This document shows positions 1 through 36,441 of a DNA stretch of 36,441 bases, piece after piece. The stretch comes from Lachnoclostridium sp. GTDB taxonomy: Bacteria > Bacteroidota > Bacteroidia > Bacteroidales > Muribaculaceae. The stretch lies in NCBI GenBank assembly GCA_023667185.1, contig JAMPAP010000008.1, positions 1 through 36,441 on the forward strand, written 5' to 3'. Every line of letters starts with the position of its first letter. Positions within the stretch are counted from its first letter, which is position 1. The translations under genes and the position numbers were made by a program. Below the pieces are notes generated by a model, which saw only the letters and a program-made list of their open reading frames with translations, did no database searches and was not told the origin of the DNA.

Positions 1-1
1 G

Positions 2-54
2 AGGGAGGATATGATCTGGATTTTGCATCCACCTGCCGATAGCTGAGTAGTTAC
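2..54. repeat. Left copy of window-terminal inverted repeat
   Basis: These 53 bases are the exact reverse complement of the last 53 bases of the window (36389-36441). With one mismatch the match runs on for about five more bases to the stop codon of the tricorn-like gene. Read outward, both window ends run into the same sequence (GTAACTACTCAGC...), as expected if the contig stops in a dispersed repeat. No gene is visible in it. Confidence 0.9.
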
Positions 55-57
55 TTT

Positions 58-3000
58 TTATTTGAACTTGGAGGGGGTGGCATTGACCTCTTCGAGAAGG
101 GCTTTGACGGCTGCGGCGAGCTGGTTATCGACACCGAGAACTGCGGTGGCAGGGTCATTGGCTACCTTAATGTCAGGCTCGAGCTGGTGGTTTTCAAGGA
201 AGTAGCCTTCCTCGGTGCGATAGCCAACGACGGGTATGCCAAATACGAGCGACGGATCCTGAAGGTCAACCCAGTTGACTGATGTCATGGTGCCGGGCAC
301 AGGCATACCTACGAGTTTGCCGAGACCCATTTTCTTGAATACCCAGGGTGTACCGTGGGCGTTGGAGTAGTTGGCCTCGCCTTGAACTATGATCGAGGGC
401 TTGAGCCAGCGGCGTGAGGGCATATCACCCGAGTGAACGCCCTGAATCTCCTGCTTGAGATATTGCTTTCCTGAGAAGAGCACCTCGATATCTTCGTGCA
501 GACGACCACCGCCGTTCCAGCGGGTGTCAATCACGATACCGTCACGCTCGTTCCAGCGGCCGAGTACGTCAGCATAAATCGTGCGGAATGGGCCGTCGCC
601 CATGGAGCGGAGGTGGACATATCCGAGGCGGCCGCCCGAGAGTGAATCCACGATATGCTCGTTACGTTTCACCCAACGGTTGTAGAGCAGGTTGTTCATG
701 TCTCCGGAGGTGATGGGCTTGACGGTTTCTTCTACATCGTTTCCTGCGGGGGTGCGGAATGATACGAGGGTTTTCTTGCCTGAGAGTCGGCCGAAGAGTT
801 GGGTCATGTCATCGGATGATGTGATTTTATTGCCATTTATGGCAGTGATCACGGATCCGGGTATGAGCTGGGTCTTGGCGCGGTCAAACGGACTGCCGGT
901 GACGATTTCGGCTACGCGGAGGCCGTCGCCATCATAAGTCAGGTCATAGAGCAGGCCGAGTGTGGCGGTATTGTCCTTGGCACCTGCGCCGTAGTAAGAA
1001 GCGCCGGTGTGGGATACGTTTAGCTCGCCGAGTAGTTCGCTGAGCAGTTCGGCGAAGTCGTTATTATTATTAATGTGGGGGAGGAATTTGCGGTAGTCCT
1101 TGGCAAGGCCTTTCCAGTCAACGCCATGCATATTCTTGTCGTAGAAACGTTCCTGCTCCTCCTTGACCACGTAGTCGAACATATATTCACGCTCCTTCTC
1201 GCGGTCGAGCTTCATTTCGCCGCGGTAAGAGATGTTTGTCAGTTTGTCGTTGGAGAGGTTCATCTTCTTCATGGTGTTACTGCCGAGCAGGAAGAGATTT
1301 TTACCCTCGGAATCAGGCTGAAGAGAAAGAGATTCGGCGTCGAGACGTTTAGCCTGACTTACATCTCCGGAGCGCAGTTCTACTGTCCAGAGATCGTAGC
1401 CTTCGTCGACTGAAGCGAGAAAATAAAGTTTGTCGCCATCGTCGGTCACATAGATGTCGCCGAGGTCGGATGAGAAGGGGGTCAGGCGCACTATGCGGTC
1501 GCGTATGCCATCGAGCTCCACGTTGACTTTTGACTTCTCCGAGTCATCGATCTTAGGCTCTTTATTCTTTGATTTGTCATCATCTTTTGAGGCTTCTTTT
1601 TCCTTCTTTTTAGCTTCTTTCTCAGCTTCTTTCAGCAGCTCGTAGTCCTCTTTCGAAAGGCGGTAGCGGTCATAGGCCTCACGGTTGGTAAAGGCGATCA
1701 TGACGTCGCTCATTGAGCCCCATGAAGCATGGTTACGCATACCGTATTGCTCTGAAGCATAGATTATAGCGTCGCCATTCATCACCCATCGGGGGTTTAG
1801 GCAGATATAGCCGTTGTTGGTGATATTGGTTATTTCGCCGGTTGAGGCATTGATGATAGCGATATCGTAGTATGGATCACGGCGGTGAACGTCAATGGTA
1901 GCGGCGAGCCAGCGGCTGTCAGGCGACCAGTCGAGCATTATGTCGCCATCGCGTGCGGTGTATGTTTCTCCTTTGGTAAGGAGGTTAACTTTACCTGACT
2001 TCACATCCATCACGCCTATCTTGTTGCGGTCAACGATCACGGCCAACTTTTCGCCGTCAGGAGCCATTTGCGGGTTGATGATGTCAGTCTTGTCAGATGT
2101 CAAGCGTTTCTCATTAATGAGGGTCGCGTTAGGGAAGTTGGGGTCTTCATCGCGTGCAATAGTTGCGCAGTAGATGGTGTTATATCCGTCGCGGTCAGAG
2201 GCGTAATATAGTGAGCGGTTGTCAGTGCCCCATGTTGGGCGTGATTCTGCTTGGGGAGTGGAGGTGATCTGTTTGGTGGTATTGTAGTCTACCGAGGTGA
2301 CAAAGATGTCGCCGCGGTGAACGAATGCTATCTGTTTGCCGTCAGGTGAAACCACAGGAGAGCCGGCACCCGAGGAGAAGGTGAGATTGGCCGGAGATAC
2401 GGGAGCTTCCACCTCGGCAATTTCCACGTTGACTTTCACAGGTTTGCTGTCAGGGCGCATTGTGTAAAGTTCGCCGTCAAATGTCATGGCAAGGGTGCCA
2501 TCGCTGCCTGCAGAGAGGAAGCGTACGGGATGCTTGCTGAATAAGGTAAGAGCCTTGGGGGCTGCTGAATTGTCAAGAGGCATCGAGTAGACGTTGAACG
2601 ACTTGCCATCGCGCTCGGAGAGGAAATACATGGTCTTTCCGTCGGCTGATATTACCGGGTCACGATCCTCGCCTGCATGATCAGTGATGTTAGTGTGGCG
2701 GCCGGTGGAGGCATCATATTTCCAGATGTCGCGGGTCACTGACGAGGTGTGGTGCTTGCGCCACTCATTCTCCATGCCTTTTTGATCCTGATACAGGAAG
2801 CTCTTTCCGTCGGCAAGATAGTTGACCTTCTGGGCAGGGGAGGAGATAATCTGTGACACTTTACCGCCATTGACAGGCACTGAATATAGCTCCGTGAGTC
2901 GGGCCGACGGAAACATGATGCTTGCGGGGTTATCCTGAATGGCAGCAGAAAACACTACAGCTTTGCCGTCGGGAGTAAATGCCTCGGGGGTCTCGACTGC

Positions 3001-3318
3001 CGAGTTGAATGTAAGGCGAGTCATCGAGGTGCCGTCAGCGTTCATCACATATATATCCTGACCACCCTGGCGATTAGAAGCAAAAGCGATTTTCTTGGAG
3101 TCAGGTGACCATACGGGTACTGATTCATAGTCGTCAGTGGCAGTCAATCGGGTGGCTTTACCGCCTGATGTTGCTACTTTATAGATGTCGCCTTTGTAAG
3201 TGAAGGCAATTTCCTTGCCGTCGGGAGAGATTTTGGCATCGCGGAGCCACAATGGCGTTGCCGCTGATGAAGTCAATGCCGTCAATATTACGAGGCATGA
3301 GAATGCTGATTTTTTCAT
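58..3318 (-). CDS. Tricorn-like S41 family protease with PDZ domain
   Basis: A 1086-residue exported peptidase, likely periplasmic or envelope-bound, that would degrade peptides or misfolded proteins. A Sec signal peptide (MKKSAFSCLVILTALTSSAA) is followed by WD40/PD40-type beta-propeller repeats recognisable by recurring SPDGK and SPDSK motifs over roughly residues 25-550. A Lys/Glu-rich hydrophilic insert lies near 565-605, the tricorn core region follows, then a PDZ domain at about 785-870 and an S41 catalytic domain. His731 in HGVDW and Ser985 in NYSNAHG are the candidate catalytic pair by analogy with tricorn. The length and domain order match Bacteroidetes tricorn homologues. The gene begins 19 nt after the upstream transporter stop, so the two are probably co-transcribed. 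The charged insert is the only odd feature. Family assignment is firm; the substrate is unknown. Confidence 0.93.
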   Translation of the reverse strand: MKKSAFSCLVILTALTSSAATPLWLRDAKISPDGKEIAFTYKGDIYKVATSGGKATRLTATDDYESVPVWSPDSKKIAFASNRQGGQDIYVMNADGTSMTRLTFNSAVETPEAFTPDGKAVVFSAAIQDNPASIMFPSARLTELYSVPVNGGKVSQIISSPAQKVNYLADGKSFLYQDQKGMENEWRKHHTSSVTRDIWKYDASTGRHTNITDHAGEDRDPVISADGKTMYFLSERDGKSFNVYSMPLDNSAAPKALTLFSKHPVRFLSAGSDGTLAMTFDGELYTMRPDSKPVKVNVEIAEVEAPVSPANLTFSSGAGSPVVSPDGKQIAFVHRGDIFVTSVDYNTTKQITSTPQAESRPTWGTDNRSLYYASDRDGYNTIYCATIARDEDPNFPNATLINEKRLTSDKTDIINPQMAPDGEKLAVIVDRNKIGVMDVKSGKVNLLTKGETYTARDGDIMLDWSPDSRWLAATIDVHRRDPYYDIAIINASTGEITNITNNGYICLNPRWVMNGDAIIYASEQYGMRNHASWGSMSDVMIAFTNREAYDRYRLSKEDYELLKEAEKEAKKKEKEASKDDDKSKNKEPKIDDSEKSKVNVELDGIRDRIVRLTPFSSDLGDIYVTDDGDKLYFLASVDEGYDLWTVELRSGDVSQAKRLDAESLSLQPDSEGKNLFLLGSNTMKKMNLSNDKLTNISYRGEMKLDREKEREYMFDYVVKEEQERFYDKNMHGVDWKGLAKDYRKFLPHINNNNDFAELLSELLGELNVSHTGASYYGAGAKDNTATLGLLYDLTYDGDGLRVAEIVTGSPFDRAKTQLIPGSVITAINGNKITSSDDMTQLFGRLSGKKTLVSFRTPAGNDVEETVKPITSGDMNNLLYNRWVKRNEHIVDSLSGGRLGYVHLRSMGDGPFRTIYADVLGRWNERDGIVIDTRWNGGGRLHEDIEVLFSGKQYLKQEIQGVHSGDMPSRRWLKPSIIVQGEANYSNAHGTPWVFKKMGLGKLVGMPVPGTMTSVNWVDLQDPSLVFGIPVVGYRTEEGYFLENHQLEPDIKVANDPATAVLGVDNQLAAAVKALLEEVNATPSKFK

Positions 3319-3337
3319 TTGCAGCTATTAGTTGGGT

Positions 3338-4264
3338 TTATTTACGAGCTAAGCTTTTGCGACGCGGTAGCCAGTCGGCCAGCCATACGCCGATAAGTAT
3401 AAGGATGCAGCCGGTGATACCTACTACCGATATTCTTTCGCTGAGGATGATTGCTGAGAATATCAGCGTCACCACGGGTTGAAAGTAGATATAGTTGGAG
3501 GCCTTTACAGCTCCGAGTTTGCCCACCACCACTGTCCATAGCAGGAATGCGATGAGTGATGCAAAGAGCGCCAGAAACAGGATATTACCTATCACTGCAG
3601 GCCTTAGCAGAAGAGTCGGCGAAGAGATATTAGGCTCCACAGCTAAGAAGGGCAGAGCCGTCACCACGCCATAGAAGAAAGTCTTACGGGTGATAAAAAG
3701 AGCGTCATACTGCACATTTAACTTTCGTAATACCAGTGAGTAAATGGACCAAGTGAAGGCCGAGAGCAGCGCGAGAAGGTCGCCCATAGGCTTGATGTCG
3801 AGCATGAAACTACTATTGAAAATCACAAACCCCACGCCGATAAATGCTATTAGCGAGCCTATGTAGAGCCCGTTGCTCGGGCGCTCTGATTTATATAATG
3901 CGCCGAGAAGCATGGCCGTAATGATAGGCGAGAGTGATGTAATCAGCGATACGTTTGACACCAGAGTGTATTCAAGCGCCACATTCTCGCTTATGTAATA
4001 GAGAGAACCTCCGCACAGTCCACAAACAAGAAATAATCCCTCGTCGCGCCAGGAGTTGCTGGAAAAGCGCTTGTGAGAGATTATCAACATGAAGAGATAG
4101 GCTAAAAGAAACCTGTAGATATATATTTCAATCGGATGCAACCCGTTTTCAAGCAGCACTTTAGTGGATACAAAAGAGATACCCCAGGCAAGCACTATCA
4201 GTACGGCTCCGAGGTGATACCAGATTAATGACGTCTTCTTCCTGTCGGAATGTCTGCGACTCAT
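3338..4264 (-). CDS. EamA/DMT family transporter
   Basis: A 308-residue inner-membrane protein with about ten hydrophobic segments arranged as two EamA halves (about 15-150 and 160-300), the standard drug/metabolite transporter layout. Typical family patches are visible, including VLAWGISFVSTKVLLENG near the N-terminus, ALEYTLVSNVSLITSLSPI at the end of the first half and SNYIYFQPVVTLI in the second. It has short positively charged ends. The substrate cannot be told from sequence; DMT members export amino acids, nucleotides or small metabolites. It is first in a two-gene minus-strand unit with the tricorn-like protease and has a TATCTTTG -7 box about 28 nt upstream. Confidence 0.88.
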   Translation of the reverse strand: MSRRHSDRKKTSLIWYHLGAVLIVLAWGISFVSTKVLLENGLHPIEIYIYRFLLAYLFMLIISHKRFSSNSWRDEGLFLVCGLCGGSLYYISENVALEYTLVSNVSLITSLSPIITAMLLGALYKSERPSNGLYIGSLIAFIGVGFVIFNSSFMLDIKPMGDLLALLSAFTWSIYSLVLRKLNVQYDALFITRKTFFYGVVTALPFLAVEPNISSPTLLLRPAVIGNILFLALFASLIAFLLWTVVVGKLGAVKASNYIYFQPVVTLIFSAIILSERISVVGITGCILILIGVWLADWLPRRKSLARK

Positions 4265-4292
4265 GGTAAACAGCGGTTGGTGAATTTCATTG

Positions 4293-4300
4293 CAAAGATA
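4293..4300 (-). promoter_or_regulatory. -7 box for the EamA transporter gene
   Basis: The minus strand reads TATCTTTG, an exact match to the Bacteroidetes -7 consensus TAnnTTTG, 28 nt before the ATG. I see no convincing TTTG -33 element at the usual 19-21 nt spacing. Confidence 0.6.
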
Positions 4301-4376
4301 ATGAATGTCTACGAAAAATCCACCTGATTTTTTAAACTTTTCGCCATGGTTAAGCGTCTATATTGTATCCGGTGGA

Positions 4377-4407
4377 TTGTATAGAATCGTCGGAATTTAT
4401 ATCTTTG
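4377..4407 (+). promoter_or_regulatory. Promoter of the OmpA-like lipoprotein gene
   Basis: TTG at 4377-4379 and TATCTTTG at 4400-4407 are separated by 20 nt, the Bacteroidetes sigma-ABfr arrangement. Transcription would start near 4412-4415 and leave an AT-rich leader of about 35 nt before the ATG at 4447. It is divergent from the EamA promoter about 100 bp away. Confidence 0.75.
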
Positions 4408-4446
4408 CAGTCAAATTAACATTTTTAACTATTTAAATTAAAATTT

Positions 4447-5148
4447 ATGAAATGTCTTAAATTCTTAGGTACATTAGGGATGGCACTCGCAGTGCTTCTT
4501 TCTACGGGATGCTCGTCAATGACCAATACAGGTAAAGGCGCCCTTATCGGCGGCGGTGGTGGTACTGCCCTCGGAGCAGGCCTCGGCGCGCTGATTGGCG
4601 GCGGCAAAGGTGCAGCCATCGGTGCAGCCATCGGCGCAGGTGTAGGTGCAGGCGCAGGTGCTCTCATCGGTAAGAAGATGGACAAGCAGCAAGCCGAGCT
4701 TAAGGCTCAGCTCGCCAAGCAGGCTGAGGTTGAGCAGGTGACAGATAAAAATGGCCTTCAGGCTATCAAGGTTACCTTCGAAGGTGGTATTCTTTTCCCT
4801 ACCAACGGCACTACTCTCAGCTCTCAGGCTAAAACTGACCTCACTGCATTTGCTTCAAATCTTATCGCCAATCCCGGCACTGACGTGAAAATCATCGGTT
4901 ACACTGACGATACCGGTACACTTGCCGTCAACGAGCGCGTAGCTACCGGACGTGCTGATGCCGTGCGCAACTATCTGCTCAACAGTGGCGTATCAGGCAC
5001 ACGCCTCTCTGCTGAAGGTCTGCCTATGCAGGACTATGTAGCCTCTAATGCTACTCCCGAAGGACGTGCTCAAAACCGCCGTGTAGAGGTTTACATCACA
5101 GCCAGCGAAGAAATGATCAACGAAGCCAACGCCGGCACTCTCAAGTAA
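4447..5148 (+). CDS. OmpA-family lipoprotein with glycine-zipper segment
   Basis: A 233-residue envelope lipoprotein likely tethering the outer membrane to peptidoglycan. The signal peptide ends in a lipobox (LSTGC, lipidated Cys22). Residues about 30-75 are an extreme Gly/Ala-rich glycine-zipper stretch with repeated GALIGGG- and GAAIGAG-type units, followed by a short charged helix (KKMDKQQAELKAQLAKQ). The C-terminal half, about 100-225, is an OmpA/MotB peptidoglycan-binding domain, with GYTDDTG, GRADAVRNYLLNSGV and GRAQNRRVEVYI matching the family. It is monocistronic, with its own promoter upstream and hairpins downstream. The length and architecture are usual for Bacteroidales YiaD/OmpA-type lipoproteins. 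Confidence 0.92.
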   Translation: MKCLKFLGTLGMALAVLLSTGCSSMTNTGKGALIGGGGGTALGAGLGALIGGGKGAAIGAAIGAGVGAGAGALIGKKMDKQQAELKAQLAKQAEVEQVTDKNGLQAIKVTFEGGILFPTNGTTLSSQAKTDLTAFASNLIANPGTDVKIIGYTDDTGTLAVNERVATGRADAVRNYLLNSGVSGTRLSAEGLPMQDYVASNATPEGRAQNRRVEVYITASEEMINEANAGTLK

Positions 5149-5171
5149 TATTTCCTGACTCATAATACATT

Positions 5172-5201
5172 GGAGCCGCGGCAGCAATCTGTCGCGGCTC
5201 C
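5172..5201 (+). terminator. Strong hairpin after the OmpA-like lipoprotein gene
   Basis: A 13-bp stem (GGAGCCGCGGCAG pairing with CTGTCGCGGCTCC, one G-U pair) closes a CAAT loop, 23 nt after the stop codon. There is no T-run directly after it, so termination is probable but not certain. Confidence 0.65.
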
Positions 5202-5222
5202 GTTGCTAAGTGACGATAAAAA

Positions 5223-5258
5223 ATAACACCGTCATCGCCCGGGCGATGACGGTGTTAT
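5223..5258. terminator. Perfect 36-bp palindrome between convergent genes
   Basis: The halves, starting ATAACACCGTC and ending GACGGTGTTAT, are exact reverse complements around a central CCCGGG. AT-rich bases flank it (AAAA before, TATAAAGTTT after). Lying between the plus-strand lipoprotein gene and the minus-strand thioredoxin gene, it is well placed as a bidirectional terminator. The remaining bases, 5259-5348, show no gene or clear signal. Confidence 0.65.
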
Positions 5259-5348
5259 AAAGTTTCTCTACAAAATTGTTGTTTTCAAGCTCGATGCAGC
5301 CTCGCGGCTCGTCGGGGGAAGTGAGGGGGAGGAGTTGTCGAGATAGAA

Positions 5349-5645
5349 TCAAACGTGTTCTTTGACTTTAGCCTCAAGGATTTCAAGCTGCTGGAGTCCG
5401 GATGCGCGCCATACTGGTTCACCTTTCTTGAAGATCACAAGTGTAGGGATGGACCGTATCTGATAGCGGGCTGATACTTCCTGATTGCGGTCAACATCAA
5501 TCTTGATGATGTTGGCGATGTCGCCGATTTTAGCTTTGAGCTGTTCAAGGATCGGGGCTTGCATTTTACATGGACCGCACCATGTGGCGAAGAAGTCGAC
5601 GAGGGTCGGCTTGTCACTGTTGATTATTTCATTAAAGTCGTTCAT
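5349..5645 (-). CDS. trxA: Thioredoxin
   Basis: A 98-residue cytosolic disulfide oxidoreductase of thioredoxin size. The redox motif WCGPC is at residues 22-26 (Cys23, Cys26) after VDFFAT, and the cis-proline loop SIPTLVIFKKGEP follows. There is no signal peptide, so it is a cytoplasmic thioredoxin rather than an exported TlpA-type protein. It stands alone on the minus strand between a terminator palindrome and the divergent dapA gene. A degenerate -7 box (TTCATTTG, minus strand of 5670-5677) lies about 24 nt upstream and is too weak to list separately. The paralogue identity (trxA versus another thioredoxin) cannot be fixed here. Confidence 0.93.
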   Translation of the reverse strand: MNDFNEIINSDKPTLVDFFATWCGPCKMQAPILEQLKAKIGDIANIIKIDVDRNQEVSARYQIRSIPTLVIFKKGEPVWRASGLQQLEILEAKVKEHV

Positions 5646-5720
5646 AAGTCAAAATGAATTTTAGTTCTGCAAATGAAACAATCTTACAGCCCTAAATGTT
5701 CACATATCAAAAAAAATGGT

Positions 5721-5728
5721 TAATTTTG
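5721..5728 (+). promoter_or_regulatory. -7 box of the dapA promoter
   Basis: TAATTTTG matches TAnnTTTG and lies 23 nt before the ATG at 5752. It sits inside the 5' end of the longer reading frame that could start at 5716, so a transcript from here cannot encode that longer form. No clear -33 element is seen. Confidence 0.6.
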
Positions 5729-5751
5729 CCATATTAAAAACAGATATATTT

Positions 5752-6645
5752 ATGTCACATCATATATTCCGAGGACAAGGCATAGCGCTGGCTACACCAT
5801 TTGCCGATGATGGCAGTATCGATACTGCCGTCCTTGGACGTCATGTAGATTCTCTATGCAATGCCGGGGTGGATTTCATAGTGGCTCTTGGCACTACGGC
5901 AGAGACTCCTACTCTTTCGGCCGAAGAGAAGCAGCTGGTGGTGGACACAGTGCGCGGTCATGCCGGGAGTGTTCCGGTGGTTGTAGGCATCGGCGGAAAT
6001 TGCACTGCCAACGTTGTCAATGAGATCCGTCATACTGATTTCAATGGGATCAGTGCTATACTTTCAGTGGCTCCTTACTACAACAAGCCATCGCAGCGCG
6101 GGCTATACGGTCATTTTGCAGCTATAGCCGAGGCGTGCCCTGTAGATGTAATATTATATAATGTGCCTTCACGTACGGGGGTAAATGTAGAAGCTGCTAC
6201 AACACTTGCTCTGGCGGAAGCTTATCCTGACAAGGTAGTAGCTATCAAGGAGGCATCAGGTCGACTGGAGCAGGCCGAGACTATCCTTAACCGTCGTCAC
6301 GATGGCTTCAGTGTGCTTTCCGGCGATGATTCACTTGCCCACTCGATGATAAAGATGGGCGCTGATGGCGTAATTTCGGTGCTTGGAAATGTGTTCCCCG
6401 AGAAATTTGGTCGTATGATATATGCTACGCTCGATGGTGAAATTGAAGATGCCGCGTTGATACATCAGAGTTTCTCGGCGCTTTATTCGCTACTGTTTCG
6501 TGATGGCAATCCATCGGGCGTGAAGGCGGCACTCTCGTGCGTAATACCCGGATATAAAGAAAATCTCCGGCTGCCTCTTGTGCCCGTGTCAGATGAGACG
6601 AGGGCCGAAATTGCCGATTTCATAAAATCGTTCGAAAATGGATAA
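5752..6645 (+). CDS. dapA: 4-hydroxy-tetrahydrodipicolinate synthase
   Basis: This enzyme condenses pyruvate with aspartate semialdehyde in the first committed step of lysine and meso-diaminopimelate synthesis. It is a cytosolic class I aldolase. With the start used here the protein has 297 residues, the normal size. GTTAE (about 47-51), the YYNKPSQRGLY segment, Tyr136 in YNVPSRTG and the Schiff-base Lys166 in AIKEASG are all present. An upstream ATG at 5716 would add 12 residues, but a -7 promoter box lies within that extension and DapA proteins normally begin just before the GxxxAxxTPF strand, so 5752 is preferred. The next gene overlaps its end by 8 nt. Confidence 0.95.
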   Translation: MSHHIFRGQGIALATPFADDGSIDTAVLGRHVDSLCNAGVDFIVALGTTAETPTLSAEEKQLVVDTVRGHAGSVPVVVGIGGNCTANVVNEIRHTDFNGISAILSVAPYYNKPSQRGLYGHFAAIAEACPVDVILYNVPSRTGVNVEAATTLALAEAYPDKVVAIKEASGRLEQAETILNRRHDGFSVLSGDDSLAHSMIKMGADGVISVLGNVFPEKFGRMIYATLDGEIEDAALIHQSFSALYSLLFRDGNPSGVKAALSCVIPGYKENLRLPLVPVSDETRAEIADFIKSFENG

Positions 6646-7219
6646 GTTTGAATCTCTCCGTAACTTGTTGATAGCAAATCGCTCAGTCAGGCGGTTTGAT
6701 AATTCGCGTCGTATCTCCTGCTCCACCGTCGAAGAGCTGGTGGAGTTGACCCGCTATTGTGCTTCTGGCAGAAATCTGCAACCGCTTCGTTATAGGATAG
6801 TCACTGATTCGGCTGAATGTGAAGCTCTATTCCCTCTCCTTGCATGGGCCGGATATTATACTGACTGGGATGGGCCGGCGGAAATGGAACGCCCTGTAGC
6901 CTATCTCGTGCAGTGCCTTGATACCGAGCTGACTAAAAATTGCCTGTGTGACGATGGGCTTCAACTCGAAGCCATCACTCTCGGCGCCACGGCGCGGGGG
7001 ATTGCGGGATGTATCATAAAATCGTTCAATAAAGCGGGTCTGCAATCAGCTCTTAATCTTGCCGAGCGATACGAGCCGCGATATGTACTTGCTTTAGGTT
7101 ATCCGGCTGAAAAAGTTAAGATTGTAGAACTTGGCACAGATGGCGACTATAAATACTATCGCGATAAAGACTCTACGCAATGCGTCCCCAAACGACAGCT
7201 GTCCGATCTAATTATATAA
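6638..7219 (+). CDS. Nitroreductase family protein
   Basis: A 193-residue FMN-dependent oxidoreductase-like protein. RSVRRFD at about 15-21 and the NLQPLRYRIV segment near 46-55 match the FMN-binding elements of the nitroreductase fold, and ALGYPAEKVKIVEL near residues 160-175 matches the usual C-terminal strand. The natural substrate is unknown. It begins 8 nt inside dapA, so translation is probably coupled. It is not evident that it has any role in lysine synthesis. The length is typical of the small nitroreductases of Bacteroidales. Confidence 0.82.
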   Translation: MDKFESLRNLLIANRSVRRFDNSRRISCSTVEELVELTRYCASGRNLQPLRYRIVTDSAECEALFPLLAWAGYYTDWDGPAEMERPVAYLVQCLDTELTKNCLCDDGLQLEAITLGATARGIAGCIIKSFNKAGLQSALNLAERYEPRYVLALGYPAEKVKIVELGTDGDYKYYRDKDSTQCVPKRQLSDLII

Positions 7220-7229
7220 ATTTAATATT

Positions 7230-8777
7230 ATGAAATACCCTATAGGAATACAGACATTTTCTCAGATTATAGAGAACGGTTATGTGTATGTCGACAAGAC
7301 GGAATATATCTATAATCTTATCAATCAGGGCAAATACTACTTTCTGAGCCGTCCCCGTCGGTTTGGAAAGAGCCTGCTGCTGTCGACAATCGAGGCTGTG
7401 TTTCAGGGTAGACGCGAGCTGTTTGACGGGCTTTTCATCGCCGGGACTGACTGGAAGTGGGAGAAGCATCCGGTGTTTCACTTCATGCTCAACGGCCAGG
7501 ACTATAGCTCGGTAGACAGGCTCGATGAGAAACTCGGATACTATCTCGGAAAGTGGGAGGAGGAGTATGGCATCCCTGACGGCAGTACGATGTCAGTGGC
7601 TATCCGTTTCACCAATCTGATCAGCAGCGTCAGCGAAAAGACAGGCCGAAAGGTGGTAATTCTCATCGATGAGTATGACCAGCCGCTGCTTCAGAACGTA
7701 GAGCAAGGTAAGGAGGATCTTCATCAGGCTATGCGCGAACATCTTCAGGCTTTTTACTCGGTAATGAAAGCGCAGGATGCTTATATACAGTTTGCGATCC
7801 TTACGGGTATCACCAAATTCAGCAAGGTAAGTGTGTTCAGCGGCCTCAACAATCTGAAGGACATTACTCTTGATCCCCGTGTCAATGCCATCTGCGGCAT
7901 CAGCGAATCAGAGCTCACCGAGTATTTTTCCGATAGCATCTCAGATCTCGCCAAGGCAATAGGCTCAACCATCGAAGATACTAAGGAAAAGCTTAAATCA
8001 GAATACGATGGTTATCACTTTGCAGCCACAGGAGAAGGAGTATATAACCCCTTCAGCCTGCTCAATACATTCGATATGCAGCAGTTCAGCCATTACTGGT
8101 TTGAGAGCGGCACGCCATCATTCTTGATAAAGCTTTTGCGCTCAAGCGATTGGTTGCTCTCGGATATCAGCGGCTGCACTTGCAGCGAGTCAGAGCTCAA
8201 AGGCTCTGACATCTACCGCAGCAACCCTATCCCCATGCTCTTCCAAAGCGGCTACCTCACAATCAAGGGTTACGACCCCGAGTTCAAGGAATACACCCTC
8301 GATTATCCTAACGAAGAGGTTGCCGAAGGATTCTCAAGCGATTTATTAAAATCTTATTCAGGGATCAAAAATTCAGAATCTGTTATAAAACAGTTCATAA
8401 GAGCCGTAAGAAGTGGTAATGCTGACGGATTCATGGCTGCGCTTCAGTCATTACTATCGGATGTGCCTTATGACCAAATTCTTAACAAGGAGTTGCATTA
8501 TGAAAACATAATGTTTCTCATCATGAAGCTGATGGGATTTTACACCCACACTGAATATAAGACATCTGATGGCCGTATCGATATGGTAATCAAGACTGAC
8601 CATTATATTTACATCATGGAATTTAAGCTGAACGGCACCGCCGAGGAAGCCATGTCGCAGATTCGAGCTAAGGACTACGTCCGTCCGTTTGTCGGTGAAG
8701 GCCGAGAGATTATCCTTATCGGCGCAGCCTTCAGCCCTGACACCCGCCGCCTTGACTCCTGGCTCATAAGTAAATAA
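7230..8777 (+). CDS. AAA-ATPase-like protein with C-terminal PD-(D/E)XK nuclease domain
   Basis: A 515-residue protein of the AAA-ATPase_like plus PDDEXK_9 family (formerly DUF1703), abundant and multi-copy in Bacteroidetes. The N-terminal YPIGIQTFSQIIENGYVYVD segment is diagnostic. A modified Walker A, SRPRRFGKS, lies at 40-48 and a Walker B, VVILIDEYD, at 142-150. The C-terminal nuclease motif is D451...E464-x-K466 (GRIDMVIK then MEFKLNG). Whether it acts on DNA in transposition, defence or RNA processing is not established for the family. It starts 10 nt after the nitroreductase stop, so it is read from the dapA transcript unless a hidden promoter exists. The frame is intact. Confidence 0.9.
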   Translation: MKYPIGIQTFSQIIENGYVYVDKTEYIYNLINQGKYYFLSRPRRFGKSLLLSTIEAVFQGRRELFDGLFIAGTDWKWEKHPVFHFMLNGQDYSSVDRLDEKLGYYLGKWEEEYGIPDGSTMSVAIRFTNLISSVSEKTGRKVVILIDEYDQPLLQNVEQGKEDLHQAMREHLQAFYSVMKAQDAYIQFAILTGITKFSKVSVFSGLNNLKDITLDPRVNAICGISESELTEYFSDSISDLAKAIGSTIEDTKEKLKSEYDGYHFAATGEGVYNPFSLLNTFDMQQFSHYWFESGTPSFLIKLLRSSDWLLSDISGCTCSESELKGSDIYRSNPIPMLFQSGYLTIKGYDPEFKEYTLDYPNEEVAEGFSSDLLKSYSGIKNSESVIKQFIRAVRSGNADGFMAALQSLLSDVPYDQILNKELHYENIMFLIMKLMGFYTHTEYKTSDGRIDMVIKTDHYIYIMEFKLNGTAEEAMSQIRAKDYVRPFVGEGREIILIGAAFSPDTRRLDSWLISK

Positions 8778-8790
8778 TTAATAAAAACAA

Positions 8791-8817
8791 ACGGGACGGC
8801 TCATAGAACCATCCCGT
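8791..8817. terminator. Bidirectional terminator between convergent genes
   Basis: ACGGGACGG pairs with CCATCCCGT (one mismatch) around a 9-nt loop. On the minus strand the stem is followed by TTTGTTTTTATT, a good U-tract for the phosphohexomutase gene. On the plus strand AAAATTTTG follows, a weaker signal for the AAA/nuclease gene. Confidence 0.75.
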
Positions 8818-8838
8818 AAAATTTTGTATGTGTATGGC

Positions 8839-10587
8839 TTAAATGCCGAGGTCTTTCTTTACGGCCTCAACTTTAACGTCAGCTTCCTGACCGCATTTGC
8901 CATAATCCTCAACCTTGGTCATAGGTACTTTAACCTCGATATAGAATTTGATCTTGGGCTCAGTGCCTGAGGGACGGATTGAGATCTTCGAGCCATCAGC
9001 TGTGAAATACTGTAGAACGTTAGATGTAACGGGCATATCGATCTTCTCAGTAGTGCCTGTGGTGGTGTTAGTAAGTGTCAGAGAATCGTAGTCCTTGATG
9101 ATTTCCACCTTGCTGCCGGCGATTTCTTTGGGCGGGTTGGCGCGGAATTCTTTCATCATGGCCTGAATTTCTTCAGCACCGCTCTTTCCGGGGCGAACTA
9201 CTGACACACCAACTTCGCGGCTGAAGCCGTAGGTCAGGTAGATGTCAGCGAGCATAGCCTGAAAGTCCATACCTTTGTCGCGGGCCCAAGCGCAAGCCTC
9301 AGCCATCAGAGAGATAGCTGAAACTGAGTCTTTGTCGCGAGCGAATGTCTCAGCGAGGAAGCCGTAGCTTTCTTCGCCGCCACCGAGGTATCTCATGACG
9401 TCTTCATTGTCGCGCATAACGGCAGCGATCCATTTGAAACCGGTGTAGCAGTCGTACATCTTCACGCCCCATTTGTCGGCGATAGCTTTGATAACTTCGG
9501 TTGTCACGATGGTCTTGACGATGAATTCGTTGCCTTTAAGGCGACCGAGTTCTTTATTGCGGGTGATGATGTAGTTGAGGAGGATCATCACGATCTGGTT
9601 ACCGTTAAGGAGAACGTATTCGCCCTTGTCGTCACGGATTACGCAACCTATACGGTCAGCATCGGGGTCAGAAGCCATGATGATGTCAGCGTTGACTTCT
9701 TTACCTTTAGCGATGGCCATAGCCATAGCAGAGGCATTTTCGGGGTTGGGGGAGTCAACAGTGGGGAAGTCACCTGACGGTACGTCCTGCTCGGGGACAT
9801 GGATGATATTGGTGAAACCATAGTTCTTGAGCGATGCAGGTACGAGTTTCACGCCGGTACCGTGAATAGGGGTGTAGACGATCTTAAGGTCTTTATATTT
9901 TTCTATTACATCGGGGCTGAGAGAGAGGCCTTTGATGGCTTCAAGGTATTCAGCGTCGATCTTTTCTCCGATGATTTCGATAAGATCTTTGTTGCCCTGG
10001 AATTTGATTTCGCTTACACCTTTGATGCGGTTAACGTGGTCGATGATGTTTACATCATGCGGAGCGATGATCTGAGCGCCGTCTTCCCAGTAAGCTTTGT
10101 AGCCGTTGTAGATTTTGGGATTGTGAGAAGCTGTGATGTTTACACCGCTCTGGCATCCGAGGTGACGGATGGCGTAAGAGAGCTCGGGTGTGGGACGGAA
10201 GCTATCGAAGAGATATACTTTGATACCGTTGGCTGAGAAGATGTCAGCTACGATTTCGGCAAATTTACGTGAGTTGTTACGTACATCGTGGCCTACTACG
10301 ACTTTTATTTGAGGCAGATCCTTGAATGCTTCTTTGAGGTAGTTGGCAAGTCCTTGAGTGGCAGCGCCTACGGTGTAAATGTTCATGCGGTTGGTACCTG
10401 CTCCCATGATTCCGCGCAGACCACCGGTGCCGAATTCGAGATCGCGATAGAATGACTCGATCAACTCGGTCTTGTCATCAGCATCAAGCATACGCTGTAC
10501 TTCCTTGCGGGTTTCTTCGTCATACCCGGGGCCGAGCCATTCCTTGGCTTTGGCCGTAACTTCTTTAAGAAGGTCTTGGTTTTCCAT
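8839..10587 (-). CDS. Phosphoglucomutase/phosphomannomutase (phospho-sugar mutase)
   Basis: A 582-residue alpha-D-phosphohexomutase interconverting hexose 1- and 6-phosphates, linking central metabolism with nucleotide-sugar and glycan synthesis. All four family motifs are present: the phosphoserine loop TASHNP with Ser154, the metal loop DPDADR, the sugar-binding loop GGEESYGF and the phosphate-binding loop RPSGTEPK near the C-terminus. Length and the N-terminal FGTGGLRGIMGAGTNRMN segment match the long PgcA-type subgroup rather than the 450-residue ManB/GlmM type. It has its own promoter and a U-tract terminator, so it is monocistronic. Glucose versus mannose preference cannot be called. 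Confidence 0.94.
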   Translation of the reverse strand: MENQDLLKEVTAKAKEWLGPGYDEETRKEVQRMLDADDKTELIESFYRDLEFGTGGLRGIMGAGTNRMNIYTVGAATQGLANYLKEAFKDLPQIKVVVGHDVRNNSRKFAEIVADIFSANGIKVYLFDSFRPTPELSYAIRHLGCQSGVNITASHNPKIYNGYKAYWEDGAQIIAPHDVNIIDHVNRIKGVSEIKFQGNKDLIEIIGEKIDAEYLEAIKGLSLSPDVIEKYKDLKIVYTPIHGTGVKLVPASLKNYGFTNIIHVPEQDVPSGDFPTVDSPNPENASAMAMAIAKGKEVNADIIMASDPDADRIGCVIRDDKGEYVLLNGNQIVMILLNYIITRNKELGRLKGNEFIVKTIVTTEVIKAIADKWGVKMYDCYTGFKWIAAVMRDNEDVMRYLGGGEESYGFLAETFARDKDSVSAISLMAEACAWARDKGMDFQAMLADIYLTYGFSREVGVSVVRPGKSGAEEIQAMMKEFRANPPKEIAGSKVEIIKDYDSLTLTNTTTGTTEKIDMPVTSNVLQYFTADGSKISIRPSGTEPKIKFYIEVKVPMTKVEDYGKCGQEADVKVEAVKKDLGI

Positions 10588-10629
10588 GTCTATGTTTATT
10601 TAAAATAAGTATTCAGAATTGATGATAGG

Positions 10630-10660
10630 CAAATTTACCTTATTTCCACAATATAACAAA
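10630..10660 (-). promoter_or_regulatory. Promoter of the phosphohexomutase gene
   Basis: On the minus strand TTTG (10660-10657) is followed after 19 nt by TAAATTTG (10637-10630), a very good fit to the Bacteroidetes promoter. The leader to the ATG at 10587 would be about 37 nt. Confidence 0.8.
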
Positions 10661-10670
10661 GAAAAAGGTG

Positions 10671-10702
10671 TAAAAAATTATTACATTCTGATAAATAGAA
10701 TG
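10671..10702 (-). terminator. Intrinsic terminator of the polyprenyl synthase gene
   Basis: On the minus strand CATTCT pairs with AGAATG around a 7-nt loop (10702-10684). After a short AT spacer an AATTTTTT tract follows, just downstream of the stop at 10715. Outer bases (ATTAC and GTAAT) can pair across a small bulge. Confidence 0.65.
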
Positions 10703-10714
10703 AAAAAGTAATGC

Positions 10715-11674
10715 TTAGATGGAATCTATCAAGGAAATAAGGGCTTCGGAGGCTTTGCAGGGGGTGAATGAGCGGATGATGTCGCGGGCTTTAGCTGCGA
10801 GCTCTTCGATTTTGTGACGCGCGTATTCTATGCCGCCACATTCCTTGGCATATTTAATGAGTGTGTTGATCTCATCAGTTGACAATACTTCTTTACGTGA
10901 AAGAGCGATCATTTCGGCAGACTGAGGCTTGTCTGTTAGACTAAGGGCATAGAGTAGTGGGAGTGTGATCTTTCCTTCACGAAGGTCGTTTCCGGTAGGT
11001 TTTCCTATAGATGCATCGTCAAAGTAGTCGAGTATGTCATCGCGGATCTGGAAGCATCGGCCGAACAACTCGGCAAACTGTTCCATCTTGTGAAGCTGCT
11101 CGTCATTAGCATTCACAAGGTAGCATCCCATCCTGACGCATGATACAAATAGAGAGGCTGTCTTATGGGATATAATTTTGAAATAGCTATCCTCGTCGAG
11201 TGAATGGAAGCGGGCGTTGTATATTTGATCCATTTCGCCAACGGATAGATTTCTGCCGAGCTCACTGATGGCTTTAATTACGCGCAGGTCGCCGGTGGTG
11301 ACAGCTTCTGTTAGAGATGTAGATACGAAAAAGTCGCCTACGAGTACTGCTATATGGTTGTCCCAAACGGTGTTGATAGTGGGTCGCCCATGCCGTGTGG
11401 ATGAGTCATCGACAACGTCGTCATGGATTAGAGAAGCATTGTGAAGTAGCTCAACGGCGGCGGCTGCCGAGATAATTCGCTCGTCAATTTTGCCAAACAG
11501 TTCGGCTGTAAGAATCACTAGAATCGGGCGCAACTGTTTGCCTTTGACTCCGAGGTAATTAGCGATGATAGAGTTCATCATCTCATTTGACGAGTCAAGG
11601 GCATCCGCGATGCGGGTGTTCAGCATGTCGAGTTCAGATGACAGCGATTGACGTATTTGCGTTAATTTTGCCAT
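10715..11674 (-). CDS. Polyprenyl (trans-isoprenyl) diphosphate synthase
   Basis: Chain-elongating prenyltransferase that adds isopentenyl units to an allylic diphosphate, probably making the side chain of menaquinone. With the start chosen here it has 319 residues, typical for the long-chain IspB/octaprenyl type. The first aspartate-rich motif is LIHDDVVDD (Asp85, Asp86, Asp89) and the second is QIRDDILDY. GKQLRP near residues 45-50 is the substrate diphosphate-binding segment. A frame extending to 11716 would add 14 residues, but a -7 promoter box lies within that extension, so the ATG at 11674 is preferred. Product chain length cannot be deduced safely. Confidence 0.92.
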   Translation of the reverse strand: MAKLTQIRQSLSSELDMLNTRIADALDSSNEMMNSIIANYLGVKGKQLRPILVILTAELFGKIDERIISAAAAVELLHNASLIHDDVVDDSSTRHGRPTINTVWDNHIAVLVGDFFVSTSLTEAVTTGDLRVIKAISELGRNLSVGEMDQIYNARFHSLDEDSYFKIISHKTASLFVSCVRMGCYLVNANDEQLHKMEQFAELFGRCFQIRDDILDYFDDASIGKPTGNDLREGKITLPLLYALSLTDKPQSAEMIALSRKEVLSTDEINTLIKYAKECGGIEYARHKIEELAAKARDIIRSFTPCKASEALISLIDSI

Positions 11675-11683
11675 TTCGGGTGA

Positions 11684-11717
11684 CAAAATTAGTGAAAAGC
11701 TTGGAAAAATCAGCAAA
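11684..11717 (-). promoter_or_regulatory. Promoter of the polyprenyl synthase gene
   Basis: Minus strand: TTTG (11717-11714), 22 nt, then TAATTTTG (11691-11684). The -7 box ends only 9 nt before the ATG at 11674, so the transcript would have a leader of a few bases at most. Confidence 0.68.
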
Positions 11718-11734
11718 TCGTCGGATTTTTTTGC

Positions 11735-12652
11735 TTATATTTCTATCAGTTCATTTTCAGGGATACCGGTAATCTTCGAAATTTGGTGAGAAGTGAAGCC
11801 ATCTTTTTTCATTTCAATGGCTATTTCAAGAGCTTTTTTTCGCTCGCCTTCAGCCATACCTTTAGCCATACCTTTAGCCATACCTTCAGCCATACCTTCA
11901 GCCATACCTTCGGCTCGACCTTTGAGCTCACCTTTGTATTCGGCAGATTTTACTGTGTTGTTATAATCGCGCATTATTTTCAGCGATGTCTCATAGGCTA
12001 TGCGATCCTCGGGGGAGAACCGGGCAATCTCAGCTTGGTGGAAGAAACGCTCAAATATCTTGTCGCGTAACGCTGCCGGTTTTTCGTCAAGAAGTGCAAG
12101 ATTTTTGATGACATATAGCCAGCAGTCAGCATATCCTTTAAGGTCATCTACCTCTTTATTAAACTTGGGCATCTCTAGGTAGATATATGTGAGTTTGTCG
12201 AAGAATACTTTGTGGGTATTCACATCAGTGAGCTGAACCACATGTTTATAATCGGGATCGCTTATATAGTCTTCCATCTTGAAGTTAAGGAAGGCAATAG
12301 TATAGATGGGTGGCAACTGATAATTCCATTCGCCTCTTTTGGCAGCGGCCTGAATGGGGAATGATGAGTAATAGATGGTACGATCCATGAAATATCGCTG
12401 ATATGCATTCTGCATTTCGACGATGATATGAGAACCGTCAGAAGTCTCACAATATAAGTCATATACAGCCTTGCGATCATCCGGGGTCTTGCCGAAAACT
12501 TCAGTATTATTATACGAGATATCGACTATAGGACGCTCGCAGTCAAGTATCGAATTAAGGAATTCGATCAGAAAATCCTTGTGGGCGGGTGTTCCGAACA
12601 GAAGTTTGAAGCCGAAGTCAGTGAATGGATTTACGTATCTTTCAGTGCACAT
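11735..12652 (-). CDS. Rpn-family/PD-(D/E)XK nuclease family transposase-like protein
   Basis: A 305-residue protein of the Rpn recombination-promoting nuclease/PDDEXK-type transposase family that is scattered through Bacteroidetes genomes. The N-terminal NPFTDFGFKLLFGTPAHKDFLIEFLNSIL is diagnostic, and the nuclease core shows Asp65 and the E79-x-Q81 motif (YDLYCET then IIVEMQN). The C-terminal part contains five GMAE/GMAK-type tetrapeptide repeats encoded by 12-bp tandem repeats, then a small helical tail (TSHQISKITGIPENEL) resembling a DNA-binding helix-turn-helix. The start lies 11 nt inside ribD, so it is the last gene of the purE-ispG-ribD operon. Family members are mobile-like, although this copy shows no terminal repeats. 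Confidence 0.88.
   Translation of the reverse strand: MCTERYVNPFTDFGFKLLFGTPAHKDFLIEFLNSILDCERPIVDISYNNTEVFGKTPDDRKAVYDLYCETSDGSHIIVEMQNAYQRYFMDRTIYYSSFPIQAAAKRGEWNYQLPPIYTIAFLNFKMEDYISDPDYKHVVQLTDVNTHKVFFDKLTYIYLEMPKFNKEVDDLKGYADCWLYVIKNLALLDEKPAALRDKIFERFFHQAEIARFSPEDRIAYETSLKIMRDYNNTVKSAEYKGELKGRAEGMAEGMAEGMAKGMAKGMAEGERKKALEIAIEMKKDGFTSHQISKITGIPENELIEI
11853..11912. repeat. Five tandem 12-bp repeats inside the Rpn-like gene
   Basis: The plus strand carries five successive units of GCCATACCTTYA (fourth base of the last unit block CG instead of CA). On the coding strand each unit encodes four residues of the GMAE/GMAK type. Gain or loss of a unit would keep the frame. Confidence 0.9.
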
Positions 12653-13613
12653 GATCGTCAGAAGTTAGTGGAGATTTTACATTACCTTTAATAAAAGAGG
12701 GAGATTGCTCGATGCGCATTTCGTCATACAATCCTTCGTTAATGAATGATTGGAGCACGTCCCTGCCACCTTCTACGAGCAGTGATGTAATACCTTTTAG
12801 ATATAATTTATCCAATAGGGATTTGAGCGAATCACAGCCGGTAAGTTGAATCTTCTTTGGCAGGTCGTGGCGGATAGATGATGTAACATATATTATATTG
12901 TCATCGCGAAACACACTATTAGAAACCGGGATGCGGCCGCGGCGGTCAAGTATAACACGGAGCGGACTGCGCCCACTGATTAGCCGGGTGTCGAGTCTCG
13001 GATTATCGGCCATAGTCGTTCCGCTGCCTATGAGGATGGCGTCAATGGTGGCACGCACGTGGTGAACCATAGTTGATGTGAGCGGAGTAGATATTTTCCC
13101 ATCAATATATCCATCAGCACTCTCGGCCCATTTCAGGATTATATATGGACGATGAAGGGTGTGAGCCGTCATGAAGATGTGGTTTATGGCCTTACATTGG
13201 TCTTCGAGTACTCCTGTAGTGACCTTTACACCTGCCTGCCGGAGCATATTGATACCCTGGCCGCTGACCTTCTCAAAGGGGTCAAGGCATCCAACCACTA
13301 CTTCCGGAATTCCGCGGTCAATAATCAGTTTGGCGCATGGCGGCGTTTTTCCATAGTGAGAGCACGGCTCAAGAGTGACAAAAATGGTGGCAGATTTAAG
13401 CAGCTCGGGATTTTTGACCGAATTGATGGCATTGACCTCGGCATGGCCTTCGCCACACCGGCGGTGCCATCCTTCGCCGATTATATTGCCATCGGGCGAG
13501 ACAATGACGGCACCCACCATCGGATTAGGATGGGCGTCGAGCCTTCCGTTACGGGCAAGCTGCAGGGCGCGTCGCATATACGTCTGGTTGTCAAGCATCT
13601 TTCCAGTCACCAT
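12642..13613 (-). CDS. ribD: Bifunctional riboflavin biosynthesis deaminase/reductase
   Basis: Carries out the second and third steps of riboflavin synthesis: deamination of the GTP-derived pyrimidine, then reduction of the ribosyl side chain. The N-terminal deaminase has the zinc motif H57-A-E59 and the Cys84/Cys93 pair (LEPCSHYGKTPPC). The C-terminal reductase half begins near residue 150 (RPYIILKWAESADGYID) and ends with a GGRDVLQSFINEGLYDE segment. The length, 323, is short but within the Bacteroidetes range. It overlaps the end of ispG by 23 nt; an internal Met at residue 6 is an alternative start, also within ispG. Its last 11 nt overlap the Rpn-like gene. Confidence 0.94.
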   Translation of the reverse strand: MVTGKMLDNQTYMRRALQLARNGRLDAHPNPMVGAVIVSPDGNIIGEGWHRRCGEGHAEVNAINSVKNPELLKSATIFVTLEPCSHYGKTPPCAKLIIDRGIPEVVVGCLDPFEKVSGQGINMLRQAGVKVTTGVLEDQCKAINHIFMTAHTLHRPYIILKWAESADGYIDGKISTPLTSTMVHHVRATIDAILIGSGTTMADNPRLDTRLISGRSPLRVILDRRGRIPVSNSVFRDDNIIYVTSSIRHDLPKKIQLTGCDSLKSLLDKLYLKGITSLLVEGGRDVLQSFINEGLYDEMRIEQSPSFIKGNVKSPLTSDDHVH

Positions 13614-15198
13614 TATCTTTTATCAGTTGGATAAGGCGGGGAATAGCCTCATCCGTGGGAATATTTTTTTCGATGCACACTTTCCCTTTGTAGAGATTCA
13701 CTTTGCCTACGCCGCTGCCTACGTAGCCATAATCAGCATCGGCCATCTCACCCGGGCCGTTTACGATACACCCCATCACGCCTATTTTCAAACCTTTAAG
13801 ATGTGATGTAGCCTCTTTGATACGCTTCAGGGTTGACTGAAGATCGTACATCGTACGTCCACATCCGGGGCAGGATATGAATTCAGTCTTTGTCATTCTC
13901 AGACGTGTGGCTTGCAAAATAGCGAATGCCAGACGGATAGCATCTTCATCTGATAGCGAGTCGGCCTTGATCATGACACCGTCAGTGTATCCGTCAAGAA
14001 GCAGTGTGCCGAGATCGATCGAAGCGGCAATTGTAGCCTCATCGGCGGTCAGACCATTATATGCGGCCTTGAGGATTACACGGTTAGACCATCCGCGAGC
14101 GCTTATCCCGTCAAGGGCGCGACGCATTGAGCCGATATAATTGGGATGAGACGAACTGAGGATTATCGTAGCTCCAGGGTTGACGGATTCAGGCAGATTA
14201 TTTGCGGCATCAATTTCAACCACATCAGTCAGTTCTCCCGGCATGACGTCGACACCTATGACGATAGGTACGCGGCGGTTTTTGTGCTGCAGCTCTGTCC
14301 GTTCACCTTCGATAGCGGGTGCATCAGCCATTTTGCCAATATGGTCAAGAATCATTTTTGCTACAGGAATCTCACATTCAGGCTCTTCTGAGAGGGAGAC
14401 CCTGATAGTATCGCCGATGCCATCAGCGAGGAGACGGCCAATACCTACGGCCGACTTTACACGACCATCCTCGCCGTCGCCTGCCTCAGTGACGCCGAGA
14501 TGGAGTGGATAATCCATATTCTCTTTTTCAAGAGCATCGACAAGGAGCATGACGGTCTCCACCATCACGGTTACATTAGAGGCCTTGATGGAGATGACCA
14601 CATCGTCAAAATCTACCTTGCGGCATACGCGCAAAAACTCCATGACGCTTTCCACCATGCCGGCCGGGGTATCGCCGTAGCGGCTCATGATGCGGTCAGA
14701 CAGTGATCCGTGGTTTACGCCAAGGCGAATAGCGGTATGGTTCTCCCGACAAAGATTGAGGAAGGGCACCAGTGTGCGATCGATTTTGCTTACCTCGGTG
14801 GCATATTCCTCGTCAGTAAAGTCGATTTTTACGAACGTACGTCCCGGATCCACGAAGTTGCCTGGATTGATTCTTACCTTTTCGACGTGAAGTGCTGCTT
14901 CAAAGGCAGCTTTTGGGTTGAAATGAATATCGGCTACCAGTGGCACCATTACGCCGTCGGCTCTGAGACGTGCCGAGATTTCAGCGAGATTAGAGGCTTC
15001 GCGCACACCTTGGGCGGTAAGGCGTACGTATTCACCTCCTGCATCGACTATCCTTTTGATCTGAGCTACTGATGCTTCAGTATCCATAGTTGATGTCGAT
15101 GTCATCGACTGCACTCTGACGGGGTTATCGCCCCCGAGGGGAGTGTTGCCGATAATTACGGTGTGGGTTTTACGACGGTTATAGTTATATCCTGACAT
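13591..15198 (-). CDS. ispG: 4-hydroxy-3-methylbut-2-enyl diphosphate synthase
   Basis: Penultimate enzyme of the MEP isoprenoid pathway, a 4Fe-4S reductase converting MEcPP to HMBPP. The 535-residue length is well beyond the roughly 370 of the E. coli enzyme, because Bacteroidetes have the three-domain plant-type form with an insert between the TIM barrel and the iron-sulfur domain. The barrel begins at VRVQSMTSTSTMDTEASV. The cluster ligands are Cys443 and Cys446 (CPGCGRT) and Cys477 (GCIVNGPGE), with Glu484 completing the site. Its ATG shares one base with the purE stop codon (TAATG), so translation is coupled. ribD begins before it ends. Confidence 0.95.
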   Translation of the reverse strand: MSGYNYNRRKTHTVIIGNTPLGGDNPVRVQSMTSTSTMDTEASVAQIKRIVDAGGEYVRLTAQGVREASNLAEISARLRADGVMVPLVADIHFNPKAAFEAALHVEKVRINPGNFVDPGRTFVKIDFTDEEYATEVSKIDRTLVPFLNLCRENHTAIRLGVNHGSLSDRIMSRYGDTPAGMVESVMEFLRVCRKVDFDDVVISIKASNVTVMVETVMLLVDALEKENMDYPLHLGVTEAGDGEDGRVKSAVGIGRLLADGIGDTIRVSLSEEPECEIPVAKMILDHIGKMADAPAIEGERTELQHKNRRVPIVIGVDVMPGELTDVVEIDAANNLPESVNPGATIILSSSHPNYIGSMRRALDGISARGWSNRVILKAAYNGLTADEATIAASIDLGTLLLDGYTDGVMIKADSLSDEDAIRLAFAILQATRLRMTKTEFISCPGCGRTMYDLQSTLKRIKEATSHLKGLKIGVMGCIVNGPGEMADADYGYVGSGVGKVNLYKGKVCIEKNIPTDEAIPRLIQLIKDNGDWKDA

Positions 15199-15704
15199 TA
15201 ATTTGTTTTGAAGTTGTATTTCACCTCTTTAAGCTCTTCGTTGGCCTTTACAATCTTGTCGACCAGACCGCGGCGGTATTCCGAGAAACGTTCGGCCAGC
15301 TCATGGTCGCTCAGGGCAAGAATCTGCACAGCGAGCACAGCAGCATTCATGCCGGCGTTGATGCCTACGGTAGCCACCGAGATACCCGGAGGCATCTGAA
15401 CGATAGAGAGTAGCGCGTCACGCCCCTCGAGGGTAGAGTTGACCGGAATACCTATCACTGGCAGTGGAGTCATGGCAGCAATCACGCCCGGAAGAGCGGC
15501 AGCCATACCTGCTGCGGCGATAATTACTTTTAGGCCACGCTCCTGAGCTGTGCGGGCAAACTTCTCCACTTCAGCCGGTGTACGGTGAGCCGAAAGGGCA
15601 TTCATCTCAAACGGCACCTCCATTTTCTCGAGAAAATCGGCGGTTTTCTTCAGGATGGGAAGGTCGCTCGTGCTTCCCATTATAATACTGACGATTGGTT
15701 TCAT
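15198..15704 (-). CDS. purE: N5-carboxyaminoimidazole ribonucleotide mutase
   Basis: Catalyses the N5-CAIR to CAIR rearrangement in de novo purine synthesis. At 168 residues it is a normal class I PurE. The substrate loop IMGSTSDLPILKKT at residues 8-21, the SAHRTP motif near 39-44 and the AAGMAAALPG and GIPVNS segments are all clear. It lies 11 nt after the PAP2-like gene and its stop overlaps the ispG start by one base. The purE-ispG pairing unites unrelated pathways but recurs in Bacteroidales genomes as I know them. Confidence 0.95.
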   Translation of the reverse strand: MKPIVSIIMGSTSDLPILKKTADFLEKMEVPFEMNALSAHRTPAEVEKFARTAQERGLKVIIAAAGMAAALPGVIAAMTPLPVIGIPVNSTLEGRDALLSIVQMPPGISVATVGINAGMNAAVLAVQILALSDHELAERFSEYRRGLVDKIVKANEELKEVKYNFKTN

Positions 15705-15715
15705 ATCTTACAAGA

Positions 15716-16327
15716 TTACTGTATCATTGAAAGGAAATATACACAAATGAAGCCATTGGCCGCGCCGGCTATAACCTGCCACAGGGTGTGGCGACCGAGA
15801 TAGACGCGTGCTGTCATGGTAAGGCCGGTGGCGAGGATAACGCCGGTTATCCACCAGTTCATGTTGACCACGGCAAGGTCAGCCGTAGCGATACGGAAAG
15901 TCAGCGCTACGAGTCCGGCCATACCTGCGGCGTGGGCTGAAATCTTCCACCATCGGTTGACCACGATGTTGATGGCGCAGGCAGCAGCTCCGCCGAGGAA
16001 GAAGCCGCATAGCCATTCGGGGGCATTTGCTCGATGAAAAAACAGGGCGCATCCCAGATAGCAAAGCAGCGTGATGATGTAAGGATACGTGCGCTCAGTG
16101 CGGTTATTCAGCCCGGTGTCTGACACATAGCCGAGGCGATACATAGCAAAGATGGCCAGGGCGGGCAGGATACACGTGGTGACAAAGGTCATTATGACCG
16201 AATTCCAGAGCAGAACTGATGGCAACACTGACATCACCGATGCCAGCACGGCTATGATCATTCCGTAGACCGGGCTCAGCAGCGGCGAGAATATTGCCGA
16301 AATTATGCGGGCTATTGTTTTCATCAT
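15716..16327 (-). CDS. PAP2-superfamily-like membrane protein
   Basis: A 203-residue integral membrane protein with about six hydrophobic segments. Degenerate PAP2 (lipid phosphatase/phosphotransferase) motifs can be aligned: RTYP at 79-82, S130-A-H132 in place of PSGH, and R174-x5-H180-x3-Q184 in place of R-x5-H-x3-D. The conserved Arg and two His survive, but the final Asp is Gln. It could act on prenyl or phospholipid phosphates in the inner membrane, which would fit the isoprenoid gene ispG in the same operon; that is inference. It is the first gene of the operon, with a TAACTTTG -7 box 16 nt before the double ATG. The second ATG at 16324 is equally possible. Confidence 0.7.
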   Translation of the reverse strand: MMKTIARIISAIFSPLLSPVYGMIIAVLASVMSVLPSVLLWNSVIMTFVTTCILPALAIFAMYRLGYVSDTGLNNRTERTYPYIITLLCYLGCALFFHRANAPEWLCGFFLGGAAACAINIVVNRWWKISAHAAGMAGLVALTFRIATADLAVVNMNWWITGVILATGLTMTARVYLGRHTLWQVIAGAANGFICVYFLSMIQ

Positions 16328-16343
16328 GCGCTTTTTTCTCTTA

Positions 16344-16351
16344 CAAAGTTA
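16344..16351 (-). promoter_or_regulatory. -7 box of the PAP2-purE-ispG-ribD-rpn operon
   Basis: The minus strand reads TAACTTTG, 16 nt before the first ATG of the PAP2-like gene. A TTT run about 21 nt further upstream is a weak -33 candidate. Confidence 0.55.
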
Positions 16352-16412
16352 ATCAGATTATATATTAATGTGAAACCATTTTAAATTTTTTAACTCATAT
16401 CACAAAAATCCA

Positions 16413-16435
16413 TAATCATAATATGATTAATTTTG
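16413..16435 (+). promoter_or_regulatory. -7 box and overlapping palindrome upstream of the GH5 gene
   Basis: TAATTTTG at 16428-16435 fits the -7 consensus, 31 nt before the ATG at 16467. It overlaps by two bases a perfect inverted repeat, TAATCAT-AAT-ATGATTA (16413-16429), placed where a repressor or activator could bind. The AT-rich composition makes chance occurrence possible. Confidence 0.5.
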
Positions 16436-16466
16436 GCGAATGAAATGCCTTAAAGATAATACAAAT

Positions 16467-17810
16467 ATGAAACGAATTTACTTGCTGCTATGTTCGGCAG
16501 CCGTTGCCGGTGGAATGTATGGTGCTGATTTTGAGGATGCTCAGACGGCTGTTGATAATATGCGAATAGGATGGAATCTCGGGAATACGCTTGACAGCAA
16601 CAGCAGTGACCCCGCAAATATGTGGATAGAGAAATATAACGACTGCACGCCGGCTGATTTTGAGACGGCATGGGGTCAGCCCGCCGCAACGCGTGAACTG
16701 ATCCATATGTTTAAAGAAGCCGGATTTAATGCCATCCGTGTCCCGGTGACCTGGTATCCGCATATCGGTAACACCATCGAGCTGATCAAGAGCAACGATG
16801 GTGTATGGGACAAGTCGCAGTGGGAGGGCTATGAGGTTGATCCTGAGTGGATGGCCAGAGTTCACGAGGTAGTGGATTATGTGATCGACGAGGGAATGTA
16901 CTGCCTCCTTAATGTACACCACGATACCGGAGGCGCTGATGCAGCATGGATCGTAGCCGACCCCGAGGTCTACAATCAGCAAAAAGACCGCTTCGAAAGC
17001 CTCTGGACACAAATCGCAACTGAATTTCGCGACTATGACGAACACCTCCTTTTCGAGGGCTACAACGAGATGCTCGACAAGTATAAATCCTGGTGCTTCG
17101 CCACATTCAACACCTCATCAAAATATATCAAGGCTGATGCTGAAGCCGCCTACGGAGCTGTCAACAGCTTCGCGCAAAGCTTCGTAAATGCCGTCAGAGC
17201 AACCGGAGGCAACAACGCATGCCGCAACCTCGTGATAAATTCTTACGGAGCTTGCAACGGTTCGGGAACCTGGAACAGCCATCTTGACGACCCGCTGATT
17301 AATCTCAATTTGCCCGAAGATGATGCCCGGAATCATATCATCTTTGACGTCCATTCTTACTTTGACGTCACCAGCCTCAGCAGCGCTAAAAAAGATGTCG
17401 ATGCCGTGATAAGCGATGTCACCAAATATCTTAAGTCAAAAGGCGCACCCGTAATATTCAGCGAGTGGGGCACTTCCACCGGTGATATCGATAAATATCA
17501 CAGCAACCTTTGCCAATATGCCCGTTACTATGTGGAGAAAGCCAAGGCCGCCGGAATGGCTACATTTTACTGGATGGTGCTTTCAGAGATGGAAGATCGT
17601 GCGGTACCCACATGGAGTGTGCCCGATCTTAAGGATGCTATCGTAAAAGGCTATTATGGAGATGAAGGTTACGGATCGCTCGACGATGTCATCATTGACG
17701 CAGAAACTCTCACCGAAGCCCCCGTCTACAACCTGCAGGGCATCCGCGTCGGCGGATCACTCACTCCCGGCATTTATCTTCAGGCAGGCAAGAAGTTCAT
17801 CGTGAGATAG
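16467..17810 (+). CDS. Exported glycoside hydrolase family 5 endoglucanase
   Basis: A 447-residue beta-glycanase of the cellulase (GH5) type. After a signal peptide (MKRIYLLLCSAAVAGGMYGA) the TIM barrel begins with RIGWNLGNTLDS. FNAIRVPVTW and LLNVHHDTG follow, then the acid/base Glu201 in EGYNEM and the nucleophile Glu333 in VIFSEWGT. The C-terminal 30 residues (VYNLQGIRV...PGIYLQAGKKFIVR) resemble the short sorting-type tails of Bacteroidetes secreted proteins. An ATG at 16440 would add nine residues before the signal peptide, but it lies only 4 nt past the -7 box, so 16467 is preferred. Substrate (cellulose, beta-glucan, xyloglucan or mannan) is not determinable. Confidence 0.9.
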   Translation: MKRIYLLLCSAAVAGGMYGADFEDAQTAVDNMRIGWNLGNTLDSNSSDPANMWIEKYNDCTPADFETAWGQPAATRELIHMFKEAGFNAIRVPVTWYPHIGNTIELIKSNDGVWDKSQWEGYEVDPEWMARVHEVVDYVIDEGMYCLLNVHHDTGGADAAWIVADPEVYNQQKDRFESLWTQIATEFRDYDEHLLFEGYNEMLDKYKSWCFATFNTSSKYIKADAEAAYGAVNSFAQSFVNAVRATGGNNACRNLVINSYGACNGSGTWNSHLDDPLINLNLPEDDARNHIIFDVHSYFDVTSLSSAKKDVDAVISDVTKYLKSKGAPVIFSEWGTSTGDIDKYHSNLCQYARYYVEKAKAAGMATFYWMVLSEMEDRAVPTWSVPDLKDAIVKGYYGDEGYGSLDDVIIDAETLTEAPVYNLQGIRVGGSLTPGIYLQAGKKFIVR

Positions 17811-17910
17811 TTTTTAGTTTTTAGTTTTAGTTTTTAGTTTTTAGTTACGACTAATAACTAACGACTAATAACTAACGACTAATAACTAACGACTAACGAC
17901 TAACAACTAA
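17811..17910. repeat. Heptamer tandem repeats in two opposed orientations
   Basis: Directly after the GH5 stop lie five TTTTTAG-type units (17811-17844, one unit a T short). They are followed from 17848 to 17910 by nine exact 7-bp units alternating CGACTAA and TAACTAA and ending with CAACTAA. The second block is roughly the reverse complement of the first, so the RNA could form a long irregular hairpin. No gene is visible. It separates the GH5 gene from the accessory cluster. Confidence 0.9.
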
Positions 17911-17945
17911 AAACCAATATGGTGATGAAATAACGTTAGATTGTT

Positions 17946-17953
17946 TATATTTG
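17946..17953 (+). promoter_or_regulatory. -7 box of the RHS-tail/lipase accessory cluster
   Basis: TATATTTG fits TAnnTTTG and lies 18 nt before the ATG at 17972. It overlaps a TTG codon at 17951 that could open a longer frame, which argues for the ATG. No good -33 element is seen. Confidence 0.55.
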
Positions 17954-17971
17954 CAAAAACTAATTGATGAA

Positions 17972-18682
17972 ATGAAATCTCTCCTTTCAAGAATACTGCT
18001 ATTATTTTGCCTGTTTATTCCGGCACATAGCTACGCTTATCGTCATCTGTCGCCTTATTCCTATTGTGGAGGTGACCCGGTTAATTGTGTGGATCCTTCG
18101 GGGCGGGATGTCGTAGTGCTGAATTATGGTTATTTGGATGATCAGCATACAGCCATACTTATTCAAGACGAGAACGGGAAATGGCTGTATTATTCTATCA
18201 ATGGCAATAATGTATATTTCTCCGGAGAACACACGGGTGGCCGGGAGTTTAACGATATGGCAGTCGGATCATGGGAATCTCCGCAGGAATTTATGAATTC
18301 CGAATATAATGTCAGGCCGGAAGACGATAAGGGAAAGGGTGATCCGTCGGTTAACAATTATGGTTTTGACGAATGTTATCTTATACCATCTACGCCGGAG
18401 CAGGATGAGATTATGCGAAACTGTTTTACTGAAGCTGCTAAAACTGAGTACAACCTGATTAATAACAACTGCACCACCATAGTTCAGGATGTATTGATTA
18501 AAGCCGGAATTCCTGTGTCAAAGCCAAGATTCGAGCCTTCATACATACCTGTTGCCACGCCTTATGGGATAGTAGATGTCTACAACGGAACTCAAATGCA
18601 ATGTGATGTAATACTTTTACCAAGCGAGGCTTTTAAATCTATAAAATCTTATAATCCTAACGGTACACCTATAACAAAATAA
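17972..18682 (+). CDS. Sec-exported RHS-core-tail protein with putative permuted papain-like domain
   Basis: A 236-residue protein. Residues 1-22 are a signal peptide (MKSLLSRILLLFCLFIPAHS then YA). Straight after it, residues 24-46 carry the terminal motif of an RHS-repeat-associated core (YRHLSPYSYCGGDPVNCVDP then SGRD), which in RHS proteins marks the junction to the toxin. The remaining domain has His59 in DDQHTAILI, a WLYYSING strand and Cys167 in NLINNNCTTIVQDVLIKAGI. The His-before-Cys order suggests a circularly permuted NlpC/P60 (papain-like) fold; this is inference. A peptidase, amidase or lipid-acting effector is possible. No RHS repeat domain precedes it. It heads a tight cluster with gaps of 12, 4, 13 and 9 nt and is followed by small membrane proteins that could be its immunity. 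Confidence 0.72.
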   Translation: MKSLLSRILLLFCLFIPAHSYAYRHLSPYSYCGGDPVNCVDPSGRDVVVLNYGYLDDQHTAILIQDENGKWLYYSINGNNVYFSGEHTGGREFNDMAVGSWESPQEFMNSEYNVRPEDDKGKGDPSVNNYGFDECYLIPSTPEQDEIMRNCFTEAAKTEYNLINNNCTTIVQDVLIKAGIPVSKPRFEPSYIPVATPYGIVDVYNGTQMQCDVILLPSEAFKSIKSYNPNGTPITK

Positions 18683-18694
18683 TTTTTAAAGACT

Positions 18695-19009
18695 ATGAAC
18701 AGATATTCTAAAACTTTGATAAGATATATATTCTGTCTGTTAGCTGCTTACCTATTCCTATATTTGGGATTTGCAGGTATACTTACTTTTTTCACAATAT
18801 GTATATGGCTCAGTAATTGGCCTCTTGGAAAGTTAGTTGCAATAGTATCAACTTTGATGCTTTACATAATTTATATTGCTGTAAACCATGTGGAAATAGC
18901 AAAAATTACAGGACAGAAAACTGTAATATATTTTGAGACTCTTCTGTTACTATCACTTGTTCTGTTGTTTGGGTGTCATGTTTACCTGGATATTTGTAGG
19001 ATTAGTTAA
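18695..19009 (+). CDS. Small membrane protein, candidate immunity protein (copy 1)
   Basis: A 104-residue protein with about three hydrophobic segments (near 10-35, 45-65 and 78-100). I recognise no named family. It begins 12 nt after the RHS-tail gene. Its last 45 residues resemble the next gene: both have NH, then I, G, KTV, FETLL and LSL at matching positions (about 18 of 44 identical by eye). Base composition is strongly AT-rich compared with the housekeeping genes around it. Position and size suggest an immunity protein for the upstream exported effector, acting in the inner membrane; this is inference. Confidence 0.65.
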   Translation: MNRYSKTLIRYIFCLLAAYLFLYLGFAGILTFFTICIWLSNWPLGKLVAIVSTLMLYIIYIAVNHVEIAKITGQKTVIYFETLLLLSLVLLFGCHVYLDICRIS

Positions 19010-19013
19010 CGTT

Positions 19014-19316
19014 ATGGATATTATGTCAGAGAAGAAACAAAATCATTGGAAAACGTTTGCCAATATATTACTTTATGGAGCGTTTACAGGTATCTATTTG
19101 AAGTCTGCATTAGATATGTGTCAATTCGATCCTTTTATTTCATTTTTTTTTAGAACAATTCCCTATGGATTATTGTATTTTTTGATTAACCATATTTTAA
19201 TAAAAAGAGTGGTGGGTTTAAAGACTGTGGTTATATTTGAAACCTTGTTGATGCTCTCTCTCTTTATTGTTTGTTGGTGCATTACTACGTTAGAATATTT
19301 CCATAAATGGGACTGA
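19014..19316 (+). CDS. Small membrane protein, candidate immunity protein (copy 2)
   Basis: A 100-residue membrane protein starting 4 nt after copy 1; an alternative Met lies three codons downstream at 19023. A frame open from 18933 overlaps copy 1 but has no support as a start. Its C-terminal part (INHILIKRVVGLKTVVIFET and LLMLSLF) is clearly related to copy 1, while the N-terminal half has diverged. Tandem, diverged copies of small membrane genes after a toxin-like gene are typical of immunity arrays. No named family is recognised. Confidence 0.65.
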   Translation: MDIMSEKKQNHWKTFANILLYGAFTGIYLKSALDMCQFDPFISFFFRTIPYGLLYFLINHILIKRVVGLKTVVIFETLLMLSLFIVCWCITTLEYFHKWD

Positions 19317-19329
19317 TTACTTTGCGTAT

Positions 19330-20014
19330 ATGAAGAAAGCGACTCTCCTTATAATGATGATATTCCTACAGTTACCAGTTTGTGCTCAGACAAAGATCGC
19401 CGAGGATTATTATGTGTCAGCCTTTAATGAAATGTCAAATATGCTTGCAGGGCGTGATACATCATCAATAAAGAGCTGTATATCTTGCTGAATGGGCTTA
19501 TCTGGAAGGAAAGCTGGACTATAAAGCTGACTTTTGTGATGAAATTGACCGGATTGAATATATTTATGTATATGCGGGCACAAGTGTTTGGGAAGATGTT
19601 GTAGAGGATCTTATTCAGTTGGGTGGAATATCACCCCAATATTCGAAGGCAATCGGTAATGCCAGAACCCTATCCGAGGAATTGGGTGATCAAGAGATTT
19701 CATTTGTAGGCCATTCAATGGGCGGCGGTCAGGCGGCGGCAGCAAGTATGGCAACCGGATATGCAGCTATAACATTCAATCCTGCGGCTCTTAGTTTAGG
19801 TACAATGATAATTAATTCATTACATGGACGAGGAGATATTACAAATTATATAAGCACTTGTCCGGGTCCGTTTGGGACAACTATCGTTTCAGATTATGTA
19901 ACTATCTTGCAAAATATAAATAAGATATATGCACCGGGAACAAATATACCGGTTATGGTAAATACATTTCCCTCCCATGGAATTGATGTAATAGTTAATG
20001 CACTTAGAAAATAA
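19330..20014 (+). pseudogene. Frameshifted exported lipase-like (class 3 type) gene
   Basis: An ATG at 19330 opens with a good signal peptide (MKKATLLIMMIFLQLPVCAQ), but the frame stops at 19489-19491. From about 19472 the next frame continues a coherent protein (RAVYLAEWAYLEG...) to 20014. One extra base near AATAAAGAG (19467-19475) explains the break. The joined product would have about 228 residues, with the lipase-3-like segment YVYAGTSVWEDVVEDL, a nucleophile elbow GHSMGGG and a following ITFNPAALS strand, as in lipase-type C-terminal domains of Bacteroidetes RHS toxins. SHGIDVIVNAL near the end could supply the catalytic His. It is a recent pseudogene or a sequencing error; no classic slippery site for programmed shifting is seen. 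Confidence 0.75.
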
Positions 20015-20023
20015 TTAACAGAA

Positions 20024-20635
20024 ATGGCAGATGTAGTAAAATATGTAAATAAGATCGGCTGTTTCTTGGGCCTGATCTTTATATGCTTATGTTTGATGGA
20101 TTGTCTGGGATTGTTTTATTTCGGAATGACTCATCTTACAAAAAAAGATCTTGTCTGGACAAATGGACTGAATCAATATAAAACAGCTACCTTTGTTTCC
20201 AATAAAGGAAATACATCGAAGTTAAATATTTCAGGAATTACAGTTTACAATGAAACGAATCCATTTTATATCAGTACAGCTAGTCATAGATATTATGAGG
20301 CTAACGCTTGGTGTGACATCGAGGTTGAAGACTCTACACGTATTTTGGAAGGAAGTTATTCTGTGAAGAGGAAAATTGGCAATGATTCGTTAATGATTTC
20401 GGGGCATCTCGGTGCGGCATTTTGTCTTGAATATTTTCCGATTGTACCGGTGACTTATCAGATAGGCGACAAGATAATAGATAATTGTGTAATATTTGAT
20501 ACGATAAATGCCCCTAACTCAAAGCATTGGAAAAACAAGCCGGAGCAGAAGATGGAAAAATTTGTAATATCCCGCGACTACGGGCTGATATATTATCGGC
20601 TTTATGATGGCGAGGAGTTCACCCGCGTCTTTTAA
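20024..20635 (+). CDS. Membrane-anchored protein of unknown function, candidate immunity protein
   Basis: A 203-residue protein with one strongly hydrophobic N-terminal segment (about 11-35) and a mixed, beta-rich remainder of about 165 residues likely facing the periplasm. I recognise no family. It starts 9 nt after the lipase-like pseudogene, so by position it is the candidate antidote for that lipase. The frame is intact although its presumed partner is broken. A weak 7-bp hairpin (20636-20654) follows its stop without a T-run. Confidence 0.6.
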   Translation: MADVVKYVNKIGCFLGLIFICLCLMDCLGLFYFGMTHLTKKDLVWTNGLNQYKTATFVSNKGNTSKLNISGITVYNETNPFYISTASHRYYEANAWCDIEVEDSTRILEGSYSVKRKIGNDSLMISGHLGAAFCLEYFPIVPVTYQIGDKIIDNCVIFDTINAPNSKHWKNKPEQKMEKFVISRDYGLIYYRLYDGEEFTRVF

Positions 20636-20677
20636 GTGACGATTTAATCGTTACTAAACAAATTCCGGCGGGTGGTT

Positions 20678-20693
20678 GTTATACGGGTATAAC
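20678..20693. promoter_or_regulatory. Perfect 16-bp palindrome upstream of the porin gene
   Basis: GTTATAC-GG-GTATAAC lies 21 nt before the ATG of the DcaP-like porin. It is a good operator candidate. No TAnnTTTG box was found in this gap, so the promoter of the porin is not identified. Confidence 0.45.
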
Positions 20694-20714
20694 GTTTTCA
20701 ACTATTATACTCTC

Positions 20715-22019
20715 ATGAAATTTCTCCGTTTCTTTTTACCGGCCTTCATGCTGGCGTCAGTCGCGATGAGTGCGGCTGCTACCTCACATGTGGCTACTCA
20801 ACGCGATTCGCTGATGTCTGACCATAAGTTGATATTTTTTGGCGAAGGGGCTAATCCTCATTCTGATTCGATACGTAATCTGATTGAGAATTTCTATTAC
20901 GACCAGTTCCGCAATTTTCAGGATCCTGCGGCTCCGTATTTTCTGTTTATGAGCCGTGATGCCAACCTGGCGATGGGTGTGGGTGGTCTGGTGCGTATGC
21001 GAGGGTATTTTGACTGGGATGGTTCGGTCAATCAGCCGGCTTTCTCGCCGATGTTTATTCCCGTGGCAAAGGATCAGCTCCATCAGCATCTGTTGGGAAC
21101 TACGCCGGCCGGTACGGCTCTCTTTTTCCGCGTGATAGGCCGAAACAAGAAGTTTGGCACCTATCAGCTCTATATCGAGGGTAACTTCAATGGCTACAAT
21201 GGTGTGGGCTTCCGGTTGAAAAAATCGTATGCCATCATCAACGATTGGACCATCGGTTACGCGGCCTCTACATTCGGCGATGGCGCGGCTGTACCTCCTA
21301 CGGTTGATTCCAACGGGCCGACGATGAAGATGGATGGCACCAATGTATTGGTAAGGTGGATGCATACATTTAAGTCACATTACGTAGTGGCGGCTTCGGT
21401 GGAGACGCCATCGATGAGTATTGACGAGACTGACGGCGACGTGGCCGCCCGCTCGCAGTATCTGCCCAATCTTGCTGCCATGGTGCAGTATGAGTGGGAC
21501 AAAGATCAGCACGTCAGGCTGTCGGGCATCGTGAGGTTTCTCCCTTACCGTGACCTTGTCAACGGCACCAACCATCAGCTGACGGGCTGGGGATTGCAGC
21601 TGAGCACTGTATTTCATCCCATACCTCAGGTTACGGTCTATGGCACGGTGAATGGTGGATATTCCTATTCAAATTTTGGCGGCGATATGCTTCTGTCGCA
21701 ATATGATCTTGTGGAGAATCCTGCGACGCCCGGACGTCTGCGCACCACTCCCGGCTTCGGCTATTTTGCCGGACTGCAATATAACTTCACGCCATCGCTA
21801 TTTGTGTCCACAACATGGGGGCAAGGACGATACCTGCCATCTTACGAAGTGCTTGGAACGGCTTATAAATATGGCCTTTATAGCGCCACAAACATATTCT
21901 GGAATCCCACGCCACGCATCATGCTCGGAGCGGAGTTTAATATAGGCAAGCGCAAGGACTTTGACGGCGAGGACGGTTGGGCCCGCCGAGTGGGAGCGAT
22001 GATACAGTTCTCGTTCTGA
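20715..22019 (+). CDS. DcaP-like outer-membrane porin
   Basis: A 434-residue outer-membrane beta-barrel protein, presumably a passive channel for small solutes. A signal peptide (MKFLRFFLPAFMLASVAMSA) is followed by a charged region with helical character (about 30-65) and then repeated amphipathic strands to a C-terminal aromatic residue (GAMIQFSF), the usual barrel-end signal. Segments such as DANLAMGVGGLVRMRGYFDW and LYIEGNFNGYNGVGFRLKKS match the DcaP family of Acinetobacter and its Bacteroidetes relatives. A longer frame from a TTG at 20676 would add 13 residues ahead of the signal peptide and is rejected. Its stop is 3 nt from the converging fmt stop. Confidence 0.83.
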   Translation: MKFLRFFLPAFMLASVAMSAAATSHVATQRDSLMSDHKLIFFGEGANPHSDSIRNLIENFYYDQFRNFQDPAAPYFLFMSRDANLAMGVGGLVRMRGYFDWDGSVNQPAFSPMFIPVAKDQLHQHLLGTTPAGTALFFRVIGRNKKFGTYQLYIEGNFNGYNGVGFRLKKSYAIINDWTIGYAASTFGDGAAVPPTVDSNGPTMKMDGTNVLVRWMHTFKSHYVVAASVETPSMSIDETDGDVAARSQYLPNLAAMVQYEWDKDQHVRLSGIVRFLPYRDLVNGTNHQLTGWGLQLSTVFHPIPQVTVYGTVNGGYSYSNFGGDMLLSQYDLVENPATPGRLRTTPGFGYFAGLQYNFTPSLFVSTTWGQGRYLPSYEVLGTAYKYGLYSATNIFWNPTPRIMLGAEFNIGKRKDFDGEDGWARRVGAMIQFSF

Positions 22020-22022
22020 TGG

Positions 22023-22982
22023 TTATTCAAATATCATGTCAGTCAGCCGGTTTCCTCTCAGGAAGTCGGCTGCTGCCATTCTCCGCTTTCCGGGCATCTG
22101 GAGCGACTCAATGAGATATTCTCCCTCGCCGCAGCCAACGGTGAGCCCCTCGGAGGTGACCGCTATTTCTCCCGGCTTCAACTTTCCTGCAGGGAGCACC
22201 CGTCCGGCGAAAATCTTGACATCGCCTATGGTCTTACCCTCGGCGCTCATCGCGGACCATGCGCCGGGATATGGCGACAGGCCGCGGATGAGGTTGTTGA
22301 TCTCCGAAGCACTCCTGCTCCAGTTGATGCGGCAGGTGTCCTTGAAGATCTTGGGAGCGGGAGTGGGCTCTTCTCCGTTAAGGAGCTGATCCTGAGGTGT
22401 GGCGGTGAGATTGCCCTGAAGTATCCGCTCCACGGTGCCGACCGTGAGGTCAGCGCCGAGCATCATCAGGCGGTCATGCACGTCACCCACGTTCTCGTCA
22501 GGCGAGATGGTGATTTTTTTCTGAGAGATGATGTCGCCGGTGTCGATCTCGTGCTTAAGGAAGAATGTGGTTACTCCGGTCTCGGTGTCGCCGTTGATGA
22601 TGGCCCAGTTGATGGGGGCTGCTCCACGGTAGCGGGGCAGGAGTGAGGCGTGGAGATTGAATGTCCCGAGTCGCGGCATTGACCATACCACCTCGGGCAA
22701 CATCCTGAAAGCGATCACTATAAAGAGATCGGCATTGATCTCGCGAAGCTCGTTGACAAAATCCTCAGCCTTGAGCCGCTCAGGCTGCAAGAGCCTCAGT
22801 CCGTGAGCCAAGGCGTATTCCTTGACGGGTGACTGATACATCTTGTGGCCGCGTCCGGCGGGCTTGTCGGGCATGGTCACTACTCCGGCTATGTTGCAGC
22901 CGTATTTCACGAGGCGGTCAAGCGATTCAACAGCGAAGTCAGGTGTGCCGAAAAACACGATTTTCAATTCTTCCTTTTTCAT
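22023..22982 (-). CDS. fmt: Methionyl-tRNA formyltransferase
   Basis: Formylates the initiator Met-tRNA using 10-formyl-tetrahydrofolate, for translation initiation. The 319-residue length is standard. The N-terminal formyltransferase fold starts KIVFFGTPDFAVESLDRLV, and the catalytic region NLHASLLPRYRGAAPINWAI carries the Asn, His and nearby tRNA-contacting residues. The smaller C-terminal domain begins near residue 210 (CRINWSRSASEINNLIRGLS). The start MKKEELKIVFFG resembles the usual Bacteroides N-terminus, so it is likely correct although the -7 box is only 4 nt upstream. The folate link to folD elsewhere in the window is metabolic only. Confidence 0.95.
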   Translation of the reverse strand: MKKEELKIVFFGTPDFAVESLDRLVKYGCNIAGVVTMPDKPAGRGHKMYQSPVKEYALAHGLRLLQPERLKAEDFVNELREINADLFIVIAFRMLPEVVWSMPRLGTFNLHASLLPRYRGAAPINWAIINGDTETGVTTFFLKHEIDTGDIISQKKITISPDENVGDVHDRLMMLGADLTVGTVERILQGNLTATPQDQLLNGEEPTPAPKIFKDTCRINWSRSASEINNLIRGLSPYPGAWSAMSAEGKTIGDVKIFAGRVLPAGKLKPGEIAVTSEGLTVGCGEGEYLIESLQMPGKRRMAAADFLRGNRLTDMIFE

Positions 22983-22986
22983 GCTG

Positions 22987-22994
22987 CAAAATTA
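22987..22994 (-). promoter_or_regulatory. -7 box of fmt, 4 nt before the start codon
   Basis: The minus strand reads TAATTTTG-CAGC-ATG. Transcription from this box would begin at or next to the start codon, giving a leaderless or nearly leaderless mRNA. No TTTG is seen at the -33 position. Confidence 0.55.
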
Positions 22995-23006
22995 CTGTTT
23001 TTTCTC

Positions 23007-23014
23007 TATCTTTG
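23007..23014 (+). promoter_or_regulatory. -7 box of the DUF5060 glycosidase gene, inside a palindrome
   Basis: TATCTTTG fits the consensus, 29 nt before the ATG at 23044. It is embedded in the inverted repeat CTATCT-TTGC-AGATAG (23006-23021), which may be an operator. It is divergent from the fmt promoter, with only 12 nt between the two boxes. Confidence 0.65.
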
Positions 23015-23043
23015 CAGATAGTTGAGACAAATCTTTAACCACC

Positions 23044-24669
23044 ATGAAACACGAGTTATGTAAATTCCTGATAATTATCTTTTTATTTGCAGCAGCAGTA
23101 ACGGCTCACGCTGAAAAAACGCCTATTTACGGCCGATGGGAGCATCGATATATAGGTCCGGCTGACGATAAGGCTTATTATATCACTCCTTTTACTGCTA
23201 CGTTTGTTTCAGAGACGGATACCGTGGTGGTGCCCGGATTTTACGATGGTAATGGGCAGTATGTGCTACGGTTTATGCCGTTGAAACAGGGAAAATGGAG
23301 TTATCTGACTTCTTCGGATTTTGCCAAGTCGCTCGACGGCCTATCAGGAAGTATCGACGTTTCTGACAAGGCTCAGTCTCATGGCCCGGTAAGGGTGGAT
23401 GGGCGCCACTCTTTCTTGTATGCTGACTCTTCCCGCTTTATGCCCTTCGGAACCACCATTTACGCATGGAATCACATGACGCCTGAACTGAAGTCTTTGA
23501 CTCTTGAGTCGCTTCGTAAGGGCAGCTTTAATAAGGTGAGAATGTGTGTGATGCCTAAGTCTTACTCCCTGTGTAAGAAGCAACCGCAATATTTTCCGTT
23601 CGTAGAGGGCGAGAGCTCCGAGCGGGGTATGACCGTCACTGCCCGCGATGGCAAGAAGTATGACCTCACCCGCTTTAATCCTGAGTTTTATGCCAACTTG
23701 GAGGCTTGCGTTGACTCGCTTGCCGAGCTCGGTGTGCAGGCCGATCTTATACTTTTCCACCCCTACGACAAGGGCGAGTGGGGTTTTGATTCGATGCCAG
23801 CCGAGGTCAATCAGGCATACGCACGCTATGTGTCGAGCCGTCTGTCATCGTTTCACAACGTATGGTGGTCAATGGCCAACGAATATGATTATGTGGTGTC
23901 AAAAACCGAGGATGACTGGCTGGATCTTATTGATCAGGTAGACTCCTGCGATCCTTACCGCCACCTCCTCTCCATCCATGGATCTACGGCTACCTATTTC
24001 CCTTACGAAACTGTGGATCGCATCACCCATACGAGCATCCAGGACGAAGCTCCCGTGATGGAGCAGGGTAGGGCGGCCATTCTCCGATGCATCTACCGGA
24101 AACCGGTGGTGCTCGATGAGGTGTGTTACGAGGGTAATCTATCCAACCGCTGGGGGCGACTGAGCGGTCAAGAGATGGCTCACCGTATATGGTGTGGTGT
24201 GCTTGGCGGCACCTACGTTACCCACGGTGAATGTCTCCAGCAATATCCCTCGCCTAACGATACTATAATGTGGGCCGAGGGGGGACGGCAACGCGGCGAG
24301 TCGTGGAAGCGCATCGGCTTTATCCGCGACATTGTGGAATCGATGCCCGAACCTCTACAGCCGGCCGACATCTCGCGCGACATCATGACCTCGACCGGCG
24401 GCCCGGGGCATTACCTCGTGTATTTCGGCACGTCCACTCCCGAGAGCTGGATGTTTAACCTCCCCGCCAAATGCGCTGACTACGAAAAACTTAAGGAGGG
24501 CACTCGCTTCAAAGTAGAGATAATAGATACATGGAATATGACCATCACTCCATGGGCAGAAATCATGGAGACCGACAAAGCCAACGACTATCGCCTCTAT
24601 GACAAATCCCACCGCAACATCCGCCTCCCCATGACCCCCTACATTCTCCTCCGCCTCACCGCCATCTGA
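23044..24669 (+). CDS. Exported DUF5060/DUF5605 glycoside hydrolase-like protein
   Basis: A 541-residue secreted protein with a signal peptide (KFLIIIFLFAAAVTAHA). Residues about 28-110 are a DUF5060-type beta-sandwich (GRWEHRYIG then VVVPGFYDGNGQYVLRFMPL). The middle is a TIM-barrel hydrolase of the clan-A kind: FMPFGTTIYAWNHM, FNKVRMCVMPKSY, the likely acid/base Glu in WWSMANEYD and the likely nucleophile region VVLDEVCYEG. The C-terminal about 90 residues match the DUF5605 beta domain. Relatives lie in Bacteroidetes polysaccharide-use loci; the substrate is unknown. The neighbours are barrel proteins rather than SusC/SusD genes, so this is not a classic PUL. Confidence 0.83.
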   Translation: MKHELCKFLIIIFLFAAAVTAHAEKTPIYGRWEHRYIGPADDKAYYITPFTATFVSETDTVVVPGFYDGNGQYVLRFMPLKQGKWSYLTSSDFAKSLDGLSGSIDVSDKAQSHGPVRVDGRHSFLYADSSRFMPFGTTIYAWNHMTPELKSLTLESLRKGSFNKVRMCVMPKSYSLCKKQPQYFPFVEGESSERGMTVTARDGKKYDLTRFNPEFYANLEACVDSLAELGVQADLILFHPYDKGEWGFDSMPAEVNQAYARYVSSRLSSFHNVWWSMANEYDYVVSKTEDDWLDLIDQVDSCDPYRHLLSIHGSTATYFPYETVDRITHTSIQDEAPVMEQGRAAILRCIYRKPVVLDEVCYEGNLSNRWGRLSGQEMAHRIWCGVLGGTYVTHGECLQQYPSPNDTIMWAEGGRQRGESWKRIGFIRDIVESMPEPLQPADISRDIMTSTGGPGHYLVYFGTSTPESWMFNLPAKCADYEKLKEGTRFKVEIIDTWNMTITPWAEIMETDKANDYRLYDKSHRNIRLPMTPYILLRLTAI

Positions 24670-24692
24670 TTTTTATGCAAATCGGGGATTTT

Positions 24693-24723
24693 TTTGCGGT
24701 TTGATAGATTATTGTTACCTTTG
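24693..24723 (+). promoter_or_regulatory. Promoter of the PorT-like barrel gene
   Basis: TTTG (24693-24696), 19 nt, then TACCTTTG (24716-24723). This is one of the best promoter matches in the window. It lies inside a longer frame that could open at 24701, which supports the ATG at 24731, 7 nt after the box. Confidence 0.8.
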
Positions 24724-24730
24724 CGTCACT

Positions 24731-25360
24731 ATGAAGAAAGTATATGTTGCAATCATAGCAATGGTGGTTATGATGATGGCGTCACAACCGGCTTTTGCTC
24801 AGTTCCGTTGGGGCGCTACCGCCGGAGCTACACTTACTAACCTGAATTTCAAGCAGGATCTCTTTACAGTCGACAAGCTCGTGGGCGCATCGGCCGGTGT
24901 CAAGGGTGAAATGATGTTTCCCGGCATAGGTTTCGGCGTCGAGTTTGGCTTGCTCTACGAGATGCGCGGCGCGAAGCTCCACATGGGCGAACGCTTGATA
25001 TGGTCGTCGCAAGGCTACGGCACCGAGACTACCCGCCTGCATTACATCGATATACCTTTCCATCTGAAATTCAAGTGGACACGTATGAACGGAATTGAGG
25101 ATTATGTTGCTCCCTTCGTTCAGGGCGGTCCTACTTTCAATATTCTTGCCGGTCACAGCAAGAACGATGCCATCCAGTTTGCCAACGGTGGTCTGGGACT
25201 AACCTGCGGAGGCGGTGTCGAGCTATTTAAATGTTGGCAGGTAGGCGCTTTCTACACCTGGGGAATGACTTACGCCCTTAAGACCCGCCAGCTCACTGAC
25301 TTCAGTGCCCGCAACTCCACCTGGGATTTCCGCATAACCTACTTCTTCAACCGCGACTAA
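24731..25360 (+). CDS. Outer-membrane beta-barrel protein, PorT/OMP_b-brl type
   Basis: A 209-residue exported protein. A signal peptide ending in QPAFA-QF is followed by about eight amphipathic strands (GATAGATLTNLNF, GVEFGLLYEM, YIDIPFHLKFKW, FVQGGPTFNIL, VGAFYTWGMTYAL, DFRITYFF), the pattern of PorT-like small barrels of Bacteroidetes. PorT itself functions in type IX secretion, but many paralogues have no known role and this one cannot be tied to it. The start at 24731 is chosen because the promoter lies inside the longer frame. The last four bases interlock with the converging HsdR-N-like gene. Confidence 0.85.
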   Translation: MKKVYVAIIAMVVMMMASQPAFAQFRWGATAGATLTNLNFKQDLFTVDKLVGASAGVKGEMMFPGIGFGVEFGLLYEMRGAKLHMGERLIWSSQGYGTETTRLHYIDIPFHLKFKWTRMNGIEDYVAPFVQGGPTFNILAGHSKNDAIQFANGGLGLTCGGGVELFKCWQVGAFYTWGMTYALKTRQLTDFSARNSTWDFRITYFFNRD

Positions 25361-25818
25361 GTAAGTTCATTCCACGAGGGAATGTCGGTCAGGAATCGCC
25401 ACACCGAGTCCTCGCCATGGTGGCACGCGTAATGACGCAAGCCATTGCTTACCACTAAGTTGTCAACGCCGAGCACCACGTTGTAACGGCCTATCTGGTT
25501 GAACACCTCGCGGGTGATTTCTACTGATGGAGCCTTATATTCCACGATCAATACCGGATGCAGCTCCGTGTCAAACACCACAGTGTCACATCGCTTCACC
25601 GTCCCGTTGAGGTTGATGGTGTATTCATTTGCGATAAGCGATGTAGGATACCCTTTGTGATTGATAAGATAGGATACAAAATTCTGGCGAACCCATTCTT
25701 CGGGTGTCAGTACGAGCCACATTCTCCGCTGATTATCATATACTTTCACCACGCCGTCGGGGTCGCGACGCAGTCTTAGATCGGCTTCCGGTAAATTAAG
25801 GTGTTGCATTTCTTCCAA
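25357..25818 (-). CDS. Standalone HsdR N-terminal-type PD-(D/E)XK protein
   Basis: A 153-residue protein matching the type I restriction enzyme R-subunit N-terminal domain family (HSDR_N_2), without the helicase part. The nuclease motif is visible: Asp in CDTVVFD followed by the E-x-K of VLIVEYKAP, then VFNQIGRYN. Small single-domain versions are common in Bacteroidetes and have no proven function; no HsdM or HsdS gene is nearby, so restriction is unlikely from this locus. It is divergent from holA with 44 bp between starts. Met4 (25809) is an alternative start. Its stop codon overlaps that of the PorT-like gene by 4 nt. Confidence 0.85.
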   Translation of the reverse strand: MEEMQHLNLPEADLRLRRDPDGVVKVYDNQRRMWLVLTPEEWVRQNFVSYLINHKGYPTSLIANEYTINLNGTVKRCDTVVFDTELHPVLIVEYKAPSVEITREVFNQIGRYNVVLGVDNLVVSNGLRHYACHHGEDSVWRFLTDIPSWNELT

Positions 25819-25826
25819 ATTGTGTG

Positions 25827-25834
25827 TAAATTTA
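25827..25834. promoter_or_regulatory. Self-complementary -7-like box shared by divergent genes
   Basis: TAAATTTA, within the palindrome GTAAATTTAC, reads as TAnnTTT(A) on both strands. It is 8 nt from the HsdR-N-like ATG and 28 nt from the holA ATG. The final G of the consensus is missing on both strands, so this is a weak call. Confidence 0.4.
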
Positions 25835-25862
25835 CGAATTATTTTCTAATTCATCGTCACCT

Positions 25863-26897
25863 ATGGCAGTAACTTCAGCAACCGATCCATTCGCAAAACT
25901 CCGGTCAGACATCGCTGCCGGAAACCTTAAGCCCGTGTATCTGCTTCACGGTGAGGAGGGTTACTATATCGACCGTCTTACCGAAGACTTCGAAAACCTC
26001 CTGCCCGAAGCTGACCGTGCTTTCAACCTATATCAGATGTATGCTCTCGAATGGACTCCTGATGCTATCATGGAGGTTTGTCATCGCTATCCTATGATGG
26101 CTGATCGCCAGATAGTTATTGTGAAAGAGGCACAAGCTATTCGAGCCGACCAGCTTAACAAACTTCACAGCTACGTCGAGCGCCCCTCTGACTCTACAGT
26201 GCTCGTCATCGTGTGCCGCGGTGCTGTCGCCAAAGGGAAGGAACTGATTGATGCTGTGAAGAAAAATGGCGTGGTCTTTGAATCAAAGAAGCTCACTGAC
26301 CGAACAGTCATGCCCGTGATCAGCAGCCTGATAGAAGCTAACGGATTGAGCGTTGACAACAAGGCTCTGATGATGCTTCGCGACTATATAGGTGCCGACG
26401 TGTCGCGACTCTACAACGAGATCTCAAAACTCGTGATGATCCTCGGTAAGGGCGCTTGCATCACTCCGCAGGTGATCGAGCGAAACATAGGTATATCAAA
26501 GGATTACAATAACTTCGAGCTAACCGATGCCATTACCGTAAGGGATGCTGCAAAGGCTTTCCGAATAGCTGAATATTTTCGCTCTAATCCCAAGAATAAT
26601 CCTACGGTGATGACCGTGGCTGCGCTCTTCAACCTGTTTTCTAACCTGCTGATATATCAGTATACACGTGACAAATCGCCGTCGGGCTACATGGATGCAC
26701 TCGGATTTCGCAACCAGTGGCAATTGAAACCATACGAAGCTGCATCACGCAACTACTCGGTAAGGCAGACTATCGAAATTATCTCAGCCATCCGCGACTT
26801 TGACCGCAAGACCAAGGGCGTGGGTTCGCGTATGAACGAATATGATCTCTTGCGCGACCTCCTTTTTCATATCTTCACCGCCCGCGGTATCATCTGA
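25863..26897 (+). CDS. holA: DNA polymerase III subunit delta
   Basis: Clamp-loader subunit that opens the beta sliding clamp during replication. At 344 residues it is the standard size. The N-terminal LKPVYLLHGEEGYYIDRLTE, the VIVKEAQAIRADQLNKL segment, the middle ISSLIEANGLSVDNKALMML helix region and the LIYQYTRDK and RNQWQLKPYEAASRNY segments of the collar domain all match the HolA family. It starts a plus-strand series (holA, CvfB-like, cls, nhaA) with gaps of 20-55 nt. Confidence 0.93.
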   Translation: MAVTSATDPFAKLRSDIAAGNLKPVYLLHGEEGYYIDRLTEDFENLLPEADRAFNLYQMYALEWTPDAIMEVCHRYPMMADRQIVIVKEAQAIRADQLNKLHSYVERPSDSTVLVIVCRGAVAKGKELIDAVKKNGVVFESKKLTDRTVMPVISSLIEANGLSVDNKALMMLRDYIGADVSRLYNEISKLVMILGKGACITPQVIERNIGISKDYNNFELTDAITVRDAAKAFRIAEYFRSNPKNNPTVMTVAALFNLFSNLLIYQYTRDKSPSGYMDALGFRNQWQLKPYEAASRNYSVRQTIEIISAIRDFDRKTKGVGSRMNEYDLLRDLLFHIFTARGII

Positions 26898-26917
26898 ACC
26901 ATTATTCCCATAATGGT
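26898..26917 (+). other. Perfect stem-loop between holA and the CvfB-like gene
   Basis: ACCATTAT-TCCC-ATAATGGT begins at the base after the holA stop. The stem is 8 bp and weak in GC, and no T-run follows. It may act as a partial terminator or an RNA processing or stability element. Confidence 0.5.
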
Positions 26918-26944
26918 GTTATACTTAAAAATCCTCTACGTTTC

Positions 26945-27790
26945 ATGAAATCAAAACTATTAATCGGCAATTATAATCATCTGACAGTCAATCGGCTCGT
27001 GGACTTCGGTGCATATCTTGATACGGGCGAGGGGGGCGAAGTGCTCCTCCCGGTCAAGTATATTTCCGAACCTTTACGTCCGGGTGACGAGGTGGATGTG
27101 TTTGTATATACTGACTCGGATGACCGCTTGATCGCCACGACGGAGAAACCATACGCCGTTGTCGGCGAGTTTGCCTACCTTCAGGTTAACGATGTCAACC
27201 GCTATGGTGCGTTTCTCGACTGGGGTCTGATAGCCAAGGAGTTGCTCGTGCCGTTCGGGCAGCAGCGAGCCCGCCTCGCCCGCGGTATGGTGGTTCTCGT
27301 ATATGTATATCTTGACGATACTACAAAACGCGTGGTTGCCTCTTGCAAGATCGACAAGTTTCTCGGCAACACTATTCCATCATACAAACGCGGTGATAAA
27401 GTGGAAGCCCTTGTGTATGAGCGTAATGACGTGGGCTATCGAGTGATTGTAGATAATCTTCATCATGGGTTTATCTACGATAGCGATCTGTATAAACCTA
27501 TGGTAATCGGCAAGAAAGTCACCGCTTACGTGAAAAACGTCCGACCTGACTCAAAAATAGATCTTCTGCTCTCAGGCGCTGATGATCATCGCATTGACGC
27601 CTTGTCAAACCGTATCATGCGGCGCTTGCAGGCTCAGCCTGACGGCTTTTTCCCGCTGACTGATTCGTCGTCGCCTGAAGCTATCCGTCACTCATTTGAG
27701 TGCTCAAAAAAGGACTTCAAGAAAGCCATAGGACATCTCTACCGGGAGCGCGTCATCACTATTGCTGATGACGGCATCCGGCTTGTCTGA
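26945..27790 (+). CDS. S1-domain RNA-binding protein, CvfB/YitL-like
   Basis: A 281-residue cytosolic protein of the CvfB family: three S1-like beta-barrel repeats followed by a winged-helix domain. The repeats are visible at about 5-65 (VNRLVDFGAYLDTGEGGEVL then LPVKYI), 70-135 (LQVNDVNRYGAFLDWGLIAK then ELLVPF) and 145-210 (GYRVIVDNLHHGFIYDSDLY). The C-terminal 70 residues (FECSKKDFKKAIGHLYRERV then ITIADDGIRLV) are the winged helix. CvfB affects virulence gene expression in Staphylococcus; the role in Bacteroidetes is unknown. It is 20 nt upstream of cls and likely co-transcribed. Confidence 0.88.
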   Translation: MKSKLLIGNYNHLTVNRLVDFGAYLDTGEGGEVLLPVKYISEPLRPGDEVDVFVYTDSDDRLIATTEKPYAVVGEFAYLQVNDVNRYGAFLDWGLIAKELLVPFGQQRARLARGMVVLVYVYLDDTTKRVVASCKIDKFLGNTIPSYKRGDKVEALVYERNDVGYRVIVDNLHHGFIYDSDLYKPMVIGKKVTAYVKNVRPDSKIDLLLSGADDHRIDALSNRIMRRLQAQPDGFFPLTDSSSPEAIRHSFECSKKDFKKAIGHLYRERVITIADDGIRLV

Positions 27791-27810
27791 AATCTAAATC
27801 TTGTGTAGCC

Positions 27811-29271
27811 ATGATTCTGCCGGCTTTTCTTATCCTGTCAGTAAGTTCATGGCTGTGGCCTGTTGTGATAGTGGCATATATAGCTGCTATCATTGCGGTT
27901 ATTTACATTATTGTAACGGATAACGGTAATCCCACCCGTTCGCTTGCGTGGGTTGCAGTAGTGGTGCTTCTGCCGGTGATAGGTATTTTGCTCTATGTTT
28001 TTCTGGGGCACGGGCTGAAAGGTATACGCACTATATCGCGCCGCGGCCGTCGCAAATTACTGAAACAAGAGGAGTTGACCCCACCGCCAAAAATCCGTGG
28101 ACACCTTTCACCGCAAAGCTGCCATCTCATAAAGATAGGCCATGCTACTTCAGGCGCGCCATATTACCCTGATACAAGTGTCACGCTCTTTAATGATGGC
28201 GAAAGTTTTTTCCGCTCGCTTATCATCGACCTTGAGGCTGCAACGTCACACATCAATATGCAATATTACATCTTTGCCGACGACAATATCGGCCGCCGTA
28301 TCGCTGATATTCTTATCGATAAAGCGCGCAATGGCTTGAAAGTCAGGCTGATGTATGACTATGTAGGGTGTATTGATGTTCCAAAGGATTTTTTCTCGCG
28401 CATGGCTGATGCGGGAGTGGAAGTGGAGCCGTTTTTCAAGGTAGCTTTCCCAAAATTTGCCACCACACTCAACTGGCGCAACCATCGCAAAGCCGTCATA
28501 ATCGACAGCCGTATAGGATATATCGGAGGTATGAATGTCGCTGACCGTTATATCAACGGCGGTGACTCTTTCGGCCATTGGCGCGATACCTCGGTAAGAT
28601 TTACCGGTCCGGCAGTTGCCGGATTGCAGTACAATTTTGCCATCGACTGGAATTTCATGGGCGGCGGCATTATCTCTGATAATGTTGTGGATGAGCCGGT
28701 GGATACGGTTGATGCTGTAAAGGATGTAGGCGTGCAGCTCGTTACCGGTGGCCCTACCAGCCGTTATTCAGGCATTGCTCTGACTTTCTTCCGCGCCATT
28801 GCCATGGCCGAGAAGCGCGTATGGATACAGACACCTTACTTCCTGCCCAACTCGCCACTGCTCGGAGTGCTTCAGTCGGCCGCCCTGTCGGGTGTCGACG
28901 TAAGGATCATGCTTCCCCGTATAAACGACTCGCGGCTACTCGCTTACGCCTCGCGGTCATATATCACCGAATGTCTCGGAGCCGGTATAAAGTTTTACTT
29001 TTACGAGCCGGGAATGCTTCATTGTAAGGTGCTTGTCATTGACCACGAATTTTCCACCATTGGTTCAGCCAACTTTGACTATCGCTCCCTTGAGCATAAC
29101 TTCGAGGAAAATATCATGATGTACTCCACAGAGATGAATCGGCTTATAGCAGAAAGTTTTGAAGCAGATATGGCCCGGTGTACCAAGGTAATAGCCCGGA
29201 AATGGTATCGTCGGCCCCGTCATCTGAAGATTATCGAATCAGTCTCACGTCTGCTCAGCCCTATTCTCTGA
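27811..29271 (+). CDS. cls: Cardiolipin synthase
   Basis: Inner-membrane phospholipase D-type enzyme that joins two phosphatidylglycerol molecules into cardiolipin. It has 486 residues, the usual length. Two N-terminal membrane segments (about 4-30 and 38-60, including the family motif NGNPTRSLAWVAVVVLLPVI) are followed by two HKD catalytic motifs: HRKAVIIDSRIGYIGGMN and HCKVLVIDHEFSTIGSANFD. The C-terminal WYRRPRHLKIIESVSRLLSP tail is also typical. It lies between the CvfB-like gene and nhaA. Confidence 0.94.
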   Translation: MILPAFLILSVSSWLWPVVIVAYIAAIIAVIYIIVTDNGNPTRSLAWVAVVVLLPVIGILLYVFLGHGLKGIRTISRRGRRKLLKQEELTPPPKIRGHLSPQSCHLIKIGHATSGAPYYPDTSVTLFNDGESFFRSLIIDLEAATSHINMQYYIFADDNIGRRIADILIDKARNGLKVRLMYDYVGCIDVPKDFFSRMADAGVEVEPFFKVAFPKFATTLNWRNHRKAVIIDSRIGYIGGMNVADRYINGGDSFGHWRDTSVRFTGPAVAGLQYNFAIDWNFMGGGIISDNVVDEPVDTVDAVKDVGVQLVTGGPTSRYSGIALTFFRAIAMAEKRVWIQTPYFLPNSPLLGVLQSAALSGVDVRIMLPRINDSRLLAYASRSYITECLGAGIKFYFYEPGMLHCKVLVIDHEFSTIGSANFDYRSLEHNFEENIMMYSTEMNRLIAESFEADMARCTKVIARKWYRRPRHLKIIESVSRLLSPIL

Positions 29272-29283
29272 CAACCTTTTGCA

Positions 29284-29317
29284 TGATTAAACGTTATATA
29301 TTTATAACACTTAATCA
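29284..29317 (+). promoter_or_regulatory. Symmetric stem-loop directly upstream of nhaA
   Basis: TGATTAA pairs with TTAATCA and, inside a symmetric AC/AC internal loop, GTTATA pairs with TATAAC around a TATT loop. The element ends 9 nt before the nhaA ATG. It could terminate cls transcripts, bind a regulator or control nhaA translation. No U-tract follows and no TAnnTTTG box was found in the gap. Confidence 0.5.
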
Positions 29318-29326
29318 CGTTCAATT

Positions 29327-30685
29327 ATGGCTGTTCATCAAGTATTTTATGCAGCTCGTCAAGCTCTATCCCGCCACGCTACCGGAGGCAACGTCCTTAT
29401 ATTTGCCACGGTAATAGCTCTTGTGGTTGCCAACATTCCGCCTCTCAACGTTCTCTACAACGACTTTTGGAATCAGGAGATGCGATTGCAGATAGGCTCG
29501 TTCAACCTGCTGTCACACGCCGGTCACCCAATGACAGTGATTCAGTTTATCAACGATGCTCTGATGGCGCTCTTTTTCTTCACCATCGGGCTCGAAATCA
29601 AGAGGGAAGTGCTTGTGGGTGAGCTCACGTCATTCCGCCAGGCTCTGCTTCCCATCATGGGGGCGATAGGCGGAATGGCGATCCCTGTAGCCATTTTCAT
29701 GATCATGGCACGCGGCACTGACTACGCTTCGGGTGCCGCTATCCCTATGGCTACTGATATCGCCTTCTCCCTGGGAGTGTTGGCTATGCTCGGCAGCCGT
29801 GTACCGGTATCATTGAAGATATTCCTCACTACACTTGCTGTGGTCGACGACATTGGCGGCATCATCGTCATCGCTACCTGCTATTCCTCAGGCATTGAGT
29901 TAGCATACCTCGGATATGCTGCCATAGGTCTGGTGATATTATTCATAGGCGGTAAGCTGAAGATTCAGAGCAAGATGTTCTACTTCATATTAGGTGGCAT
30001 CGTATGGTTTCTCTTCCTCAATTCTGGCGTGCATCCTACGATAGCCGGTGTGCTCGTAGCCTTCACCATTCCCGCCACCCCGGTATATGCACCTGAAAAT
30101 TACATCAAGATTATACGCCGTAATATCCTGAGATTCAAGACCGATGAAGAGGAACGCGTGACCTCGCGCACTATTCTTGACCATGATCAGATGGACTGGC
30201 TGAAGGAGATCGAAAGCGCCTCTGACAAGGTCATTTCCCCGCTTCAGGATATGGAGGATTCACTGCATCCGGTGGTCGACTACCTGATCATACCTCTCTT
30301 TGCCTTTGCCAATGCCGGGATCTATCTTCTTGATATAGATCCGGCCAGCATAGTCCAAGGATTGAGTCTCGCAGTTATTCTCTCACTCGTTGGTGGTAAG
30401 TTGCTCGGTATCTTTACATTCTCGTGGCTAACAGTCAAGTTTGGCTGGGCGCCGATGCCGGAGAACAGTTCGTGGCCAATGATGGCCGGTATAGCGATGC
30501 TCGGAGGCATAGGTTTTACCGTATCACTCTTCATCGCCAACCTCACATTCGGCGATGCCGGAGAAATGAGCCTGCTGAATAATGCCAAGATAGGTATCGT
30601 CATAGCTTCACTTCTTGCCGGAGTGCTTGGCTACTTCATCCTGCGCAAGACTACTTCGGCTGCACAAACTCCCGTGGAACGTTGA
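29327..30685 (+). CDS. nhaA: Na+/H+ antiporter NhaA
   Basis: Inner-membrane sodium-proton exchanger that controls pH and sodium. The catalytic pair Asp174-Asp175 lies in LAVVDDIGGIIVIA, and the TDIAFSLGVLAMLGSRVP and NDALMALFFFTIGLEIKREV segments are diagnostic. Length, 452, exceeds the 388 of E. coli because of a charged cytoplasmic insert near residues 260-310 (KTDEEERVTSRTILDHDQMD and onward), common in Bacteroidetes NhaA. The start is the ATG just past the stem-loop. Its last 35 nt overlap the end of the CapA-like gene on the other strand. Confidence 0.95.
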   Translation: MAVHQVFYAARQALSRHATGGNVLIFATVIALVVANIPPLNVLYNDFWNQEMRLQIGSFNLLSHAGHPMTVIQFINDALMALFFFTIGLEIKREVLVGELTSFRQALLPIMGAIGGMAIPVAIFMIMARGTDYASGAAIPMATDIAFSLGVLAMLGSRVPVSLKIFLTTLAVVDDIGGIIVIATCYSSGIELAYLGYAAIGLVILFIGGKLKIQSKMFYFILGGIVWFLFLNSGVHPTIAGVLVAFTIPATPVYAPENYIKIIRRNILRFKTDEEERVTSRTILDHDQMDWLKEIESASDKVISPLQDMEDSLHPVVDYLIIPLFAFANAGIYLLDIDPASIVQGLSLAVILSLVGGKLLGIFTFSWLTVKFGWAPMPENSSWPMMAGIAMLGGIGFTVSLFIANLTFGDAGEMSLLNNAKIGIVIASLLAGVLGYFILRKTTSAAQTPVER

Positions 30686-31721
30686 CGTTATGCTTGTCAA
30701 AAATTGCAGTGGCGTTTTTGATAAACTGATTGCGCGCAGGGTGCCACGCCGGATCAAGCTCCTCTGACTCAGCCGGGAGGAGTCGGAAATTTGCACCGGG
30801 GCGGGTGGGTGTCTCCACAAATACCAGCGAATATGCTGCATTATCCACCACGGCATTACCTGCCGAATCGCGAGCCAAAGTCACTCTGACCATGGCTCCG
30901 CCGCGGGTGTCAGGCGTGCGCATTGCCGAGATGTAATTGCCTAACGAATAAACTAATATCCCTTTGCGGCCGGTCACCTCGTTATCATACATCTCCATTG
31001 GTTGTATCACGTGGGGATGTCCTCCTATAATAAGGTCAATACCAAGGCTTTGCAGATATTTCGCAAGATCCTTCTGCCACGCATTAGGGAGTAGCTTGTA
31101 TTCATCGCCCCAGTGTACGCAGGCAGTCACGATCTCAGCTCCGGCATTGCGGGCTGCCTCCACATCCTTCCTGATAAGATCACGATCGATGTAATCGAGC
31201 CCAACGTCAGTGGTGCGCGTCATGCCGTTAGTGCCGTAAGTGTAATTCAGGAAGGCCACCTTGAAACCATTAATATCCTGAATCATAGGAAGAATAGAAT
31301 CGCGCGCCGCCTGATTGCGGTAAATCCCAACATAAGGAAGATGGCGCTTTTCAAATTGGTCGATCGTACGGAGTATACCCTTGTCGCGACGATCAAGGCA
31401 ATGGTTGTTGGCTCCGAGTATCAGGTCAAAGCCTGCATCGGCTATAGCGTCAAGATAACTGTCAGGTGCGCAAAACATTGGATAGCCCGAGTAAGGCTTT
31501 CCCCCAAGGGGTGTCTCGAGGTTGATTACTGCAAAATCAGCGGCTGCAACGTAAGGGGTCACAGCCGGAAAATAAGATGAGTAATCGTAACTGCCGTCAG
31601 CGCGGTGGGCAGCCTCAAGTTGCTTCTGATGCTGCATGGCATCACCGGCAAATACGATGTCGGCCGTCTGATTCGAAAACAGCAATGCTGTCAGCGACAG
31701 CAGTAATACGGATATTGACAT
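30651..31721 (-). CDS. CapA-family (poly-gamma-glutamate synthesis type) metallophosphatase-like protein
   Basis: A 356-residue exported protein of the PGA_cap/CapA family, a calcineurin-like metallophosphoesterase fold. After a signal peptide ([19 protein letters not shown]) come the metal-site motifs VFAGDAMQHQ, NLETPLGG, GANNHCLDRRD and GGHPHVIQP. A longer frame opens at 31820, but the ATG at 31721 overlaps the folD stop by one base (TGATG) and gives the signal peptide its N-terminus, so it is preferred. It is the last gene of the panC operon. Solitary CapA proteins in Bacteroidetes are not proven capsule enzymes; a cell-wall or phosphate-ester role is equally possible. Confidence 0.88.
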   Translation of the reverse strand: MSISVLLLSLTALLFSNQTADIVFAGDAMQHQKQLEAAHRADGSYDYSSYFPAVTPYVAAADFAVINLETPLGGKPYSGYPMFCAPDSYLDAIADAGFDLILGANNHCLDRRDKGILRTIDQFEKRHLPYVGIYRNQAARDSILPMIQDINGFKVAFLNYTYGTNGMTRTTDVGLDYIDRDLIRKDVEAARNAGAEIVTACVHWGDEYKLLPNAWQKDLAKYLQSLGIDLIIGGHPHVIQPMEMYDNEVTGRKGILVYSLGNYISAMRTPDTRGGAMVRVTLARDSAGNAVVDNAAYSLVFVETPTRPGANFRLLPAESEELDPAWHPARNQFIKNATAIFDKHNVNVPREFVQPK

Positions 31722-32599
31722 CAGTAGATCTCGTGTTTGGCTGCAAGAAGGGTATTGCGCATGAGCATACAGATGGTCATAGGCCCTACTCCGCCGGGCA
31801 CCGGGGTGATAAATGAGCACCGTTCAGCCACGTTTTCGAAATCCACATCTCCGCAGAGACGGAAACCGCTCTTACGCGATGCGTCAGCCACGCGTGTTGT
31901 ACCTACGTCGATCACCGTCGCACCCTCTTTCACCATATCTGCTTTTACAAAACCAGGTACTCCTATTGCCGCGATTATGATATCGGCTTCGCGGCATATC
32001 TCGGCGAGATTTTCCGATGCACTGTGAAGCACGGTGACAGTAGCGTTGCCGGGCTGGGCCTTCTGCATCATCAGAGAGGCCACAGGCTTGCCTACGATAT
32101 TACTGCGACCGATCACCACGCACCGTTTGCCGCGCGTGGGGACATTGTAACGACTCAGCAGTTCGAGAATACCTGCGGGTGTAGCTGACCTGAAGCAGGG
32201 GAGACCTATCGACATACGGCCTACATTTACCGGATGGAAACCGTCTACATCCTTACGGGGATCAATGGCCTCGATTACAGCCTGCTCGTCAATATGACGG
32301 GGCAGTGGCAGCTGCACGATAAATCCGTCAACATCGTCATCACTGTTGAGACGGCTGATTTCAGCGAGTAGCTCTTCCTGTGACACTTCATCCTCAAAAC
32401 GGATTAGCGTCGAGCGAAAACCACAACGTTCACAGGCTTTTACCTTGTTGGCAACGTAAGTCTCGCTACCGCCGTCGTGGCCTACGAGTATGGCCACAAG
32501 ATGAGGAGCACGCTGCCCCGCGGCTACCATTTCGGCTACTTCAGCCGCGATTTCTGACTTGATATCCTCGGCAATTTTTTTTCCGTCGATGAGTGTCAT
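31721..32599 (-). CDS. folD: Bifunctional methylenetetrahydrofolate dehydrogenase/cyclohydrolase
   Basis: Cytosolic one-carbon enzyme interconverting 5,10-methylene- and 10-formyl-tetrahydrofolate, supplying purine synthesis and Fmt. The 292-residue length is usual. [20 protein letters not shown] (the catalytic Lys-containing segment), [20 protein letters not shown], the nucleotide-binding [17 protein letters not shown] and the C-terminal [20 protein letters not shown] are diagnostic. It starts 12 nt after the ffh stop and its own stop overlaps the CapA-like start. Confidence 0.96.
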
Positions 32600-32611
32600 A
32601 TATAATATGTG

Positions 32612-33946
32612 TTATCGTTTCATTCCTTTCATGCCGCGCATGAGTGAGAGCGGATTCTTGATCGAAGAAACCTGCTTCATCATCTTGCGTGTCTGGTCAA
32701 ACTGCTTGATGAGGCGGTTGACCTGCTGGATATCCGTTCCTGAGCCGAGGGCGATGCGGCGGCGGCGGCTACTGTTGATGATTTCCGGATTCTGGCGCTC
32801 TTTTTCAGTCATTGACTGGATGATAGCCTCGATACCTTTGAATGCATTGTCGTCAATATCGATATCCTTGATTGCCTTGCCAAGACCGGGGATCATCGAG
32901 GCAAGTTCCTTGATATTACCCATCGACTTAATCTGCTGAATCTGAGCAAGGAAGTCGTTGAAGTTAAACTGATTTTTAGCGATCTTGCGCTGAAGTTCAC
33001 GAGCCTGCTTCTCGTCGTAGGCGTTCTGGGCGCGCTCTACGAGCGACACGATGTCACCCATGCCGAGGATACGGTCAGCCATACGGGCGGGGTGGAAGAG
33101 ATCCACCGCATCAAGCTTCTCGCCGGTACCTACAAATTTGATAGGCTTCGTCACGACTGTACGGATCGAAAGCGCTGCACCACCACGGGTGTCACCATCG
33201 AGTTTCGTAAGTACAACGCCATCAAAATCAAGACGATCGTTAAACTCTTTGGCTGTATTAACTGCATCTTGACCAGTCATCGAGTCGACAACAAAAAGGG
33301 TCTCCTGCGGCTTGACGGCCTTCTTGATAGCCTCGATCTCCTTCATCATCTCCTCATCCACGGCCAGACGGCCGGCGGTATCGATGATGACCATATCAAG
33401 ATTGTTTGTCTTGGCATAGCGGATGGCATTTTCAGCTATCTGAACCGGGTTTTTGTTGCCCTCTTCAGTGTAGACCGGTACATCAATCTGTGAAGCGAGG
33501 ACCTTGAGCTGCTCGATTGCTGCCGGACGATACACGTCGCAAGCCACGAGCAACGGACGGCGATGCTGCTCGGCTTTAAACTTGCGGGCAAGCTTGCCTG
33601 AGAATGTGGTTTTACCCGAGCCCTGCAGACCTGACATCAGTATCACCGTAGGGTTTCCTGACAGGTTTACCTGTGCGGTCTCGCCACCCATTAGTCGTGC
33701 CAGCTCGTCATGGACAATCTTGACCATGAGTTCGCCCGGCTTGATGGCATTGATTACATTCTGGCCGAGAGCCTTAGCTTTCACCTCATCAGTAAACTGC
33801 TTGGCTACCTTGAAGTTGACGTCGGCTTCGAGCAGTGCGCGACGCACATCCTTAAGCGTTTCGGCAACGTTAATCTCCGTGATGCGGCCTTCGCCTTTGA
33901 GTATCTTGAAACTTCTCTCGAGTCTTTCGCTTAGATTTTCAAACAT
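32612..33946 (-). CDS. ffh: Signal recognition particle protein Ffh
   Basis: SRP54 GTPase that binds signal peptides and targets nascent membrane proteins to FtsY and the translocon. The 444 residues comprise an N domain (about 1-85), a G domain with GLQGSGKTTFSGKLA, DTAGRLAVDEE and TKLDGDTRGGAALS, and a Met-rich M domain from about 300 (MGNIKELASMIPG, then RRRRIALGSGT, the SRP-RNA-binding segment). It ends with a Met/Gly-rich tail. It is 12 nt downstream of panD. No 4.5S RNA gene was seen nearby. Confidence 0.97.
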   Translation of the reverse strand: MFENLSERLERSFKILKGEGRITEINVAETLKDVRRALLEADVNFKVAKQFTDEVKAKALGQNVINAIKPGELMVKIVHDELARLMGGETAQVNLSGNPTVILMSGLQGSGKTTFSGKLARKFKAEQHRRPLLVACDVYRPAAIEQLKVLASQIDVPVYTEEGNKNPVQIAENAIRYAKTNNLDMVIIDTAGRLAVDEEMMKEIEAIKKAVKPQETLFVVDSMTGQDAVNTAKEFNDRLDFDGVVLTKLDGDTRGGAALSIRTVVTKPIKFVGTGEKLDAVDLFHPARMADRILGMGDIVSLVERAQNAYDEKQARELQRKIAKNQFNFNDFLAQIQQIKSMGNIKELASMIPGLGKAIKDIDIDDNAFKGIEAIIQSMTEKERQNPEIINSSRRRRIALGSGTDIQQVNRLIKQFDQTRKMMKQVSSIKNPLSLMRGMKGMKR

Positions 33947-33958
33947 ATATTATTGGTG

Positions 33959-34312
33959 TTATTTCAGTAGTTTGTTTGTAGATGTATCAGGGAAAATCAC
34001 CTTGGGGCTGAACGTTGCAGCCTCCTCGGGAGTCATCATGGCATAAGCCATAATGATGATAATATCGCCCACCTGCACCCGGCGCGCGGCCGCGCCGTTG
34101 AGGCATACGACACCTGATCCAGGTTCGCCGGCAATGGTATAGGTATCAAACCGTTCGCCGTTATTGTTGTCAACAATAAACACCCTTTCGCCCGGGAAAA
34201 TGCCTGCCTGATCAAGCAGATCCTTATCTACGGTAATGCTGCCAATATAATCGAGTCGGGCTTCCGTCACCGTCACACGATGAATCTTGCTTTTGAGTAA
34301 TTGAATCATCAT
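33959..34312 (-). CDS. panD: Aspartate 1-decarboxylase
   Basis: Makes beta-alanine from aspartate for pantothenate and coenzyme A synthesis. It is a pyruvoyl enzyme that self-cleaves at a Gly-Ser bond, here Gly24-Ser25 in [10 protein letters not shown]. The length of 117 is normal. The conserved [20 protein letters not shown] segment follows. Two start codons stand in tandem (ATGATG). The first overlaps the panC stop by 4 nt and the second by 1 nt, so coupling with panC holds either way. PanD product and PanC substrate connect directly. Confidence 0.95.
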
Positions 34313-35160
34313 GATCTTACAGGATATTTAATATTATCGATGAGGCGAACCTCTCCGCAATACACTGTAACACAACCTACTGCCTGACGGCAATCGCTCC
34401 AATCGGCGATAGGCTGCATATCGTCGGCATTGACAATCTCGTAATACTCCACCTCGAGGCCGTCAAACGAGTTGAGCGTATCCACGACGTAACGCTTCGT
34501 GGAGGCTACGTCATGATCCATAGCCCACGAGAGGCTACCCTCGAGCGTGCGGTGAATCACAGGCGCGAGAGCTCGCTGCTCTGCGCTCAGACGCACATTA
34601 CGGCTTGACATTGCAAGGCCATCCTCCTCTCTCTTGATGGGACAGGCTATGATATCGATATCGAAGCCCTCAAGCTGAGCCATCTTGCGTATCACGGCAA
34701 TCTGCTGGAAATCCTTCTCGCCGAAGTAAGCGCGGTCAGGACGAGTCATGGCGAAAAGTTTGCTTACCACCTGAGCCACACCGTTGAAGTGACCGGGGCG
34801 CATCGCGCCTTCCATCACCTGAGCCACAGGGCCGAGGTTAAATTCACGCGTGTCAGGCTCGGGATACATCTCCTCTACCGTAGGTACAAATGCTATATCC
34901 ACTCCGGCCTCCGAAAGCTTGGCAAGGTCAGCTTCCTCCGTGCGAGGATAAGTGCGTAAGTCATCAGGGTTATTAAATTGGGTAGGGTTAACAAATACAC
35001 TGACCACCACAATATCATTATCGTGGCGCGCCTTCTGGATCAACGACATATGTCCGTCATGCAGCGCGCCCATTGTGGGTACAAGGCCGATAGTACGGCC
35101 GAGAGCCCGAGCTGCCGATACCTGACGACCAAGTTCGTCAACTGTTCTGATAATATTCAT
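34309..35160 (-). CDS. panC: Pantothenate synthetase
   Basis: ATP-dependent condensation of pantoate with beta-alanine. At 283 residues it has the normal size. [19 protein letters not shown] carries the HIGH-type nucleotide-binding motif, and [36 protein letters not shown] and [17 protein letters not shown] are classic PanC segments. It heads the operon panC-panD-ffh-folD-CapA-like, with an excellent promoter about 43 nt upstream. The IS element lies further upstream, outside the promoter. Confidence 0.96.
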
Positions 35161-35202
35161 TTCAGTTAAAATCTTTCAGCTATTATAGCTATAAACAGAG
35201 TG

Positions 35203-35234
35203 CAAAAGTACACAATAATCCTTTATTGTGCAAA
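35203..35234 (-). promoter_or_regulatory. Promoter of the panC-panD-ffh-folD operon
   Basis: Minus strand: TTTG (35234-35231), 20 nt, then TACTTTTG (35210-35203). Both elements and their spacing match the Bacteroidetes promoter. The -33 element is 24 nt from the IS end, so the insertion left the core promoter intact. Confidence 0.82.
35211..35230. promoter_or_regulatory. Candidate operator filling the panC promoter spacer
   Basis: CACAATAA-TCCT-TTATTGTG (plus strand) is a perfect 8-bp inverted repeat with a 4-bp centre. It occupies exactly the 20-nt spacer between the -33 and -7 elements. A protein bound here would block RNA polymerase. No regulator is encoded in the window to match it. Confidence 0.6.
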
Positions 35235-35278
35235 TCTATATTTTTTAATTGTCACTAAGAGCCTGTCCCATAATAAAT

Positions 35279-35421
35279 GTTAACGCTGAGGCCGCATATC
35301 TCGGAGGGATTTTGAAGTTGACGTGAGGGAGCAATGCGGTGGCATTGTGACCGAACGGCAGCTTCAAAAGCGCCCGAGAGATGCGAGGCGAGGGTAATTT
35401 TCTTTGCCGCAATGCGTTAAC
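35279..35421 (+). promoter_or_regulatory. Foldable left end of the IS upstream of the transposase start
   Basis: GTTAACGC within the terminal repeat (35279-35286) is complementary to GCGTTAAC (35414-35421), which ends 5 nt before the transposase ATG. Inside, a second pair of arms (35293-35320 and 35359-35385) matches imperfectly over about 27 bp, and the loop holds CAATGC-GGTG-GCATTG (35332-35347). RNA read in from outside the element could fold and cover the start codon. Confidence 0.6.
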
Positions 35422-35426
35422 TATAT

Positions 35427-36182
35427 ATGAAATCTTATTCTTTACTTAACTCCAAACAGAAGCGTTGGCTTGAATCTTACTGCCTGAAGGCGGGTATCAA
35501 GCTGAATATAAAGAAGTTTGATGGCATAATATTTATATTGAAGAGCGGTTGTCAGTGGAGATTATTGCCTCCGTATTACGGTAAATGGAAAAGCGTTTAT
35601 CACTATTTCAGAGGGATCAGTGAGTGTCAATGGTTTAACAGGATGCTCAAACAATTGCTCAACGAGCGGCGTAAACGCATTAAGGGAGATCGGGGACAAA
35701 ATCCAAGCGTAGCAATCATTGACAGTCAAAGCTCAAAGAGCGGCTTGCCTCGTTCGCAGAAAGGGATTGACGGCAACAAGCGAGTGAAGGGCATTAAGCG
35801 GCATATTGCGGTAGATAGCGATGGTTTGCCGCTTGCCGTGGCGGTGACAACAGCTAATGTGCATGACTCAAAAGGTGCATATCCACTGATAGCAGACCTG
35901 TCAATTCAATATAAATCCATCAAAACGATTAAGGCCGACAATGGATACAAAGGGAAGCTGACCGAGACCGTAAAGGACGTTGTATCAATTGATATGCAAT
36001 GTGTTAAATCAAACTATGGCACATCCGAGTTTATTCCGTTAGAAGGTCGGTGGGTTGTGGAGCGAACCATTGCATGGCTTGACAACTTCAGGCGTTTGTG
36101 TCGCAACTATGAACAGTTGCTTTCTACGGCAAAAGCTATGGTCAGAATGGCATTCTTAATGATATTGATTAAGCATATATAG
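35427..36182 (+). CDS. IS5-family DDE transposase
   Basis: A 251-residue single-frame transposase that cuts and joins the ends of its own element. The N-terminal region (about 1-75, SGCQWRLLPPYYGKWKSVYH) is the DUF4096-like DNA-binding part. The catalytic residues are Asp99 (AIIDSQSSK), Asp171 (IKADNGYKG) and Glu212 (RWVVERTIAWL), the last in the Y/R-x-E form typical of IS5. There is no frameshift, unlike the two-frame IS427 branch. The start follows directly on the foldable 5' region. Confidence 0.93.
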   Translation: MKSYSLLNSKQKRWLESYCLKAGIKLNIKKFDGIIFILKSGCQWRLLPPYYGKWKSVYHYFRGISECQWFNRMLKQLLNERRKRIKGDRGQNPSVAIIDSQSSKSGLPRSQKGIDGNKRVKGIKRHIAVDSDGLPLAVAVTTANVHDSKGAYPLIADLSIQYKSIKTIKADNGYKGKLTETVKDVVSIDMQCVKSNYGTSEFIPLEGRWVVERTIAWLDNFRRLCRNYEQLLSTAKAMVRMAFLMILIKHI

Positions 36183-36388
36183 TTTCTGCTGAGACGCGCG
36201 TTTCAACTAAATAATCACCTCAATATGTGACAGGCGGTGGAAGTTACCATCGCCTCGGCCATCCATTGGCATCTTTGTCCGCGTTCTTCGGTCGTGTACA
36301 TCAAGTACACTCCCTCATCACCCGAACAAATCTGCTCAATGGCTGACCGCCTCAGCGTTAACATTTATTATGGGACAGGCTCTAAAAC

Positions 36389-36441
36389 GTAACTACTCAG
36401 CTATCGGCAGGTGGATGCAAAATCCAGATCATATCCTCCCT
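36389..36441. repeat. Right copy of window-terminal inverted repeat
   Basis: Exact reverse complement of bases 2-54. It begins 3 nt after the IS target duplication and runs to the window end. It is not part of the IS, whose terminal repeat ends at 36382. Confidence 0.9.

Follow-up and report, generated by a model that had tools for sequence, protein, structure and literature searches.

A displaced and partly decayed copy of a probable Sec-exported polymorphic toxin system, with a mini-RHS protein, in a Muribaculaceae genome

The cluster at positions 17972..20635 of the window (the whole 36,441-nt stretch of DNA that was analysed) is composed of five reading units, separated by gaps of 12, 4, 13 and 9 nt. 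On re-checking, these coordinates and gaps agreed with the initial annotation, as did the AT-richness of the region and the heptamer tandem repeats (17808..17914, no strand assigned) at its left border. Of the 213 loci searched, two contain the heptamer pattern, both being the window itself, and no role was found for it. The assembly containing the window is 2.29 Mb in 43 contigs and is 93% complete. It has three RHS core matches at E ≤ 1, namely the window, a paralogue on contig C11 and the C22 protein, and none of them is a full-length RHS frame. Elsewhere in the window, the segment 35427-36182 resembles, by eye, an IS-type transposase gene.

The first gene (17972..18682, + strand), hereafter B, encodes a stand-alone mini-RHS protein of 236 aa, which by eye is divided into a signal peptide (residues 1-22), an RHS core tail (23-44) and a C-terminal domain, CT1 (45-236, 192 residues). 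CT1 is a permuted papain-like domain in which H59 and C167 are invariant in a 7-row alignment. Its predicted model is moderate (mean pLDDT 68.9). CT1 has the permuted NlpC/P60 (TseH/YiiX) fold, with the His ahead of the Cys. B was matched in 45 of the 297 genomes of the family sample, many by the header alone, and in relatives CT1 is also found at the tip of full-length RHS frames. Domain searches gave no PAAR or VgrG domain in the window B, and no match of it to the MafB N-terminal domain (DUF1020) in Pfam or NCBIfam at E ≤ 1. Scans of the window B and of six related proteins gave no T9SS sorting domain; SprA is present in the assembly. Bacteroidetes TssC had no match in the assembly, and the control genomes were equally without a match. 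Sequence searches of solved structures with B and its partner A (see below) gave weak matches only, and Pfam matches such as DUF5048, DUF905, GYF_2 and LSR were dismissed as weak. The same genome holds two relatives of B: the C11 paralogue, which is 56% identical with an open frame of 262 aa, and the C22 relative (L005, 5724-7298), a 524-aa signal-peptide-headed RHS fragment carrying CT1. In genome G286, locus L058 (3123-6203) contains tandem signal-peptide-headed longer RHS fragments with a common header and differing C-terminal domains, one of which is CT1; this genome has no A match at E ≤ 1e-5.

Two candidate immunity genes for CT1 follow B on the same strand. The first (18695..19009, +) encodes a 104-aa protein with three hydrophobic helices and is assigned from its sequence and co-variation. 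The second (19014..19316, +) is its paralogue (46% over 37 aa, E 2.8e-9), and both are small membrane proteins. Two small membrane proteins are also present behind both paralogues of B in the genome. CT1 loci numbered 23 including the window, and in 19 of the 20 with at least 500 nt downstream a protein with at least two hydrophobic helices is encoded directly 3' of CT1. Unlinking of these genes in relatives, which the initial annotation regarded as counting against a toxin cluster, was thus not seen. At locus L049 CT1 has no reading frame of at least 70 aa close behind, and at L153 it is followed by a lipoprotein-like gene.

The fourth unit is broken. Its first part (19330..19558, +) is assigned from matches to A, a gene that lies upstream of B in many relatives, as a relic consisting of the signal peptide and the first ~77 residues. 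The relic is interrupted by a frameshift or stop near 19482-19491, and two A fragments were matched in the window, at 19333-19482 and 19469-19564. Continuous with it is a truncated lipase-type RHS C-terminal domain (19556..20014, +), of which the last ~150 residues are left. The GHSMGGG motif is intact and SA1320_fam is matched at 2.5e-11, under the model's cut-off; the domain's own RHS tail and its initial part are gone. In the piece 19490-20014, residues 1-23 match residues 55-77 of protein A at 83% identity, and residues 23-173 match residues 196-348 of a lipase-type mini-RHS protein at 51% identity; the A-lipase chimera was searched as separate pieces only. From these matches, the signal peptide at the broken unit is that of A. 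The proposal of two Sec-exported effectors in the window was therefore rejected: it holds for B, but the other signal peptide is part of the A relic and the lipase is decayed. The last gene (20024..20635, +) is intact and encodes a membrane-anchored protein of 203 aa, which is by homology the candidate immunity protein of the lipase-type toxin. Over 195 aa it shares 41% identity with the product of a gene behind an intact lipase-type toxin, and 10 of 19 loci with lipase relatives also hold a homologue of it (E ≤ 0.01; the loci are just 2-3.5 kb long), so that the lipase part, too, appears linked. Judged by sequence, the cluster is thus made up of one intact toxin-like gene, two candidate immunity genes and a decayed second module.

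In the family sample, A was found in 22 of 297 genomes with 26 matches. Immediately downstream of each of the sixteen close copies (E < 1e-100) is a type-1 mini-RHS gene, i.e. one encoding a signal peptide and tail; the copy in G256 has an internal stop. Four distant long copies lie upstream of mini-RHS genes of the second type, which adds ~100 residues and a lipase-type domain. The remaining six matches, all fragmentary or broken, include two in the window and one beside a mini-RHS gene (L043). When type-1 mini-RHS genes were collected by motif from the window and 42 stretches, a full-length or nearly full-length A was upstream in 16 of 19 and an A fragment in one; the two without A are a short copy (L076) and the window B. 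The sole long A copy of the window's own genome is on contig C11 (L004, 7058-8801), and no in-frame ATG, GTG or TTG was found ahead of its signal-peptide-like region; this copy may be inactive or use an unusual start. Since the window B has no A upstream and the L004 copy has no such start, A may not work in this strain. Across the phylum, A was found in at least 8 of 395 genomes, at most five candidates being scored per genome.

All of 59 A proteins have Cys146 and His172, and at least 90% have Glu192, which suggests that A is an active enzyme. Transglut_core2 was matched in 19 of the 59 proteins at E ≤ 0.01 (best 4.1e-6). The Transglut_core match and the conserved Cys and His place A in the transglutaminase-like superfamily, and its overall predicted fold is menin-like. 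The Menin Pfam model (PF05053) had no match in the 59 proteins at E ≤ 0.01.

Scanning genomes with A as the only query yielded 77 loci, one of them without an A reading frame, from Muribaculaceae, Alistipes, Dysgonomonas, Bacteroides, Prevotella, Chitinophaga, Niastella, Chryseobacterium, Thermoflexibacter and Balneolaceae, among others. An RHS-tail gene (B) starts between -101 and +264 nt behind A in 51 of 62 usable loci, mostly of Bacteroidota, where usable means an A of at least 300 aa with at least 1,000 nt downstream, a cut chosen after the loci were seen. The two genes overlap by 4 nt in 14 loci. All 11 usable loci without B behind A contain distant A relatives, and they include both Chryseobacterium loci and Balneola L192. 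Two of the 14 loci failing the cut (L145 and L205) also have an RHS-tail gene behind A. The RHS-tail model, which was trained on 27 tails all found behind A, gave 73 matches among 1,148 reading frames in the A loci, and 51 of these are the counted B genes. A-B pairs were found in Muribaculaceae, Alistipes, Bacteroides, Chitinophaga and one Balneolaceae MAG (L190). The B proteins behind A are 155-406 aa long, and some have an N-terminal domain of ~100 residues ahead of the tail. With the start codons as assigned, 45 of the 51 B proteins begin with a signal-peptide-like stretch, and 6/51 B and 4/51 A fall short of the cut applied for it. Among the neighbours of the 51 units, the sole family occurring at more than 4 loci is a second A-like gene (8/51). 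Such a gene, or part of one, lies near or beside the A-B pair at L166, L170, L186, L187, L190, L191, L193 and L201. At L152 the third gene is followed, after 265 nt, by another mini-RHS-like gene, suggesting tandem units.

By blastp (E ≤ 1e-3, alignments of 60 aa or more), the C-terminal parts of the 51 B proteins form 22 clusters. Because 18 of these proteins belong to the two largest clusters, the counts are not independent events. Among frames of 70 aa or more that start between -60 and +250 nt after B, the longest was taken as the downstream gene. Downstream genes are alike in 37 of 105 same-cluster pairs compared with 0 of 1,170 cross-cluster pairs; in the other 68 same-cluster pairs they have no detectable similarity. 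An N-terminal hydrophobic segment is present in 46 of 51 downstream genes as against 99 of 199 control genes (at least 200 aa, same loci), and this enrichment suggests that the toxin acts in the cell envelope. Between loci that differ in their toxins (three pairs), the DNA of A has an identity of 0.82-0.88, that of the signal peptide 0.78-0.90 and that of the tail 0.81-0.90; just after the RHS tail the value drops to 0.53 or less. Two same-cluster pairs were also compared: one keeps at least 0.97 across the whole domain, and the other is at 0.80-0.98 for ~240 nt and then falls. The collapse of identity just after the RHS tail points to cassette exchange at the tail. A constant N-terminal part with exchangeable C-terminal domains and a linked gene that changes with the C-terminal domain, two of the hallmarks of a polymorphic toxin system, are both found here.

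It could be argued that B is an ordinary orphan cassette, a piece of a full-length RHS gene that came to lie behind a signal peptide and serves as a sequence donor only. The occurrence of CT1 on full-length RHS frames in relatives and of cassette-like RHS fragments in the same family (L058, L069, L072, L073 and L079) agrees with this idea. Classic RHS orphan or silent cassettes, however, have no signal peptide and lie behind a full-length rhs gene, whereas B has a signal peptide by sequence and its assembly has no full-length RHS match. The signal-peptide-like start of 45/51 B proteins, the coupling to A in 51/62 loci with 14 4-nt overlaps, and the spread of A-B pairs over Muribaculaceae, Bacteroides, Chitinophaga and the Balneolaceae MAG also argue against a mere donor, and we consider this explanation unlikely. 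A silent RHS cassette store was set aside as the main account because of the signal peptide and the lack of a full-length RHS match in the assembly. Accordingly, of the two readings offered by the initial annotation, the small stand-alone export toxin system is the better fit and the store of RHS C-terminal cassettes the poorer one. The common header of signal peptide and RHS tail, the varied C-terminal domains and the co-varying candidate immunity genes support the former.

The permuted NlpC/P60 fold is also common to YiiX and PLAAT3, which are not known as toxins, so B might be a housekeeping enzyme of the envelope, such as a cell-wall amidase or lipid acyltransferase, with the small membrane proteins as its subunits. 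The diversity of the C-terminal domains that follow one kind of tail (22 clusters), the patchy distribution of B in the family sample, the position of CT1 at the tip of RHS frames and the co-variation of the downstream genes make this very improbable, and it was set aside as the main account given the clusters, the patchiness and the co-variation. As to A, it might bind the RHS tail as an anchor or scaffold instead of acting as a processing enzyme. We regard this as a real possibility, if not the favoured one, since the invariant Cys146 and His172 and the conserved Glu192 speak for catalysis.

We consider, with a probability of roughly 60%, that the cluster derives from a widespread, Sec-exported type of polymorphic toxin system of Bacteroidota with the usual order A-B-I, where I is the candidate immunity gene, and that it is a displaced copy now in partial decay. 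The anatomy, linkage and co-variation of A-B-I are established by comparison of sequences, and from them we infer toxicity, delivery and the role of A as follows. B would be a candidate toxin exported by Sec, and A would recognise the RHS tail and then process, activate or anchor B. I, which mostly has an N-terminal hydrophobic segment, would protect the producer, since the toxin would act in the cell envelope. Toxin and immunity genes would be swapped together by recombination at the RHS tail. The window B carries a TseH-like permuted papain-like domain and is followed by two candidate immunity genes, and in the second module downstream a deletion would have produced the A-lipase chimera and left the immunity gene behind.

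A bolder and more tentative proposal, which we think is probably too strong as a whole, is that A-B-I is a distinct, undescribed class of polymorphic toxins across Bacteroidota, in which an exported, catalytically competent menin-fold A binds the RHS tail in its pocket and processes or anchors B, so that a tail of ~20 residues together with A replaces the RHS shell. Among the open-access papers (PubMed Central) listed in literature searches, none was found to describe the A-B pair. RHS toxins are normally thought to require a large shell. In the mini-RHS protein the shell is gone and just the toxin-adjacent tail is left, together with a second exported protein, which makes the purpose of the tail testable. 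For Bacteroidota, A-B-I may also provide a simple toxin system that depends on Sec. The resemblance of A's predicted fold to menin bears on the origin of the human protein; if the proposal is true, the menin architecture has a bacterial counterpart with an intact active site.

Identity between A and menin (PDB 4gq6 and 3u84) is 6-8%, and A is exported and bacterial; one review terms the menin family solely eukaryotic (PMC10318531). A keeps a Cys that is absent from human menin, and some menin family members are said to retain the triad (PMC10318531). TseH of the TseH/TsiH pair of Vibrio cholerae is described as a predicted amidase effector (PMC6099711); its structure (PDB 6v98) and CT1 are 15% identical, and the carrier and delivery differ. 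RHS polymorphic toxins, as far as the account in PMC3482391 was drawn on, resemble B in having an RHS core tail and a C-terminal domain that is exchanged with the downstream gene, and Sec-exported polymorphic toxins are on record there. Unlike them, B has no RHS shell, has its own signal peptide and start as well as the partner gene A, and is followed by downstream genes that mostly have an N-terminal hydrophobic segment. Transglutaminase domains fused to RHS repeats, which according to the same portion of that account have lost one or more catalytic residues, are like A in lying behind a signal peptide and being associated with RHS toxins (PMC3482391). In contrast to these inactive domains, A is a separate gene that keeps the Cys and His, and no such separate gene was found in that portion. 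Nearest in plan to A-B-I is MafA-MafB-MafI of Neisseria as outlined in the part of PMC4287609 consulted, which has an upstream accessory gene (frequent in Maf) and a cognate immunity gene directly behind the toxin. Like B, for which export is predicted, MafB is secreted and has a constant N-terminus and a variable toxin end, and Maf islands hold alternative C-terminal cassettes. The scanned B proteins differ from MafB as outlined there in that no MafB N-terminal domain was reported for them and their constant part is the RHS tail; and A is transglutaminase-like, while MafA is a lipoprotein, and the host phylum differs too.
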